64,000 nt of DNA, taken from positions 1,734,943 through 1,798,942 of the forward strand of contig NZ_FUYR01000001.1 of the NCBI RefSeq assembly GCF_900168015.1. The letters are read 5' to 3'. Under the pieces are notes generated by a model. The model was not told where the DNA came from. It did not search any database and saw nothing but the letters and a program-made list of their open reading frames with translations. Origin of the DNA: Daejeonella lutea. Its GTDB lineage: Bacteria > Bacteroidota > Bacteroidia > Sphingobacteriales > Sphingobacteriaceae. Below, one piece after another: positions 1-64,000 of this stretch (its first letter is position 1; the number at the start of each line of letters is the position of its first letter). The position numbers were made by a program, and so were the translations under genes.

Positions 1-746
1 CCCTGATTTTGGTCCTCTACAGGGAAGGCCTTTCAGGATATTTCCTGGTAATTGAAGGTCTGTCAATCTTATTATTTGTTCTTACGGTCCTCTATAATAA
101 ATATCTTGTCATTGTCGGCGTGATGTTGCTCGCGGGGCTTTTAATATATCTTTATCGGAAGAACCGAAATATGATAACCGTCATTGGTGTCGGGCTTGTT
201 TTCTCGGTTGTTTTTGTATTCTCTGTGGACTTCGCTTATAACAGCATATTAAAGCCGCATCAAAAAAATCGTATTGATGTGATTCTAGGAAAAGTTAACG
301 ATCCACGGGGCATAGGTTATAACCTGAACCAGTCCAAGATCGCTATTGGATCAGGCGGATTGTGGGGAAAAGGATATCTACAGGGAACGCAAACGAAATA
401 CAATTTCGTGCCGGAACAAAGTACCGATTTTATTTTTTGCACAGTTGGCGAAGAGTGGGGATTTGCAGGATGCTTTGTAGTAATTGGCCTTTATCTCTTC
501 CTGCTGCTGAGGATTGTTATAATCGCGGAAAGGCAGCGTTCTTCATTCTCCAGGATCTATGGATACGGGGTAGCATCTATCCTTTTCTTCCACTTCTTTA
601 TCAATATAGGTATGACCATTGGTCTGATCCCCGTAATTGGTATTCCCCTGCCATTTCTAAGCTACGGGGGTTCATCGCTATGGAGCTTTACGATATTGCT
701 ATTTATTCTGCTTAAGCTGGATTCAAACAGAATGGGAATTATTTAG
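1..746 (+). CDS. rodA: RodA peptidoglycan polymerase, 3' part (partial)
   Basis: This is the C-terminal part of a SEDS-family glycosyltransferase, the membrane polymerase that elongates lateral-wall peptidoglycan with a class B PBP. The frame is open from base 3, so the gene starts upstream of the window. Hydrophobic helices alternate with the family motifs GTQTKYNFVPEQSTDF, GEEWGF and IGIPLPFLSYGGSS, which are diagnostic of RodA/FtsW/SpoVE. The FVPEQSTDFIF form and the short C-terminus favour RodA over FtsW. The last 8 bases overlap the convergent gene on the other strand. Family assignment is firm; RodA versus a paralogue is inferred from motif form. Confidence 0.93.
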   Translation, partial: LILVLYREGLSGYFLVIEGLSILLFVLTVLYNKYLVIVGVMLLAGLLIYLYRKNRNMITVIGVGLVFSVVFVFSVDFAYNSILKPHQKNRIDVILGKVNDPRGIGYNLNQSKIAIGSGGLWGKGYLQGTQTKYNFVPEQSTDFIFCTVGEEWGFAGCFVVIGLYLFLLLRIVIIAERQRSSFSRIYGYGVASILFFHFFINIGMTIGLIPVIGIPLPFLSYGGSSLWSFTILLFILLKLDSNRMGII

Positions 747-1680
747 AGAAACGGCGGTTAAGTATCTCGTAAAACTTATCAGCAACATCCTGCTTCGCTC
801 CCCAATTGTTCTTAGAGGCATAATTCTGTTTTAGAAAATTATCAGCAGCTTCAAAGCTGTCGAATCTGTTTAAGAGTTCAATTGCCTCGCTATAAGCCAG
901 GCTATATCCGTTAAAAAGATCCCTAACAAATGACAGCTTATCGTTAAGGCTTATCAGGCTCTTTAGATCCTTAGTCTGACGTAAGTTAAATTGACTCGCA
1001 ATAGTTGCTTGCGAAATATTCCTGGAAAGAAGATCATTGACCGTAGGGACTGCAGGTTCCTCTTTTGGTAGTTCAACCGGAACTGCTATCGTACGCTCAG
1101 ATATAACTACTTCCTTGACATGAATATTTTCTTCAGTTTCCTCATCTTCATCAGCCACCACTTCCTCTATATCATCTTCTGTCTCTTCCTCAAAATCAAT
1201 ATAGTCTTTGTCGTCCTCAACCACAGGTTTTAGCCTTGTCTTTTCGTCAATTACTCTTTTTTCCTCTTCAGTTAGGGGACGGTCAAAAAGAGCATCAGGC
1301 TTTTTCTCCTCAAACTCAAAGGTCATGGGGGGCTCCTTCTCTAACTCAAACTTCCAGTCTGCGACAGGTTCTTCTGCTTCTAGTTTGTATATATCCGGCT
1401 CCTCTACAGGAATTGGTTCGGATTCTGGCTCTTCAGGTTCCTCCACGTTGTTGTTCTCAGCTACGGGAGGATCTGCCGCTTGCTGAATCGGTGTTTTACT
1501 AAGATTTAATTTGACTAATATTGACAAGTGATCAGAAAGGAAATTAGCATTAGCAGAAAACAGCTCCAGTTCTAACTCATTATGATTATCCGGACTTTGG
1601 GAAAGATACTCATACTGTTCATTCAATTCAGCAAGTATGCCACCGACCTTTTTTAAAATTTCCTTTTTATTCATCCTCAT
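739..1680 (-). CDS. Acidic hypothetical protein, conserved-type C-terminus
   Basis: No known domain was recognised in this 313-residue protein. Residues about 65-210 are low-complexity and very rich in Glu, Asp, Pro and Val, probably a disordered linker. A helical N-terminal segment (about 1-60) and a compact helical C-terminal segment of about 90 residues (from FNLRQTKDLKSLISLNDKL onward) flank it. There is no signal peptide or membrane segment, so it is probably cytoplasmic. It may start at Met1 or Met3. It converges on rodA with an 8-base overlap. The architecture of two folded ends joined by an acidic linker suggests a scaffold or adaptor, but that is speculation. Confidence 0.8.
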   Translation of the reverse strand: MRMNKKEILKKVGGILAELNEQYEYLSQSPDNHNELELELFSANANFLSDHLSILVKLNLSKTPIQQAADPPVAENNNVEEPEEPESEPIPVEEPDIYKLEAEEPVADWKFELEKEPPMTFEFEEKKPDALFDRPLTEEEKRVIDEKTRLKPVVEDDKDYIDFEEETEDDIEEVVADEDEETEENIHVKEVVISERTIAVPVELPKEEPAVPTVNDLLSRNISQATIASQFNLRQTKDLKSLISLNDKLSFVRDLFNGYSLAYSEAIELLNRFDSFEAADNFLKQNYASKNNWGAKQDVADKFYEILNRRFSK

Positions 1681-1814
1681 TAAAATATGCTGACCAGATC
1701 ATTTATTTGGTTCTCAGGCATTAAATCGATATTTCAAAGATAATTACAATAACGCATTTTTTCCCATTGAAATTCAGATATTAGAAGTCTTAAACAAACG
1801 GGTGAAAGGATAAG

Positions 1815-2399
1815 ATGTTATTTAGTGAGCACAATTTTAAACGGCGAAAAGAACTTGGAGGAAGTATTGAAATTATTTGCGGATCCATGTTTTCGGGCAA
1901 AACAGAAGAACTAATTAGACGGTTGAGGAGAGCTCAGATTGCCAAACTAAATGTCGAAATTTTTAAGCCCAAGACTGATACACGTTATGATGAAACATCT
2001 GTAGTATCTCACGATCTTAACTCGATTCATTCTACTCCAGTTGAAAGCGCTAACTCCATACTCTTACTCGGTGCGAATACAGAAGTGGTAGGAATTGACG
2101 AAGCTCAATTCTTTGATGATGAATTACCCGACGTATGTAATAAACTGGCAAACAGAGGTATCCGTGTGGTAATTGCCGGACTGGATATGGATTTTCAAGG
2201 AAGACCTTTCGGACCAATGCCAGCATTAATGTCTATTGCTGAACTTGTAACCAAGGTTCATGCTGTGTGCGTTCAATGCGGTGGTCCGGCAACGTATTCC
2301 TACAGAACCGCTGCGAGCGAAGCAAAAATCCTGCTTGGGGAAAAAGAAAGCTATGAGCCAAGATGCCGGATGTGTTATAATTCGAGTTCAGATATATAG
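1815..2399 (+). CDS. tdk: Thymidine kinase (type II)
   Basis: It phosphorylates thymidine to dTMP using ATP in the pyrimidine salvage pathway, in the cytoplasm. The P-loop GSMFSGKT lies near residue 25, the catalytic/Mg region DEAQFF near residue 95, and the lasso-type zinc-binding cysteines CVQC and CRMC in the last third. The 194-residue length is typical of bacterial type II enzymes. The ATG at 1815 is preceded by a purine-rich stretch (ggtgaaagga). It stands alone, about 135 bases from the divergent acidic hypothetical gene. Confidence 0.96.
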
Positions 2400-2584
2400 G
2401 TAATCAGATACATTGACTCTCCTTTTTCAAGGCAACACTTAATTAATGATTCCATTCCTTGAGACCCTATCCAGAATAACATGTACGTCGACAAGAAATA
2501 GAGCAATTCTTTCATTAATTAGAAAGAAAGTATCAAGTATTTATCATTCCGATATTTTTTAATTTTAGAGATAAAATCATCTGA

Positions 2585-3043
2585 ATGAAGAATTTAAATC
2601 AGATTCTAAAAGCTGGCTTACTGGTTGGGACACTCGATATTCTTGCTGCGTGTCTCCAATTCATTTTAAATACCCGCAAGGAGCCTTCGGCAGTATTCAA
2701 ATTTATAGCAAGCGGAGTGTTCGGAGCCAGAGCCTTCAGTGGAGGCTATGTGATGGCGTTTGCAGGCCTTATTTTCCACTACCTCATCGCACTAGCATTT
2801 ACCGTCCTATTCTTTTTCTTATACCCAAAAATGCATTCTTTAATCAAAAACAACGTGTTGATCTTAATGATTTACGGCACTTTCGTGTGGTTAATAATGA
2901 AATTTCTTATCATTCCGCTTTCAAACACCCCCTCTCAGCAATCTACGTATCTCGGCGCAGCAACTTCAGTTACAATCCTTATAATATGCGTAGGAATTCC
3001 ACTTTCAATAATCGCTGAGCGGAAAACCTTTTTAAAGAAGTGA
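2585..3043 (+). CDS. Small integral membrane protein, unknown function
   Basis: This 152-residue protein has four predicted transmembrane segments (about residues 8-28, 55-85, 92-112 and 123-145) and a short basic C-terminus ending KKTFLKK-like. It contains no catalytic motif I recognise. Similar four-helix proteins are common as unannotated genes in Sphingobacteriaceae. Its TGA stop at 3041-3043 abuts the stop codon of the convergent protease gene with no intergenic base, leaving no room for a separate terminator. The preceding 185 bases hold no recognisable feature. Confidence 0.78.
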   Translation: MKNLNQILKAGLLVGTLDILAACLQFILNTRKEPSAVFKFIASGVFGARAFSGGYVMAFAGLIFHYLIALAFTVLFFFLYPKMHSLIKNNVLILMIYGTFVWLIMKFLIIPLSNTPSQQSTYLGAATSVTILIICVGIPLSIIAERKTFLKK

Positions 3044-5848
3044 TTATTTTGCTACGATAAGCTTAAGGGCTTTTTCCTTCGCTTTGAACTTCATTCTGTA
3101 AACGTAAATCCCTGCCTCAAGCCCTGAAGAATCCAAATTTATAGTATAATTACCCTTCGGTAAACTAGAGTTAACAAGTTCACGCACTTGCTGACCGGTG
3201 ATACTATAGAGAATGATCGAAGTCATCCCAGGTTCCGGAATACTAAAATTAATTGTAGTTAATCCAACCGTAGGGTTTGGAGAATTTTGCTCCAGTATAA
3301 AATCATCTTGTGGAATAACAGGTCCAGGCTGTATAACCTCGTTATATTTCTTTTGCGCGGCCAGTGCACTAGCCTGTAAATCCGTCAAATTATCCCCTGC
3401 TAATAAAGCAAAAGCGACTTTTACTGATCCGTTTACCGGTATCGTTAATGGGCCGTAACCACTTACAAACATTACGTCAATTCCATTCGGCGTGTTTTCA
3501 CCCAGTGTAGTCGCCTTTATGCCGCTGGATAAGCTTTCATACTTCTCAGAAATACTTAGTCCGCCCCCACTTTGAGATGGGTCACCAACTATTTGATCAG
3601 ACATCGGGTAATACGAGGGAGCAAATTCAGAGGTAAGCAGCTTGACTCCGGCAAATTTGCCAGTTCCTGTTTTTGGGAACACCATTCCCAGCCGATTTAA
3701 GGGATCAAACCTGGTGACGTCACGACTAGACGGATCGACATCCCAATCCGTCAATATTCCGGCATACAGACCACTTATTGTTGCAGTGCTGGTATTTCGG
3801 ATCTCATACTCAGCAATAGTATATTTATCGTCAGGTGCGGATGCAAATGCCGTCTGTGTATGTTTAACCCCAACATTCACCCGCGATGGATTTGCTGAAT
3901 CCTCGAACTCAGATTGTGCTTTGAAGGCCGACTGACTATCTTCCAATTTACCGACCCGTACCTTTTTTACGAAATGCTCGTCGGTTCCTCCCTTATCATT
4001 CCGGGCATTGTTAGAAACCTTTGTAGGTGAACTGCCAATCATCAGCGAAGCTTCAAACAGCAGCTGCTCATTCATGTATGTAAATCCTAAGCCTTTTGTG
4101 CCCTCGGGGCCGCTGAAACCAATCCTGCCATTACTACTTATGGTCGTTCCAATTTTATTGACACTTATGTTCAAATAATCAAGTGCAACACGGATAGTAA
4201 AACTCTCGGCATCGTTATACCCGCCAGCCGCAGTATAAGTGAGTTTAAAAATCACATCCTCATTATCAGAAACACCCGGCTTTATAAAAACGCGGAATGC
4301 TCCAACCATAGCCTGAGTTTGCAAGGTACCTAAAGAGGAGACATTTACCTGTTCATCAATTACCTGAACGTCGGGATTATCAGAGCTCAGCCGGACAACC
4401 AAACCCGAAACAGGCGATAAAAAATTCTTGAGATCAAAAAATATTCGCAAGGTGTCCCCGGGTGGAATAGAACCGCGGCTCTTATCAATTAACGTTATCT
4501 TTTGATGTCGAACAGAAGGCGGACTTTCCGTCACCGCCCGGAACACATTTAATCTTCCTTTCCCAATCAGACCGACAAAGTTCAAATTTCCCGCATCGAT
4601 ATTGTCGGAAGTCACCCTTATTTGTTCTTTTACCTGACTCATGTCAAAGTTTGGAAACCGGGTTTTGACAAGGGCGGCCGTTCCTGAAACAAGCGGAACT
4701 GAAAATGATGTCCCACGTGCAATTGTATAATTATTCCTGTTCCCAGTCGAAAACGTCTCCCCTGGAGCAGAAATAGAAACGTGTGATCCATAATTTGAAA
4801 AACTGCTCTTTTTGTCGAGGTTATCGACGCTTGTTACCGCCATTACCCCCTGGTAAACTGCTGGGTATTCAGGTTCAATCGACCCCTCATTCCCAGCGGC
4901 GGCAATTACCAGACAACCCTTTGCTATCGCATAATTGATAACATCCTGTCCGTAAGCACCTCCTGCGGGACCACCCCATGAGCAATTGATAATATTAGCA
5001 CCATTGTCGGCGGCATACTTAATTCCTTCATAGCCTCTGTAAATCGCAGTCGCATTATTATCGGCTCCAGCTTTCACAATCAGGAGCCTTGCGTTAAACG
5101 CAACACTGCTTATGCCGATCCCATTGTCTGAAACAGCTGATGCAAGACCGCTAACGCGAACTCCATGATCGGTTGAATCACTTTTAACATCAGGATCGTT
5201 GTCTTCAATCATGGTGGTGTAACTCGCACCCACCAAATCTTTTCCCGGAAGTATGATATTGGGTCTGAGATCTTCATGATCCAGATCTGATCCGGAATCG
5301 ACAATGGCTATGATAATTCCCGACGAATTCCTGATCACATTCCAGGCCAGGTCGGCTTTTATTTGCCTTAAATAATTTTGGGAAGAATTATAAAATTGGT
5401 CAGATGGAATGTATGAAGTATGATAAATGTAGCTTGGTTCGGCATATTCAACAATTGGGTTTTCCAGAATCTCATTGATAACCTTTTCTATAGCATTGCT
5501 CCCGCTGAACCTAAACTCATAAATTCGATCGAGACCAATACTACTAGAGGGATCATAAGTTTGTTGCGGCCAATTTGCTGACTGAACAGTTGCCTTAAAG
5601 AGTTGCTTAACATCCTTCAAATCAGCCGTAGTAATATTAAGAGAATTCGAAGTGAGAGTAGTCGTGGCAGCTCTTATCTGATTGATACTGCTGCCATCTC
5701 TGAATTTGATGATAACCGTATTCGGTAAAAAGTCATTTGCGCCGACGCCATTGGGAAGTTTAAAGGTTCGGGGACTGCTGGTCAAATTACTCTGACCATA
5801 TACTGTTAATCCAAGAAAGCAACAAATTAGCAGTAAAAGTCTCCTCAT
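3044..5848 (-). CDS. Secreted subtilisin-family (S8) protease with T9SS type A sorting domain
   Basis: The chosen ATG at 5848 gives a clean signal peptide (MRRLLLLICCFLGLTVYGQ); an in-frame codon at 5905 would place 19 atypical residues before it. Numbered from this Met, the catalytic triad is Asp184 (IVDSGSD), His228 (DHGVRVSG) and Ser381 (GTSFSVP), with the oxyanion region NCSWGG between. An inhibitor-I9-like prodomain occupies about residues 25-140. The middle holds beta-sandwich domains, and the last 80 residues (from QNSPNP through GIYVYRM) are a type A sorting tail. The protein is expected to cross the outer membrane through the type IX system and be anchored or released there. It probably degrades extracellular protein. 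Confidence 0.93.
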   Translation of the reverse strand: MRRLLLLICCFLGLTVYGQSNLTSSPRTFKLPNGVGANDFLPNTVIIKFRDGSSINQIRAATTTLTSNSLNITTADLKDVKQLFKATVQSANWPQQTYDPSSSIGLDRIYEFRFSGSNAIEKVINEILENPIVEYAEPSYIYHTSYIPSDQFYNSSQNYLRQIKADLAWNVIRNSSGIIIAIVDSGSDLDHEDLRPNIILPGKDLVGASYTTMIEDNDPDVKSDSTDHGVRVSGLASAVSDNGIGISSVAFNARLLIVKAGADNNATAIYRGYEGIKYAADNGANIINCSWGGPAGGAYGQDVINYAIAKGCLVIAAAGNEGSIEPEYPAVYQGVMAVTSVDNLDKKSSFSNYGSHVSISAPGETFSTGNRNNYTIARGTSFSVPLVSGTAALVKTRFPNFDMSQVKEQIRVTSDNIDAGNLNFVGLIGKGRLNVFRAVTESPPSVRHQKITLIDKSRGSIPPGDTLRIFFDLKNFLSPVSGLVVRLSSDNPDVQVIDEQVNVSSLGTLQTQAMVGAFRVFIKPGVSDNEDVIFKLTYTAAGGYNDAESFTIRVALDYLNISVNKIGTTISSNGRIGFSGPEGTKGLGFTYMNEQLLFEASLMIGSSPTKVSNNARNDKGGTDEHFVKKVRVGKLEDSQSAFKAQSEFEDSANPSRVNVGVKHTQTAFASAPDDKYTIAEYEIRNTSTATISGLYAGILTDWDVDPSSRDVTRFDPLNRLGMVFPKTGTGKFAGVKLLTSEFAPSYYPMSDQIVGDPSQSGGGLSISEKYESLSSGIKATTLGENTPNGIDVMFVSGYGPLTIPVNGSVKVAFALLAGDNLTDLQASALAAQKKYNEVIQPGPVIPQDDFILEQNSPNPTVGLTTINFSIPEPGMTSIILYSITGQQVRELVNSSLPKGNYTINLDSSGLEAGIYVYRMKFKAKEKALKLIVAK

Positions 5849-6018
5849 ATAGCAGCGTTTCCCAAAAATAACAAAATCAGGCCATAACTGTATAACGATC
5901 AACACTCTTCGGAGATAAATTGTCTCGCATTTATCAATCCTGCGTTAATGAATAGATATTAATGAAACACTAATTCAGCGGATATCGTATAAAAACCATC
6001 AGCGGAGAAAAACGAAAG

Positions 6019-6468
6019 ATGCTTCTTGAAAAATTAAATACAGTGTTGTGCGTAAATGATAACGAAATCACATTATTCATTCTAAAACGCACCATAAGCA
6101 AAGCAAACTTCGCCGAGCAGATAGTGGAAAAAAAGGACGGTAATGAGGCGTTTAGGTATTGCCAGCAGCTTGTAGATAAAGGTGAATATCTAAATGGCAA
6201 CTATCCGAAAGTTATCTTTCTTGATCTTCAGATGCCGGTCCTGGATGGATGGGAGTTTATGGACCAATTCACCACCCGGATATGGCCTTTCTTCAAAGAA
6301 ACAAAAATTGTTATTACCTCACAGTCTGTAGATCAAAGCGATATACTACGCGCAGAAAAATATCCCTTTGTTATTGATTTTCTTAAGCATCCTATCTCAG
6401 TTAATTACCTTCTACAACTCCATGGAGCACTGATGAAAGAATATAACCTCCACAATTGTCCTGAATAG
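6019..6468 (+). CDS. Single-domain response regulator (CheY-like)
   Basis: This 149-residue receiver domain has no output domain. Phospho-acceptor Asp69 is in VIFLDLQMPVLDGWEF, the conserved Ser/Thr region is ITSQS and the Lys is in FLKHP. The usual acidic pair after beta-1 is Asn13-Asp14 (CVNDNE), so one Mg-binding carboxylate has become an amide. Such receivers in Bacteroidota often relay signals to hybrid kinases or act by protein interaction. No kinase is adjacent, so its partner is unknown. A rho-independent terminator follows at 6483. Confidence 0.92.
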   Translation: MLLEKLNTVLCVNDNEITLFILKRTISKANFAEQIVEKKDGNEAFRYCQQLVDKGEYLNGNYPKVIFLDLQMPVLDGWEFMDQFTTRIWPFFKETKIVITSQSVDQSDILRAEKYPFVIDFLKHPISVNYLLQLHGALMKEYNLHNCPE

Positions 6469-6482
6469 AGAAATTAACAACA

Positions 6483-6512
6483 AACCCCTTAGAGTGATCT
6501 GAGGGGTTTTTT
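6483..6512 (+). terminator. Rho-independent terminator after the response regulator
   Basis: A 7-bp perfect stem (AACCCCT with AGGGGTT) closes a loop of about 12 bases and is followed by a T run on the plus strand. It starts 15 bases after the response-regulator stop codon. It lies just beyond the 3' end of the minus-strand tRNA, so it also separates the two convergent units. Confidence 0.85.
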
Positions 6513-6519
6513 GTTCAAG

Positions 6520-6594
6520 TGGGAAATACTGGGTTCGAACCAGCGACCCCTACCTTGTCGAGGTAGTGCTCTAAACCAGCTGAGCTAATTTCCC
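6520..6594 (-). tRNA. tRNA-Val (anticodon GAC)
   Basis: The 75-nt cloverleaf reads from 6594 down to 6520. The acceptor stem GGGAAAT/ATTTCCC is perfect. The D arm is GCTC/GAGC, the anticodon stem CTACC/GGTAG, the variable loop 5 nt, and the T arm GCTGG/CCAGT with loop TTCGAAC. The discriminator is A and CCA is not encoded. The anticodon loop TCGACAA places GAC at positions 34-36 but has C at position 33, where U is nearly universal. The first ten bases overlap the 3' end of the minus-strand coding sequence, whose TAG stop forms tRNA positions 8-10. Processing from a shared transcript is therefore likely. Confidence 0.9.
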
Positions 6595-9002
6595 TGGCTG
6601 TTATTAACTTCAAATGTTGCTGCAGCGCTTCCCGGCTTACCATCAGCAGTGATTCCTTGAATTACTACTACGTATTTTCCAGACTGGTCAGACGTATAAA
6701 AACTTACTGAGCTTTTCCCGTTCTTGTCAGTCCTGACATTTGGCGACCAATACAACAGTTGCCTCATATCTGGCAAGCGTGATGACCTCTCTACTTCAGT
6801 CTCATATAATGGTGAGAAAAATTCCCGCTGAAGCTGTAAGCCTTCATAATCAATTACCAAATCACGTGGATCCAGTTCGAAACCCTCCAGGTTACCTTTG
6901 AATGATGTAAAATTAACAATACTATTGAATGTTGTGTCTCCAAGAAAAGAATTTTTAGTCGACACTTCAAGTCTTTGGATCTTAGCGGGATCATAGGCCA
7001 TAATTTTGTTGCCTCGATCGAAAATTGGTACTCCGTCCAGGATTATTAAGGGAACAGAGCCTACCGGTCCGGAAGCTGTCTTTTTGTCAACTACCACGTT
7101 AAAATTATTACGTTGTCTGAAAATAACTACCGCAGGAACATACTCTCTCAAAACTTCTTCCGTTGTTTTGAAACGCACAAAATCATCGAGGTTATAAATA
7201 AACTCCGGCTGGCCGTAGAATGAAGTGCTATCGACTGAGGATGCTTTAAAACTTCTAAGCTTGTTTGCAAAATATACGTTCTGAACCTGTGTATTTACAT
7301 GGTGATCCTGTAATAAGGAATACGAAACCCCGGGTACTTTGAATACACCTGCCAAAGTTTGTGGCAGCGCCTCGGAAAATGGATTGCTGATTTCAATCAC
7401 ATAAGAACTGTCCTGCATTAAATTAGTCTGCACCACAGCCTCGCCCGGGCCCTGGAGACCTTTAGTGAAGAACCTGATTTTCCCATTCTCATCACTTCGC
7501 GAAGAATAAATCTGCGTCCTCTTAGATGGAATTGACAAAAATGTCATTATACCAGATGCGGGACGGCCGGTATTGCGATCTTTAATGGTGCCGGTTATAA
7601 TATGCCCATCAAATTCAGGTATATGATTTATCACCGGCTCCTGACCTTTCAATACGTCAGTCCACTGAAATCTACGCCAACCATGCGTTAGCATCAGATT
7701 ATCTAGCGCCTGATCAATTTCAGATCCGCTTTCCCGAAAATAATAGTCCGCTTGTTCTACATTGCCCTTCAGCTCAGAAGAAAGCCATTGATAGTTGAAA
7801 AAATCGGTTCCTGAAGCCGAACTCAGGGAATCCAATTTATATATCGCCACAGACATATCTGCTTCTGCCGGCCTGTTGTTCAGTTGAGCTTCCACGCCGA
7901 TGTTCACCTTATTCCTTTGGCTGTAATCGCGCTTATCTGTCGTAGCCTGAATAGCCAATTGTCTTTTCGGGCGTTTGAAATATAAGCGTTCGGCCACGGG
8001 ACGGAGGTCGGAATTAAAAATAGTGAAATGAGATATCCCCTCATCTAATTTCGCAATATCAACGTTAAATGAAGCTGTCCCGTTTTCAATCACACCAACC
8101 TCCGCGACCTTTGTTTGCTGCCTATTATGTATAAAAAGATAAACTGGCCCACTGTTTTGAACGGAATTGACTTTAACATTTACCTGCCCGGGACCAGCTG
8201 TGATAACTTTGAGATTATAACCCGATGTACGAACAGTTGGGAGTTCAGCAGATACGGTCTGTGAATTGCCTTTTACATATACGATAGCCCGATACTTCTT
8301 GTTTGCAGCCGGCATAAAAGAGAAATTACCAATACCGAACTTTAATGGCTGAAACCTGGCAACCGTATCATTACGCTCATCAATTACCGCTCCACGGAAA
8401 GATTCCCCAAATCCTCCGCTATTTGTAACCCGAAATGCAACTTTATTCTCAACATTTGCTAGAAGGTTTCCTCCTTCCGGGAAAAACTGAACATCATAGC
8501 TCAACGCAGACACAGGTTCCACGCCCCCTGGAGATAAAGAATTTAGTATAGTTATCTTTTTTTCAAAAAACAGGTCGGGACCAAAGTTCATCATCCAGCT
8601 GGTATATGCTCTTAAAACATAGTTTCCTGATTGTAAGGATAAGGGCAAAAAGACCGAACCATTACCTGACCCACCATTTATAGGAATCTTGGTTTGAAGT
8701 ACTGATTTTTTATTAGCATCGAAAAGTTCGAGGTAAGTAACTTTACTGAGAACCGATGGTCTATTTGTTGCGGCATCTGTATTATATGATTTGAACCACA
8801 TTAATTCACCAGCCAGATAAAACTCCCTGTCAGTGTGAATAAATACCTTCTCATAATATGCACCCGATTGATATCTTTCAAATGCCGCTTTGACTTGAGT
8901 AAAGTTCTGCTGAGCCAACGCTGAATTAAGGGAGATCAGCAAAATTACAAAGATTGCCATCGCTCGGAGGCTGTTCATAATCCCTGGAAGTCTAATGTTC
9001 AT
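6585..9002 (-). CDS. Large secreted MG2/plug-like surface protein
   Basis: An exported protein of about 800 residues. Starts are possible at 9059, 9002 and 8978; the signal peptide (MAIFVILLISLNSALAQ) fits the 9002 or 8978 ATG. After it comes an alpha-2-macroglobulin-type MG2 segment (YEKVFIHTDREFYLAGE, GNYVLRAYTSWM) and further beta-sandwich domains. A carboxypeptidase-regulatory-like insert follows (GTIKDRNTGRPASG), then a TonB-plug-like segment (PLIILDGVPIFD) with no barrel after it. It closes with a domain rich in SVSFYTSDQSGKYVVVIQG. Bacteroidota encode many such proteins near TonB receptors; their role is undefined. The stop codon lies inside the tRNA-Val gene. It appears to be co-transcribed with the TonB receptor upstream. 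Confidence 0.85.
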   Translation of the reverse strand: MNIRLPGIMNSLRAMAIFVILLISLNSALAQQNFTQVKAAFERYQSGAYYEKVFIHTDREFYLAGELMWFKSYNTDAATNRPSVLSKVTYLELFDANKKSVLQTKIPINGGSGNGSVFLPLSLQSGNYVLRAYTSWMMNFGPDLFFEKKITILNSLSPGGVEPVSALSYDVQFFPEGGNLLANVENKVAFRVTNSGGFGESFRGAVIDERNDTVARFQPLKFGIGNFSFMPAANKKYRAIVYVKGNSQTVSAELPTVRTSGYNLKVITAGPGQVNVKVNSVQNSGPVYLFIHNRQQTKVAEVGVIENGTASFNVDIAKLDEGISHFTIFNSDLRPVAERLYFKRPKRQLAIQATTDKRDYSQRNKVNIGVEAQLNNRPAEADMSVAIYKLDSLSSASGTDFFNYQWLSSELKGNVEQADYYFRESGSEIDQALDNLMLTHGWRRFQWTDVLKGQEPVINHIPEFDGHIITGTIKDRNTGRPASGIMTFLSIPSKRTQIYSSRSDENGKIRFFTKGLQGPGEAVVQTNLMQDSSYVIEISNPFSEALPQTLAGVFKVPGVSYSLLQDHHVNTQVQNVYFANKLRSFKASSVDSTSFYGQPEFIYNLDDFVRFKTTEEVLREYVPAVVIFRQRNNFNVVVDKKTASGPVGSVPLIILDGVPIFDRGNKIMAYDPAKIQRLEVSTKNSFLGDTTFNSIVNFTSFKGNLEGFELDPRDLVIDYEGLQLQREFFSPLYETEVERSSRLPDMRQLLYWSPNVRTDKNGKSSVSFYTSDQSGKYVVVIQGITADGKPGSAAATFEVNNSQGN

Positions 9003-9052
9003 ATAACTCATTTCATTCGTCACTTCTAATTTTCTGCAATGGCGTTCTGATA

Positions 9053-9283
9053 CTACCAAAACGACGGTTTAGTACTGTTTCCTCTTAACCTGCAATCAAC
9101 GCAAATGGGGTTGGTTAACTGCTGGGTTCGGGAAAGCCGAATGTGGGTACTTCCGTTACCGCTTATAAATCCTTCCACAACAAGATAATTCAGTACTCCT
9201 GTTTCTAAAGAGGGATCGTAAGGCTCCCGGCATCCGGAGAGGACCAAAATGATATAACTTGCTATTTTAAGAGCCCGAACCAC
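9053..9283 (-). pseudogene. DUF4249-family lipoprotein gene with internal deletion
   Basis: The 76 codons begin with a lipoprotein signal (IILVLSGC) and the family start CREPYDP...LVVEGFISGNGSTHIRLSRTQQL, then pass directly to ICVDCRLRGNSTKPSFW. I recognise the latter as the extreme C-terminus of DUF4249 proteins, which are usually 270-400 residues. About 200-300 central residues therefore seem to be missing, in frame. The gene starts 2 bases after the TonB receptor stop, which is the normal position of a DUF4249 partner gene. Its stop precedes the MG2 protein's likely start by about 50 bases. It is probably non-functional, although a short lipoprotein could still be made. Confidence 0.72.
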
Positions 9284-9285
9284 GA

Positions 9286-12054
9286 TTAAAACTTAATATT
9301 GTAATTAACAAACGGGATCGCGCTGCCAAATACAGAAAGCTTATACCCTTTTATTTCAGTCTTCTCTGAGATAAAGTAAGTAGAGTAAGCGTTTTTCCTT
9401 CCGGTAAGATTGTAAACCCCAAAAGTCCAGAAGTTATGTGTCGTTTGACTTACTCGATGATTTCCATCAACGTTCAAGGAAAGATCCATTCTGAAATAAT
9501 CCGGCACGCGATAAGCATTCCTGTCCGAATACAAAGCCCTGAAAGATCCCGAATAAAAATATTTACCTATCGGTACAGTCACTGGTCGTCCGGTGCTGTA
9601 TGTACTGTTGAATGAAAAACTTATACGGTGTGAAATTCTAAAATTGCTTATCAGCGTTACGTCATGAGGCTTATCATAATTTGAAGGATAGTAATCCCCA
9701 TTATTAACGACCTCGCCGGCGTTCGGATCATCCTGCTTCAAAAGGGTCCTTGAATACGTATAACTAAGCCAGCCATTGAATTTACCCGTTAACTTTTTAA
9801 TCATCAACTCCAATCCGTAAGCTTTCCCTTCTGTATTGAAAACAGCATTTTCGATATCGTGGTTCATCACGATCTTCGAACCACTTTTATAATCTAAATA
9901 ATCCTTCAGTTGCTTATAGTACACCTCTGCAGACGTTTCGATGGTATTAGCTTTGAAATTTTTATATAGTCCGAATGATACTTGATCCCCATATTGCGGC
10001 TTTATATTTGGATCACTGAGCTTCCAGATATCTGTCGGTGCAATTGCTGTTGTACTGGACAACATATGGATATATTGCCTAAGGGTGTTGTATCCTGCTT
10101 TAACTGAGAAATCTTCTGTAAGAGCATATCGTGCTGACAAACGGGCTTCAGGCCCATGATAGGTTTTAATTAAATCCCCCTTTGCATATGAAGTGGTTCC
10201 CGTAATACTCGTTGGGTCGCGGGTGACATTTGGAGCATATTGGTTCACTTTTTTCGGACCCAGGTAATTAAACATCGAATACCTGACACCGAAATCAACG
10301 GAAAATGCAGGCGTGATATCAAATCTATTTCCGAGGTAAAGTGCGCTTTCCTGAGCTTGTTCTCTTTCCAGCAAGTCAGGCATCACCAGGGATTCGGAAC
10401 CACGTGGCTGGAAATTCCCGGGATCGACTATGTATCTGATCGTATTAAAGCCAAGATCAATTGTATATCTTGAATTAAGGAAATAATTAAAATCCAGTTT
10501 TCCATTCAGCTGCTGAATCCCAAAATCGAGGTCGTAGGCGTTTACACTGCTGTTTTGGGTATGATTGTTATACGAATATTTGTCGAGCCCCGTTGTCGCT
10601 ACTGCTACCAGCTTGTCGTTGAAAGCATGCTTCCACTTGATGGAAAAATTAGCATTCTTATATCCAAATAAAGTATCTGTATTCAAATTAGAAGCATCGC
10701 TGCTCATATACCCCGTAAAATAAAGATCATTTTTATCGTTCACTTTATTTGTTAGCATCAGGTTGAGATCATAGAATGACACCTTGCTATCCTTATAAGA
10801 GGCGTCGTCTGGCAAAAGCTTCATCAGCCAGTTTGAATACGTTGTGCGGCCGCCCAATATAAATGAAGACTTGTCCTCAACAATCGGCCCTTCGACGTTT
10901 ATACGACTTGTGATCAGACCAAGCCCCGCAGTTCCGGTTATCTTCTTCATGTTTCCGTCGCGGCCATTTACATCAAGAACAGACGAAAGGCGCCCTCCGA
11001 ATCGAGCCGGAATACTGCTTTTATACAATTCCACATTCTTTACGACCTCGGGGTTAAATGCAGAGAAAAGTCCAAAAAAATGGGTTGGGTTATAAATTGT
11101 AGCGTCATTGAAAAGTATAAGATTTTGGTCCGTTGCCCCCCCGCGAACATTAAATCCTGTGCTGGCTTCCCCAACCGACTTCACGCCGGGCAAAGTCAAA
11201 ACAACTTTCAACACGTCGGCTTCCCCAAAAACCGCCGGAACCTGCTTAATTGTAGCGATACTTATCCTCTCCACACCCATTTGCACATCCTTAATGTTCG
11301 CAACCTTATCAGCGGAAATGATGACCTCCCTCAGCGATGTTATTTCCGGCTGAACGTCGAAATTCAGCTTTCCGTTCGAATACAACATGATACGACGCTT
11401 GGTATCTTTTATCCCCATCGCCTTGATATTTAATGTGTGCGCACCTTTAGGCAGGGTAAGATTATAAGAACCAAACTGGTCGGATGTTGTGCCGATACGG
11501 GGATTATCAACATAAATTGCAGCGCCAACCAATGCTTCCCCTGTCTTAGCATCTCGCAGATCGCCGCTAAGGGTTGCTGTGCCGGTTAAAGAGGACGTGC
11601 GTATTCCAACTTCATACAATTTATTCTCAGTCGTCGCTATAACAGGCCCAGCTTCATTAGTTGTACCTAGATCAGTTATTTGAGTCTCAATTATGGCTCC
11701 CTGGCTGCGTGAAGCGAATAGACCTGCCGGAAGCTCAGTATTGATTCTGCGCCCGCGAGTCAGATAAACTCGATTATTCCTGTCAATTGCAAATGAATAA
11801 TTGGTATTCTTGAATAGCTCAGAAAAAACATCACTTATGGGCTTGTTGTTTACATCAAGATTTACCCTGAGACTGTCAAATTGCGATTGGTCGTAATAGA
11901 TCTTGTATCCAGTTTGTGCTTCCAACTGTTTGGCAAACTGCTCTATTGTAAGATCTTTGAAATTGCCACTTATTGGCTTTTTATCTTGTGAAAAGCCGCT
12001 GCTGCAATAGAGGACTAGAATAATAACAACCAGGCGGAAGATATTAAACTTCAT
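9286..12054 (-). CDS. TonB-dependent receptor with STN and carboxypeptidase-like domains
   Basis: A 922-residue outer-membrane transporter. After the signal peptide comes a secretin/TonB short N-terminal (STN) domain (residues about 28-105, FKDLTIEQFAKQLEAQTGYKIYYD), then a carboxypeptidase-regulatory-like domain (about 155-235), a plug (NVRGGATDQNLILFNDATIYN) and a 22-strand-type barrel ending in an aromatic-rich terminus. The TIYNPTHFFGLFSAFNPE segment is typical of receptors paired with DUF4249 lipoproteins. The STN domain often signals to a FecR-type anti-sigma factor, but none is nearby. The start overlaps the previous gene by 4 bases, indicating translational coupling. Substrate unknown. 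Confidence 0.93.
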   Translation of the reverse strand: MKFNIFRLVVIILVLYCSSGFSQDKKPISGNFKDLTIEQFAKQLEAQTGYKIYYDQSQFDSLRVNLDVNNKPISDVFSELFKNTNYSFAIDRNNRVYLTRGRRINTELPAGLFASRSQGAIIETQITDLGTTNEAGPVIATTENKLYEVGIRTSSLTGTATLSGDLRDAKTGEALVGAAIYVDNPRIGTTSDQFGSYNLTLPKGAHTLNIKAMGIKDTKRRIMLYSNGKLNFDVQPEITSLREVIISADKVANIKDVQMGVERISIATIKQVPAVFGEADVLKVVLTLPGVKSVGEASTGFNVRGGATDQNLILFNDATIYNPTHFFGLFSAFNPEVVKNVELYKSSIPARFGGRLSSVLDVNGRDGNMKKITGTAGLGLITSRINVEGPIVEDKSSFILGGRTTYSNWLMKLLPDDASYKDSKVSFYDLNLMLTNKVNDKNDLYFTGYMSSDASNLNTDTLFGYKNANFSIKWKHAFNDKLVAVATTGLDKYSYNNHTQNSSVNAYDLDFGIQQLNGKLDFNYFLNSRYTIDLGFNTIRYIVDPGNFQPRGSESLVMPDLLEREQAQESALYLGNRFDITPAFSVDFGVRYSMFNYLGPKKVNQYAPNVTRDPTSITGTTSYAKGDLIKTYHGPEARLSARYALTEDFSVKAGYNTLRQYIHMLSSTTAIAPTDIWKLSDPNIKPQYGDQVSFGLYKNFKANTIETSAEVYYKQLKDYLDYKSGSKIVMNHDIENAVFNTEGKAYGLELMIKKLTGKFNGWLSYTYSRTLLKQDDPNAGEVVNNGDYYPSNYDKPHDVTLISNFRISHRISFSFNSTYSTGRPVTVPIGKYFYSGSFRALYSDRNAYRVPDYFRMDLSLNVDGNHRVSQTTHNFWTFGVYNLTGRKNAYSTYFISEKTEIKGYKLSVFGSAIPFVNYNIKF

Positions 12055-12809
12055 AAGCTGATCTTGTCATAATAGGTTAATACCCGTACCATCGACTGTT
12101 CAGGAGTTTCCTTCTTCCGAATTTTATTACTTTTCGCATCTTGCTCAAATTCTCTTTGATGTTGCTGCAATTCCTGCTTTTTATCCCCGAGGATATTCAA
12201 TAGCGTACCCATACTTTTCACTGGCTGGTATCTGCCATTCTTTTGAAGAAAATACCCGCTTTGTTGTTTACCGTAATTAGTCACATAATGACTTTCCTGA
12301 ATGCCTTCAAACATATTTTTAGTATAAAGGCCAAGGAGCGTCGTTTTACCATCATGGAGTACCTTGTAGAATTTATCCGGCATATCTGCAGATCCAGGCA
12401 ATTCCCTGTTAACCGGCACAAAAGGATGTTCTCCTATGCGGAAATAGCTTACTTTTTTGTTGTTCAAGGCTATTCTTGAGTTCATAGTAGGATGTTGTAC
12501 CACCACTTCATTCCGAACGATATCGTACCACATAATAACGCCTTTGTAAAGAATACCATCATAAAGTATTTCGCCAGGCACCGGTTCATTTGTTTCGAAA
12601 AATGCATAGCCGTCATGTATTGGGTACCTGGGTTCTACGTTCTCGCTGCCAGAGTATATTGCTGCGTTGATTCCCACAGCAGCGATGTAATAAGATAATG
12701 CTTTTGCTAAACCAGGGGAGTTAGAAGTCGTATCAGCGATAAGCTGGGCCTTAGAAAAGATAGGTGAAAACGCCAGGATATTAACAAAAACCCAAAATAT
12801 TCTCCTCAT
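12051..12809 (-). CDS. Secreted hypothetical protein, first gene of the TonB receptor operon
   Basis: No known family was recognised. The ATG at 12809 gives a signal peptide (MRRIFWVFVNILAFSPIFSKAQ); a TTG 6 bases upstream is less likely. The mature part, about 230 residues, is soluble, with repeated short beta-type segments (GILYKGVIMWYDIVRNEVVV) and a basic, Gln-rich helical tail. It precedes the TonB receptor with a 4-base overlap, so the two are almost certainly co-translated. The product may be a periplasmic or surface accessory of the receptor. The 218 bases upstream, shared with divergent ligD, hold AT-rich sequence in which I see no clear promoter. Confidence 0.8.
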   Translation of the reverse strand: MRRIFWVFVNILAFSPIFSKAQLIADTTSNSPGLAKALSYYIAAVGINAAIYSGSENVEPRYPIHDGYAFFETNEPVPGEILYDGILYKGVIMWYDIVRNEVVVQHPTMNSRIALNNKKVSYFRIGEHPFVPVNRELPGSADMPDKFYKVLHDGKTTLLGLYTKNMFEGIQESHYVTNYGKQQSGYFLQKNGRYQPVKSMGTLLNILGDKKQELQQHQREFEQDAKSNKIRKKETPEQSMVRVLTYYDKISL

Positions 12810-13027
12810 TGACAATGATTAAGTTCTTCAAAAGTTAAAAGTCATGGCTGGCTTTAAAGGTTTACTTATTTCAGCCCTACTAAACCTATTAATAAAATTC
12901 TATGAAAGCAAAGGTTTTGTAAATAATCATTGTAAACGGTTATCATAGCTATCCAGAAATCAATTCCATAAACTTTTCGGTTTCGCGGGTGTTAAACTAC
13001 CACACCTCCGTATTAAATTTCAAAACA

Positions 13028-15721
13028 ATGGGCCTTGATAAGTACGTAAAAAAGCGAGATTTTACAAAAACCTCTGAGCCGAAGGCAGGGAAAAGCAAAG
13101 ATAAGGAGAAACTTAGGTTTGTCATTCAAAAGCACGACGCCAGCCGGCTCCATTATGATTTCCGGCTGGAAATGGAGGGAGTGTTGAAAAGCTGGGCCGT
13201 ACCTAAAGGTCCTTCGACCGATCCAAAGACTAAACGCCTTGCCATGATGGTGGAAGATCACCCCTATGACTACAGGCTATTTGAGGGAATTATCCCTCAG
13301 GGAGAATACGGCGGAGGAACTGTCATTGTGTGGGACGAGGGAACCTACGAGCCTATTGAAGAAATAAAAGGCAAAAAAGCACAGGAAAAACATCTCCTCA
13401 AGCAGTTAAAAGAGGGCTCTTTAAAAATAAAGCTGAAGGGTAAAAAGGTGGAAGGCGAATACGCTTTGGTAAAAACAAATGGCATGGGTGAAAATGGCTG
13501 GCTCCTAATTAAACATAAAGACGACTTTGCTTCGCCGACGGATATTACAAAAAAAGATAAATCTGTCTTGTCTGGTAAAACGATTGAATCTATGGAAAAA
13601 ACCAGCGAAAAAGTTTGGAAAGCCGGGCATGAAGAATCAATAAAGAAGACTGAAGAAGCTCTCAAAAAAAAAACTAAAGAACCAGGTGATGCTGCCTCAA
13701 TTAGCTCGGCATTAACTGCAAAAGAAATCCTTAAAAAAACAAGAAAGTCAAAATTTCCAGCTGGCATGAAACCTATGCTCGCAACGCTTGTTGATGAGCC
13801 TTTTGATGATCAGGATTGGGTATATGAGGTAAAATGGGATGGCTACAGGGCGCTTGCCTTTATACAAAACGGCAATGTTGACATCTCCTCACGGAACAAC
13901 AAAAGCTTTAATGACAAATTCTATCCCATCAAAAAAACACTGGAGACCTGGAAAATAAATGCCGTTGTTGATGGGGAAATAATGGTTATTAATGACAAGG
14001 GTGTTTCCAGTTTCGGAAACCTTCAGAACTGGCGGAGCGAGGCCGACGGTGAACTAGTGTTTTACGTATTCGATATTCTATGGTATGAGGGTAAAAGCCT
14101 GACCGAACTTCCATTATTGCTGCGGCAACAGGTCCTCAGAGAAGTACTCCCCACAGATGATGACAGCATCAGGTTGAGTAAAGTGTTTAATGCCAGCGGC
14201 ACCGATTTTTTTAAAGCAGCCGAAAAGATGGGGCTCGAAGGCATCATTGCAAAGAAAGCAGCCAGCACTTATTCGCCGAATGTCCGTTCAAGGGAATGGC
14301 TTAAAATCAAAGTAAGTAAACGTCAGGAAGTTGTAATTGGGGGCTACACAAAAAATGAGGACACTACCAAGGCATTTAGTTCTTTATTACTCGGTGTCTA
14401 TGATCGTGGCCACCTTAAGTATGTCGGAAAAGTAGGAACTGGTTTTTCATTAGCCCAGCAAAAAGAAATGATCAGCCAATTTAAACCTCTGATTACCGAT
14501 AAAAGCCCTTTTTCTATTGAGCCGGATTATAATAAACCCTCAAGGTTCCGTCCCAACCCTCCAAAAGCAAAAGCGACCTGGCTTAAACCGGAACTTGTTT
14601 GCGAAGTTGCTTTTACAGAGGTAACGAGTGATGGTGTTTTCCGCCATCCATCATTTCAGGGAATGCGAATTGATAAGACCGCCAGCAAGGTTGTAATGGA
14701 AGTTCCTCAGTCCACGGAGGTAGTTGTAGATGAACAGGAATCTATTCATAAAGCTGCCGTAAGCCCGCCAAAAAATAAAACAAAGAAAACTCTGCTGAAC
14801 CCTAAGGATGAAACTCAGGTCAGAAAAATTTGCGGGCATGATCTTAAATTTACAAATCTCAGCAAATTATACTGGCCAGAGGATGGTGTGTCAAAAAGAG
14901 ATATGTTCAATTTCTACTACCAAGTAGCCGATTTTATACTTCCCTACCTAAAAGACCGCCCGCAGTCTCTGAACCGTTTTCCTGGTGGCATCCACGGGCA
15001 AAGTTTCTATCAGAAGGATGTTAAAGGAAAAGCCCCGGACTGGGTAAAAACATTTCCCTACGTAAACGGTGAAGGTGAACACAAAGAATATCTGGTGGGA
15101 GCGGACGAAGCGACATTACTGTGGATGGCTTCGTTGGGATGCATAGAAATGAACCCATGGTTTAGCCGAATACAGTCGCCAGATAATCCGGATTATTGCG
15201 TTATCGACCTTGACCCAGACAAAAATACATTCGATCAGGTGATTGAGGCTGCCCGGGAGGTTAAAAAAGTTTGCGATGCTATCGACGTTCCATGCTTTTG
15301 TAAAACTTCGGGATCTACAGGTATCCATATATACATCCCCCTGGGGGCAAAATATTCATATGATCAATCGCAAATGTTTGCGCGCATTATTGTCAATATC
15401 GTTCACAAACAGCTTCCCACGTACACCAGCCTCGAACGGATGATTGCTAAACGAAATGGAAAAATGTATCTGGATTTTTTACAAAACCGACCTGGGGCAA
15501 CTATTGCCGGGCCGTATTCACTACGTCCAAAACCGGGAGCTACGGTTTCCATGCCTCTGCACTGGGACGAGGTGAAACCGGGACTGACAATGAAACATTT
15601 TACCATTTTCAACGCCATGGATCGTTTGAAAGCTGAGGGGGACTTATTTAAAGGTGTTCTTGAAAAAGGAATTGAGCTCGAAAAAGTGATAAAAAAAGCT
15701 CAAAATACCTTTGATATTTAA
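13028..15721 (+). CDS. ligD: ATP-dependent DNA ligase D (PE-ligase-polymerase)
   Basis: A multifunctional end-joining enzyme for bacterial NHEJ. Domain order is 3'-phosphoesterase (residues about 1-175, FVIQKHDASRLHYDFRLE), adenylating ligase with nucleophile Lys269 in EVKWDGYR plus OB fold (about 250-560), and a primase-like polymerase (about 605-890) with the metal-binding DLDPD motif and NRFPGGIHG. A Lys-rich linker joins the first two domains. The ATG at 13028 begins the usual MGLDKYVKKRDF start; a GTG 39 bases upstream is rejected. No Ku gene lies in the window, so the partner must be encoded elsewhere. Confidence 0.96.
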   Translation: MGLDKYVKKRDFTKTSEPKAGKSKDKEKLRFVIQKHDASRLHYDFRLEMEGVLKSWAVPKGPSTDPKTKRLAMMVEDHPYDYRLFEGIIPQGEYGGGTVIVWDEGTYEPIEEIKGKKAQEKHLLKQLKEGSLKIKLKGKKVEGEYALVKTNGMGENGWLLIKHKDDFASPTDITKKDKSVLSGKTIESMEKTSEKVWKAGHEESIKKTEEALKKKTKEPGDAASISSALTAKEILKKTRKSKFPAGMKPMLATLVDEPFDDQDWVYEVKWDGYRALAFIQNGNVDISSRNNKSFNDKFYPIKKTLETWKINAVVDGEIMVINDKGVSSFGNLQNWRSEADGELVFYVFDILWYEGKSLTELPLLLRQQVLREVLPTDDDSIRLSKVFNASGTDFFKAAEKMGLEGIIAKKAASTYSPNVRSREWLKIKVSKRQEVVIGGYTKNEDTTKAFSSLLLGVYDRGHLKYVGKVGTGFSLAQQKEMISQFKPLITDKSPFSIEPDYNKPSRFRPNPPKAKATWLKPELVCEVAFTEVTSDGVFRHPSFQGMRIDKTASKVVMEVPQSTEVVVDEQESIHKAAVSPPKNKTKKTLLNPKDETQVRKICGHDLKFTNLSKLYWPEDGVSKRDMFNFYYQVADFILPYLKDRPQSLNRFPGGIHGQSFYQKDVKGKAPDWVKTFPYVNGEGEHKEYLVGADEATLLWMASLGCIEMNPWFSRIQSPDNPDYCVIDLDPDKNTFDQVIEAAREVKKVCDAIDVPCFCKTSGSTGIHIYIPLGAKYSYDQSQMFARIIVNIVHKQLPTYTSLERMIAKRNGKMYLDFLQNRPGATIAGPYSLRPKPGATVSMPLHWDEVKPGLTMKHFTIFNAMDRLKAEGDLFKGVLEKGIELEKVIKKAQNTFDI

Positions 15722-15862
15722 ATGCTTTCTACACCATTCTTTAAACTTGTTATTTTCACTTTTTTAAACCCGGTGTTTATACGGTTAGTCACATATGTTT
15801 CGATTAACTGAAATTGCGTCGTAATATAATTCCTAAATTAGCTGGACATCCCACAATCAAGC

Positions 15863-18520
15863 ATGAGCAAAAAACTTCCCGGAGACCAATACAAAGAAAT
15901 TTTCTACAACAGTCCCGCCACCATGTTGATCATTGACATTGATGCGCCAAATTACACCATGCTTGATGTGAATAATGCTTATCTGGCTGCGACTAATACA
16001 ACCCGCGAAGATTTAATCGGCAAACCGGTATTTGGAGTGTTTCCGGAAAATCCGACGGATAATATTTCTAAAAATATCGAACGCACTATCTTTTCTTTTC
16101 ACCAGGCAATTACAAGTAAGAAGGCTCACGTAATGAGCAATTACCGCTATGATATCCCTATTCCGGGCACTAATGAATTTGAAGAAAGATATTGGACAAC
16201 GAGCAATACTCCCGTGCTTGATGATAATGGTGAGGTGATCTATTTCATTCACTCACCATTGGATGTAACAGAGCTCTATAAACTTTCTGAAAGAGAAAAA
16301 GCTGGAATTACCGCTCTGCGTAACCAGGAGGAAATGCTGCATAATACTTTCATGCAGGCACCCGTTGGCATCGGAATTTTCAAAGGACCAGACTACATTG
16401 TGGATCTTATTAATCCGCCCCTGAGCGAAATCTACGGGAAAACCATGGAGGAGATGGCGGGAAAGAATGTTTTCGATGTCCTTGCACATGCTAAGGGAAT
16501 GGGGTTTGAGGCTCTCCTGGATAATGTCCGACTAACTGGTGAGCCATTCAAAGGCGCAGGCATGATGGTTCCGCTTATGCGAAAGGGGAAATTGGAAACA
16601 GTTTACGTCGATTTTGTTTACGAACCATATCGGGAAAGCGACGGAACGATTAGCGGAGTAATTGCCTTAGCAACCGAGGTTACCGATCAGGTTAATGCCA
16701 AACAGCAAATCGCCGATGCAGAAGAACGTGCACGCCTGGCAGTTGATGCAGTCGGGCTTGGCACTTATGATCTGAATCTCCTCACCGGGGAGATGTTCAC
16801 AACCAGGCAATTCGCGAATATTTTTGGCTTTGATGAACCTGTCTCACGCCGGAAATACGTGACAGTCTTTGACCCCGACGACCTTGATCAACGAGAACAG
16901 GCTCATAAAGATGCTCTGAAAACAGGCGAGTTGTTTTACGAAGCCCGGGTGATTTGGAAAGACAAATCCGTGCATTGGGTGAGAGTTGAAGGGAAAGTAA
17001 TTTATCAGGGTAAAAAACCTGTTCGGATACTGGGAACTCTGCTCGACATTACTGAACAGAGAATAGCCAAAGAGGAACAACGTAAACTCATAACACTCGT
17101 TGACAATAGCGTTGACCTCATGTCAATTTTGAACCTACAGGGAATAAATTCATATATCAATAAAGCGGGGAAAGATTTACTAGGATTCACCACGGATGAA
17201 GAAGTGCGTTCGACTCCAATTGGCAGCCTGCATTTACCTGAAGACCTGGAAATCGTAGAGAGAGATGTTCTGCCTACGGTCATGAAAGAAGGAAGCTGGT
17301 CGGGTCAAATGAGGGTCAAACACCTGAAAACGGGAGAAGTTTTCCCCGTCTTCAATAACTGTATCCGAATCGATGATCCTGTTTCCGGAGACCCGATCGC
17401 TGTCGGAGCAGTCATGAGAGACCTACGCCCTGAACTGGCGGCAAAACAGGCCCTGGCTGAGAGTGAGCAACTATTAAGAACTATTACAACAGCCGCTCCA
17501 ACCGCACTTTGGATGGCTGATGAGCAAGGGCTTGTAACGTATAACAATCAAACCTGGCTTGACTGGACCGGCCGTAGTTTTGAAGAAAACCTGGGCTGGA
17601 ATTGGCTGGAGTCGGTCCACGAAGACGACCGAAACCGGGTGAAGGATAAAATCCTATCCGATCTTGCAGAAAAGCATTTCTATGAAGTTGAGTTCCGGCT
17701 ATTGCATAGCGACGGTAAAATTCATTGGTGTGTTACAAACGGACAGCCGCAATACCGTGCTGACGGAACGTTTTCAGGATATATTGGAGCATGTGTAGAC
17801 ATTACAGAACAAAAGCACCTACAGCAGCAAAAGGATGATTTTATAGGCATCGCTAGCCATGAACTGAAAACTCCGGTTACTAGTATTAAGGCGTACACAC
17901 AGGTACTTGAAAAAATACTTTCCAAAAAAGGCGAAACCAAAGAAGCTGAAATGATTAGCAGAATGGATGGCCAGATTAACCGGCTTACCAGTCTTATTGG
18001 CGACCTTCTTGATGTAACAAAAATTAACTCAGGAAAACTTCAGTTCAATGATCGGGATTTTCAATTTATTCCAATGGTAAAAGAATTGATTGAAGATCTT
18101 CAGCGTACTACCGACAAACATCTCCTTGTTGAGGAATATGAAGGCGATGGTTTAGTATTTGGTGACAAAGAACGTATTGGACAAGTGATTTCGAACCTGA
18201 TAACGAATGCGATCAAATACTCCCCAAATTCTGAAAAGATCATCATTCATACTTCAGTAAAAGAAGACGAGATTAAATTGTGTGTCACGGATTTCGGGAT
18301 CGGCATTTCACAGGATAAATTGGAAAAAGTGTTCGAGCAATTTTACCGGGTAAGCGGAAATATGCAGCACACTTTTCCAGGACTTGGTCTCGGTCTCTAC
18401 ATTTCATCCGAGATAATAAAACGGGAAGGTGGCCGAATTTGGGTCACCAGTGCGGAAGGCAAAGGTTCAACATTCTGTTTTGCACTACCGCTGGCTGCAG
18501 ATAATGTGCCTGATAACTGA
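15863..18520 (+). CDS. Multi-PAS sensor histidine kinase
   Basis: An 885-residue kinase without transmembrane segments, so probably a cytoplasmic sensor. About five PAS/PAC modules occupy residues 8-660, each ending in the PAC-type I(G/A)...D(I/V)TEQ signature (VTDQVNAK, LDITEQR, CVDITEQK). The HisKA domain follows with the phospho-accepting His in ASHELKTPVTSIKAY near residue 665. The HATPase domain has NLITNAIKYS, DFGIGI and GLGLGLYI. No receiver domain is fused and no response regulator is adjacent. The closest are the stand-alone receivers at 6 kb and 32.5 kb. Confidence 0.95.
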   Translation: MSKKLPGDQYKEIFYNSPATMLIIDIDAPNYTMLDVNNAYLAATNTTREDLIGKPVFGVFPENPTDNISKNIERTIFSFHQAITSKKAHVMSNYRYDIPIPGTNEFEERYWTTSNTPVLDDNGEVIYFIHSPLDVTELYKLSEREKAGITALRNQEEMLHNTFMQAPVGIGIFKGPDYIVDLINPPLSEIYGKTMEEMAGKNVFDVLAHAKGMGFEALLDNVRLTGEPFKGAGMMVPLMRKGKLETVYVDFVYEPYRESDGTISGVIALATEVTDQVNAKQQIADAEERARLAVDAVGLGTYDLNLLTGEMFTTRQFANIFGFDEPVSRRKYVTVFDPDDLDQREQAHKDALKTGELFYEARVIWKDKSVHWVRVEGKVIYQGKKPVRILGTLLDITEQRIAKEEQRKLITLVDNSVDLMSILNLQGINSYINKAGKDLLGFTTDEEVRSTPIGSLHLPEDLEIVERDVLPTVMKEGSWSGQMRVKHLKTGEVFPVFNNCIRIDDPVSGDPIAVGAVMRDLRPELAAKQALAESEQLLRTITTAAPTALWMADEQGLVTYNNQTWLDWTGRSFEENLGWNWLESVHEDDRNRVKDKILSDLAEKHFYEVEFRLLHSDGKIHWCVTNGQPQYRADGTFSGYIGACVDITEQKHLQQQKDDFIGIASHELKTPVTSIKAYTQVLEKILSKKGETKEAEMISRMDGQINRLTSLIGDLLDVTKINSGKLQFNDRDFQFIPMVKELIEDLQRTTDKHLLVEEYEGDGLVFGDKERIGQVISNLITNAIKYSPNSEKIIIHTSVKEDEIKLCVTDFGIGISQDKLEKVFEQFYRVSGNMQHTFPGLGLGLYISSEIIKREGGRIWVTSAEGKGSTFCFALPLAADNVPDN

Positions 18521-18562
18521 ATTTGCAGCTGCCAGTAAAATATCTTTGAACTATCCTTTCTA

Positions 18563-20359
18563 CTAATTTTGAGCTTTTATAATCTCCTCGTAAACATAGT
18601 CTAAAACCCTTGCCCGCAAGTTAACCTTCGAAACACCATAAGTCTTATTATCGTCGGGATATACCCTGTTAGTTAAGCAGATGTACACCAAATTATACTT
18701 CGGATCAACCCAAACGTAGGTTCCCGTATATCCGCTATGTCCGTATGCAAGCTGAGAAGGATAACCTTTATTTGCCTTTTCTTCTGCTTCGGTTAATCTC
18801 GCAAAACCATAGCCACGCGGACTAACCCGGGATTGCCGTGAAGTGAACAGATCTACCGTCGCCGGATTAAAAAATTTCTCACCACCGTATGTGCCCTTGT
18901 TGAGCAGCATCTGGTAATAAATAGCAAGATCATTGGCATTCGAAAACAGTCCTGCATGGCCTTCCACACCGCCGGCCATAGCGGCACCAGGGTCATTCAC
19001 ATAGCCTTGAACAAGCATATCTCTAAACCAATTATCATTTTCTGTAGTAGGGACGATTCGCGATCGGTCGAATCGATTCCGCGGTAAAAAACCAGTAGCC
19101 TGCATTCCGAGAGGGAGATAGAATTCGTTCATTACATATTCGTTAAGTCGCCGATGAGTTACCTGTTCAACAACCTCCTTTAACATGTACATGCTGATGT
19201 CGCTGTATACAAATTTTCCCCGTGTTCCACCGTGCGACTTCAACGTTACCGGCCACATCACATCCTCAAAATAATTTGCACGCAGGAAGTAGCCGTCAGC
19301 AACTTTAACAGGATAAGCAGCCGAGGAATCTTTGCTCATCTCTCCCGGTTTAAGTAATTCGAAGAATTTGATATAAGGGAAATATCCGGCTTCGTGAAGT
19401 AAGGCTTCTTTAATTTTTATGTCGCTCTTGTCCGGGATATTTCGCGTTGTAGCCACGTATTTACTAATCAGACTGTCCAGCCCAATCATTTTTTGATCAT
19501 AAAGACGCATGATAGAGGGAGTCGTGGCTGTCACCTTAGTTACGGATGCCATATCATAAATGTCATCCAGTTTTGTGGGAACTGGCCCATCATATCTATG
19601 CGATCCGTAAGCTTTATTGAAGATGACTTTGCCGTCTTTAGCAACGAGAATTACCGCTGAAGGTGCAGAATGCGCGGCTATTCCTTCTTTCACAATTGCA
19701 TCAATACCAGAACCAAAGTTTGGGCTCAATGAAACTTCTGAAGGAACAGAATATCCTAATCTGATTTTGTCAGTATTAAAGCCACTTCCCTTCCTGAAGG
19801 TTGTACCGTAATTATTATCAAGTTTTGCTTTTGACGCCACTCCTCCAAAAATAACCTGAGCGGCAACAGACGCGGCCTCCGGAGTTTTTAGCTTCATCCA
19901 AACTACCGGCGATTTCACTTTATCTAACTTTGCCAGGGTGTTTCCGTTTCCCGATAGAACAATAATTAACCTGGTCTGGCTTTCCAGATCCGAGATGAAA
20001 TGATTTAATGCTGAATTAATGGTGCTCTGATCCGATAATTTAAGAATAACTGTATTGTACAGTTTCAGCTTCATGTGCATGAAGTTAAAACCCTCAGAAG
20101 TTTTGATCGTATCACCCCTGAAATCGACTACCGCCCAGTACTTCCGTGCGATGCTGTCAAATGCAGCCGAGTTTGGAAATCGCAGATCTAAACTCGCAAT
20201 TTTCAGGTCGCTTAAATTTTTCAGAGGAATCGTTCCATAAATATTATTAAGAACAACAGTGCTATGTTCCGCAACATTCATTCCAGCGGAGGTACCTGAT
20301 TCCTGCCCAAAAGTTATTGACGAAGCGAAAATGAGCAGTAGAGATAATATTTTTCTCAT
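18563..20359 (-). CDS. Exported serine hydrolase (class C beta-lactamase fold) with GH3-type accessory domain
   Basis: The ATG at 20359 gives a signal peptide (MRKILSLLLIFASSITFGQ). The C-terminal 370 residues are a penicillin-binding/beta-lactamase-type hydrolase. Its nucleophile motif is SVTK near residue 270, the Tyr motif is YSD, and HSG-Y-TG replaces KTG. The N-terminal 200 residues resemble the accessory domain that follows the barrel in Bacteroidota GH3-serine-hydrolase fusions (IPLKNLSDLKIASL, AAQVIFGGVASKAKL, KIRLGYSVPSEVSLSP). Here the GH3 barrel itself is absent. It is the last gene of the DeoR-AnmK-SusCD cluster, after a terminator, so it may act on peptidoglycan stem peptides or muropeptides. 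That substrate is inferred only from context. Confidence 0.87.
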   Translation of the reverse strand: MRKILSLLLIFASSITFGQESGTSAGMNVAEHSTVVLNNIYGTIPLKNLSDLKIASLDLRFPNSAAFDSIARKYWAVVDFRGDTIKTSEGFNFMHMKLKLYNTVILKLSDQSTINSALNHFISDLESQTRLIIVLSGNGNTLAKLDKVKSPVVWMKLKTPEAASVAAQVIFGGVASKAKLDNNYGTTFRKGSGFNTDKIRLGYSVPSEVSLSPNFGSGIDAIVKEGIAAHSAPSAVILVAKDGKVIFNKAYGSHRYDGPVPTKLDDIYDMASVTKVTATTPSIMRLYDQKMIGLDSLISKYVATTRNIPDKSDIKIKEALLHEAGYFPYIKFFELLKPGEMSKDSSAAYPVKVADGYFLRANYFEDVMWPVTLKSHGGTRGKFVYSDISMYMLKEVVEQVTHRRLNEYVMNEFYLPLGMQATGFLPRNRFDRSRIVPTTENDNWFRDMLVQGYVNDPGAAMAGGVEGHAGLFSNANDLAIYYQMLLNKGTYGGEKFFNPATVDLFTSRQSRVSPRGYGFARLTEAEEKANKGYPSQLAYGHSGYTGTYVWVDPKYNLVYICLTNRVYPDDNKTYGVSKVNLRARVLDYVYEEIIKAQN

Positions 20360-20369
20360 AATTGAGGTC

Positions 20370-20401
20370 AAAAAAAAGAGAGGAACAATTCGTTCCTCTC
20401 T
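20370..20401 (-). terminator. Rho-independent terminator after susD
   Basis: A perfect 10-bp stem (AGAGAGGAAC with GTTCCTCTCT) with a 5-base loop is followed on the minus strand by a run of eight T residues. It lies between the susD stop and the serine hydrolase start. The hydrolase is thus either expressed by read-through or from its own promoter. Confidence 0.88.
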
Positions 20402-20418
20402 CAGTACTTGTGTCTAAA

Positions 20419-21729
20419 TTAAATTGCAGGATCTGCAGGAGTATTTTTATTATTTATCCTTTCCTGATCCGGATAAGGATAGAAAATACGATTGCGTTCT
20501 GAGTTGTTAGCAGGCGGGGCCGGTCGACCGAATCGTCTGGTGTCATCCAACTTTAAACCGCTCAGATAAAGCTCAGCACAACGCTGCTTGTAAACTTCAA
20601 GCAGCAACGCATCTTTTGTAACCGGGCCAGTATATGCAGGAAGACCAGCATTCACACCGAAAAGATCGCCTGATGCTTGAGTTCTGACCTCATCGATCAA
20701 TGCAAGAGCTGTAGCCAAAGGACCATCAGTTCTCAGAATTGCCTCAGCTTTGATCAGCTTAATCTCATCTGGTAGATAAACCGGTATTGGAGTTGTTTGA
20801 GCGGCTGAAAATCCAGTTAAGGTAACAACCGGATCTCCGTTTAATACATCTCTTGGAGTAGTAAAATAAAACGCTAAACGTTTATCAGCTGGTTCGAACA
20901 AGCCTGCAGGTAGTCCGAAATTCTCTCTCGGACGATATGATTTGGTGACATTGTAAATTGTATACGTAGGATTCGGACTGATGGTGGTGTAGGTAAAGCT
21001 TGACTTCTTAGTCAGGTCTACCGTATTAGCACTTGTCAAGGCCTGCGCATAATTTCCTGCCATCATATTTACTCTAGCCTGCATAGCATACAGGGAATTT
21101 CTAAGGTCGAAATCCGGACCAGAAATTTGTGCAGTAAATGACGAAGATGGCGGTGTTGTGGTAATTGCAGTGATCCCAAGTCCGATGAGTCTTAGAGACT
21201 CCGCCAATACCTGGGCACGTGGCACGAAGGTTACCGGCTCAGCAATATCGCTGTTGAGGTTAGCCTGTTCAAATACCAGGGCAAGGTTAGCCAATGCAAG
21301 CGCTTTGAACAGATAAGCCTGTGCCATCATTCCGCTCAGCAGTCCCGGCTCCAGACCGGCAACGTTCGGCGCATTTGCAATCAGGTTCTCACTCATGTTC
21401 ATTTGTTTCTGCATTCCTGACCAGTAGTTCAGAATAATGCCATTTGCGCTTGGTAATGCAGTACCACCGGCCTCAAGTTCCAGGGTATTTGTGAAAGTTG
21501 CAAAGCCTTTCATCTCTCTCGCAGTAACGGTTGGAGCAAGCATTAAGTTGCCAAGTCCATTTGTTGAGTAGTTCTGTCTTATCCCGATACTAAGGGCAAT
21601 AAGACCTTCTTTAGAGTTCAGCACCTGCGCATCAGTTGCATTGTTAGGGTTTGTTTGATCCAGGTCACACGAGGAGACAAATAACACCATCACAGGAAGG
21701 AGATATTTATATATAAAATTCGTTTTCAT
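20419..21729 (-). CDS. SusD/RagB-like surface lipoprotein
   Basis: This lipoprotein caps the SusC channel and binds substrate at the cell surface. A lipobox (VLFVSSC) ends the signal peptide, and Asp-Leu-Asp follows the Cys. The protein is 436 residues, short for the family (usually 450-600). The typical TPR-like helical core and the C-terminal region are present (LLEVYKQRCAELYLSGLKLDDTRRFG, then RIFYPYPDQERINN). It starts 19 bases after susC. The neighbouring anmK gene suggests an amino-sugar or peptidoglycan-derived ligand, which is inference. Confidence 0.93.
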   Translation of the reverse strand: MKTNFIYKYLLPVMVLFVSSCDLDQTNPNNATDAQVLNSKEGLIALSIGIRQNYSTNGLGNLMLAPTVTAREMKGFATFTNTLELEAGGTALPSANGIILNYWSGMQKQMNMSENLIANAPNVAGLEPGLLSGMMAQAYLFKALALANLALVFEQANLNSDIAEPVTFVPRAQVLAESLRLIGLGITAITTTPPSSSFTAQISGPDFDLRNSLYAMQARVNMMAGNYAQALTSANTVDLTKKSSFTYTTISPNPTYTIYNVTKSYRPRENFGLPAGLFEPADKRLAFYFTTPRDVLNGDPVVTLTGFSAAQTTPIPVYLPDEIKLIKAEAILRTDGPLATALALIDEVRTQASGDLFGVNAGLPAYTGPVTKDALLLEVYKQRCAELYLSGLKLDDTRRFGRPAPPANNSERNRIFYPYPDQERINNKNTPADPAI

Positions 21730-21748
21730 CTCTTTTCAGTTTTAATAA

Positions 21749-24700
21749 TTAAAAAGTATAATTTAAGCCCACAGCAATAGTTCTTGGGATTGGAACTTCA
21801 ACAAAGTCAAAACCACGCACACCAGTACTTTGACCAGCGGCATTAGTCTCAGGATCCCATCCTTTATACTTATCAATCGATAACAGGTTCCTACCGGAAA
21901 CAGTTACTTTTAGTGGTTTATTATTCAACGCCTTTAGACGGATATCATACGAAGCTGCGATCTCTCTGAACTTTAAATAAGATCCGTCTTCAATCCAGTT
22001 TTCCATAATGCTGAACAAAGCGGTTGAAGTTCCTTTTTTAACCGTTCCGCGGAGCTCATCCTCATAACCTTTCAAACCACCATACAGATCACGATCTCCG
22101 ACACGTCTGGTAAAGTTGAACACATCATTACCATAGGACGCATCCCACTGCATTCTCAGGGTAAGATTCTTACCTACATTGAACTCATTCGTAAATGATG
22201 CAGTCCAATCCGGGTTAGGATCTCCAATAACACCTGGAAGATTACCACCAGTTGGCTGGCCAGCAGCGTTACGGCTTCTCTGCTCTGGCTGAGGGAATCC
22301 CGCAGCGTTAAGAAGTAAGGCACCAGACGCGTCACGCGCGAATTTTGTTGCATAAAATGCGCCGAGGGGATAACCATTTACTGCCGCTACCTGCCCAAAA
22401 CCACCAGGGAATGTAACTACACCACCAGGAACATCGCTAACTTTATTTTTAACCTTCGAGAAGATTAACGCTGAACTCCATTTGAAATTGCTGCTTTGAA
22501 CAGGAACACCGCGAAGCATCATTTCAAAACCTTTGTTAGTCATGTTACCAATGTTCTGATATTGAGTCAGATAACCCGTTGAAGGACGTAAGGTTACTAA
22601 AAGGAGCAGATCCTGAACTGATTTGTCGTAAAGTGATACTTCAAGACCTAACCTGTCTTTCAGGAAACTTGCATCTAAACCAATTTCCTTTTCAGTCTGG
22701 CGCTCTGGTTTAACGTCAGGATTTCCTAACTGGCCTGGAGCCGACAGTCCCGGCAAGCCCGCCAAAGAAACGTTTGCATAATTAGTAAATTGATCGTAAG
22801 GCCCTATCGCAGTTAAATTCCCTGATTTTCCGTAAGAAGCACGCAGCTTCAGGTTCGGGATAACCGAACCAAGAGCAGATTCCTTCCAGAAGTTTTCCTC
22901 GGAAATAATGTAAGATCCGCTCAGCTTAGGATAGGTCTTCCAGCGGTTGTTTACACCAAAAGAAGAAGCCACGTCCCTGCGGATAGCTCCAGTAAGATAT
23001 AGCTTGTTGGCTATGCCAAAGGTTTGCTGAACGTAGAAACCAAAAATATTCAAAGTCGAATTGAAATCTCCTGTCACAATTGATGCACCACTTGATGCTG
23101 CCTGACTAACAGGACTTAACTGAGTTCCGGTAATACTGTTAGAATTAACACGCTCCGACTGCAAGGTTCCACCAGCAGTAGTCGTCGATTCCAGCCATGA
23201 ACCAATTTTAGCTTTATAAGCCAGGTTGAGGTCGTTATTTAGCAACAAACTAATCCTGTCCGCTTTTCTAGCATACCCTGTAGTGTTTGCCGGTGTTGTG
23301 TTCCCAATTGGAATATAGGCTGTAGCAAGTTGCGTAGCATTATCAAGTCCGAGAGTATAATTAACCGAGAAATTTTTTGTCGGCTCGGCAGACAGCGTTA
23401 CGTCACCGATCAAACGGTTTGTTTGCTGATCAAAATTGAAACGATTTATCGCCTCTAAAGGATTTGTTCTTAATAAACCTGTTGGGGCTAATGTTGGATA
23501 AACCCCGGTAACAGGATCTGGATTTGGATTGACATAGTTATTGCCAAAAATAAATCCTGTCAAAGCACCCCAGGCAGAATTGATACCGCCATTCGGTAAT
23601 TCAGCACTGGTACTTCTTGTATAATTTAAACCGGTACTTAATTTCAACCAGCTGTTAAACCGCTGGTCAAATCTCAAACGACCAGTTACCCTGTTGAAAT
23701 CAGTATTTTTGATAATTCCGTTGTTTCCAAGGTATCCAGCACTCACGTAATATTGGCTGTTATCTGAACCACCGGAAACAGAAACGTTTGTTTCTGAACC
23801 TAATGCCGTTTCAAAGATCTCATCCTGGATATCGTAACGAGTCACAGGAACCTGTGTTGTGTTTGCATTTGCAGCTGCAGAAATATCAACAAAACGGAAA
23901 GGATATTCATTGTATTCTATCTTTTTCCTTAGTGAATTGCTGCGGAACTGGGTTGAAACTGAAACTACCGGGGCGCCTGATTTACCTCGCTTAGTAAATA
24001 TCTGAACCACGCCATTGCTTGCACGTGATCCGTAAATAGCTGCACCAGCTGCACCCTTAATGATTTCAATCCGATCAATATCCGCCGGGTTAATGTCAAC
24101 AAGTCTGTTCTGAGTATATCCACCCAAGTCGACAAGCTCTGCAGAACTGTTATTAACGATTACACCATCAATAATATAAAGCGGATCACTGGATCCTGCG
24201 ATCGTACTGTTACCACGTAAACGGACACTAATTCCACCCGCAGGGTTACCCGAGTTTTGGGAGATCTGGGCACCGGCAACCTTTCCGGCAAGAGCCTGGT
24301 CAACCGAGGTGGCAGCCCCACCTTCCAGTTGCTTTGCAGAAACCGTAGATATTGCATTTCCTAATTGCCTTTTACTTGTGGCCACCGTGGTACCGGTAAC
24401 TACAATCTCGTCGATGCTCAGGGCATCTTCTGTCATTTCTACGTTCAGTGTAACTCCTGCTGAGTTTAAAGCTACTGTCCGTGTGACGCTTTTATAACCG
24501 GTATAACTGATGACTACCGGGTAACTTCCGGCAGGCAAATCAGCATTCAATGTAAAGGCACCATTGACATCAGTCGATGTACCCTGATTGGTACCTGAAA
24601 TTTTAACAGCAGCCCCAATGAGTGGCTCCTTATTTCGCGCATCTGTGATAACACCCTTAATGGTGGATCGCGAAGTTTGCGCTGTTGCCAACTGACAACA

Positions 24701-24763
24701 CATAATGGCTACGACTACAAGCAGCTGTGGCCATCTTCTGAATGTTTGTAACACTTTTTCCAT
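21749..24763 (-). CDS. SusC/RagA TonB-linked outer membrane transporter
   Basis: A 1004-residue TonB-dependent channel. The signal peptide ends near residue 28 (QLATAQ). A carboxypeptidase-D-like domain follows (about 32-115, IKGVITDARNKEPLIGA), then a TonB-box region (DEIVVTG), a plug with the SusC signature (RLRGNSTIAGSSDPLYIIDGV) and a large barrel ending NYTF. It has no STN domain. It pairs with the SusD gene downstream and lies 32 bases after anmK, so the importer and the sugar kinase are probably co-transcribed. Confidence 0.96.
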   Translation of the reverse strand: MEKVLQTFRRWPQLLVVVAIMCCQLATAQTSRSTIKGVITDARNKEPLIGAAVKISGTNQGTSTDVNGAFTLNADLPAGSYPVVISYTGYKSVTRTVALNSAGVTLNVEMTEDALSIDEIVVTGTTVATSKRQLGNAISTVSAKQLEGGAATSVDQALAGKVAGAQISQNSGNPAGGISVRLRGNSTIAGSSDPLYIIDGVIVNNSSAELVDLGGYTQNRLVDINPADIDRIEIIKGAAGAAIYGSRASNGVVQIFTKRGKSGAPVVSVSTQFRSNSLRKKIEYNEYPFRFVDISAAANANTTQVPVTRYDIQDEIFETALGSETNVSVSGGSDNSQYYVSAGYLGNNGIIKNTDFNRVTGRLRFDQRFNSWLKLSTGLNYTRSTSAELPNGGINSAWGALTGFIFGNNYVNPNPDPVTGVYPTLAPTGLLRTNPLEAINRFNFDQQTNRLIGDVTLSAEPTKNFSVNYTLGLDNATQLATAYIPIGNTTPANTTGYARKADRISLLLNNDLNLAYKAKIGSWLESTTTAGGTLQSERVNSNSITGTQLSPVSQAASSGASIVTGDFNSTLNIFGFYVQQTFGIANKLYLTGAIRRDVASSFGVNNRWKTYPKLSGSYIISEENFWKESALGSVIPNLKLRASYGKSGNLTAIGPYDQFTNYANVSLAGLPGLSAPGQLGNPDVKPERQTEKEIGLDASFLKDRLGLEVSLYDKSVQDLLLLVTLRPSTGYLTQYQNIGNMTNKGFEMMLRGVPVQSSNFKWSSALIFSKVKNKVSDVPGGVVTFPGGFGQVAAVNGYPLGAFYATKFARDASGALLLNAAGFPQPEQRSRNAAGQPTGGNLPGVIGDPNPDWTASFTNEFNVGKNLTLRMQWDASYGNDVFNFTRRVGDRDLYGGLKGYEDELRGTVKKGTSTALFSIMENWIEDGSYLKFREIAASYDIRLKALNNKPLKVTVSGRNLLSIDKYKGWDPETNAAGQSTGVRGFDFVEVPIPRTIAVGLNYTF

Positions 24764-24795
24764 ACTTCTGATTTTTAATTGATTTGTTAATTTAG

Positions 24796-25989
24796 CTATT
24801 TAGGGAAACTGACTTTCCCCATTGACACAGTAGGTACGCCCGGACGGTCGCCAAAAGGCGTATTACCACCGGCCACTGCCTCATTTGCCAGCAAAGCAAA
24901 TAACACAGCTTCTTTAGCATCCGGATTAATCCCAAGATCGGATGTAAATTTTAACTTCCGGTTGAAATGTTCTTCCACATAGTTCACCAGAAGTGGATTA
25001 TACATTCCTCCACCACTTAAATAAATTTCAAATTCTCCTCTACCCTTCACGGATTCTTCTATAGCCATTATAATACCTTTCGCAGAGAATAAGGCCAGGG
25101 TTGCCATTACATCTTCATTGGAAAGATTATTTTGCCCTGACCGAGCCATCGCACCGTTTAAATATTCCAGACTGAACAGCTCAGGACCCGTAGTTTTAGG
25201 AAAACCTGCCTGATAAAACGGATGATCCAGCAATGCGTTGAGCAAGCCTACGTCGGGCTTACCGGAACTAGCGATTTCGGCATTTTTGTCATAATATTTA
25301 CCAGGATACTTCAGTTGAACAAATTGATCCATCAGCGTATTTCCTGGGCCAACATCTGAAGAGAAAAAACCTGTTGAATGGCCAGAAGGCAGAAAAGTAA
25401 AATTGGCGATTCCACCAATATTTAACATGATCCGGTTCTCCGTTGCACTTGAAAAGATCAGGTAATCACCATACACAGCCAAAGGCGCACCCTCGCCGCC
25501 TGCAGCTATGTGCTTTTGACGAAAATCACTCAATGTCGTGATTCCGGTCTTCATCGCAAGATGGTCTGCATCTCCGATTTGAAGGGTTGCGTTCGGGTAG
25601 CCCGTGATGCCATGCTGATGTGATGGAGCATGGTAAATACTTTGACCATGACTGGCAATTAAATCGATGTCATCTGGTGAAATGTTCCATTCAGCGAGGC
25701 ATTCCAGAATTAATTCAGCGTAATAAGTTCCGATAACCGCGTTGAGCAGGGTGATCTTTTCCAGATCGGCAAACTTCTTTGCAAAAATAGACTTAAGATC
25801 TTCTTTGAATTCCGCTTTATAGTCTTTGGTTACGAAGTTTAAGACCTTAATTTGGGTGCCAAGGCCGCTCCCTTGGAACTCACAAACGGCAATATCTAGT
25901 CCGTCGAAGGAGGTACCAGACATTAAACCGATTATTCGTCTAACCGGCTTAGACGCAACATCGTATAAATTCTGAATATTAGCATTCAT
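24796..25989 (-). CDS. anmK: Anhydro-N-acetylmuramic acid kinase
   Basis: It cleaves and phosphorylates 1,6-anhydro-MurNAc to MurNAc-6-phosphate with ATP, a peptidoglycan recycling step. The family signature GLMSGTSFDGLDIA is at residues about 21-34, followed by ASHGQSIYH, NIGGIANFTF, DVGPGNTLMD and YLSGGGMYNP. The length of 397 residues is normal. The MurQ etherase that would act next is not in the window. Its place between a DeoR regulator and SusCD suggests that it serves imported as well as recycled anhydro-sugars. Confidence 0.95.
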   Translation of the reverse strand: MNANIQNLYDVASKPVRRIIGLMSGTSFDGLDIAVCEFQGSGLGTQIKVLNFVTKDYKAEFKEDLKSIFAKKFADLEKITLLNAVIGTYYAELILECLAEWNISPDDIDLIASHGQSIYHAPSHQHGITGYPNATLQIGDADHLAMKTGITTLSDFRQKHIAAGGEGAPLAVYGDYLIFSSATENRIMLNIGGIANFTFLPSGHSTGFFSSDVGPGNTLMDQFVQLKYPGKYYDKNAEIASSGKPDVGLLNALLDHPFYQAGFPKTTGPELFSLEYLNGAMARSGQNNLSNEDVMATLALFSAKGIIMAIEESVKGRGEFEIYLSGGGMYNPLLVNYVEEHFNRKLKFTSDLGINPDAKEAVLFALLANEAVAGGNTPFGDRPGVPTVSMGKVSFPK

Positions 25990-26165
25990 TTTTTATTGGA
26001 TCGAGAGCAATTATCAATCATAATAAACGAAAAAAAGAGCTTTAAACTTTTTAAAATAATTGATATTTAATGCAATGTGGGGAGATTTTCATCACAAACC
26101 AAATTATTTTGCACGCTTTTATAAAAACCTGCAAAATACTGCAAGGCCTGGTGTCTAACTTATCT

Positions 26166-26909
26166 TTATATCAGTTTTACTTTCTTAGAATACTGCTGGA
26201 AGCTTTCATGCTTTTTATCTAAATCAGTGATCATGTACTTGATATCACCCAGACCACACACTTTCATTTTCTGAAAGGAATTTAATTTCTCAGCAATGGT
26301 CAGAATTGCTGTTTCTGACGCTGCTTTGATCATCCCCTTTTTCACCTGGACGACCTCCCAGTCAGAATCTGTCACACCGTCCTTTATCGAAACACTATTT
26401 GCACCCAGAAAGCACAGGTCAGCATGGATCTCGCTGAGCTGATGGATTACCTGTGAACCGACAAGGATCTGAGAATTTGAAGAAAGTTTCCCGGCTATAA
26501 GATGTACTTCAAGATTTGGAGATTCAGCCAGTTCTAAAGCTACCAGGGGACTTATAGTAAAAAAAGTGCAATGCAGCTGCTCAGGAACCATCCGAGCTAA
26601 TTCGATCATGGTCGTTCCCCCACCTACCAGGATAACCATCCCATCCTCAATTAATCCGAGGGCACGTCGCGCAATCTCCTTTTTTGCGTCCTTTTTATAC
26701 ACCCCCCGTTCTGAAAAGGGAGAATGAAATGACCGGGATATTGCCCCGCCATGCACTTTTAATATCAGTCCGCTTTCTGTGAGCTCATTCAAATCCCGTC
26801 GGATAGTATCTTCGGAAACACTTAATTGCAGGCTGAGCTCTGCAGACAAAACTTTGTTATGAATGTTTATTTGGCTGATTATGTAATTTAATCGTTCTTC
26901 CTTGAGCAT
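26166..26909 (-). CDS. DeoR-family transcriptional regulator
   Basis: A sugar-phosphate-responsive repressor. An N-terminal winged helix (residues about 1-55: LSAELSLQLSVSEDTIRRDLNEL, GLILKVHGGAI) precedes a DeoR C-terminal sensor domain with ILVGGGTTMIELARM and the late DL-CFLGANSVS segment. The ATG at 26909 gives the usual MLKEERLNYII start; an in-frame codon at 26933 is less likely. It heads the AnmK-SusCD cluster, 177 bases before anmK, and is the obvious candidate regulator. MurNAc-6-P or a similar ester is a plausible effector, not shown by sequence. Confidence 0.93.
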   Translation of the reverse strand: MLKEERLNYIISQINIHNKVLSAELSLQLSVSEDTIRRDLNELTESGLILKVHGGAISRSFHSPFSERGVYKKDAKKEIARRALGLIEDGMVILVGGGTTMIELARMVPEQLHCTFFTISPLVALELAESPNLEVHLIAGKLSSNSQILVGSQVIHQLSEIHADLCFLGANSVSIKDGVTDSDWEVVQVKKGMIKAASETAILTIAEKLNSFQKMKVCGLGDIKYMITDLDKKHESFQQYSKKVKLI

Positions 26910-26945
26910 GAGCAGTGTCAATTGGGGAGACAAATTAGGAAAAAC

Positions 26946-26987
26946 TGTTGAAAGTTGACGGTTGACAGTTCACGGTTGACAGTTGAC
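26946..26987. repeat. Short tandem repeat tract, (GGTTGACAGTT)-like
   Basis: Imperfect copies of a 7-10-base unit (AGTTGACGGTTGACAGTT, CACGGTTGACAGTTGAC) lie just upstream of the DeoR gene. The same unit in the opposite orientation is found at 56086-56136. It sits 70 bases from a second repeat family at 27056. Confidence 0.8.
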
Positions 26988-27055
26988 TAAAAACGTACCG
27001 GGTTCAATTAACTCCTGACTGACCATTAACTTCCACACCACCCTATCCCATTGTC

Positions 27056-27103
27056 CTGACTTCCTACTTCTAACCTCCGACTTCAGACTTCCGACCTCCC
27101 ACC
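27056..27103. repeat. Short tandem repeat tract, (CTTCCGAC)-like
   Basis: Imperfect copies of ACTTCC-TACTTC-TAACCTCCGACTTC-AGACTTCCGACCTCC are present, the reverse complement of the GGAAGTCGGA tract at 55993-56050. Together with the tract at 26946 this forms an inverted copy of the composite repeat found at 55993-56136. Confidence 0.8.
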
Positions 27104-27163
27104 ATCAAGATCATTTCCCAAAACCTTCCCTTCCCTATTCTGTTATCTCCTAAAACTACAACT

Positions 27164-27610
27164 ATGAACTTTGCAAAATCACTAATAGCAGGCTTTGCCG
27201 GTGCAGCAGCACTTAATATCCTGCATGAAACTATGAGAAAATTTGACAGCGAGGCTCCAAGGATGGATCTTGTTGGAGAACAGGCAGTAAAGAAATCTGC
27301 TGAGGCGATGAATGTTGATGCACCGACTGGTAAAAAACTTTATGGAATAACGCTGGCCGGAGATATGGTTACGAATGCTTCGTATTTTGCCGCAATCGGG
27401 ATGGGTGGCCGGAAATTTATGCTTCTCCGTGCCATAGGGGCAGGAATATCCGCTGGAATTGCGGCGGTTAAAGCGCCTAAACCTATGGGTTTAAATGAAA
27501 AACACGTAGCTAATAGTGATAAGAGGGAAATAATGACTGTTGCTTATTACGTTTTCGGTGCGATAGTGACCGCAGGTGTACTAAGTCTCATGGGGAAAAA
27601 ATCCGCTTAA
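27164..27610 (+). CDS. Hypothetical protein with Gly/Ala-rich membrane segments
   Basis: The 148-residue product has three likely membrane-associated segments, each rich in Gly and Ala (about residues 5-22, 62-100 and 122-142), and a basic end (MGKKSA). I see no catalytic motif. Small proteins of this type (AGFAGAAALNILHETMRK at the start) recur in Sphingobacteriaceae without known function. It stands alone, separated from the DeoR gene by repeat tracts, and is followed by a hairpin. Confidence 0.8.
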   Translation: MNFAKSLIAGFAGAAALNILHETMRKFDSEAPRMDLVGEQAVKKSAEAMNVDAPTGKKLYGITLAGDMVTNASYFAAIGMGGRKFMLLRAIGAGISAGIAAVKAPKPMGLNEKHVANSDKREIMTVAYYVFGAIVTAGVLSLMGKKSA

Positions 27611-27619
27611 AAATTCAAT

Positions 27620-27650
27620 GGTATTGCTTGCAGTAACAGCGGGCAATACC
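27620..27650. terminator. Hairpin between convergent genes, possible terminator
   Basis: An 8-bp stem (GGTATTGC with GCAATACC) encloses a loop of about 15 bases, 9 bases after the plus-strand stop. No strong T run follows on the plus strand, while on the minus strand a short ATTTTTA follows after a few bases. It could terminate either unit weakly. Confidence 0.35.
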
Positions 27651-27700
27651 AATTCTATATCAATTCAAAATTACCAGATCAATATTTGCATCCCTGGTTG

Positions 27701-27910
27701 TCAGGCAACTTGATTGATAAGCAAGTCTTTGATCATCACAAGGCGTTCATAAAAAACTGCTGCGACAGGTTCTTCACCCACTGCCTTCAACGCTTGTAAA
27801 TGCCCCTGTATAAAATCAGGGACATTAATTATTTTAACTCCTTCAGACACGAAGATCGTATCAGGCAAAATTACCGAGCTGAAAAATGCATGTAGTTCAT
27901 CTAAAGCCAT
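27701..27910 (-). CDS. Small conserved-type hypothetical protein (DUF6965-like)
   Basis: A 69-residue protein without signal peptide or membrane segment. The pattern LHAFFSSVILPDTIFVSEGV followed by VPDFIQGHLQALKAVG and a helical end LVMIKDLLIN resembles small Bacteroidota proteins that I believe are grouped as DUF6965; I cannot verify this here. Coding-like composition and an ATG start support a real gene. Function unknown. Confidence 0.65.
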   Translation of the reverse strand: MALDELHAFFSSVILPDTIFVSEGVKIINVPDFIQGHLQALKAVGEEPVAAVFYERLVMIKDLLINQVA

Positions 27911-27983
27911 AAATTGAAACTTTTAAAGGTGAGGTTTACAATCCTGTAGACTATCGTATCCTATAACACAAAAATTAGACCAG

Positions 27984-28448
27984 ATGAAAAAAAGAAGTGC
28001 TGGCATTCTAATGTATCGTTGCAACAATGATCTCCCTGAAGTCCTGCTGGCTCATCCCGGAGGTCCATATTATAGGAACAAAGACCGGGGCGTTTGGTCT
28101 ATTCCGAAAGGCGAATTCGATGACACTGAAAAACCTCAGGATGCCGCTATTCGTGAATTTAAAGAGGAACTGGGAACGGGTATTGCCGGTGATTTGATCG
28201 AGCTACATCCGGTTGTTCAAAAATCAGGCAAGCAGGTACTGGCCTGGGCAGTTAAAGGAGATTTGGATCCATCGACGATCCAATCAAACACCTTTCCCCT
28301 GGAATGGCCTCCGGGATCGGGAAAAATCCAACAGTTTGCAGAAATCGACAGGGTTGAATGGTTAAGCATCACCGCTGCTAAAGAAAAAATAATAGCTGGT
28401 CAGGTACCCTTACTTGACGAGCTTTCGAAATTATTAGAAAATAATTAA
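27984..28448 (+). CDS. NUDIX hydrolase
   Basis: It hydrolyses a nucleoside diphosphate linked to another group. The complete Nudix box is visible (G-x5-E-x7-REFKEELGT) at about residues 47-69, in a protein that starts KRSAGILMYR. The 154-residue length and the segment GPYYRNKDRGVWSIPKGEF match the bacterial group related to diadenosine polyphosphate hydrolases. The exact substrate cannot be told from sequence. It is monocistronic. Confidence 0.93.
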   Translation: MKKRSAGILMYRCNNDLPEVLLAHPGGPYYRNKDRGVWSIPKGEFDDTEKPQDAAIREFKEELGTGIAGDLIELHPVVQKSGKQVLAWAVKGDLDPSTIQSNTFPLEWPPGSGKIQQFAEIDRVEWLSITAAKEKIIAGQVPLLDELSKLLENN

Positions 28449-28519
28449 ATTCTGCAAATCCGAATTTCTGCTAACATCGTATGTAGCCTCATAAAACTTA
28501 AAACCCAAAACAAAATTTT

Positions 28520-29116
28520 ATGAAAAAGCAATTTTTAAGCCTGATGGTGGCTGCAGCTTTCGCCGCTACAATGACAGCGTGTAATTCGACAAAAACAGAA
28601 TCTGCTAGCCAGGACAGTGCCATGATGGATTCAACAGCTATGATGGATTCAGCATCAACTATGACTTCAGAAGGTGTTGAAGTTGGAGGTGCAATGATGG
28701 TTCCTTCAAAAAATATTGTTGAGAATGCTGTAGGTTCAAGCGACCACACCACCCTGGTGGCGGCGGTTCAGGCAGCAGGACTGGCTGAAACGTTAAGTGG
28801 TACGGGCCCATTCACCGTATTTGCGCCTACAAATGCAGCTTTCGCTAAAGTTCCTAAAGCAACATTAGATAACCTGATGAAGCCGGAGATGAAAGCTGAT
28901 TTGACGAAAGTTCTTACTTACCACGTTGTTCCGGGAGCTTTAATGGCGGCAGATTTGAAAGACGGACAGGAATTAACTACCGTGCAGGGTCAAAAACTTA
29001 AAGTTACTGTCAAAGACGGTAAGGTATGGGTTGGTGGAGCGACCGTAACCATTCCTGATGTGGTTTCAAGCAATGGTGTCACTCATGTTATAGATGGTGT
29101 TTTAATGCCTAACTAA
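28520..29116 (+). CDS. Fasciclin (FAS1) domain lipoprotein
   Basis: A 198-residue lipoprotein with a lipobox ending AATMTAC. A low-complexity Ser/Met/Asp linker (about residues 25-60, repeats of SAMMDSTAMMDS) tethers one FAS1 domain (about 68-198). The domain carries the H1 (TVFAPTNAAFAKVP) and H2 (LTYHVVPG) blocks and ends GVTHVIDGVLMP. FAS1 domains act in adhesion or protein contacts at the cell surface. It stands alone and is followed by a terminator. Confidence 0.94.
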   Translation: MKKQFLSLMVAAAFAATMTACNSTKTESASQDSAMMDSTAMMDSASTMTSEGVEVGGAMMVPSKNIVENAVGSSDHTTLVAAVQAAGLAETLSGTGPFTVFAPTNAAFAKVPKATLDNLMKPEMKADLTKVLTYHVVPGALMAADLKDGQELTTVQGQKLKVTVKDGKVWVGGATVTIPDVVSSNGVTHVIDGVLMPN

Positions 29117-29148
29117 ACCGCAGAGTTATTTAATAATTTTTCAGAAGG

Positions 29149-29178
29149 AGCCCTTTCATTAATTTGAGAGGGCTTTTT
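29149..29178 (+). terminator. Rho-independent terminator after the fasciclin gene
   Basis: A stem of AGCCCTTTC with GAGAGGGCT (one mismatch) lies around a short AT loop, followed by TTTTTCT. It starts 32 bases after the fasciclin stop codon. Confidence 0.8.
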
Positions 29179-29180
29179 CT

Positions 29181-29533
29181 GTTTATGTCGAATTTGAAAA
29201 AAAGTCGCTGGATACATAATTAAACCTGCAGGCAGGACGGCGCAAACGCTCGAAGGTGTTCGCGAGACAAGGACCACGAACGTTCATTTAACCTTAAACC
29301 TATCGGAAAAGGTCGACATTTTTGCGTCCCCATTATATAATTCGGATCCTTGTCTTTAAGATCCGATCATATATACCATAGTCCTCCTATCTCAGATTCC
29401 AGGGGTAAATACTCACAACGTTCTCTCTGAAAAGCCTCCCTCCGTAATGCATATATTACCTTGATATCATTCCAATTAGGAATTTATTTCTTCATATTTA
29501 TAATGCAATCAATAAACTAAAAACAGTATTAAT
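29181..29533. other. Intergenic stretch without a recognised gene
   Basis: About 350 bases lie between the fasciclin terminator and the SelA-like gene. A more GC-rich patch at about 29228-29285 (cctgcaggcaggacggcgc and onward) differs in composition from the flanking AT-rich DNA and may be an old insertion or repeat remnant. No convincing reading frame or RNA fold was seen. The promoter of the next gene should lie in its last 100 bases. Confidence 0.5.
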
Positions 29534-31213
29534 ATGAAACGCAGAGACGTTATCAAAGGCTTGTCAATTTTGCCATTAGCGGGGGCTGTGGCTGGCAATT
29601 CCTTACAGTCTGCCTTTGCTGAAACAGGCACAGAAGGACTGCTTCCAAACCCTTTAAACACGGAACCTGTTCTTCCGGGGCCGCTGAAACCAGGACCAAG
29701 AATTTATCAATCGATCGGCGTTGAGCCAATCATCAATGGCCGGGGAACGCTTACGATGATTGGGGCGTCTGTTGAACTTCCTGAGGTGCGTACAGCGATG
29801 GAGCATGCTGCACTCTACAATGTTCAACTAGATGAGTTAGCTATGGCCGTGGGAAAGAGATTGAGTGAGATTACGGGTGCTGAATGGGGTATGGTCTCGT
29901 CGGGATGTGCTGCAGGTCTAAAGCACGTGGCTGTGGGCTGCCTCACTGATGGTAATCCCGAAAAGCTGGTTCGGATTCCAAACCTTGAAGGCTTTCAAAA
30001 AACCGAAGTAATTATTCCAAAGCCAATGCGGAATTTTTACGATCATGCAATACGCAATACGGGGATGAAGGTTATAATGCCTGAAACACTTGAAGAACTT
30101 GAAAATGCTATTAGCCCGAGAACGGCATTGATTTACATGTTTGGGTATCGCGAACCATTTACCACACAGGCAGTCGCAAAAATAGCTCGAGCTAAAGGCA
30201 TACCAACTCTCCTCGACGTCGCTGCTGAACGGCTTACCATTCCCAATGTCCACCTGAACAATGGTATCGACGTTGTCGCCTACAGCGGGGGTAAGGTTAT
30301 CCGTGGTCCGCAATGTGCAGGACTGCTCCTTGGGAAAAAAGACCTGCTTATGGCTGCATGGCAATCAGGCTCACCCCACCATGGTCCGGGTCGCGACAAT
30401 AAAGTCGGACGTGAGGAACACATTGGAATGCTGGCCGCGGTGGAGGCCTGGGCAGTCCGCGATCATGCTGCTGAAGCCAGATTATGGAAATCATGGATGG
30501 ATGCTATTGCCAAAAAGGTGACTGCTATCGATGGTGTCACCGCGCAGGTTACAGAACCAGCCCCTGAAACCCTAAATAACGCAAGCCCGCGGGTTACTAT
30601 ATCATGGGATCCAAACAAATTTCACATCACGGGCGCGGAGCTTACCGATGAACTTGCCAATACCCCACCAAGAATAGGTTTAAGCGGTGGAGGCCGCGGT
30701 CCGGCAGGTGCGGCACCGAACCCGAATTTAACCTCGATATCCGTAAGTGGATCGATGTTGCAGCCCGATCAGATAAAAGTAATAGGCGACCGCATCACGG
30801 AAGTGCTTACCAGAAAACGGGAAGCTAAAACAGTAATACCTATGAAAGCTCCATCGACAGATTTGGCAGGCCGCTGGGATGTTACGGTGCAATTTTATAC
30901 GGGTACAAGCCAGCACAATTTTTACATTGAAAAGCAAGACGGAAATTATATTCAGGGCACACATAAAGGAGATTTCTCATCCCGCGAATTAGTTGGATCG
31001 ATTGATGGCGATCAAATAAAATTCAACAGCAGATGGTCGGTTCCTGGAGACACGATTGATTATACTTTCTACGGTACTGTGTCGGGTGATACGATGACTG
31101 GCGACATACACATGGGAGAATATCTCACTTCGAAATTTACCGCAAAACGCTACACGTATCCAAATGCCAGAGTGAACGTGGTCGTTCCTAAGGGGCCGCC
31201 ATTGGGAAATTGA
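29534..31213 (+). CDS. Exported SelA-like PLP-dependent protein with C-terminal beta domain
   Basis: The N-terminus MKRRDVIKGLSILPLAGAVA looks like a twin-arginine signal. Residues about 55-400 match the selenocysteine synthase/D-glucosaminate-6-P ammonia-lyase-like branch of fold-type I PLP enzymes. RIYQSIGVEPIINGRGTLT opens it, the cofactor-binding TLLDVAAE follows, and the Schiff-base Lys is probably in AYSGGKVIRGPQ. A separate domain of about 100 residues (DLAGRWDVTVQFYTG to SKFTAKR) is beta-rich and lipocalin-like. Tat export fits a protein that folds with its cofactor before export. The substrate is unknown; role in selenocysteine synthesis is unlikely. Confidence 0.88.
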   Translation: MKRRDVIKGLSILPLAGAVAGNSLQSAFAETGTEGLLPNPLNTEPVLPGPLKPGPRIYQSIGVEPIINGRGTLTMIGASVELPEVRTAMEHAALYNVQLDELAMAVGKRLSEITGAEWGMVSSGCAAGLKHVAVGCLTDGNPEKLVRIPNLEGFQKTEVIIPKPMRNFYDHAIRNTGMKVIMPETLEELENAISPRTALIYMFGYREPFTTQAVAKIARAKGIPTLLDVAAERLTIPNVHLNNGIDVVAYSGGKVIRGPQCAGLLLGKKDLLMAAWQSGSPHHGPGRDNKVGREEHIGMLAAVEAWAVRDHAAEARLWKSWMDAIAKKVTAIDGVTAQVTEPAPETLNNASPRVTISWDPNKFHITGAELTDELANTPPRIGLSGGGRGPAGAAPNPNLTSISVSGSMLQPDQIKVIGDRITEVLTRKREAKTVIPMKAPSTDLAGRWDVTVQFYTGTSQHNFYIEKQDGNYIQGTHKGDFSSRELVGSIDGDQIKFNSRWSVPGDTIDYTFYGTVSGDTMTGDIHMGEYLTSKFTAKRYTYPNARVNVVVPKGPPLGN

Positions 31214-31241
31214 GGATATAAAATTCAAGATGATTCGAACT

Positions 31242-31270
31242 AAGCCGCCTTCCTATATGGGCGGCTTTTT
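31242..31270 (+). terminator. Rho-independent terminator after the SelA-like gene
   Basis: A perfect 8-bp stem (AAGCCGCC with GGCGGCTT) with a 10-base loop and a T run lies 28 bases after the stop codon. Confidence 0.88.
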
Positions 31271-31307
31271 ACTGAAAATAATTTATCTTTAAACTCAAAC
31301 TTAAACG

Positions 31308-31559
31308 ATGAGTCTGTTAGAATACTTCCGGCATTTTCCAATGTTAATATTTTTCATTCTGGCAATTCCAATTATCATACTCGACATCTGGGCCGTATAC
31401 GATATCTCCAAACACCCGTACAAACTGAGAGATAAAAAATGGGCATGGACAAATGTCGTACTGCTCTTCCCGTTATTTGGTGTATTCGTGTATATTTTTT
31501 ACGGAAAAAACTTTTCCGGGAGTAGCCAGGCTAAAACATCAATATTTAACCTGGCATAA
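31308..31559 (+). CDS. Small PLDc_N-type membrane protein
   Basis: An 83-residue protein with two transmembrane helices (about 10-30 and 46-68). The second is bounded by WAWTNVVLLFPLFGVFVYIFYGK, the pattern of the phospholipase D/nuclease N-terminal domain that occurs alone in many short Bacteroidota proteins. It has no catalytic site. The last 21 bases overlap the 3' end of the convergent glycosylase gene. Confidence 0.87.
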   Translation: MSLLEYFRHFPMLIFFILAIPIIILDIWAVYDISKHPYKLRDKKWAWTNVVLLFPLFGVFVYIFYGKNFSGSSQAKTSIFNLA

Positions 31560-32273
31560 TTCACAAAAGTAACACACCCGCTTTCCCCTTCCGACTTTCA
31601 ACTTTTTAAAAGGTACTTCATCTCTCGGACAAATCTTTTTGTAGTGTGCAATAAACCGATTCTTTTTCACCCCGGAACGTTTCCAATCGAGGAAGTCAAT
31701 ACTAACAATAACAGCTTCCCGCGCCAGTTCCCGTTTTTTCTCATCCGGTATATCAACTGCCTTACTCAAAGGGTGTACGCAGGCCTTAAAGAGCATTTCG
31801 TTTTTGATAATATTTCCAACACCGGCAAAGATCGACTGGTCCAGTAATGCATCACAGATGAGTTCATTGTCAAGGGTTTTAAGCTTCTTCACAGCTAACT
31901 TTTTATCAAAAACGGAGTCTAGTACATCTATTCTCCAATCATATAAATCTGTAATAGGCTCTTCTAAAAATCGTACATCGGCCGCATAGAAATTGATTTC
32001 ACCTTCCTTAAAATGAAGTCCGAGACGGAGTTTACCTGCAGGAAAAGTGTCGTTGATAGCGTAATACCCAAAGAGCATAAGGTGTATTCGAACAGCGAAG
32101 TCATCGAAACTTATCAGCAACTGTTTACCAAACGATTTGATCGATTTTATCTTCTGGCCCTTAAAGCGAGCAAGGTCAAGATCATTTGTCAGGGCTGAAG
32201 CTTTGATTACTTTTTTTCCAACGAATAGCTGAGTTTCTTCTGCTAACAATTTAATGGTTGGTCCTTCAGGCAT
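31539..32273 (-). CDS. nei: Fpg/Nei-family DNA glycosylase (endonuclease VIII-like)
   Basis: It removes oxidised bases and nicks the abasic site in base excision repair. The N-terminal PEGPT gives the catalytic Pro and Glu after Met removal; the beta-hairpin Lys is in SFGKQLLISF and the helix-two-turn-helix is QSIFAGVGNIIKNE. PEGPT rather than PELPE places it with Nei. The C-terminal zinc finger looks incomplete: CYFCELC is present, but the first pair is only ICPRD, with one Cys. Either a His upstream (AHYKKIC) substitutes or zinc binding is altered. Confidence 0.93.
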   Translation of the reverse strand: MPEGPTIKLLAEETQLFVGKKVIKASALTNDLDLARFKGQKIKSIKSFGKQLLISFDDFAVRIHLMLFGYYAINDTFPAGKLRLGLHFKEGEINFYAADVRFLEEPITDLYDWRIDVLDSVFDKKLAVKKLKTLDNELICDALLDQSIFAGVGNIIKNEMLFKACVHPLSKAVDIPDEKKRELAREAVIVSIDFLDWKRSGVKKNRFIAHYKKICPRDEVPFKKLKVGRGKRVCYFCELCQVKY

Positions 32274-32486
32274 GAATTATTTAACACAGGGCTGAAGGAA
32301 CTGTTTAAAAAATAGTTCAGCACTGTACAATTTTTATAGCCGTTGGTTTATACAATCGGCTCTGTTTGTCACAATATTGCTGAATGAGATAGTTTTTTAA
32401 TATATACTCAAGTTTCTGAGGCCAGCTATTAATATTTGAGATAACAGGGCATAAAAATTGCTTACGAGCATAGTCACAAATTCTGA

Positions 32487-32846
32487 ATGAAAAGAGTCTT
32501 AGTTGTAGACGATAACCAGGAAATACTCGACGTGATCAAAATTTTGATGGAGTTGAATGGTTACGAAGTTAAGTGTATCAATTCGGGCTTAAATCTTTCA
32601 GATTCGGTTATCGACTATGATCCAAATATTATCTTGCTCGATATAGTTCTCGGAGATATTGACGGACGCGATCTTTGCAGATACTTAAAAGGCGATCCCC
32701 GTACTCAACATATTCCTATCATCATCATATCAGCTTCAGACACGATATATTCTGCTGGGGAAAAAACTTGCAATGCGGAAACATTCATTCCTAAGCCTTT
32801 CGATATCCAGTACTTATTAACCCAGGTCGAAACGTATGTGAATTGA
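32487..32846 (+). CDS. Single-domain response regulator
   Basis: A 119-residue stand-alone receiver with all expected residues: Asp8-Asp9 (VVDDN), phospho-acceptor Asp52 (ILLDIVLGDIDG), Ser in IIISAS and Lys in FIPKPFD. There is no output domain and no kinase adjacent. It is a possible phosphorelay partner for the receiver-less kinases at 15.9 and 54.5 kb, which is inference from their shared lack of partners. Confidence 0.94.
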   Translation: MKRVLVVDDNQEILDVIKILMELNGYEVKCINSGLNLSDSVIDYDPNIILLDIVLGDIDGRDLCRYLKGDPRTQHIPIIIISASDTIYSAGEKTCNAETFIPKPFDIQYLLTQVETYVN

Positions 32847-33012
32847 CCTCTATCGAATGTTGACCAGAGAACAAGCTTTGTAATACAAGTGACATATAAA
32901 TACTAAAAAGAAACTTCGGTCCTAAATTTTTGTTATCGCTAAAATCAAAGTATAGACCAAGCATTCCAATACACCAAGAATCGCGAATTCTTAACCATCA
33001 AAAACAAACACT

Positions 33013-34194
33013 ATGTCAAGAATTCTGATCCTTTTTTTAATTACGTTTCATTTCGCAGTTTCATCATCTGCTCAGGGAATAGGCCAGCCCGAGACGCTAA
33101 AAGGCATTAAAGATACAACGGAGGAGCCTGGGCTTGGCAATCGTCTTCTTGGTGCACGCTTAAGCCCCACCGCTGATCTCCGGGCTATCGATGGAATTTC
33201 GCTTGGCCTTTCCTACAAAATTCAACGTGATAAATCCAGCAGTGGGCAGGCTGGTAGTTTTCAAAATATAAAAGCCCTGCACAGCCTAACTACGAGCTCT
33301 TTTGTGATTGAGTACGAAGCTGATATAAAAGAGGTCTTCGGCCGCACAGATCTTACGATTAAAGCCCTGGCAGACATGAACGGTAACATCATTAATTTCT
33401 TTGGTCTGGGTAACGACACAGAGTTTGATCAGTCGGGCGATTTCAGAAAATACTATCGGGTAAATTTTTCGTTTTACGAATTAAAACCGGCATTGCGCTT
33501 CAAGTTAAATAAGGAAGTTTCGATAACCGCAGGGCCTTCCCTTCAGCATTTTGTCGACGGCAGCAATGACGGCAGATATTTTAATACTCCGGCAGTAAGC
33601 ACTCAGTTTACTGATCTCTACACCGACAAACTGCATGGTGGATTGTTGATCGACTTTAACTGGGATCGCCGTGATGATAAAGTGCTCCCAACCCGGGGAA
33701 TAAATTTCAACATATTAGCGCAGGGTTTTGAAGGATTAAACAAGAGCTCGCAGTCATTTGCGCAATTATTCAGCCAGTTATCATTCTACAAATCACTGGA
33801 CGCGAATGGAAACTTCGTCCTTGCAAATCGAATTGGTGGCGGGCTTACCATCGGGAGCCCGGCATTTTATCAAAGCGCTTTTCTCGGCAGTCAGGATAAT
33901 TTGCTAGGATTCAGGAAACATAGGTTTGCAGGCGATCATGTATTGTACAATAACCTGGAAGCACGAATAACCATCCCTAATTTTCTCCGCAAGCTTATGC
34001 CTGGAAAAATTGGTTTTATCGGATCCTACGATGCAGGCCGGATATGGGTAAAAAATGAATCATCAAACACCATTCACCATGGATTTGGTGCCGGTGTATT
34101 TGCAACACCATTCAATAAACTCTTTATCCGTGGAATTGCTGGGTTTTCAAATGAGCGTTTACAGCCTACAGTAGCTCTTCGGCAGCGTTTCTAG
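33013..34194 (+). CDS. Omp85-type outer membrane beta-barrel protein
   Basis: A signal peptide (MSRILILFLITFHFAVSSSAQ) is followed by about 370 residues of alternating hydrophobic beta strands ending in Phe (LRQRF), the C-terminal signal of BamA-family barrels. LLGFRKHRFAGD resembles the family VRGF/Y-R motif. There are no POTRA domains. In Bacteroidota such short barrels (bacterial surface antigen type) often accompany or follow phosphatases or patatins. It lies 11 bases before a PAP2 phosphatase, probably in the same operon. Confidence 0.85.
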   Translation: MSRILILFLITFHFAVSSSAQGIGQPETLKGIKDTTEEPGLGNRLLGARLSPTADLRAIDGISLGLSYKIQRDKSSSGQAGSFQNIKALHSLTTSSFVIEYEADIKEVFGRTDLTIKALADMNGNIINFFGLGNDTEFDQSGDFRKYYRVNFSFYELKPALRFKLNKEVSITAGPSLQHFVDGSNDGRYFNTPAVSTQFTDLYTDKLHGGLLIDFNWDRRDDKVLPTRGINFNILAQGFEGLNKSSQSFAQLFSQLSFYKSLDANGNFVLANRIGGGLTIGSPAFYQSAFLGSQDNLLGFRKHRFAGDHVLYNNLEARITIPNFLRKLMPGKIGFIGSYDAGRIWVKNESSNTIHHGFGAGVFATPFNKLFIRGIAGFSNERLQPTVALRQRF

Positions 34195-34205
34195 CAGAGC
34201 CATTT

Positions 34206-34853
34206 ATGAAGGAACGGAGGAAACGTATCTTACTATATGTGCTCGGAGGAATATTTCTGGGCTTTATAGCTCTTACCATCCTGGTATCTTCATTTCCTGT
34301 TTCTGTAGTTGACCGGGAGTTTTCGGAAGAAATTCAGGAACACCAGCACCCCTTCATTGATTCTGTCATGAAGATTATTAGCTGGCCAGGTTATGCCCCT
34401 CAGTCGATTATAATTGTGCTAACCGTAGCGGCGATCTTTTTCTTATACAAACGCCGAAAAGAAAGCCTTTTTATTTTGCTGACGATGATATCAGGAATTA
34501 TAGGTCGGTCCTTAAAGATCTTGATCGACCGTCCCCGGCCAACAGACGACCTGGTCCTTATTATAGAGAAAGCCAAACATCAAAGTTTTCCAAGTGGCCA
34601 TGTACTGTTCTATGTTTCATTCTTTGGTTTTCTTATCATCTTGATGTATCATCTGAAAGATATTAACAAGTCATTGCGGATTTGCGTGATGGCATTTTGT
34701 GCCTTTATGATATTCACCGTGCCGGTCTCCAGAATTTATCTGGGCGCTCACTGGTTCACAGATGTACTTGGCGGAGCCTTGCTTGGTATTTTAATACTGT
34801 TTGGACTAAGTTATTTTTACATGAAGAATCATAATCATAGTGAGCATTCCTGA
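34206..34853 (+). CDS. PAP2-family membrane phosphatase
   Basis: A lipid-type phosphatase with about six transmembrane segments and the three conserved motifs. KILIDRPRP (motif C1) is near residue 100, PSGH (C2) near residue 130 and SRIYLGAHWFTDVLGG (C3) near residue 180. Likely substrates are phosphatidate, phosphatidylglycerol phosphate or undecaprenyl pyrophosphate; sequence does not decide. It lies between the outer-membrane barrel and an EamA-type protein, all on the plus strand with gaps of 11 and 22 bases. Confidence 0.94.
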   Translation: MKERRKRILLYVLGGIFLGFIALTILVSSFPVSVVDREFSEEIQEHQHPFIDSVMKIISWPGYAPQSIIIVLTVAAIFFLYKRRKESLFILLTMISGIIGRSLKILIDRPRPTDDLVLIIEKAKHQSFPSGHVLFYVSFFGFLIILMYHLKDINKSLRICVMAFCAFMIFTVPVSRIYLGAHWFTDVLGGALLGILILFGLSYFYMKNHNHSEHS

Positions 34854-34875
34854 GTGCTAATCCTTACGTTTAAGT

Positions 34876-35289
34876 ATGTGGAAATATTATGCGCTGTTAT
34901 CTGCCCTTTTTGCAGCCGCAACAGCTGTGCTGGCAAAAGTAGGTGTAAAAGGAATTAGCGGGAACGTTGCCACGGCGGTCCGAACCGTTGTCATTCTTTT
35001 CATGGCCTGGGGGATAATTTTATTATCAGGCGAACTAAAGGAAGTAAAGCAGCTTAGCCGAACAAATCTGATCTTCCTGGTTCTTTCGGGTGTTGCAACA
35101 GGCTTGTCGTGGATATTCTATTTCAAGGCCCTAGAAACAGGCGACGTCTCAAAAGTAGCACCTATCGACAAACTTAGTGTTGCCATCGCAATGGGTTTAT
35201 CGTTTGTGTTTCTAAAGGAACCGATGGAACTAAAAACTGTTATCGGCGGCTTGCTCATTGTAGCAGGAACATTTGTGATCATTTCCTGA
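34876..35289 (+). CDS. EamA-domain (DMT) transporter, half-size
   Basis: A 137-residue membrane protein with one EamA unit of about five helices and the typical ending (PIDKLSVAIAMGLSFVFLKEPM, then GGLLIVAGTFVII). Full-length DMT carriers have two units, so this one must act as a dimer or belongs to the one-domain BAT group. It converges on the acyltransferase gene, 14 bases apart. Substrate unknown. Confidence 0.92.
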   Translation: MWKYYALLSALFAAATAVLAKVGVKGISGNVATAVRTVVILFMAWGIILLSGELKEVKQLSRTNLIFLVLSGVATGLSWIFYFKALETGDVSKVAPIDKLSVAIAMGLSFVFLKEPMELKTVIGGLLIVAGTFVIIS

Positions 35290-35303
35290 GTCAGAAGATG
35301 CTT

Positions 35304-36377
35304 CTAACGAAGTTTCTGCTTCCTTATTCTCACCAGATAGCTTCGGATAGGGATGTCGTAAAACATCATTACAAGATAAGCAAACGCGATCAACAGCATT
35401 GTCCCAATGATAATAATAAGGGTGAGCTGAGCAGTTTCCGGTTTATAAGCAGTATAATAATTAAGGAACACCCAAATGACCATGTAATGTGTCATGTAAA
35501 GAGGGTATGAAATATTCCCCGAGAATTCACAGAGCTTCCTCATCTCCGGGCTAACAGTGGCTCCGGCACCCAAAGCAACAATCAGTGGAAAATAAAACAA
35601 TACCACGATCGCTTCGGTCAGCCAATTCCAATCTGAATAGGGCATTATAAAGGCCAGAGAAAGAAGCGCTGCCAGGCCAGCAAAGCCCAGCTTGTTTTTA
35701 ATGATCCAGTTTGAACGGAAGATTAGCATGCCGATCATAAAGGAGTAACAAACACGCGCACCGCCGTCCCAGAAAGTACCTCCGCTCCATCCACCAAGCA
35801 GATTTCCTGCACGAAATGAAACAAAACACAAGATAAGACCCGCGATGACTGTCAATAATAACAAGGGGCGCCGACTTAAGCGATAAAGAATCAAGGCATA
35901 AAAAATGTTGACAATATACTCCCAAAACAACGACCAGGTCGGTGCATTCAGAGTAAAAAGATTAAAAGAACGTTCTTCGGCTATGGGCAAGGGGATAAGA
36001 AAGATTGAAGCCAGAGACATTAAGGCGAGCTTTCCCGCGCTGTACACGTTGCTGTAAGCAGAAAACGGATCTATCAGGAAGCTTACTAGTCCCAGGGCCG
36101 ACCCAAACACTATAAGGGGATGAAGTCGGATTAGCCTTCCTTTAAAAAACTCCCAGGTTCCCATGCCTGCGATGCGATTATCGTAAGCATAAGCTATTAC
36201 AAATCCGGATAAACAAAAAAAGAAATCAACTGCCAGGAAACCATGCCCAATGAAATTTTTGCTGAACTCAAACACCATTTCCATAAAATGGAAAATAACT
36301 ATAGCCAGTGCAGCCACTCCTCTCAAACCATCTAGAATTTGGAAATGCTGTTTGGATTGAAGCAGGTCGGTGTTCAT
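35304..36377 (-). CDS. Membrane acyltransferase (acyltransferase 3 family)
   Basis: A 357-residue OafA/YrhL-type protein with about ten transmembrane helices that transfers acyl groups to surface sugars or lipids. The N-terminal hallmark LDGLRGVAALAIVIFHF carries the conserved Arg and His, followed by FLAVDFFFCLSGFVIAYAY. The gene follows the LacI regulator by 5 bases, so it appears to be the last member of the mannoside locus operon. It may act on glycan-derived products, though its substrate is unknown. Confidence 0.93.
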   Translation of the reverse strand: MNTDLLQSKQHFQILDGLRGVAALAIVIFHFMEMVFEFSKNFIGHGFLAVDFFFCLSGFVIAYAYDNRIAGMGTWEFFKGRLIRLHPLIVFGSALGLVSFLIDPFSAYSNVYSAGKLALMSLASIFLIPLPIAEERSFNLFTLNAPTWSLFWEYIVNIFYALILYRLSRRPLLLLTVIAGLILCFVSFRAGNLLGGWSGGTFWDGGARVCYSFMIGMLIFRSNWIIKNKLGFAGLAALLSLAFIMPYSDWNWLTEAIVVLFYFPLIVALGAGATVSPEMRKLCEFSGNISYPLYMTHYMVIWVFLNYYTAYKPETAQLTLIIIIGTMLLIAFAYLVMMFYDIPIRSYLVRIRKQKLR

Positions 36378-36382
36378 GACCT

Positions 36383-37426
36383 TTAGTCGTTATTTACCAT
36401 AGGAACCGTGGCCGCGATGGTCGAATCACGTATTACTAACTCAGTAGGGAGCACCAGGTTTTGCTCCTTTTTATGTTTCGCTCCCGATTTCATTTTATTC
36501 AGCAAGATGTTTATGACTTTATCCGAAATCTCATCAACGGGTTGAAAGATCGCTGTAATGGAAGGCTTATGTAATTCGAATAATTCATGATCATCAAACG
36601 TAATTACAGAAAGGTCATTAGGCACGTCCAGTTCAAGTGTCCGGATTGCTTTGAGGCCGCTGATGCCCAAGTAATTCGTTGCAAAGAAAATAGCATCAAG
36701 TTTGACACTTCGTTTAAGAAAAGTAACGATATGCCTCACAATGTTTTCGGTACTTTGATTAAAACCAATCTCCTTCACATGGAGGGTAAGCCCCGCTTCT
36801 TCGATTGCCTTTTCGTAGCCGCTCAGCCGGTCCTGCATTTGCGTTTGCAGTGAATCCAGGGTAACAAAACCGATATTCCTGCAACCTGTACTGATCAAAT
36901 GTTTAACCGCATCATAGCTGCTTGAAAAATTGTCAATTGTTACTGAGTCGACGGCAACATCCGTGAGGTATCGGTCAAAGAAAACAACTGGAATACCCGC
37001 ATTTATTAAGGAGCTTACATCTTCCTCTATCCCCTCGGGGGGACTAATAATATAACCATCCACATGCCGTTCGCGGAACATTTGGATAAGCTCCTTGGTC
37101 CTTACAGTATTATTATCGGTGCTGGAGTAGATAATCTTATAGCCATTTTTGTAAGCAAGCTCTTCAATCCTCCGCGCGATCGTTGCAAAAAAGGGATTGG
37201 AAATGCTTTCAACCATCAACCCGATAATATTGGTCTTTCCAGTACGCAGGCTTCTTGCCAGGGAATTTGGTTTATACCCAACCTCCGCAATGTACTTCTC
37301 TACCTTTTCTACAAGTTCGACGCTTATCCTTTTTTCCCTCGCCTTTCCATTCAAGATAAAGGATACTGTAGTCGGCGAAATCTTTAGAACATTTGCAATA
37401 TCAGTAATGGACGATCTTTTCTTCAA
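36383..37426 (-). CDS. LacI-family transcriptional regulator
   Basis: The DNA-binding head ITDIANVLKISPTTVSFILNGK and hinge (YKPNSLARSLRTGKT) fill residues 7-66. A periplasmic-binding-type sensor domain follows (NIIGLMVESISNPFFATIARRI). The 347-residue length is normal. It lies 41 bases downstream of the GH92 gene and is probably the regulator of the mannoside locus. The palindrome CTAAAACGTTTTAG at 45770 is a candidate operator. A partial match (10 of 14 bases, centred on AAAACGTT at 37431) precedes this gene and could mediate autoregulation. Confidence 0.94.
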   Translation of the reverse strand: MKKRSSITDIANVLKISPTTVSFILNGKAREKRISVELVEKVEKYIAEVGYKPNSLARSLRTGKTNIIGLMVESISNPFFATIARRIEELAYKNGYKIIYSSTDNNTVRTKELIQMFRERHVDGYIISPPEGIEEDVSSLINAGIPVVFFDRYLTDVAVDSVTIDNFSSSYDAVKHLISTGCRNIGFVTLDSLQTQMQDRLSGYEKAIEEAGLTLHVKEIGFNQSTENIVRHIVTFLKRSVKLDAIFFATNYLGISGLKAIRTLELDVPNDLSVITFDDHELFELHKPSITAIFQPVDEISDKVINILLNKMKSGAKHKKEQNLVLPTELVIRDSTIAATVPMVNND

Positions 37427-37467
37427 GCTGAAAACGTTATAAACGCAATATATTCTTTTCTTATATT

Positions 37468-39759
37468 TTATTTATTATCGTCTGAGTAGGAATATGGAAA
37501 CGTCACAGAAGTGATACCTTTTTTCATTTCAGGTGATGCGGACATTTTAAAGTTAAGCTCGCCGCCCTTCAATAGCTGCTGATGACTGACCCAATTCTGC
37601 TCATGATTTTTACCATTTAGCTTCATTTGCTGAACATATACATTAGAGCTTGAATTCTCAGGTGCCTTGATGACCAGCTCTTTCCCATTTTCCAGTTTTA
37701 AGGTTACCTTTTTAAACAATGGTGCCCCTAATACATACTGATCCGTGGCCGGAGTAACGGGATAAAACCCCATCGCCGAGAAAAGATACCACGCAGAAGT
37801 TTGACCGTTATCCTCATCTCCGCAATATCCATCAGGCGTAGCCTTATACAGACGATCCATAACCTGGCGTACCCAGTATTGAGTTTTCCAGGGCGCCCCG
37901 GCGTAGTTGTACAGATAGATCATGTGCTGGATAGGCTGGTTTCCATGGGCATACTGGCCCATGTTTGCAATCTGCATCTCTCTGATCTCATGAATTACCC
38001 CACCGTAAGCGCTTTCATCGAATATAGGAGCCATTGAAAATACGGAATCCAGCTTGGTAACAAACTTCTCATTGCCGCCCATCAAATTTGCGAGCCCCTT
38101 TACGTCATGAAATACAGACCAGGTATAATGCCAGCTGTTCCCCTCTGTAAAAGCTCCTCCCCATTTAAATGGATTGAACGGGGATTGAAAACTTCCATCT
38201 TTATTCTTTCCCCTCATAAGACCCGTTGACGGATCAAATAAATTACGATAATTTTGGCTTCTCTTTGCATACAGATCAATTTCCGCCTGCGGTTTATTTA
38301 ATGCCTTTGCAAGCTGATAGATCGCAAAATCATCATAGGCATATTCCAGTGTCCGGGCAGCGTTCTCCTTGATCTTCACATCATAAGGAACATAGCCTAA
38401 ACTGTTGTAATATTCCACACCTTCCCGGCCAACGGCCTCTATCGGTCCTTCATTATTAGCTCCTTTGACTATCGCCTGGTATAAGCTTTCAATATCATAA
38501 CCTCTTAAACCTTTTATATAAGCATCTGCTACCACCGATGCAGAGTTCTGCCCTATCATTATATTGGCGTATCCCGGACTTGACCATTCAGGAAGCCAGC
38601 CGCCTTCTTTATAGTCATTGATCAGCCCTTCCTGCATTTCTTTATTGATAGAAGGGTACACCAGGTTCAAAAATGGATACAGGGCCCGGAACGTATCCCA
38701 AAATCCAGTCCCAGCAAACATATAACCCGGAAGTGTTTCTCCGGTGTAAGGGCTCCAGTGAACTATTTTATTTTCTGCATTGATCTCATAAAGCTTGTTT
38801 GGGAAAAACACCGACCTGTAAAGACAGGAGTAAAATGTTCTTAACTGGTCGACACTTCCACCCTCAACTTTAATCCGGCCCAGCGTCTCGTTCCATATCT
38901 TACGCCCGTTCATTTTCGTCTGATCAAATGTCGAATTTCCTACTTCCCGGTTCAATGTTACCTGAGCTTGTTCTACACTTATAAATGACGATGCTATCCG
39001 AGCGTTCACCTGCTCACCTTTAACTGTTTTAAATCCAATGACTGCAGCGCTATGATCGGCAAGAAGTTCGTTTTTCCCCGCCGTGAAAACCTTTCCATCC
39101 CATGTCCCCGACACGGTAATGTCCTTATCAAACTGGATAACAAAGAAATTTTTAAAATTCTTTAGTGGCCCCCTGCTGTAACGTGTGGAATATCCGATGA
39201 TCTTTCTTTCTGCAGGGATGATCTTAACGAAACTGCCCTTATCAAAAGCATCTAATATTACAAAGGAGCTGTCTGACTTTGGAAACGTAAATCGAAATTG
39301 TGCCGAACGTTCTGTAGGGACGATCTCGGTCGTGACGTCGTGGTCAGCCAGATAAACACTGTAATAATATGGATTTGAGATTTCAGACTTGTGAGAAAAC
39401 CAGCTGGCACGGTCATTCTGGGCAACCCTGAGTTTGCCGGTTACAGGCATTATTGAAAACTGACCGTAGTCGTTCATCCAGGGTGAGGGCTGATGAGTCT
39501 GTTTAAAACCTACAATCTTATCCGCAGCGTAGGTATATGCCCAGCCGTCCCCCATTCTGCCGGTTTGTGGAGTCCACAAATTCATTCCCCAGGGCAGGCC
39601 GATTGCTGGATAGGTATTTCCGTTGGACAATGATGGCTTTGAATCAGTCCCCATTAGTGGATTAACGAAATCGACCAGTTCAGCAGACTTATGGACGCTC
39701 TGTGCAAAAGCGCCAAAAAATGGTAATGCGATAAGTATAATCAGTAATTTATTTCTCAT
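37468..39759 (-). CDS. GH92 alpha-1,2-mannosidase
   Basis: A calcium-dependent exo-alpha-mannosidase, exported by a signal peptide (MRNKLLIILIALPFFGAFAQ). The family start VDFVNPLMGTDSKP and later GYMFAGTGFWDTFRALYP are present. From the known GH92 enzyme BT3990 (acid Glu533, base pair Asp642/Asp644, +1-subsite His584-Glu585), the same spacing is found here: Glu539 (TEGNSW), His590-Glu591 (IHEIREM), Asp648 and Asp650 (CGDEDNGQ). The His-Glu pair is the published mark of alpha-1,2 linkage preference. It lies between ROK and LacI genes in one minus-strand operon. Confidence 0.93.
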   Translation of the reverse strand: MRNKLLIILIALPFFGAFAQSVHKSAELVDFVNPLMGTDSKPSLSNGNTYPAIGLPWGMNLWTPQTGRMGDGWAYTYAADKIVGFKQTHQPSPWMNDYGQFSIMPVTGKLRVAQNDRASWFSHKSEISNPYYYSVYLADHDVTTEIVPTERSAQFRFTFPKSDSSFVILDAFDKGSFVKIIPAERKIIGYSTRYSRGPLKNFKNFFVIQFDKDITVSGTWDGKVFTAGKNELLADHSAAVIGFKTVKGEQVNARIASSFISVEQAQVTLNREVGNSTFDQTKMNGRKIWNETLGRIKVEGGSVDQLRTFYSCLYRSVFFPNKLYEINAENKIVHWSPYTGETLPGYMFAGTGFWDTFRALYPFLNLVYPSINKEMQEGLINDYKEGGWLPEWSSPGYANIMIGQNSASVVADAYIKGLRGYDIESLYQAIVKGANNEGPIEAVGREGVEYYNSLGYVPYDVKIKENAARTLEYAYDDFAIYQLAKALNKPQAEIDLYAKRSQNYRNLFDPSTGLMRGKNKDGSFQSPFNPFKWGGAFTEGNSWHYTWSVFHDVKGLANLMGGNEKFVTKLDSVFSMAPIFDESAYGGVIHEIREMQIANMGQYAHGNQPIQHMIYLYNYAGAPWKTQYWVRQVMDRLYKATPDGYCGDEDNGQTSAWYLFSAMGFYPVTPATDQYVLGAPLFKKVTLKLENGKELVIKAPENSSSNVYVQQMKLNGKNHEQNWVSHQQLLKGGELNFKMSASPEMKKGITSVTFPYSYSDDNK

Positions 39760-39770
39760 GGTTTCTTTAT

Positions 39771-40658
39771 TTATAATTCCTGTCGGTTCAATTTCCTGTC
39801 AAACTCTTCGGTTGCAGCCCCCAGAAGCGCTGCATTTTCTTTCAATTCTGAAACCCGGATTAACACCATTTCCTCCCTATGGAGCAGGTTTGCCGTGAGT
39901 TCCTTTGAAAAATGATCAAAAGCATGGGAGATTTTCCCTCCTATAACCACCTGGTCAAGGCGATGCATATTAATCTGGCTGTCGATGAAGCGCGCCAGGT
40001 TATGTCCAAATTCTCCAAACACCTGTTTTGCTTTCTGATCGCTGTTCACCCTTGCACTCAATTCTTTGACCCCGGGTAAGCGAACACCTGTTAATTGGTG
40101 ATAACGAGTGATCAGCCATCCTCCTCCCAAATATTCCTCGGCAATTCCATCCAAAAATGGCGTATTCCAAAGATCTGCATCAGAGACTTCGCCCTTAAGG
40201 CATAAGGCTGAACCAAGGCCAGTTCCCAATGTGATCCCAAGCACTGATTGCTCGCCGGGTGGATGAGCGAATAGTTCTCCTCTTAAAAACGCCTCCGCGT
40301 CATTAACAAACTTAATATTGTAGAGCTTGACATTTAAACGTCGAACAAATTCATCCCTGATATTCATCAGATAAAGAGACTGGAATTTATTCTGTTCCTT
40401 AATCAGGCAGATCCCATTTTCATAGTCAAACGGTCCTGGTAATGCAAGCCCAATTCGTTTCTCCCTGACATTCCAGCCTGCATAGGCTTCTTCAATTACC
40501 TGGCACCAGGCATTTATAATCACCTCAGCTTTTTCATGAGGGTTTATTTCTTTATACTTTATAGATGTGCTGATTATTTTTCGCTCTCCCAGATTAATCA
40601 GCCCAGCTGTTATATGTGAACCTCCGATATCAACACCCAATACAAGAGGATTTTCCAT
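39771..40658 (-). CDS. ROK-family sugar kinase
   Basis: A cytoplasmic hexose kinase, possibly for mannose or glucose released by the adjacent mannosidases. ATP-binding LGVDIGGSHITAG opens it, then ALPGPFDYENG, the catalytic Asp in NDAEAFLRGE and GITLGTGLGSA. The zinc-binding HxnCxCGxxGCxE motif found in many ROK proteins is absent (the region reads DLWNTPFLDGIAEEYLGGGWL). The ATG at 40658 gives the normal start, MENPLVLGVDIGG. The gene ends 11 bases before the GH92 start. Confidence 0.92.
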   Translation of the reverse strand: MENPLVLGVDIGGSHITAGLINLGERKIISTSIKYKEINPHEKAEVIINAWCQVIEEAYAGWNVREKRIGLALPGPFDYENGICLIKEQNKFQSLYLMNIRDEFVRRLNVKLYNIKFVNDAEAFLRGELFAHPPGEQSVLGITLGTGLGSALCLKGEVSDADLWNTPFLDGIAEEYLGGGWLITRYHQLTGVRLPGVKELSARVNSDQKAKQVFGEFGHNLARFIDSQINMHRLDQVVIGGKISHAFDHFSKELTANLLHREEMVLIRVSELKENAALLGAATEEFDRKLNRQEL

Positions 40659-40797
40659 TTCTAATTTTAAAAAAGATGCCCGCAACACCCTAAACTTAAT
40701 TGTATTTTAATTAATCCCTGCTAAAAATGGCAAATTTTGACAAAGATCTAGAGACGGGATAATATATCCTGGCATCATCTGTCTGGGATTATCAGGT

Positions 40798-40830
40798 ATT
40801 AAAAAAGCGGGTGCATAAGGCACCCGCTTT
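40798..40830 (-). terminator. Rho-independent terminator after susD
   Basis: A perfect 11-bp stem (AAAGCGGGTGC with GCACCCGCTTT) with a 5-base loop is followed on the minus strand by a T run. It closes the SusC-SusD transcript 12 bases after the susD stop and separates it from the ROK-GH92-LacI-acyltransferase operon. Confidence 0.92.
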
Positions 40831-40842
40831 GTATAGGCAGAA

Positions 40843-42483
40843 TTAGTAACCAGGGTTTTGTTTCAGGTTACCATTAAGGTTAATCTGCTGTTGTGGAATT
40901 GGAAACAGCTCACGAGTTGCTGCTGTAGGAGTATGATCCCACCATGCTGCAGTACTGAATTTACCGAAACGGATCAAATCGTTTCTTCTGAATCCTTCAA
41001 AAATAAATTCTCTTCCCCGTTCAGCAAGTAATTCGTCCATAGTCAGGGTTGCAGGAGTATAAGCTCGTGTTGCCCAATCAGCTGCAAAGAATGCGCGCTT
41101 TTTAGTGTCATTTATCAATTGAACGGCCTCAGCATTTGCCGTTTTATTGTTTTTCCGCATAATAGCTTCGGCTTTTGCGAAATAGATCCACGTCAGGCGA
41201 TAGATATTCCAGTCGGTGTTATTATAATTTGGATTGATAGGTGGATTACCGCCTGGTCCCGGGAATTGATTTCCAAGCTTGTACTTGTTAAACCGTACAC
41301 CGCTGTTTTCTTCACCTTCGCTCATGTTTGTGACGGTTGAGTTGGTTTTATTTTTACGGATATTGTCAACAAACACCAATTGCTGTCCGGCATATTCTTC
41401 CGAAGCAAGAACCGGAGTAACGCCATCAGTAAATTTCACCATCGGGCCTATCAGCATCCAGTTCGAGCGCCGTTGATCAGCTGCTTCAAAAGTTGAGTAA
41501 ACACCTGGAATAACCACTATACCATCGTTACCATTACGACCTCCACCATAAATTTCCTGTTGTTTGAAGTGATAAAACTCACCGGTCCAGGAAGGCTGGA
41601 AGTTAGCAACGCTGAAATTGTAGGCAATACTGAAGATCACCTCTTTCGAAAGGTCATTTTCTGGCTTGTAAGTATCGATGATATTTGGATCCAATGCCAT
41701 TGCACCATTTTGTCCACCTGCTTCACCGCTGATCAGCTTATTTGCTGCGGCGATACAATCATCCCATCTTTGCGTACCAGTCCAAACCTCTGCATTAAGG
41801 TAAAGTTCAACCAGCATCGCATAAGCTCCAGCTTGTGACATACGTCCCATCATCGCACGCGATAATTTTGGCACTTTGTCAATATTCTCCTTGATCTCCT
41901 TTTCTATGAATTTGAAGACCTCAGCACGAGGCATAGTTTCTGGCTTCGCTGGAACACCAACCTGCGTTACAATTGGAATATTTCCAAAAAGGTCCATCAA
42001 CTTCAGGTAGTGAAACGCACGCAGCAATTTTAGCTCAGCCACATAGCCGTCCTTTTCAGCTTGCGTGATTCCCATTTTAGAAATATCCCTTTTAGAAATA
42101 TTTTCAATTGGGTCATTACAAAGGCCCATACCCCAGAACATCAGTGACCAGGCATTATTCAATCCTCCCTCATCAGTTGTCCAGGTATGGTAGTGCAGAC
42201 GTTTCCATTTTCCGCCGTCTTCACCATGACGCCCTTTTGTTGGCCATGCAAGCTGGTCGCCAGAAAGCTCAGCTGGTCTCCACCATCCGTCTTGTCCCGA
42301 CGGTGTAACCCAGGCATTGGCATGTGTGTAAGGCCTTAGAACCGCCGAAAGAACTTCTGCTTTGTTATTGTAAAAATCATCGGTGAGGAGCTGGTCATAA
42401 GCATTCTCATCCAATTTGGTACATGCCGTGCTAACACACAGAATGCCCGTTATTGCCATATATAATAATTTCTTACTTTTCAT
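40843..42483 (-). CDS. SusD/RagB-like surface lipoprotein of the mannoside locus
   Basis: A glycan-binding lipoprotein that partners SusC. The ATG at 42483 gives a signal peptide with a lipobox (CVSTAC); an in-frame codon at 42561 would add 26 unlikely residues. The mature protein of about 525 residues has the family N-terminus LDENAYDQLLTDDFYNN, TPR-like core and C-terminal ELLAERGREFIFEGFRRNDLIRFG. It starts 99 bases after susC. The context (two GH92 enzymes, ROK kinase) suggests alpha-mannoside or N-glycan ligands. Confidence 0.95.
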   Translation of the reverse strand: MKSKKLLYMAITGILCVSTACTKLDENAYDQLLTDDFYNNKAEVLSAVLRPYTHANAWVTPSGQDGWWRPAELSGDQLAWPTKGRHGEDGGKWKRLHYHTWTTDEGGLNNAWSLMFWGMGLCNDPIENISKRDISKMGITQAEKDGYVAELKLLRAFHYLKLMDLFGNIPIVTQVGVPAKPETMPRAEVFKFIEKEIKENIDKVPKLSRAMMGRMSQAGAYAMLVELYLNAEVWTGTQRWDDCIAAANKLISGEAGGQNGAMALDPNIIDTYKPENDLSKEVIFSIAYNFSVANFQPSWTGEFYHFKQQEIYGGGRNGNDGIVVIPGVYSTFEAADQRRSNWMLIGPMVKFTDGVTPVLASEEYAGQQLVFVDNIRKNKTNSTVTNMSEGEENSGVRFNKYKLGNQFPGPGGNPPINPNYNNTDWNIYRLTWIYFAKAEAIMRKNNKTANAEAVQLINDTKKRAFFAADWATRAYTPATLTMDELLAERGREFIFEGFRRNDLIRFGKFSTAAWWDHTPTAATRELFPIPQQQINLNGNLKQNPGY

Positions 42484-42582
42484 TTGAATATAATTTTGTT
42501 TTTTATCGGCAATGAAGCTATCGTGGGCATATTCATGTCCGTTTGTGAGCGGTATGCCCATGATGGTTTCATCTTCAAAAAT

Positions 42583-45500
42583 TTAAAAGCCTAAATTCAA
42601 TCCTACCATAAACGATCTTGTGCTTGGATAGGGTCCCCTGCCGTCAATACCAGGGCCTAATCCATTATCAGGTACATAATCAGGGTCACTGCCTGTATAT
42701 CCTGTAATGGTCGCGAGGTTCTGACCATTCGCATATACCCGCATATTACGGATGTATTTCGTGTTCAACTTAAAGTTGTATCCCAGCGTAATTTCATCAA
42801 GCTTAACATAGCTGCCTTTTTCCAGGTAGTAATCAGAATACATGTAGGTATCCTTAATTTCACTGTATTTATCAAAGGTGCTCTTCAGCAGGTTACCACT
42901 CCAGGTTTTGTTTGCATAGGAAATTGCTGAAGTGTTCAGGATATCATGTCCGAATTTACCTCGGAAGAAAACACGGAAGTCGAAGTTTTTAAACCTTAGG
43001 TTCTGTGTCATCGAGGCATAGAATTTAGGAATCGCGTTTCCGATTTTAACAAGGTCTGTAACTGCTCTATCTCTGGAATTGTTGATTTGCGCGTTCAGTA
43101 CTTTTTCACCTTTACGGTTATAGAACAGCCATTTACCCGTTGCGTCAAATCCTGCAAAACGTTTACCCCAGAATTCACCAAGACGTTCCCCTTCATAGGT
43201 TACTATCGCGTCTCCCAACGCACCAGCGCCGCCGATACCACCGAAAGTTTTGAAAAGCACCTTATACTCGTCATTGGAATAAGAATCAAGCACATTCTTG
43301 AGGGTACTTCCCGTGAAGTCCATATCCCATCCGAGGTTGCTGCGATTTATTGGAGCATAATTGAAAGCAAGCTCAATCCCTTTGGAAGAGATAGTCCCCA
43401 CGTTCGTGTAAATGCTGCTCTGTATAAAAGGCGGCTGAGGTGAAGTGTAGGTATCCAGAAGGTCTACCACCCGGCGGTCGAAGACTTCAAGACTACCGTT
43501 GACTTTAGTTTTGAACAATGAAAAATCCATGCCTACATTGAGCTCATGCTTCGTTTCCCACTTCAGATTAGGATTAGCATTCCGCGTTGGCCCATAGGTT
43601 TCGAGGTACTGTCCATCCGGGAATAAGTAACGGCCACCACCACCCAGAGTTACCCTGGAGGCGTTGTTGGCAAATCCACTGTTCCCAGTCACACCATATC
43701 CTACCCTAAGTTTCAGGTTATCAACAAAATTTACATTATCCATGAAAGACTCGTCGGAAATATTCCAGCCAACTGAGGCCGCGGGGAAATATCCCCATTT
43801 GTTTTGATCACCAAATCTGGATGAACCTTCTCTTCTCAGGATAAACTGCGCAAGGTATTTGTTGTTGTATGAATAATTTACACGCCCAAAGAATGCAATC
43901 AGGGTATTATCATTCTTAAAACTACTCATGCTTGCCTTTCCAAGCGCGAGAGCAGATCCCTGAGCAATGTTATCCTCATGAAACAGGTCATTGATAAAAC
44001 CCCGGTTGGAAAATGCGCCACCTTCTTCAAGGTAGTAACGATAACTATATCCGGCAAGGGCAGTCACGTTATGCTTATCAATTAGTTTATTGTAGGTAAT
44101 AGTCGGCTCAACAGCAAACGCGTTTGACAGGAAAGGACTGCGATAAGCATACCCGCCACTTGGAAAATCCGTGTTCTCAACTGAATTCTCGCTTGCCTTT
44201 AAACGGTATTGACCATCCAGCCAGCTATTACGTGTAACCGATCCAAAAACAGATGCCGTCAGGCCTTTGAGAATCTCTAAATCAGCCTTAACATCAGCTG
44301 AACTGGTTTGCTGTTTTCTGTAATTGGTTTCCTGGAATAACCGAGCATACTCATTTGTACTGGTAAGGTCAAAGCGGTACGTTCCGTCAGGTTTGAAGTT
44401 AGAAAGCGTCGGATTCTTGGTCGCTTCACTTTCCCAGCCTCCACCGCCTAATAAATTTGCATTATTGAAATTAGTAACCAGGTTCAGTTGAACATTCAAC
44501 TTGTCTTGAAGACCTTTCTGATTCATATTCAACCTTAAAGCATATTCTTTCCTGCTGTTCTCTTTACTTATCCCTTCGAGGTTCCGAAAGTTTAAACTAG
44601 CCCGGTAACTTGTCTTATCACTACCACCTGACATAGAGAGGTTATGATTTTGCGATAGGTTATCGTGATTGATAAGCTGATCTAAAAAATCTGTCGAACT
44701 TCCAAAATCCTGCTGCGCTATCTGTCCTTCCTTGATCTTTTGACGGAACTCATCAGCGGTAAGGAATTCTCTTCTATTTGGCCCAAGCCTTTCCGTCCTC
44801 AAATAACTATTGTAGTCGAATCTCGGCGGACCTGGACGGCCTTTTTTAGTAGTGATGATGATAACTCCTGCGTTTGCACTGGTTCCATAAATAGCCGCAC
44901 CTGACCCGTCTTTCAACACATCGATCGATTCAATATCGTCTTGTTGCAGAAGATCTGCGTTCGCACCTGGAATTCCGTCAATCACGAATAATGGGCTGGC
45001 ACTTCCTGCAACGGAAACGACGCCACGCAACTGAATTGAAACCCCACTGTTAGGATTTGAGCCGCTGGTTCTGGTAAGGTTAAGTCCTGCAACTTTACCC
45101 TGTATAAGGTCCAGTGGATTTCTCGACCCACTTTGTCTGAATTGCTCCGGACCAACGTGGGCTACCGCTGACGTTACTTCCTTAATACCCTGCGTACCGT
45201 AACCAATCCCAACTACAACAACTTCTTCTAATGATTTAGTGCTGATTGCAAGCCGGACATTCAGATTTGTTTGTGATCCAACAACGATCTCCTGAGAAGT
45301 GAAGCCAACATAGGTAAATACAAGCACGGAAGATTCACCTGGTACATTAATGGTGAAATTACCGTTGTTATCTGTGCTGGTTGAAGTACTTGCTCCTTTT
45401 ACCTTTACAGATACACCTGGCAGAGTAACTCCACCTTCATCTTTAACATTTCCCCTGATCACAATATCAGCTTTCCTGACACTGCTTGCAGCATTAGCCG

Positions 45501-45627
45501 GTTCTGAATTTAAGCTTGCTGCTCCGGCCGAAGCTGTCGTGCCAATAAAAAAGAGGGATCCTAAACAATAGGCATACCCGCTCTTAGTAAATCGCCGGGC
45601 GATTAATCTGGTAAACTTTTTAGTCAT
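42583..45627 (-). CDS. SusC/RagA TonB-linked transporter of the mannoside locus
   Basis: A 1014-residue TonB-dependent channel; the ATG at 45627 (MTKKFTRLIARRF) is preferred over one at 45669. After a long signal region (SLFFIGTTASAGAAS) come a carboxypeptidase-D-like domain (VIRGNVKDEGGVTLPGVSVK), the TonB-box region (LEEVVVVGIGYGTQ), the SusC plug signature (QLRGVVSVAGSASPLFVIDG) and a barrel ending VGLNLGF. Upstream on the same strand lies the palindrome at 45770, overlapping a possible TTTG -33 element. Confidence 0.95.
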   Translation of the reverse strand: MTKKFTRLIARRFTKSGYAYCLGSLFFIGTTASAGAASLNSEPANAASSVRKADIVIRGNVKDEGGVTLPGVSVKVKGASTSTSTDNNGNFTINVPGESSVLVFTYVGFTSQEIVVGSQTNLNVRLAISTKSLEEVVVVGIGYGTQGIKEVTSAVAHVGPEQFRQSGSRNPLDLIQGKVAGLNLTRTSGSNPNSGVSIQLRGVVSVAGSASPLFVIDGIPGANADLLQQDDIESIDVLKDGSGAAIYGTSANAGVIIITTKKGRPGPPRFDYNSYLRTERLGPNRREFLTADEFRQKIKEGQIAQQDFGSSTDFLDQLINHDNLSQNHNLSMSGGSDKTSYRASLNFRNLEGISKENSRKEYALRLNMNQKGLQDKLNVQLNLVTNFNNANLLGGGGWESEATKNPTLSNFKPDGTYRFDLTSTNEYARLFQETNYRKQQTSSADVKADLEILKGLTASVFGSVTRNSWLDGQYRLKASENSVENTDFPSGGYAYRSPFLSNAFAVEPTITYNKLIDKHNVTALAGYSYRYYLEEGGAFSNRGFINDLFHEDNIAQGSALALGKASMSSFKNDNTLIAFFGRVNYSYNNKYLAQFILRREGSSRFGDQNKWGYFPAASVGWNISDESFMDNVNFVDNLKLRVGYGVTGNSGFANNASRVTLGGGGRYLFPDGQYLETYGPTRNANPNLKWETKHELNVGMDFSLFKTKVNGSLEVFDRRVVDLLDTYTSPQPPFIQSSIYTNVGTISSKGIELAFNYAPINRSNLGWDMDFTGSTLKNVLDSYSNDEYKVLFKTFGGIGGAGALGDAIVTYEGERLGEFWGKRFAGFDATGKWLFYNRKGEKVLNAQINNSRDRAVTDLVKIGNAIPKFYASMTQNLRFKNFDFRVFFRGKFGHDILNTSAISYANKTWSGNLLKSTFDKYSEIKDTYMYSDYYLEKGSYVKLDEITLGYNFKLNTKYIRNMRVYANGQNLATITGYTGSDPDYVPDNGLGPGIDGRGPYPSTRSFMVGLNLGF

Positions 45628-46014
45628 AATAATAGATTTTGTTAAAAATTGATTTAGTTGGTTTTTCATTAAAGCGCCTGAAATTTTGTCCAGGCAGGTT
45701 TACCTTAGCCGTGGCTAAAAGGTTTCATTTGGTTTAAAGGCATGTTTCGAAAGATTAGGTATAGTTTTACTAAAACGTTTTAGCAAACTGAAATTAGAAA
45801 TCTTTCAACGACAAAAAAAAGAATAGTTAAAGTATATTAGTAATAATTTAGTTACAAACTGGTTCGATTGCGTGAAATACGCATTTTACATGTAACAATA
45901 TGCGTGCATTAGGTCTGCAAGCTAATATTGAACAACGAAATATTTTTCACTCTCAATAAACCTATAGATAAATACTAAATCATTTTAGCATATTGATAAA
46001 CTTATTCATCTACT
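45628..46014. promoter_or_regulatory. Divergent control region of the mannoside locus
   Basis: This 387-base AT-rich spacer separates divergent susC and the second GH92 gene. On the minus strand a TTTG (45787-45784) is followed 20 bases later by TATACC (45763-45758), a loose match to the Bacteroidota -33/-7 promoter (TTTG, TAnnTTTG). The palindrome at 45770-45783 fills the spacer of this candidate promoter, the position expected for repression. No reading frame was seen. Confidence 0.45.
45770..45783. promoter_or_regulatory. Candidate LacI-family operator CTAAAACGTTTTAG
   Basis: A perfect 14-bp palindrome centred on CG, the usual core of LacI/GalR operators. It can be extended to 20 bases with one mismatched pair (TTTA on the left, CAAA on the right). 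It is located 143 bases upstream of the susC start, within the divergent region. The LacI-family gene at 36383-37426 is the likely binder. Confidence 0.7.
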
Positions 46015-48168
46015 ATGAAATGTTTCAGGCAAATTTCTTTACTGCTCATTTTTGCAGCGTCTCAAATCAGTACCAGTATTTACGGGCAAACAAGCTCGGG
46101 ATATACCCGATACGTAAACACCTTCGTAGGCACCAGTCCACTCACCGACCCCAAAATTTTAGGATATAAGCTGCCTGAGGGATGGAGATCATGGGCCGGC
46201 CTGACCTTTCCCGGCAGCTCAGTACCGAATGCAATGGTGCAGCTCAGCCCCATGACTAAATACCAGCCCGCAGGCGCAGGGTATGAGTACGAAGATTCAG
46301 TGATCGTGAGTTTCAGCCATACAAATAAGGGGCATTGGAACCTCGGAAATATTCCTGTACTGCCGCTTTCTAATCCCGGGCCGAAATTTGGCTCACGCTT
46401 TACACATAAAAAAGAAAAGTCCTCGCCGGGTTTTTACCAGGTATATCTCGACGACTACAATGTATTGGTCAGTCTGACCTCCACGTTGAGGGCTGGGTAT
46501 CACAAATATGAATTCAAAAACAATAAAGGAAGGCAAATCCTTTTTGATCTTTCAAAAGCACTTAGCCGGGTGAGTACCTGGAACATAGAACAGGCCGGTG
46601 ATGCTGCATTACAGGGGTTTCAGAGCGGAGAAAACATATATTTCTATGCGGTACTTAATACCAAAATAGAAAAACTGGTGAAAACTGATGAAGGTACCAA
46701 GTCCGGATATGCTATTGTACATCTCGCTGATGGCACTGCTGGACCAGTCGAATTAAAGATTGGTTTGTCATTCGTCAGCGCAGCGAACGCAAAGCAAAAT
46801 CTTGAATCGGAAATCGGTAACAAATCTTTCGAAACAATTCGTAAAGAAGCAAATCAGACATGGGAAACGCTCCTTTCAAAAATCCAGGTTAAGGGTGGCT
46901 CTGAGAAACAGCGGGAAATGTTCTATTCATGTCTGTACCGTTCGTTTCTCTGGCCGGCACTCCGCAGCGACGTAAACGGAGAATATAAGGATGCAGCAAA
47001 GAATACTGTAAAAGGAAATTTTAACTACTATACCGAGCCTTCCTTGTGGGACACCTATCGCAATAAAGACGTACTGCTGGGCTTAATCAGCCCTGATGTT
47101 ACTGTCGACGTGATAAAATCAATGAAAGATGTTGGTGATAAAACAGGCTATATTCCGACCTTCTTTCATGGTGACCATGGCGCTTCATCAATAGCTGGGG
47201 CATACCTTCGGGGTATAGATAGTTTTGACATCAGGGCTACCTATCAGCTATTGCTTAGAAATGCAAATGTACCGGGACGGGCGCGCCCGCACCTCGCTGA
47301 ATATATGGCTAAAGGTTATATCTCTGATCCGGACATCCCCAAACCCCATGTGGAAACAAAAGCGAAAGCAGGGGTATCCAAAACCCTTGAGTACGCTTAC
47401 GATGACTACTCCCTGGCTCAGATCGCAAAAAAGTTGGGCGATACAGCGAACTACCGCATACTTATGGCCCGCTCTGGTAATTACAAAAACATGTTTGATC
47501 CATCCACCCGCTTTATGCGCGGCCGACTGGATAATGGTGATTGGATCAAACCCTTCGATCCGCAATACCCCTATTACGAATATATGTACAGGGAGGCCAA
47601 TGCCTGGCAGGTTTCTTTTTACGCACCGCACGATATGCCTGGCCTGATCAAACTATATGGCGGTCCCAAAGGGTTCGAGTCAAAACTTGATTCATTTTTT
47701 ACTGTACCCTGGAATCCAAATCACATCGCCAGGAATATTGAAACGATGATCGGACAATACTGTCATGGAAACCAGCCTGATCATGAGGCTCCCTTCAGCT
47801 ACTATTTCATAGGAAAACCGGAAAAGAGCCAGAAGATACTTGACTACATTCTGAATAATTTATACGGCATGAGTGACGGACTCACCCTTTCGGGGATGGA
47901 TGATGCCGGGGAAATGTCGGCCTGGTATGTTTTTACCGCTTTGGGCCTCTATACATTTTCAGCAACAGATCCGGAATACCTGGTAACAGTCCCTTTATTT
48001 GACGAAGTGAAATGGAAAACGAGTACCGGAAAATGGCTGACAATCAAAAAACCCGGGAAGGGCCGCGACCTGAAATCTATCCGGGTAGACGGGAAAGAGA
48101 ATAAGGGCTATTATGTGCCTCATGATCTTTTTAAAAATGGAGGTACGATCCAAATCCTGACAAAATAA
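46015..48168 (+). CDS. GH92-family alpha-mannosidase, specificity differs from its neighbour
   Basis: Exported (signal MKCFRQISLLLIFAASQISTSIYGQ) and clearly GH92: YVNTFVGTSP at the start, EPSLWDTYRNKDVLLGLISP in the middle, YCHGNQPDHEAPFSYYF and MDDAGEMSAWYVF late. By alignment with its neighbour, the acid is Glu527 (REANAW) and the base Asp630. The other base-region Asp is Met628, and the His-Glu pair that marks alpha-1,2 enzymes is replaced by Asn-His (PNHIARN). It therefore probably cleaves a different mannosidic linkage. It is divergent from susC and shares the control region. Confidence 0.92.
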   Translation: MKCFRQISLLLIFAASQISTSIYGQTSSGYTRYVNTFVGTSPLTDPKILGYKLPEGWRSWAGLTFPGSSVPNAMVQLSPMTKYQPAGAGYEYEDSVIVSFSHTNKGHWNLGNIPVLPLSNPGPKFGSRFTHKKEKSSPGFYQVYLDDYNVLVSLTSTLRAGYHKYEFKNNKGRQILFDLSKALSRVSTWNIEQAGDAALQGFQSGENIYFYAVLNTKIEKLVKTDEGTKSGYAIVHLADGTAGPVELKIGLSFVSAANAKQNLESEIGNKSFETIRKEANQTWETLLSKIQVKGGSEKQREMFYSCLYRSFLWPALRSDVNGEYKDAAKNTVKGNFNYYTEPSLWDTYRNKDVLLGLISPDVTVDVIKSMKDVGDKTGYIPTFFHGDHGASSIAGAYLRGIDSFDIRATYQLLLRNANVPGRARPHLAEYMAKGYISDPDIPKPHVETKAKAGVSKTLEYAYDDYSLAQIAKKLGDTANYRILMARSGNYKNMFDPSTRFMRGRLDNGDWIKPFDPQYPYYEYMYREANAWQVSFYAPHDMPGLIKLYGGPKGFESKLDSFFTVPWNPNHIARNIETMIGQYCHGNQPDHEAPFSYYFIGKPEKSQKILDYILNNLYGMSDGLTLSGMDDAGEMSAWYVFTALGLYTFSATDPEYLVTVPLFDEVKWKTSTGKWLTIKKPGKGRDLKSIRVDGKENKGYYVPHDLFKNGGTIQILTK

Positions 48169-48196
48169 TTTATATTAGTTCATCTATTCTGAAAAT

Positions 48197-48985
48197 ATGA
48201 AATTCATCTTATTAACATTGTTGACTTGTGCGCTTGTATCATTTAAGCCACCCTTGATTCACAATCGGGCTCTTCGGCTCCCTTCAACTCTCTCCTTCCA
48301 ACGTTCAACCTATTTATCTGAACGGGACACCCTCTACCTAAATTCAGAATACAAGGAAGTCGGCAAGAGAAAGCAGGCACAATACCTGAAGCTTGTCACA
48401 AAAACCGACAGCGGTTATGTGGAAGAGATATTCAGTAAAACAAGTCAACCGGAGCAGAAAATTACTTACATGGATGCTGAGCTTAAAGTCAAGCATGGTT
48501 ACGCGGTAACTTATCTCGGTAAAAATGTTGACAGCCATGGGCGATATGAAAACGACAAACATGAAGGCCCCTGGAAATATTATCTCGATGATAAGGTCTC
48601 CGCTGCGGTTGTATACAAGGAAGGTGACATAGTCAATGCGGAATACTTCAAAACAAACGGTGAAACAGAAACCGATAGGTCAAAAATTGACCGTCAGCCG
48701 TCATTCCCCGGAGGCGATAAGGGTTTTGGTGCCTATTTGGTTCGTACTTTAAAATATCCCCCTGAAGCCAGAGAAAGGGGAGTTCAGGGCACTGTCATTG
48801 TAGCATTTACAATCACCGCCATTGGAGAGATCAAGGACATCACTATTTTAAAAAGTGTTAGTCAAGATATCGACAACGAAGCCATTCGCGTAGTAAAAGG
48901 CATGCCCTTATGGATTCCGGCTTTACAATTTGGGCGACCAGCTAAAGCGAGGCACAAGATGCCTTTAAATTTTAGATTGGGTTGA
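48197..48985 (+). CDS. TonB C-terminal-domain protein
   Basis: A 262-residue protein with a short N-terminal hydrophobic segment (FILLTLLTCALVSF) and a C-terminal TonB domain of about 85 residues (YPPEARERGVQGTVIVAFTI, IPALQFGRPAKARHKMPLNF). The middle has MORN/YwqK-like features (GRYENDKHEGPWKYYLDD). Without the usual Pro-rich spacer it may be an atypical energy transducer or an envelope protein using the fold for other contacts. It starts 28 bases after the GH92 stop and may be co-transcribed. Confidence 0.88.
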   Translation: MKFILLTLLTCALVSFKPPLIHNRALRLPSTLSFQRSTYLSERDTLYLNSEYKEVGKRKQAQYLKLVTKTDSGYVEEIFSKTSQPEQKITYMDAELKVKHGYAVTYLGKNVDSHGRYENDKHEGPWKYYLDDKVSAAVVYKEGDIVNAEYFKTNGETETDRSKIDRQPSFPGGDKGFGAYLVRTLKYPPEARERGVQGTVIVAFTITAIGEIKDITILKSVSQDIDNEAIRVVKGMPLWIPALQFGRPAKARHKMPLNFRLG

Positions 48986-49045
48986 TAAGATCAAACACCA
49001 GCCTGTGATGGACACAAGCAGGTCATTTGCATCAACTGTGGGCAG

Positions 49046-49100
49046 GTTGATACTTGATACTTGATACTTAATTCTTGGTACTTAATTCCTGATACTTATA
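49046..49100. repeat. Short tandem repeat tract, (TTGATACTT)-like
   Basis: Imperfect copies of TTGATACTTGATACTTGATAC, then TTAATTCTTGGTACTTAATTCCTGATACTTATA. The last unit contains the TAA stop codon of the minus-strand isomerase-like gene (49098-49096), so the coding region ends inside the tract. Confidence 0.8.
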
Positions 49101-50010
49101 TAAAGCTATCCACCTCCCTGTACGCTTTAAGAAGCGCCAGCTCCCCGTCCTTCCCCTTTATCGAATTTCCATGTTCCATTCCCAGAACGCCTTTGTATCC
49201 TTTATTGTAGATATGTTTTAAGACGTTTTTGTAATTGATCTCCCCGGTGGTCGGTTCCTTCCTGCCCGGGTTATCACCGATCTGGATGTAAGCGATCTCA
49301 TCCCAGCATTTATCCATGGTCATTATTAAATGGCCTTCATTCCGCTGCATGTGGTAGATATCATACAGGATCTTACATGCAGGACTGTTTACAGCCTTAC
49401 AAATTAAATGGGTTTGATCCGCATTCTGAAGAAACAGATTGGGGCTATCACTAAGCGGTTCCAGCACCATGGTGATGTTATGTGGAGCAAGAATATCTGC
49501 CCCACGGCGCAATGCCTCGATCACATGTCCGGTCTGTATACCAATCTGAAGATTCCTTTCATAGTCACCCGGCACGATCGTCACCCATTTTGCATTTACT
49601 CGCTTTGCCACGTTAACGGCCTCTGTACACCCCTTTAAAAATATGTCGATATATTCTTTCTTTCCTGCGGCCAGAGTATTTGCTGAATTCCCTCCCTTTT
49701 CCACCACAAAAACTCCCATTGTCATTCCAAGGCGGGCTAGAGTTTCGCCAATCTTCGTCTGATCTGCCGGACTGCGCCCCATCATGCCATTGTCTTCAAT
49801 GCTCCGGAAACCCTGATCATGCATAAACTTTATCTGGTCAATAAAATCTTTCCCCGCATGGTTTTCAAACATTCCCGCATGAGGTGCATAATTGAGATTA
49901 AAAGTCTTCTCCGCCGTTGGATTGTTCAGCATCGCTGCCATACCTGAGTTTGCGAAACCAGCTGTCACACCGAGCAAAAGGCTTTTTTTAAGAAATTCGT
50001 TTCTTTTCAT
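49096..50010 (-). CDS. Exported sugar isomerase-like TIM-barrel protein
   Basis: A hydroxypyruvate isomerase/xylose isomerase-like barrel of about 270 residues behind an N-terminal export segment (MKRNEFLKKSLLLGVTAG, Lys-Arg instead of a twin Arg). Likely metal ligands are Glu in MVLEPL, Asp in ILYDIYHMQ, and His and Glu in GMEHG. The barrel segments FRSIEDNGMMGR, KWVTIVPGDY and EIAYIQIGDNPGRKEP match the Hyi group. Location outside the cytoplasm is notable but recurrent in Bacteroidota. The stop codon lies in a tandem-repeat tract. Substrate unknown. Confidence 0.9.
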   Translation of the reverse strand: MKRNEFLKKSLLLGVTAGFANSGMAAMLNNPTAEKTFNLNYAPHAGMFENHAGKDFIDQIKFMHDQGFRSIEDNGMMGRSPADQTKIGETLARLGMTMGVFVVEKGGNSANTLAAGKKEYIDIFLKGCTEAVNVAKRVNAKWVTIVPGDYERNLQIGIQTGHVIEALRRGADILAPHNITMVLEPLSDSPNLFLQNADQTHLICKAVNSPACKILYDIYHMQRNEGHLIMTMDKCWDEIAYIQIGDNPGRKEPTTGEINYKNVLKHIYNKGYKGVLGMEHGNSIKGKDGELALLKAYREVDSFI

Positions 50011-50187
50011 CATAGGAATTTAATACCCAAGTTCATTGTAGTCTTAGGGAACTCTAACGCAAGTTATTATTTCTTTGCAAAAATCTAATGAGGGGCTGAA
50101 ATAATACACAAACTTTAGCGGTGGCATTGCGTTCTTTCGTGAAAAAAGATATTCGAAGTAACGGCAAAACATGACGTCAACCTACTA

Positions 50188-50802
50188 TCACCCAATCCGA
50201 TGATCCTTTTCAACACGAATCTTCAAATCCTCAGCAACACAAGGATTTTCCCTCAAATATGCAACCCGCTGCGATCCGGTATAGGTTCCGTTTAACCAGG
50301 TCTTAACCTGATTACGTTCCAGGATCGCAGGCATCCTATCGTGAATTTCTGCCATCGCTGAATTCGGCGGCATGGTGATCATCACAAAAGTGGGTAGAAG
50401 CACATTGGTTTTGATGTCCAGCCAGATATCCCATAAACCGGCGATATAAAATGGCTGTCCATCTGCACGTTCGATTCGGTAAGTTCGCTCCTGCTCACGG
50501 TTGTATTCAAAAAAAGCCTGGATCCGAACCACACAGTGCTTTCGGCCGATGAGCTCTTTCCATACCGGGACGGTGAACAGGGATTCAATGCGCGCATGTT
50601 TGTTCTTGCTATGGATCCGATCATCGTCAAGAGACAGTAAACCCCACCGAAAGGATTGAACTTTGGTTGGTGATGCATCTGTGACGACTGGCATCATTGA
50701 GCCAGGTTTACCGCCACTATCGCTTTTTGGAGTGTACGATGAGCCATCCCTGCTAATAATCCTGAGGTCCTTTTGCTCACCAATTTCTACGTGTCCGCAC
50801 AT
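50188..50802 (-). CDS. SOS response-associated protein, HMCES/YedK family
   Basis: It forms a stable thiazolidine crosslink with abasic sites in single-stranded DNA through Cys2, exposed after Met removal (MCGHVEIG). The other active-site blocks are ARIES (NARxE-like), the Glu region AFFEY and the His in EIHDRMPAIL. The 204-residue length is normal. A palindrome (ACTAA-N5-TTAGT) lies 23 bases upstream and also precedes the UmuDC-like cassette, consistent with DNA-damage control. Confidence 0.94.
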   Translation of the reverse strand: MCGHVEIGEQKDLRIISRDGSSYTPKSDSGGKPGSMMPVVTDASPTKVQSFRWGLLSLDDDRIHSKNKHARIESLFTVPVWKELIGRKHCVVRIQAFFEYNREQERTYRIERADGQPFYIAGLWDIWLDIKTNVLLPTFVMITMPPNSAMAEIHDRMPAILERNQVKTWLNGTYTGSQRVAYLRENPCVAEDLKIRVEKDHRIG

Positions 50803-50824
50803 ACCATTCTAAACGAATAGTTTT

Positions 50825-50839
50825 ACTAATTATTTTAGT
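50825..50839. promoter_or_regulatory. Candidate damage-response operator ACTAA-N5-TTAGT (yedK copy)
   Basis: A perfect inverted repeat with 5-bp arms and a TTATT spacer, centred about 30 bases upstream of the YedK-family start. The same core (arms and spacer length) occurs at 53032-53052, upstream of the UmuD/UmuC cassette. Function as an SOS box is inferred. Confidence 0.5.
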
Positions 50840-50849
50840 CTTTTAGTTT

Positions 50850-51130
50850 TCATGCAGCGCTGTAATACCAGTCCTTCTCTTTCTCCAGTGAGGGTGCCAC
50901 TTGCTTTTCGCTTTGACGCTTGTCGATGTAAAAGGTCTTCCAATGACTGATTTCGGAAACAATATGCCGCATCGTGATTGTGATTGAAATGTCCTCCCTC
51001 CCCAGCTCCTTAAGTTTTGCACAAATGATCAGGCAGACCTTCCGGGCAAATTCATCGATATTTTTCTTCTTCTTTTCAGGTGGAAAGAACAGCTAGGCCT
51101 TTGGAGTTCCTTGTAAAATATCCTTTTCAT
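50850..51130 (-). pseudogene. Frameshifted small gene at the 3' end of the UmuDC cassette
   Basis: An ATG at 51130 overlaps the umuC stop (ATGA) and starts MKRIFYKELQRP, but this frame ends after 33 codons. From 51092 a second frame, one base out, is open for 80 codons to the TGA at 50852-50850. It looks protein-like: KKKKNIDEFARKVCLIICAK, HWKTFYIDKR, EKEKDWYYSAA. A stop (51095) precedes it and it has no good start of its own. The simplest reading is one gene of about 92 codons broken by loss of a single base near 51092. No family recognised. A sequencing error is possible. Confidence 0.55.
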
Positions 51131-52380
51131 TGCGTTACGATAATGTCTTTCCAGTCGGTGGTATATTGTTTACTCAGGTATTCCTGTTTCATTGCCCATT
51201 TCCTCTCAAGGCTGTCGACTGCCAAACGCAGCGTACCCCGGCCGTAACGGCCGTTTAAATCATCCATCAGGCCTGCCAGTTTTTGTTCACGGCTATGCTC
51301 GTATTTGGTAAAAAGGTTGTACTGGACTTCGTTTTCGGGAATAATTCCAGTAACGCGAACCCCGGTCTTAAGGTAATTATAGCCCGGCTGCCAGATAGCA
51401 CGGATCGCCTGCACGGCAATACGGGTTAACTGATGGGTGCTATTCGCAGCAAAAGGAACTTTCACGGTGATGCTCGGATAATGCTGATCATGTTTGATAT
51501 TATGTTTGTTGGTGCGCAAATAAATGGTGAGCGTGATTGCCATACTTTTTTGCTGCCGCAGTTTGAGTGCAACAGCAGCTGCGTGCATGGCTGCCGCTTC
51601 TTCAATGGGCTCCAGGGTTGTTTGATAGATATTAAAACTCTGGCTGGATTCAATTCCCTTTGATCGCTCGGCCACATCATTGATTACGTTACAGGGTTTA
51701 CCCCAAAGTTCCTGGTGTAAACGCCATCCTTGTACCGTCATGTGCTGACGTACAAAATCCGGCTTGAGTTCGCGAAAATCCTGAGCTGTCATAATATTAT
51801 ACTGGCGTAGTTTGCTGTAATAAGCCGGACCAATACCCCATACATCTTCAATCGGGAATTTTTTTACCGCATCTTTGATCCTGGCCTCCGTGTCGAGCAC
51901 TAAGTAATCCCGCTTTAGCTTTTTTGCCGCTTTGTTCGCCAATTTAGCAAGCGCCATAGTGGGGCCAATACCCAGTGTGATCGAAAGCCCGGTATCCCGC
52001 ATCACATTTGTGCTCGTTAGCTGTGCATGCTTGTGCAAATCGAGGCCTCTAATATTTTGAAGATCCAGAAACGCTTCATCAATACTGTAAACCATGAGCA
52101 TCGGGGTATAACGTGCTAGGTTGTTCATCATCCGGGCGCTCATATCTGCATACAATGCATAATTACTGCTAAAAATGATTGCATTATTTTCTGCCAGATG
52201 CTTGCGGACAAGAAATTCAGCGTCGGCCATTTTAATTCCGATAGCCTTTGCCTCATTGCTTCGGGCTATCACACAGCCGTCGTTATTCGACAGTACCACT
52301 ACCACCCTCCCTCTTAGATGAGGCTGAAAAAGCGTTTCGCAGCTTACATAGCAGTTATTGATGTCAACATGCGCAAACAC
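51127..52380 (-). CDS. umuC: Y-family DNA polymerase, UmuC-like
   Basis: The catalytic subunit of an error-prone translesion polymerase of the Pol V type. The fingers/palm start FAHVDINNCYVSCETLF has the first metal Asp, VLSNNDGCVIARS is characteristic of UmuC, and YSIDEAFLDL holds the second catalytic acids. A helix-hairpin-helix (EDVWGIGPAYYSKL) and little-finger domain follow; length is 417. The start overlaps the UmuD-like gene by 17 bases and the stop overlaps the next start (ATGA), so the cassette is translationally coupled. Confidence 0.96.
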   Translation of the reverse strand: MFAHVDINNCYVSCETLFQPHLRGRVVVVLSNNDGCVIARSNEAKAIGIKMADAEFLVRKHLAENNAIIFSSNYALYADMSARMMNNLARYTPMLMVYSIDEAFLDLQNIRGLDLHKHAQLTSTNVMRDTGLSITLGIGPTMALAKLANKAAKKLKRDYLVLDTEARIKDAVKKFPIEDVWGIGPAYYSKLRQYNIMTAQDFRELKPDFVRQHMTVQGWRLHQELWGKPCNVINDVAERSKGIESSQSFNIYQTTLEPIEEAAAMHAAAVALKLRQQKSMAITLTIYLRTNKHNIKHDQHYPSITVKVPFAANSTHQLTRIAVQAIRAIWQPGYNYLKTGVRVTGIIPENEVQYNLFTKYEHSREQKLAGLMDDLNGRYGRGTLRLAVDSLERKWAMKQEYLSKQYTTDWKDIIVTQ

Positions 52381-52798
52381 GTGCGTACCTCCCTATCATA
52401 TGCCCCGGCTGCAATACCGGATTTAATGTAACTGTAACTACTCCCCAGCAGCTCCAGGTATCTGTATCGTCTATAACGATCGTATCCTGCTCACGCGCTG
52501 CCTTCAACAACAAGCGGGATCCGTCCGGTCGGTACTCACGCGTCAAAAACTCGTCGCCATGATAGAAGACCACAATGCTTCCTGGAATAGGTTTAAGTCC
52601 ACGGTCAATTACCAGGACCTGATCTTTCAGTATATGGTAACTGGTCATCGCCTCACTTCCCATACGCATGTAAAAGGTATTATCAGGATCTATCACTAAA
52701 ATATCACTGATGTCAAGTGTCGGCTCCTCATGCATCATCATGGGCAGCCGGAAACCAAGTACATCGCGCTTATTGGCTTGCTTTTTTACTCTTGTCAT
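52364..52798 (-). CDS. UmuD-like S24-fold protein with both catalytic residues replaced
   Basis: The ATG at 52798 gives a 144-residue protein (MTRVKKQANKRDVLGFRLP); an in-frame codon at 52912 is less likely. The LexA/UmuD cleavage fold is recognisable: TFYMRMGSEAM, VLVIDRGLKPIPGSIVVFYHGDEF, DTWSCWGVVTVTL. E. coli UmuD uses Ser60 and Lys97, 37 residues apart. The matching positions here are Ala50 and Arg87, also 37 apart, so self-cleavage should be impossible. It overlaps umuC by 17 bases, and so probably acts as a pre-set UmuD'-like partner or a regulator of UmuC. Confidence 0.85.
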   Translation of the reverse strand: MTRVKKQANKRDVLGFRLPMMMHEEPTLDISDILVIDPDNTFYMRMGSEAMTSYHILKDQVLVIDRGLKPIPGSIVVFYHGDEFLTREYRPDGSRLLLKAAREQDTIVIDDTDTWSCWGVVTVTLNPVLQPGHMIGRYARVCAC

Positions 52799-52943
52799 CG
52801 TTATCACTTGTTTCAATTTCGTTTGAATAGGGGTACAGACTGTTCTGGACCGCTGCACGATATTCATTGCGGCGCTGAAATTGGATATATTTCCTGTGCT
52901 CCAATAGTTCAAGCTTGATTGGGGATATATCCGGCCTTACCAT
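52770..52943 (-). CDS. Small upstream gene of the UmuDC cassette, 57 residues
   Basis: A complete frame from ATG (52943) to TAA (52770) encodes a highly charged, apparently helical 57-residue protein: MVRPDISPIKLELLEHRKY, FQRRNEYRAAVQNSLYPYS, then an acidic-to-basic tail ending KSKKASQ. It overlaps the UmuD-like start by 29 bases, continuing the pattern of overlapping genes through umuC to the frameshifted last gene. Its composition is coding-like and it has no membrane segment. I recognise no family. It may be a small partner or regulator of the polymerase. Confidence 0.6.
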   Translation of the reverse strand: MVRPDISPIKLELLEHRKYIQFQRRNEYRAAVQNSLYPYSNEIETSDNDDKSKKASQ

Positions 52944-53031
52944 AGATTCTGTTTTACATGGTCACTTGGGATATTGTGCTGTAAACTCATATTCTGCAAA
53001 TAGGAATCAAAGCTAGGTATCTGGAATTGAT

Positions 53032-53052
53032 AATACTAATATTTTTAGTATT
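53032..53052. promoter_or_regulatory. Candidate damage-response operator AATACTAA-N5-TTAGTATT
   Basis: A perfect 21-base inverted repeat with 8-bp arms and a TATTT spacer, 89 bases upstream of the small first gene of the UmuDC-like cassette and 33 bases from a small plus-strand ORF. It shares ACTAA-N5-TTAGT with 50825-50839. On the plus strand it is followed by a short T-rich run, so a terminator role cannot be excluded. Confidence 0.5.
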
Positions 53053-53084
53053 TTTATTTTACTCCCAATAAGAATTTAATTACG

Positions 53085-53228
53085 ATGTTTTTTATAGGCA
53101 TTAAAGCTTCCGCTTTGCCGAGGTTTCTTCAGGCAAAAAGTAGGCATGCCGATTTCTATGATAAAACCAAATATAAAGGACCAGAGGGAAATCACGAGTG
53201 CCTTAAAACAATAACTAAATACGAGTAA
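53085..53228 (+). CDS. Possible small ORF, 47 residues
   Basis: An ATG-to-TAA frame encodes MFFIGIKASALPRFLQAKSR, then KYKGPEGNHECLKTITKYE. Composition is protein-like and it diverges from the UmuDC cassette, but no family or ribosome-binding site was seen and chance cannot be excluded. The rest of the 52944-53439 spacer holds the palindrome at 53032 and nothing else I can support. Confidence 0.3.
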   Translation: MFFIGIKASALPRFLQAKSRHADFYDKTKYKGPEGNHECLKTITKYE

Positions 53229-53439
53229 CAGCCGCGCCTGCCTGATATTTCTCGCAAATCCACATTTTAGTCTTAACGGCGCAATACAAGCCGTATGAAT
53301 TTATTGCAAATCATGAAAGTGACTACAACACTTGTGCGTTGCTTGTTGGTTGATAAATTTTGGACAATATCCTGTGGAGTATCCCCAAACATATCCTTAT
53401 CAACCGCACGCAGAGGCAGATTTTATGTCAAGATAAATG

Positions 53440-53652
53440 TTAAATGATCTGACGAATTTGCCAGACGATCTCGTTAATCCAGGCCGGGTTATAGATTCCT
53501 GAAGACTGGCTGCATCGCCATTCCTCTTCCTCTTCAACCAGGGTTAATGAAAGCCTGTACTGCGGAATATCTACTAGAAAGCTCCGTGCCTGGTCTTGGG
53601 TAACAAAAGCACGAATATTCCCCTGGCTGAAATCTGATAAATAAACTTCCAT
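53440..53652 (-). CDS. Small hypothetical protein, 70 residues
   Basis: A soluble acidic protein starting MEVYLSDFSQGNIRAFVTQD with a run of five Glu (LTLVEEEEEW) and a helical end (WINEIVWQIRQII). No motif recognised. Start and composition are plausible for a real gene. It lies on the same strand as the UmuDC cassette, about 500 bases upstream of its first ORF, and is not obviously connected with it. Confidence 0.6.
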   Translation of the reverse strand: MEVYLSDFSQGNIRAFVTQDQARSFLVDIPQYRLSLTLVEEEEEWRCSQSSGIYNPAWINEIVWQIRQII

Positions 53653-53783
53653 ATTTTCAATCTAAAAAGTTTCGGCATTTAAATATTCAGGTTTGCTACT
53701 ACAACACCCGCGCCTGTAATGCGGTTATTACATACATGTTTGATTTGTAATAAGTTTTCTGAAAAGAGGAGATCCAGACCAGA

Positions 53784-54113
53784 TTATTTTTTCCAAACGG
53801 TCTTAACAAATTTTGCGTTCGAAAATTCCTCTCCGTTAATTTTGGTGTTTCCTGCTATTCCACCTAAACGCCCTAATGTTGTGCAATCAGCTGTCATAAC
53901 TTCTGTCGTCATATCTGCCCCGCAGGTACCCGGGCCAAAGGCATAAACCGTCTTTCCCTGGAAAGTATATTCATCAACTTTAGCATCGCTACAGGATGAT
54001 GATGTGCTGTATTCTTTGATCTTAGCCTCAAGGCATTTTGGCAGGGAAGGTTTTTGTGTGGTGCAGGCAACCACGATTATTGCAGACAGAAGCAAACAAG
54101 TCAAAAATTTCAT
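53784..54113 (-). CDS. Small lipoprotein, unknown function
   Basis: A 109-residue lipoprotein with lipobox IIVVAC. The mature part has three further pairs of Cys-containing segments (LPKCLEAKIKEY, SSSCSDAKVDEYTFQGK, GPGTCGADM, ADCTTLGRLGGIAGN) and ends FVKTVWKK. I believe related Bacteroidota proteins of this pattern are grouped under a DUF (possibly DUF6970), which I could not check. Disulfides in the periplasm are likely. Monocistronic. Confidence 0.82.
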   Translation of the reverse strand: MKFLTCLLLSAIIVVACTTQKPSLPKCLEAKIKEYSTSSSCSDAKVDEYTFQGKTVYAFGPGTCGADMTTEVMTADCTTLGRLGGIAGNTKINGEEFSNAKFVKTVWKK

Positions 54114-54529
54114 AGGCAGGGAATTAAAAAATTGTCAAGCTTAAAATTATGTGCCTCGGCACTAAGCGATGCAAATTATGAACGTAACTAAAAATCCCAT
54201 CCAGGGCGATTTCATTGAAATAACAAGAATTTTTAGAACTTGTTTTTAGACGGGTATAATCAGATCGACCGCTCATATGTAAACGAGAGCTCGATATATG
54301 CCGTTATTTACTGCTTATTCGAACAAACTGCTTTCAAACAGATCAAATACTTGCAAGTCTCTACGTTTAACTACCGACTAGTCAACTACTCGATCGGAAT
54401 AGTTGGCCGTCTGCATTATATAACCAACTAGACTAACAATTTCGGTTAACGATTGTTAACAAGCTGAATCGCTTACAACTTTTTGTTGTGAGATTGATAG
54501 GTCATCCCCAAAATACCAGATCATATTAT
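54114..54529. other. Intergenic stretch without a recognised gene
   Basis: About 415 AT-rich bases lie between the divergent lipoprotein gene and the histidine kinase. A TTG-started frame at 54240-54431 is judged spurious. A partly palindromic patch near 54378-54430 (CGACTAGTCAACTACTCGATCG, then a second GTTGG/CCAAC pair) may be regulatory, but I can show no more. Confidence 0.4.
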
Positions 54530-56002
54530 ATGCTGCAAAACCTGCCCTCCACACTTTCCCCAGAAGAAAGACAATCTATGCTGGCGGCGATTATTGATAC
54601 TTCCGACGATACGATTATCAGCAAAACGCTTCAAGGGGTTATCACGAGCTGGAATAAGTCGGCGGAGAGAATGTTTGGCTATACTGAGGCGGAAGCTGTT
54701 GGGCAGCACATTTCGCTGATTATTCCTAAAGACAGGTTAAACGAAGAAGACCTGATTATAAGACAGGTTTCTCAAGGTACTAAAATCGACCATTTCGAAA
54801 CAGTACGGCTTGCAAAATCGGGAAAGGAAGTGCTGATATCATTATCTGTATCACCTATACACGACGCAAATGGGAAGGTGATTGGTGCCTCGAAGATCGC
54901 GCGTGACATTGCAGATAAAACCGTAGCCAGCGAAAGGCAGGCGAAGCTGGCAGCGATTGTAGATAGTTCGGATGATACGATCCTGAGCAAAACGTTGGAG
55001 GGGATAATCACCAGCTGGAATAAAGCCGCGGAAAAGATGTTCGGCTATACGGAACATGAAATTATAGGGAAGCATATTTCGACCCTTATACCTGAGGAAA
55101 GGATCAGGGAAGAAGATTATATAATCGGCAAGATTAAACAAGGAAATAAAGTCGACCATTTCGAAACTTACAGGCGGCATAAGAATGGCAAACTGATACC
55201 TATCTCCCTTTCCGTTTCGCCCATAATCATTGACGGCCAAATTATTGGGGCGGCAAAAATAGCCCGGGATGTTACGGTCGAGGTCGAGGCAAAGAAAGAA
55301 GCGGAAAGATTGTATCAGGAGATTAAATCGCTGAATTCCAAGAAAGATGAGTTTATCGGCCTGGCGAGCCACGAGCTAAAAACCCCGCTGACATCTATCT
55401 CGGCTTATCTTCAGATTCTTGACCGGGTGATTACGGAAGAAAAGCCAAAAATGTTCCTTACAAAAACACTGCAGCAGGTAAGCAAACTGTCATCACTGGT
55501 AAACGATCTCCTGGATGTATCAAAGATCGAATCCGGGCAGCTGCACCTGACAAAAACTCATGTTAATATCAGAGAAGTTTTGGATGACGCTATTCAATTA
55601 CTAGAACATTCCAACACTACCCATAGAATTAAGGTTCATTCAGATGGTATTCAGTTAACCATCAATGCCGATGCCCACCGGATAGAGCAAGCCCTGGTTA
55701 ACCTGATGACCAATGCTATCAAATATTCACCTAAAGCAGACGTGATCGAGGTTTCACTGCATCATGAGAATGATCAGGTGATAATTGGCATCAAAGACTA
55801 TGGCATAGGAATATCAGAAGATAAGCTTAAGCATGTTTTCGGCCGCTTTTACAGGGCAGAAGATGATCCAAATATATCAGGCTTAGGTATAGGCCTGTAC
55901 CTCACTCACCAGATTATCCAGCGGCATGAAGGTAAGATATGGGCCGAAAGCAAACCCGGCGAAGGAAGCACGTTTTGGGTAAGTTTGCCTGCGGAAGTCT
56001 GA
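54530..56002 (+). CDS. PAS-PAS sensor histidine kinase
   Basis: A cytoplasmic kinase of 490 residues from the ATG at 54530 (MLQNLPSTLSPEERQS); the in-frame GTG at 54488 is less likely. Two PAS domains (about residues 15-130 and 138-255) are near copies: both carry SDDTI(I/L)SKTL, ITSWNK, AE(R/K)MFGYTE and DHFET, so a tandem duplication is evident. HisKA has the phospho-His in ASHELKTPLTSISAY; HATPase has NLMTNAIKYS, DYGIGIS and GLGIGLYL. The final codons (GAAGTCTGA) are the first unit of a tandem-repeat tract. Confidence 0.95.
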   Translation: MLQNLPSTLSPEERQSMLAAIIDTSDDTIISKTLQGVITSWNKSAERMFGYTEAEAVGQHISLIIPKDRLNEEDLIIRQVSQGTKIDHFETVRLAKSGKEVLISLSVSPIHDANGKVIGASKIARDIADKTVASERQAKLAAIVDSSDDTILSKTLEGIITSWNKAAEKMFGYTEHEIIGKHISTLIPEERIREEDYIIGKIKQGNKVDHFETYRRHKNGKLIPISLSVSPIIIDGQIIGAAKIARDVTVEVEAKKEAERLYQEIKSLNSKKDEFIGLASHELKTPLTSISAYLQILDRVITEEKPKMFLTKTLQQVSKLSSLVNDLLDVSKIESGQLHLTKTHVNIREVLDDAIQLLEHSNTTHRIKVHSDGIQLTINADAHRIEQALVNLMTNAIKYSPKADVIEVSLHHENDQVIIGIKDYGIGISEDKLKHVFGRFYRAEDDPNISGLGIGLYLTHQIIQRHEGKIWAESKPGEGSTFWVSLPAEV

Positions 56003-56136
56003 GGTCGGAAGTCGGAAGTCGGAGGTCGGAGGTCGGATGTCAGATGTCAAAAGCTACCGACAGGGAGTCTGGGTCCACTTTCACCTTTCAACTGTCACCC
56101 GTCAACCGTAAACTGTCAACCGTCAACCGTCAACTC
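55993..56136. repeat. Composite tandem repeat between convergent genes
   Basis: The first part (55993-56050) has seven or more copies of GGAAGTC/GGAGGTC. The second (56086-56136) has imperfect copies of CAACCGTCAACTGT. The tract contains the TGA stop of the kinase at its left end and, on the minus strand, the TGA stop of the SRPBCC gene at its right end. An inverted copy with the same two parts is at 26946-27103. Confidence 0.88.
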
Positions 56137-56578
56137 TCTCCGAAATTTCCTTCACAATTTCCAACCCCTTACCAAACCCATCTGTCATCATTTTTTCCCA
56201 CTCTTTTAGGGTTTCTACCTGTACAGTCAGGGTGGTAGTTCCATTGTTTTCGGTCAGATGATACGATTCCAGAGAGCCTGCCCAGTTTAGTACCTTTTCG
56301 CTGGTGGTATCTTCAACACCTTTTATTATTTCTCCCAAATGCTGGAATACAACATCAGTAGGTTCGTTCATGCTTTTGATCGTGCTGATCATTCCATTGC
56401 CTTCCTTGTCCGAAAAGATCGTTCTGCCTCCTACTTGCCAGTCGCTGGTCATTGCAGAACCGGTTCCGTTCGGGTTAAATGATTCAGTCCACCGGGCATA
56501 GCTTTCTTCATTCCAAAGAGCTTTCCATACTTTTTGTGCCGGAGCATTGATTTCCTTAGTGAATTTTAACTTTTCCAT
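56123..56578 (-). CDS. SRPBCC/AHSA1-type protein
   Basis: A 151-residue START-like protein that presents a hydrophobic pocket (activator of Hsp90 ATPase homologue 1-like). The N-terminal FTKEINAPAQKVWKALWNEESYARWTE and the region SAMTSDWQVGGRTIFSD are characteristic, as is the terminal helix EWEKMMTDGFGKGLE. Substrate unknown. The last five residues (ERVDG) and stop are encoded by the tandem repeat at 56086-56136. Confidence 0.93.
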   Translation of the reverse strand: MEKLKFTKEINAPAQKVWKALWNEESYARWTESFNPNGTGSAMTSDWQVGGRTIFSDKEGNGMISTIKSMNEPTDVVFQHLGEIIKGVEDTTSEKVLNWAGSLESYHLTENNGTTTLTVQVETLKEWEKMMTDGFGKGLEIVKEISERVDG

Positions 56579-56585
56579 GGTCGAG

Positions 56586-56612
56586 TATTTAGGTATTAGG
56601 TATTAGGTAATG
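56586..56612. repeat. Short tandem repeat, (TATTAGG)n
   Basis: About three copies of TATTTAGG/TATTAGG lie immediately upstream of the SRPBCC start, so in the 5' leader of that gene on the minus strand. Confidence 0.75.
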
Positions 56613-56706
56613 AACAAAAATAACAGATTAGGGTTCAGGAGATGAGGCTTAAAAGAGACAAAATTAGGGGGAGATTGCGACTAAGGGATTTATTGGGTGG
56701 AAGGAC

Positions 56707-56733
56707 GAATTGAGAATGGAGAATGGAGAAATG
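56707..56733. repeat. Short tandem repeat, (GAGAATG)n
   Basis: About three copies of TGAGAATGGAGAATGGAGAAATG, 53 bases upstream of the membrane-protein start. Confidence 0.7.
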
Positions 56734-56785
56734 CGGGGGTAATATGTAATTTAAAAATTCTGTAACTTCAGGGAAAAAGAACTGC

Positions 56786-57193
56786 ATGGATGCCAATCAA
56801 AAAACACTGCCAGTCTGGATCCTGATCGTATCGGGGTTTTTCGCCTTAATGGAAATTTTCGCTGCATTCGCACTCTGCTTGTCGCCTGAATCTATTACAG
56901 AAAAAGTGGATCTCGGTGCGTCGGGTGTTCTTTATCTGATATATATGTGGGCTGCCCGGCAATTTGCGCTGGGTGTTATTTTAGCGTACTCCACCTATAA
57001 AAAATCGGTTCCAATGCTTACCATCAGTTATATTTTCCTCCTGGTTATGTTTATCGGGGATGCGATAATTGGAACGCTCGAAAAAGAGAATTCAATGATT
57101 ATCGCCTCGGTATTGATGTGTGTTATTTCGTCTGGGATGCTGTATGTGTTGGATAAGGGAGGTCGGAGGTCTGAGGTAGGAAGTAGGAAGTAA
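56786..57193 (+). CDS. Four-helix membrane protein, unknown function
   Basis: A 135-residue protein with transmembrane segments at about residues 9-30, 47-68, 73-96 and 102-121, resembling DUF4267/DUF4345-type proteins (YMWAARQFALGVILAY). No catalytic motif is visible. The C-terminal tail GGRRSEVGSRK and the stop codon are encoded by a GGTCGGAGGTC-type tandem repeat, so the native end has probably been replaced. Confidence 0.82.
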   Translation: MDANQKTLPVWILIVSGFFALMEIFAAFALCLSPESITEKVDLGASGVLYLIYMWAARQFALGVILAYSTYKKSVPMLTISYIFLLVMFIGDAIIGTLEKENSMIIASVLMCVISSGMLYVLDKGGRRSEVGSRK

Positions 57194-57250
57194 GAAGTAA
57201 GAAGTAGGAGGTATGAGGTATGAGGTATCAGGAGTCAGGTATCAGGAGCT
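57157..57250. repeat. Tandem repeat tract, (GGAGGTC/GGAAGTA)-like
   Basis: About twelve degenerate 7-base units, from GGAGGTCGGAGGTCTGAGG through GGAAGTAGGAAGTAAGAAG to GAGGTATGAGGTATCAGGAG. It begins inside the membrane-protein gene and supplies its stop. Confidence 0.85.
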
Positions 57251-57273
57251 GAAATTGATTAGAATGCAAATAA

Positions 57274-57319
57274 TAAAAAAGGTCGTTTATGCACAACGCG
57301 ATGGCTGCGATAAACGACC
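57274..57319 (-). terminator. Rho-independent terminator after the repeat-rich secreted protein
   Basis: A 10-bp perfect stem (GGTCGTTTAT with ATAAACGACC) around a 19-base loop, with a T run on the minus strand, 21 bases past the stop codon at 57340. Confidence 0.85.
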
Positions 57320-57339
57320 CTGAAATTCCATGCCTGATT

Positions 57340-58179
57340 CTATTTATTCGTTGCCGGTCCTGAACTTACCACCCGGGAGTTCAAAATTTTACCTGCTGAG
57401 TCGAGCGTGTACTCAAGTACTGCGCCGGTAGTATCGCGAACCCGTTTTACTACATTGCCAGCGGCATTTGTAGTCTGACTGATAACCGGTAAATCGAGCA
57501 GTTTACCCACGTTATTTGAGCTTACAACTTTACCGGTGGTGTCCAGTGTTTTTTCAACGATATTTCCTGTTGTGTCAAGAGTACGCTGAACAGTCTGACC
57601 GAGGGTGTTGATGGTCTGACTTAATACACCTCCGGGCGCTAAAGCTGTATTAGCAACACCGCCTACTGTATTTACAGTGTTATCAACGGTTTGAAGCAAT
57701 TGAGTAACTAGTTGCGGGTTGTTATCTAAAGTGGTCAGGGTCTTGTCAATAATTGCTCTCACATTATCCAGTCGGACCACAAGCAATACGCTCGCCTGAA
57801 CGCCTTTTATCCCAATTTTTACTTTATCGATCCCCACATCCACACCAGCTTTAAGCTGCACCAGGCTTGCAACGCGCGCATCCAGTGAAAGATTGGCTTT
57901 TAAATTCTCCACCTCAACAGTGATCTCATCTACTGAAAGATGGGGAACATCCAGCAAAACATCAGGCTGATCTGAGCCTATTGGGTCAGTTGGCCTATAG
58001 GGACTTGTTGGAATAGTCTGCCTTTGGGCCCTTGGCACATTGGTTTGAGAGGAAGTTGTAACGGATGTGTTTCGGTCGCCCCTGGTATTTGTTCTTCGGG
58101 TAGTCGTGTCCTGCTGGGCAAACCCGGGTAAAGCACAGAGCAGCAAAATTAGTGTGCAGTAGTTGGTTAATAGTTTCAT
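57340..58179 (-). CDS. Secreted repeat-containing hypothetical protein
   Basis: The ATG at 58179 gives a signal peptide (MKLLTNYCTLILLLCALPGFAQ). A Thr/Arg/Pro-rich linker (about residues 20-70) leads to a region of about 190 residues with amphipathic, beta-like repeats. Units such as TVDNTVNTVGGVAN, TLDTTGNIVEKTLDTTGKVV and RDTTGAVLEYTLDSAGKIL recur every 10-13 residues. No enzyme motif is visible. It resembles repeat spacers in envelope proteins. A single gene with its own terminator; the 230 bases upstream contain nothing recognised. Confidence 0.8.
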   Translation of the reverse strand: MKLLTNYCTLILLLCALPGFAQQDTTTRRTNTRGDRNTSVTTSSQTNVPRAQRQTIPTSPYRPTDPIGSDQPDVLLDVPHLSVDEITVEVENLKANLSLDARVASLVQLKAGVDVGIDKVKIGIKGVQASVLLVVRLDNVRAIIDKTLTTLDNNPQLVTQLLQTVDNTVNTVGGVANTALAPGGVLSQTINTLGQTVQRTLDTTGNIVEKTLDTTGKVVSSNNVGKLLDLPVISQTTNAAGNVVKRVRDTTGAVLEYTLDSAGKILNSRVVSSGPATNK

Positions 58180-58413
58180 AGCATTAGTTTCAGTTAGTTT
58201 AGATGAATTACAACAGGACATGATGGATTGTTTTAATTCTTATGAGCACTTCACGGCTTTTTTTAAAAACAAGTATTAATTCTTGAAGGTCCCAATTTAC
58301 AGTAAATGCAAATCTTAACTTACAATTAATTTTCTTGTGAAAATAAAAATTAGTTCGGTAAAGTAGACTTCGGGTTAGTTTTGAAAAGTCAAAATGGTGT
58401 CAGTGCCGTGCTT

Positions 58414-60585
58414 TCACCGGAACAGCAATGCAGCCGGCAGAGGAATTTTTTCACCTCCATATTTCTGAATGCTGACTTTCAAATGATTACCGCCCCCGCT
58501 ATCGTAATAGCTTAAGTTGATCTTATGAAGCCCTTTCTTTAGCGCAATGCTTCCCTCAGGTTTCTTCTCGGGGCCGTCATTCAGGGCGATCAGTTTATCA
58601 TTAATCATCAGCTTGCTCCCATCATCAGAATCAAGGAAAAAAGTGTAGATCCCGTCGGACTCAATGCTAAGGTAACCCGCAAAGCGAAATGCAAACTTTT
58701 CAGCCCGCTGCTTTTGGGTAAGCGAGAATTCCCCTGCTGTACCTGTGATCTTAGCAGCGCCCTGGTCAGCACTTTCCATTGTTATTTTTCCTTCCGGCTC
58801 AATGTATTCGTAGGCTATGCCAGGTTTAACTGTAGCACGCAAAGCGCTGTTCCAGGTGTATAGCTTTGCATCAGCATTGCTTACCTTACTATCAAGCATG
58901 CCTGCCTTTGCCGCAATAGCTTTAATAGTGCCTTGTGCGTTTAAGGCAAATGGTTTTGAATACCTTGTAGACGAGGTGGATGGTTCGCTTCCATCAAGGG
59001 TATAAAAGATTTCTGATCCGGGTTCGGCAGTAATATTTACCTCAGCTTTTAGCGATTTATTATTTTGTAAAACTGAAATGGATGGCCGCTTTGCAAATGC
59101 CCCGAAATCTGTTAATCTGATAACGAACGCATAGGGTGCTTTCACGGTATTCGGGTCATACTCGGGCAAGCTTATTTCGGTCCCGCTCCCATCGACTCTA
59201 AAAGTCAAATCTGATCCGGAATTTAACAGCCTGGCTTTTACCTGCTGACCGAGCTGCACATCCTTCAATGTAATTTTCTTCGAAGAAGGATATTTTGGGA
59301 GGATCGCGTATAAGGTATTGCTAGTTGGATTGTAGGTATAAAACACCTCCTTCACTGCATAGCCCAAATCCGGATCCACGGTGATCTTCATCATGTAATC
59401 GTTGGTGGTTTTCCAGTCGCCCTCGACTTTTTTCGCCACATAATTGCGGTTGCCCTCGCTCCACTGTGAGGGTGTTTTCCATCTAACTGTATTATAAATC
59501 GCTTCATTATTAACCTTCATCCAGTCGCCAATCTGCAGCAAGCGCTCCTGCATGATCGGCGGTATTTTCCCATGTTCATCAGGACCGATATCGAGCAGGA
59601 AGTTCCCGCCACGACTAACCTTATCAACGAGGGATATGACAAGCGACTGCGTTGAAGTATAATCCCAGGCATCCTCTTCCCTGTTGTAGCCATAGGAATA
59701 GCCAATTCCCCGGCTTTCCTCCCATGGGTGATCTTCAAAATCCAGATCGGGCTGGTATTCCGGACTGTAGACAGCGCCATGATTAAAGCGCACGCCCGAC
59801 CCCCAACGGTCGATGGTTACCACCGAATTTTTCACCGGGCTGTCGTTATAAAGCCATGCGAGGAACTGTTCCGATTTCCACCGTTCAGCAGGCAGATCCC
59901 ACTCGCCGTCTGTCCAGAAAACTTCGGGCTTATAGGTGTTTACCAGTTCTTTCATCTGAGGCCACATGTGAGTATCTATATACTTGTCTTTATCAGTTTT
60001 CCAAAGCGGGTTGAACCATTCATACAATGAATAGTACATTCCCGGCCGCACTGAAGTTTTACGTAATGCGGTAAACAAATCGCCCAGGAGGTCACGCTTC
60101 GGACCAGAGCTCACAGAGTTCCAGGGAAAGCCCCAGGTTCTGTCGGCTTCTTTACTCGGCCAGAGCGCGTAACCATCATGGTGTTTGGAGGTCAGCACCA
60201 CATATTTTGCGCCTGAGCTTTCAATAAGATTAGCCCAGTCATCTGGATTATATAATTCGGCTTTGAAATCGCTTGCCAGATCGTAATAGGTCCTGTCGCC
60301 AAACTTCTTTTTGTGAAATTCCTGCCGTGCTTTGTCGGTCGTTTGCAAACCTTGCTGGTACCATTCGGCATAATTCCCTTTGGTGCTCCAGCCGGGCACT
60401 GAATACACACCCCAGTGAATGAAGATCCCGAACTTACTTTGGGTGTACCATTCAGGCACCGTGCGTTTATCCAGGCTCTGCCAGTTCGGCTGGTATTGCT
60501 GAGCTTTCGCCAATCCAGCATTGAGCATTAGACACAGCAGAATTAGCAGTAAACAAGTGGATGATTTTTTTGAGCTTCCAGTCAT
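58414..60585 (-). CDS. GH29 alpha-L-fucosidase with FN3-like and PA14 domains
   Basis: It hydrolyses alpha-L-fucosides from glycans outside the cytoplasm; the signal region ends near residue 29 (GLAKAQ). The catalytic barrel occupies about residues 35-380 with WYTQSKFGIFIHWGVYSVP, SKHHDGYALW and the nucleophile Asp in VFWTDGEWD. A chitobiase-like beta domain (about 510-590, EIFYTLDGSEPSTSS) and a PA14-type carbohydrate-binding domain (about 610-715, YTFFLDSDDGSKLMIND) follow. It is not in an obvious operon, with 75 bases to apbE. Confidence 0.94.
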   Translation of the reverse strand: MTGSSKKSSTCLLLILLCLMLNAGLAKAQQYQPNWQSLDKRTVPEWYTQSKFGIFIHWGVYSVPGWSTKGNYAEWYQQGLQTTDKARQEFHKKKFGDRTYYDLASDFKAELYNPDDWANLIESSGAKYVVLTSKHHDGYALWPSKEADRTWGFPWNSVSSGPKRDLLGDLFTALRKTSVRPGMYYSLYEWFNPLWKTDKDKYIDTHMWPQMKELVNTYKPEVFWTDGEWDLPAERWKSEQFLAWLYNDSPVKNSVVTIDRWGSGVRFNHGAVYSPEYQPDLDFEDHPWEESRGIGYSYGYNREEDAWDYTSTQSLVISLVDKVSRGGNFLLDIGPDEHGKIPPIMQERLLQIGDWMKVNNEAIYNTVRWKTPSQWSEGNRNYVAKKVEGDWKTTNDYMMKITVDPDLGYAVKEVFYTYNPTSNTLYAILPKYPSSKKITLKDVQLGQQVKARLLNSGSDLTFRVDGSGTEISLPEYDPNTVKAPYAFVIRLTDFGAFAKRPSISVLQNNKSLKAEVNITAEPGSEIFYTLDGSEPSTSSTRYSKPFALNAQGTIKAIAAKAGMLDSKVSNADAKLYTWNSALRATVKPGIAYEYIEPEGKITMESADQGAAKITGTAGEFSLTQKQRAEKFAFRFAGYLSIESDGIYTFFLDSDDGSKLMINDKLIALNDGPEKKPEGSIALKKGLHKINLSYYDSGGGNHLKVSIQKYGGEKIPLPAALLFR

Positions 60586-60659
60586 TTTTCTAGGTTTTGT
60601 TAAAGCAATATACCGAAGGATTCGATAATTACACTCCCAACAAAGATGGAATTTGAATT

Positions 60660-61652
60660 TTATTGAAGACGATCAACTGTTTCGATCTTCATGCCCCTGG
60701 TGGTGGTAACTTTTCCTTTATCACTGACAAAAATCCCGCGATATTTTGGAAAGTACCTTAAAAGCCTTAAACCTCTTCTCTTTCCAAGCACCATTATAGA
60801 CGTGCTCAGGCCATTTGCAAATTCGGCACTCGGGCCAACAATGGTCACGCTTGACAAGCCGCTTACCGGGTATCCTGTTTTCGGGTTGATGATATGGGCG
60901 TATCGCTTTCCGTTGAATACCACGTACTTTTCGTAACTGCCCGAAGTTACCGCAGCTTTTTCTTCCAGCGGAAGGATTGCAAAAAGCTCATTATCGTCAA
61001 CCGGGTTTGTTACTCCTATCTTCCAGCTATCTCCATTAGGGTGCCGGCCCCAGGTGTTCATATCGCCCGATCCATTCACAATACCTGCGGTGACGCCCTT
61101 AGCCTTCATCATGTTGCGGCATTGATCTGCCGCGTAGCCTTCGCCCAGCGCACCAAAACCGATTTTCATGCCCGGCAGCTTCAAAAATACGGTGCTGTTT
61201 TCCCTGTCGAGAATAATGTTTTTATAACCCACCTTTTCCACCGATCTTCTGATTGCTTCAGGTGCCGGCATTTCTTTCATGGAACCATCGAACTTCCAGA
61301 TCCTGTCCATGGCTGCAAAGCTAATATCGAAAGCTCCATCGGTTATCCTGGAGAGATAGAGAGCTCGTTCAGTCAGCTCGAAAACTTCGCGGTCGACTTT
61401 TACTGGTCTAATACCGGCGTTCCTGTTAATCTCCGAGACCTGGGTTTGCGGCCGCCAGTCTGATATCAGATTTTCTATCCGGTCCACTTCGGCTATTACG
61501 GTATCAATGTATCTCTCCGCCAGGGCGCTGTCTTTGGCAACAATGGTGATATCAAAGCGGCTCCCCATCAGGCGAACGGCCCTGCTTTGCAAAACCTGGG
61601 CGCTGCCGTTGAAAGCAAGGAATAAGAATATAATGATCAGAATCCGTTTCAT
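60660..61652 (-). CDS. apbE: FAD:protein FMN transferase (ApbE)
   Basis: It attaches FMN covalently to Ser/Thr of target proteins in the periplasm, from FAD. The signal (MKRILIIIFLFLAFNGSAQ) and the family blocks are present: MGSRFDI, GAFDISFAAMDRIW, GFGALGEGYAAD, VNGSGDMNTWG and AHIINPKTGYPV. It begins one base after the stop of the PepSY-flavoprotein gene, so the two are co-translated. No S/T-G-A-S/T flavinylation motif was noticed in the adjacent flavoprotein, so the target may lie elsewhere. Confidence 0.95.
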   Translation of the reverse strand: MKRILIIIFLFLAFNGSAQVLQSRAVRLMGSRFDITIVAKDSALAERYIDTVIAEVDRIENLISDWRPQTQVSEINRNAGIRPVKVDREVFELTERALYLSRITDGAFDISFAAMDRIWKFDGSMKEMPAPEAIRRSVEKVGYKNIILDRENSTVFLKLPGMKIGFGALGEGYAADQCRNMMKAKGVTAGIVNGSGDMNTWGRHPNGDSWKIGVTNPVDDNELFAILPLEEKAAVTSGSYEKYVVFNGKRYAHIINPKTGYPVSGLSSVTIVGPSAEFANGLSTSIMVLGKRRGLRLLRYFPKYRGIFVSDKGKVTTTRGMKIETVDRLQ

Positions 61653-61653
61653 T

Positions 61654-63849
61654 TTAATAACAGTCCATCAGGATCTGTCCCCTCGCCTGGAAGTAACTTA
61701 CGTCACGATTATTTACCTTCCCGCAGATATCTTCTAGTAATTCAATCACATTTTGCTGCATGGCCAGCGATCCGCAGATCATGATGGTACCCCCATCGTC
61801 CAGCAGGCTTGCCACAAAACTTTCATCTCTGGCCAGTATGTCTTTAACGTATTTCTTGTCGCCCTCGCGTGAATAGGCTACCTGCAATTGCTTTAATTTC
61901 AGACTTCTTAAACTTGCGTCGAGCAGATCCTTATATAAACGGAATGATTGCTCCCCTCTGAAGCCGCAATACAAATAGCACGAAGACTTCAATTTATTCT
62001 GGTCGATCATACCCAGAAAAGGCGCAATACCGGTGCCATTGGAAATCATCAGAACCGGTGCTCCATTGTTAGGGAAATGGAAATGCTTGTTCGCATCTAT
62101 CCGTGCCCTGATCTTATCTCCGGGCTTAAGACTGTTCAAATAACCGGATCCGAGCCCACCGGGATAGAGTTTCACGCTTAGCTGGATAGCGTCGCCGATT
62201 TTCCCAATCGAGTACAGGCGCTCGCGGTGGTCGTTGGCCGGATAAATAGCTAACAGATCCCCTGACGTATATTTCACCCGTCCCGAAGGCTTGAGCGTGA
62301 TCAGGAAAGCCCCTTCCGCATGGCTAAGCTCCGATCTTCCGGTCACGGTTAGGGTCTGAGGACGTTTCGGCTTCACCTGGAATACTGCCGGAGAAATATT
62401 TAATTGCACTCCAGCCTGCTGCGACCATTGGGAAGCCCATTGCATAAATTCGTCAGGCGACCGGTCATTGACCGTATGGATCTCCAGCAGTGGCAGGGCC
62501 CATTCCTGAGCCGCAAGCTTATTATTGACCTCAAAAGCAAACTTGCAGAAATCCGGGTAGGAATGCGATCCGAACCCCACAACAGAAAACTTAACCGGCT
62601 TAGGCTGGTGGATTTTTTCAAGGCGCGACAGGAATTTCGCAGCGTTAACCGGAGCATCACCCAGGCCATAGGTTGCAGTCAGCACGATGAGGTGCTCTGC
62701 TTTTGGGAAGGTATCATAACTATTAAGCTCAGCGATGTAGCACTTCTCCCCCGCATCTAAAAGCTGCTTATAAATCGTTCTGGCAAAAAAGAAGGTGTTG
62801 CCGTTTTCCGAGCCTACTAAAATAATAAAACGGCAATCACCCGCTTTATATTTATTCTTCACCTTATTAGCGATCCGCTTCAGCGTAATAGCAAAACCAG
62901 AATAGATAAAGAACAAAATATTAACGGTTGCCAGGGCAAGGATCAAAGCCCAGATCCAGTTCGTTCGCCCGGTATGAAGGTCAAGGCTGAGCTCAGTCAG
63001 CATGGCCGTTTGGGTATAAGGTATTTCACTCAGGATGTCGCCGTTTAGCTGGTTAACCACCAACTCCCTGTCCTTAAGCTTCAGGGTATAGTAGTCTTCA
63101 GGATCTTCTGAGAAAGGAAATTCGATGCTTTTAACATCGGCAAAAAGAGTCTTAGTAAAGACCGGAAATTCTGCTGGTACACGCTTATTATCAGTGCTGA
63201 TAGAGTCGAAGTCGATATTATGTGAGATCTGCTGGGTTTTTATTACCTCGAACCTGGCAAGCGACAGATATGTTCCCGAAAAAGCGATAATTATGATAAA
63301 TATCAAAGAAACACGCCCCAGTACCACATGGTAGTATTGTGCAAAGTTCTCCCTGACGATCTTTGAAAAAAAACGCTTTACCCCGCGCTGCCGCTGTATG
63401 ACCAGAATGGTGCCGGAAACGGCAATCAGAAGCAGGAGAAATGAAGTAAGCCCGATTATAAACCTTCCGGTTTCTTTTAAAAACAAAGACCTGTGAAATG
63501 CAGTAACCCATTGAAAAAAGCTGCTCTGCTCGGCCGGGATACCCAGGGACTTTCCTGTCCGGGGATCGATATATACGGTTACATTCTCCAGTTGCTCATT
63601 TGTACCGTTCAGGATCACAAACTGATTGGCATCAACCGTAATGTCGGTTACCTCAGGATAAGCTTTTTTTATCGCTGGTATCGCTTCTGCCAGTGTGATC
63701 TGGTTGAAATTATTAACCCGGTAGGGAAGAGTTTTTTGAGCTACCGGATCAAAGGCCAGGATGATGCCGGTGAAGGAAGCAAGAAGTATAAAAATAAAAG
63801 AAGATACAGCCAGGGCTAAATGACTGTATCTCCAGATTGAAATCGTCAT
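61654..63849 (-). CDS. PepSY-membrane/flavodoxin/FNR fusion reductase
   Basis: A 731-residue inner-membrane electron-transfer protein. N-terminal PepSY-TM part with helices near residues 9-30, 130-155, 172-197 and 300-325. This is followed by a flavodoxin-like domain (ILVGSENGNTFFFARTIYKQ, about 340-480) and a ferredoxin-NADP reductase-type domain (about 500-731: KYTSGDLLAIYPAND, YSIGKIGDA, SNGTGIAPFLGMID, TIMICGSLAMQ). This resembles reductases tied to TonB-dependent iron uptake, which reduce ferric chelates. Coupled to apbE; the gene upstream runs out of the window. Confidence 0.92.
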   Translation of the reverse strand: MTISIWRYSHLALAVSSFIFILLASFTGIILAFDPVAQKTLPYRVNNFNQITLAEAIPAIKKAYPEVTDITVDANQFVILNGTNEQLENVTVYIDPRTGKSLGIPAEQSSFFQWVTAFHRSLFLKETGRFIIGLTSFLLLLIAVSGTILVIQRQRGVKRFFSKIVRENFAQYYHVVLGRVSLIFIIIIAFSGTYLSLARFEVIKTQQISHNIDFDSISTDNKRVPAEFPVFTKTLFADVKSIEFPFSEDPEDYYTLKLKDRELVVNQLNGDILSEIPYTQTAMLTELSLDLHTGRTNWIWALILALATVNILFFIYSGFAITLKRIANKVKNKYKAGDCRFIILVGSENGNTFFFARTIYKQLLDAGEKCYIAELNSYDTFPKAEHLIVLTATYGLGDAPVNAAKFLSRLEKIHQPKPVKFSVVGFGSHSYPDFCKFAFEVNNKLAAQEWALPLLEIHTVNDRSPDEFMQWASQWSQQAGVQLNISPAVFQVKPKRPQTLTVTGRSELSHAEGAFLITLKPSGRVKYTSGDLLAIYPANDHRERLYSIGKIGDAIQLSVKLYPGGLGSGYLNSLKPGDKIRARIDANKHFHFPNNGAPVLMISNGTGIAPFLGMIDQNKLKSSCYLYCGFRGEQSFRLYKDLLDASLRSLKLKQLQVAYSREGDKKYVKDILARDESFVASLLDDGGTIMICGSLAMQQNVIELLEDICGKVNNRDVSYFQARGQILMDCY

Positions 63850-63858
63850 AAAGCCTGC

Positions 63859-64000
63859 TTAGTTAGGGCTCATGCGAACGTATCGAATATAGCCTTTGCC
63901 ATCAATTTTGCCGGAAACATTTGCTTTGGTAAGGGGTACTTCCAGGTCTTTAACGTGATATTCTTTGTCTTCCACAGCTACCTCAAACCGCAGCGTATAA
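63859..64000 (-). CDS. 3' end of an unidentified gene (partial)
   Basis: The last 46 codons of a frame that enters from beyond the window read YTLRFEVAVEDKEYHVKDLE..., ending GYIRYVRMSPN and TAA. The stop lies 9 bases before the flavoprotein start, so it is in the same operon. Beta-rich and soluble. In related operons this position is often a DUF2271 or other periplasmic accessory, but the fragment is too short to decide. Confidence 0.7.
   Translation of the reverse strand, partial: YTLRFEVAVEDKEYHVKDLEVPLTKANVSGKIDGKGYIRYVRMSPN

Follow-up and report, generated by a model that had tools for sequence, protein, structure and literature searches.

The window, a 64-kb stretch of DNA, comes from the 4.03-Mb genome of Daejeonella lutea, which is assembled in ten contigs. 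Read along the minus strand, an SOS box is followed by a 57-residue open reading frame, a umuD-like gene, umuC, the remnant of a gene, a second SOS box and a gene for an SRAP protein (Table 1). The original prediction, of four overlapping genes forming a UmuDC-like cassette with an inactive UmuD homologue, was silent on both of the SOS boxes that flank the cassette. Its overlaps of 29 and 17 bases are correct; the third, given as 3 bases, is one of 4 (ATGA).

Table 1. Features of the umuDC locus and its flanks, in minus-strand order (positions in the window).
Feature	Positions	Strand	Remarks
SOS box of the umuDC operon, CTAATATTTTTAG	53036..53048		Exact CTAA-N5-TTAG
57-residue open reading frame, probably not a conserved part of the cassette	52770..52943	minus	Without Pfam or NCBIfam match
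UmuD-like protein, 144 residues, ATG start	52364..52798	minus	A50, R87, L14-G15
UmuC, 417 residues, GTG start	51127..52380	minus	Pfam IMS, IMS_C, DUF4113
5'-truncated remnant of an accessory gene	50865..51092	minus	Residues 70-145 of a 148-residue relative, 55% identity
SOS box before the SRAP gene, CTAATTATTTTAG	50826..50838		Exact CTAA-N5-TTAG
SRAP (SOS response associated peptidase) gene	50188..50802	minus	Pfam SRAP, 4.4e-36

Four genes are not what is conserved here. Among 20 genomes of the genus the 57-residue frame matches its own genome only, and it occurs in none of the other loci examined. It occupies the spacer between the box and the ATG, which measures 250 nt here and 263 nt in L004, against 18-69 nt in the remaining 13 full-length orthologues of the UmuD-like protein (15 in all, the window's own included, and some of them near copies). 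The last gene was rejected as an intact member of the cassette, being the 3' half of a gene for 148 residues that is matched in only 3 of 151 genomes of the family, one of these matches being weak and lying inside an 879-residue frame. Intact relatives of the remnant are found in L036 (5145-5591), between umuC and the SRAP gene, and in genome G126 (C1, 137512-137937); a Pfam search with the intact gene gave no match. The SRAP gene lies downstream in all eight named loci (L031-L038) and is likely to be an SOS unit of its own.

In the UmuD-like protein Ala50 (GCG, 52651-52649) and Arg87 (CGT, 52540-52538) correspond, by sequence alignment, to Ser60 and Lys97 of E. coli UmuD, with a spacing of 37 residues in both proteins, as had been predicted. 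The would-be scissile bond is Leu-Gly, not Cys-Gly or Ala-Gly. That this is no chance alignment, and that the fold is conserved as claimed, is borne out by a Pfam Peptidase_S24 match (4.9e-9), an alignment with UmuD' (phmmer against 1umu, 1.8e-5) that spans residues 15-122 of the query, and an AlphaFold model that is best matched by UmuD' 1ay9 (TM 0.86 by target). This model, built with an alignment of 63 rows, has a mean pLDDT of 76.9, with 72 of 144 residues at 90 or above; with nine close orthologues only, the mean was 47.4. The NCBIfam UmuD model NF007621 matches with an E-value of 2.9e-18 and 66 bits, below its curated cut-off of 110, and the model for the phage UmuD'-like HumD (NF051876) gives 41 bits against a cut-off of 120. 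Pfam finds S24 only, and not the N-terminal HTH that would be expected of a Bacteroidetes LexA-like repressor. The protein thus has the S24/UmuD' fold of a UmuD and its place directly upstream of umuC, and lacks the Ser-Lys dyad and the Cys/Ala-Gly bond.

Scoring the two positions across relatives, as had been proposed, gave Ala50 and Arg87, together with the Leu-Gly at the would-be site, in all 15 orthologues. The named relatives found belong to Pedobacter and Mucilaginibacter (Sphingobacteriaceae), a list from which near records may be missing, and the protein is 62-70% identical to eight of them. An intact dyad elsewhere in the protein would have spoken against the prediction, and no conserved replacement was found among the 15: no Ser is invariant and the sole invariant Lys is Lys10, within the N-terminal arm, with Ser48 kept in 14 of the proteins and Ser74 and Lys99 in 13. 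Nor was a second UmuD able to cut in trans found in the genome, in which two S24 proteins were detected, the other being an HTH_3 + S24 repressor with an intact dyad (GDSM, YKRI) and Ala-Gly. With both residues gone, self-cleavage by the known chemistry would not be expected, in agreement with the claim that RecA-stimulated self-cleavage could not switch on this complex. The gene is under purifying selection: of 66 ortholog pairs, 35 have a dS below 5, and for these the median dN/dS is 0.11, with a median dS of 2.3, close to saturation. In one locus, L039 of Mucilaginibacter limnophilus, the umuD match spans residues 10-56 only and no full UmuC was found in the 7.1-kb locus; that cassette is apparently decaying.

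The partner is recognisable as UmuC from its catalytic carboxylates and from a DUF4113 region with a RecA-NT-like motif. It matches NCBIfam NF002955 (5.6e-98) with 328.6 bits, below the curated cut-off of 431, which is exceeded in only 11 of 296 genomes of the phylum. UmuC proteins that partner a dyad-less UmuD keep the D6 and SIDE carboxylates, Asp378 and Asn381 of the RecA-NT motif, and Thr413 in 58 of 58 cases each, and Trp400 in 56; for partners of an intact UmuD the carboxylates, Asp378 and Trp400 are each kept in 42 of 42, and Asn381 and Thr413 each in 41. Three dyad-less loci (L010, L018 and L022) have no full UmuC within the stretch examined. The 17-nt overlap of umuD and umuC is found in all 15 orthologues and the junction, CGTGTTTGCGCATGTTGA, hardly differs between them, with umuC starting at GTG in 13 and ATG in two. 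Hence the conserved RVCAC at the C-terminus of the UmuD-like protein follows for the most part from the way UmuC begins. The RecA-NT motif, which is proposed to bind RecA, is described in PMC6511836.

PMC8565304 gives CTAA-N5-TTAG as the SOS motif of umuDC, recA, recN and dinB in Bacteroidetes, and in several species of SRAP as well. There are three exact sites in the window and 49 in the genome; the reversed control pattern occurs 136 times, so that the motif by itself shows no enrichment. Roughly half of the 49 fall within frames and are probably due to chance. Elsewhere in the genome boxes lie just before a Y-family polymerase gene (31 nt), the HTH-S24 repressor gene (22 nt before the ATG), two radical-SAM protein genes (130 and 12 nt) and an exonuclease/GIY-YIG protein gene (47 nt), in line with the published regulon. 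The genome also encodes RecA. The 13-mer of the umuDC box recurs at C7:307401 (L156), 26 nt before a 247-residue frame with no Pfam match, and at C10:1079975 (L222), 26 nt before the gene of a 2'-5' RNA ligase-like protein; both may be further SOS genes.

An exact box lies by the umuD start in 38 of 39 loci, the exception being the truncated L039. When 115 loci were scanned up to 350 nt upstream of the Gly codon, for which letter shuffles expect about one box over the whole set, the box was present, within the window's family, in 44 of 45 dyad-less loci and in all 10 intact ones, and likewise in all six dyad-less loci and the one intact locus of a second family (f2). It was found in none of the nine dyad-less loci of a third (f23) and in 12 of 49 intact loci overall; these boxless loci are nearly all outside the window's family. 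For the box on the SRAP side, the 15 orthologue loci divide into eight with a box 29-53 nt after umuC, two with one at 464 and 1536 nt, and five with no exact box after umuC, of which L001, L004 and L005 end soon after umuC and L035 and L037 have the SRAP gene. The distinct mode of control that had been proposed is too strong a claim if it is taken as wholly distinct, since the SOS box is kept.

A UmuD match was found in 40 of 151 genomes of the family, in a first search that favours window-like proteins, and a UmuC match in 38. The 39 genomes read (G105, with a match of 68 residues, was left out, as was the UmuC of G143, which lies at a contig edge) comprise 29 with the dyad-less form only, nine with the intact form only and one with both; genomes that carry both forms are G095 of f1 and one genome of f2. 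Across the phylum UmuC is present in 130 of 296 genomes, at about 149 places, and 92 of these loci were read (the 30 best-scoring, all 32 marked as of the same class, and a further 30 at roughly one for each genus). A UmuD was found at 65, intact at 44 and dyad-less at 21, and none was found upstream of umuC at the other 27 (L042 to L129). At two of the 21, L126 and L127 of genome G398, the UmuD-like frames lie on the strand opposite umuC. In all, 120 UmuD-like proteins of Bacteroidota were read, 54 intact and 66 dyad-less; they are the 115 tabled plus five intact ones (L076, L077, L123, L130 and L131), the truncated L039 and five duplicates being uncounted.

The loss in both residues at once, attributed to a single lineage, is not how the larger set behaves. 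Both are lost in 61 of the 66 dyad-less proteins, Lys only in five and Ser only in none, which suggests that Lys may have been lost first, and on the UmuC tree the losses turn up in several places. Position 97 is mostly Arg and position 60 is varied (A, E, Q, C, D, M, H or R). An Ala-Gly or Cys-Gly bond is present in all 54 intact proteins and absent in 61 of the 66 dyad-less ones; the five that keep it have Cys-Arg (three), Ser-Arg and Arg-Arg at the two positions. The association between dyad and bond gives a Fisher value of 3.6e-27 over 115 rows, with kinship ignored, while kinship-aware independent pairs number only two on starred (supported) branches, with p 1. A link beyond shared ancestry is therefore not established: supported branches force only two independent losses, so that the link rests on few events. 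On a quick UmuC tree of 100 rows, whose long branches make single placements unsure, the dyad state needs nine changes on the best tree, at least two of them forced by starred branches. The dyad-less rows fall into a 33-row clade of the window's family, a six-row clade of f2, a nine-row clade of f23, a four-row Cys clade, a pair and single rows. Placing them all in one clade is weakly rejected (p-AU 0.034, for a group defined by dyad state and not by the tree). Repeated loss of the dyad would seem likely from these placements.

Searches of plasmids and phages with the UmuD-like protein gave distant matches only, and scanning viral sequences with the orthologue alignment brought up no relative. 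As a control, 77 of 78 scored viral UmuDs had Ser-Lys and one Cys-Arg (from the best 80 of 563 loci, after removal of two whose match is interrupted by a stop); this control is biased by queries with intact UmuD, by the scissile motif as one of the search patterns and by some identical copies. UmuDs with Cys at position 60, Arg at 97 and Ala-Gly kept form a clade (L015, L019, L024 and viral contig L297, 1801-2199); these could be UmuDs with a Cys nucleophile.

In the window's clade 14 residues precede the Gly, compared with 24 in E. coli UmuD, and this shortness had been taken as the sign of a constitutive UmuD'-like partner. That reading is not supported, as the UmuD' start still has 14 conserved, basic residues in front of it, of which the final five do not vary among nine aligned proteins (in which invariance extends over K10-M20), and in the other dyad-less clades the arm is some 23-28 residues long, counted from the first Met with starts inferred. 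Published models place the N-terminal end of UmuD' next to the active site of UmuC (PMC11791011; PMC12926913). Judged by the residues present, known self-cleavage could not free this end here.

Comparison of the deduced proteins and their upstream regions establishes that the dyad and the scissile bond have both been lost while the fold, the polymerase and the SOS box are kept. In textbook accounts the self-cleavage of UmuD imposes a delay, so that mutagenic Pol V stays off unless the damage proves persistent. It seems rather probable that the locus encodes a Pol V-type polymerase still under SOS transcription, and probably under RecA, from which the UmuD-to-UmuD' step has been deleted and in which the arm is kept. 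After damage, the HTH-S24 repressor, with its own dyad, would cut itself on RecA filaments and so release umuDC. The UmuD-like dimer, already in its final form, would then bind the UmuC tail immediately, without the UmuD-to-UmuD' delay, and its uncut basic arm might reach towards the UmuC active site and the DNA, as modelled for the arm of UmuD'. RecA binding to UmuC through the RecA-NT-like motif would be the last level of control. The timing given by cleavage would thus be deleted, with transcription and RecA binding carrying the control. The original observation was right, and broader than first stated; the mechanism proposed with it was partly right.

In E. coli, UmuD has to be cleaved before it is fully active in mutagenesis, and the uncut arm could for that reason equally well inhibit. 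An uncuttable UmuD might hold UmuC in a restrained state, the operon slowing replication instead of making mutations, which we consider rather unlikely. Uncleaved UmuD2C is said to restrain, or act in a checkpoint-like manner, in E. coli. PMC2921402 cites a checkpoint model for umuDC. An arm that is kept, invariant next to the would-be site and retained at greater length in the other dyad-less clades, would suit such a role, but the retention of the catalytic carboxylates in all 58 UmuC partners is hard to square with a polymerase that never synthesises, while a release by RecA is still conceivable. It seems improbable that another protease trims the arm and a UmuD'-like form is still made. 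The arm is predicted to be disordered, with pLDDT below 50 for residues 1-19, and the 15 orthologues retain the 'GF' with which UmuD' begins, but the residue before the Gly varies by clade (L, S or T), trimming would remove the invariant residues 10-14, and the genome yielded no second UmuD for action in trans. Residual or altered self-cleavage, using Arg87 and another nucleophile, is very improbable: Ser48, Thr in one of the 15 orthologues, is two residues from the lost position, but no Ser is invariant, Lys10 is the only invariant Lys and the scissile Ala or Cys is gone. To a decaying gene or an alignment artefact we give hardly any credence, because despite the adjoining remnant and the truncated umuD of L039 the 144-residue frame is well conserved under a low dN/dS, the gene overlap and SOS box are conserved and the core model is good and matches UmuD'.

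Beyond this locus the reading of a Pol V-type enzyme without the cleavage step may, tentatively, be widened: on several occasions Bacteroidota would have given up the self-cleavage of UmuD, dyad and bond disappearing together, and the N-terminal arm, never removed, would have become a lasting component of a Pol V-like enzyme whose timing depends only on SOS transcription and RecA. Natural, conserved operons of this type raise the question of the purpose of cleavage, and ask whether an active polymerase can hold an uncut arm and whether the host mutates earlier or differently after damage. Dyad-less and intact forms can be compared side by side, as both occur in one family and even in single genomes.

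Like E. coli UmuDC (Pol V), the locus has an S24-fold small subunit just before UmuC, SOS control, and a UmuC with a RecA-NT-like motif and C-tail; it differs in lacking the Ser-Lys dyad and the Cys/Ala-Gly bond, in having 14 rather than 24 residues before the Gly and in its 17-nt overlap. UmuD S60A is one laboratory mutant that cannot be cleaved. Others substituted at equivalent positions are UmuD with Ala at 97 (8gmt) and LexA S119A (1jhh), whereas the substitution here is natural, fixed across a clade and accompanied by loss of the bond. The non-canonical LexA regulon of Bacteroidetes shares CTAA-N5-TTAG upstream of umuDC and SRAP and an HTH-S24 repressor with an intact dyad (PMC8565304); the UmuD dyad is not mentioned in the parts of that paper covered. 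An SRAP gene beside UmuC is also described in PMC12926913, the SRAP gene here having its own SOS box. The YqjX/YolD small subunits of YqjW/UvrX are likewise small partners with an arm modelled to enter the polymerase, but by sequence searches they are unrelated to UmuD (PMC6511836; PMC12926913). A description of a dyad-less UmuD was not found in the open-licence literature, covered as titles, starts of abstracts and passages. The nearest precedent found there is the LexA of Synechocystis, which lacks the nucleophile and the cleavage bond (PMC2921402), the same natural loss in an S24 protein, but one that is a LexA repressor and not a polymerase subunit.
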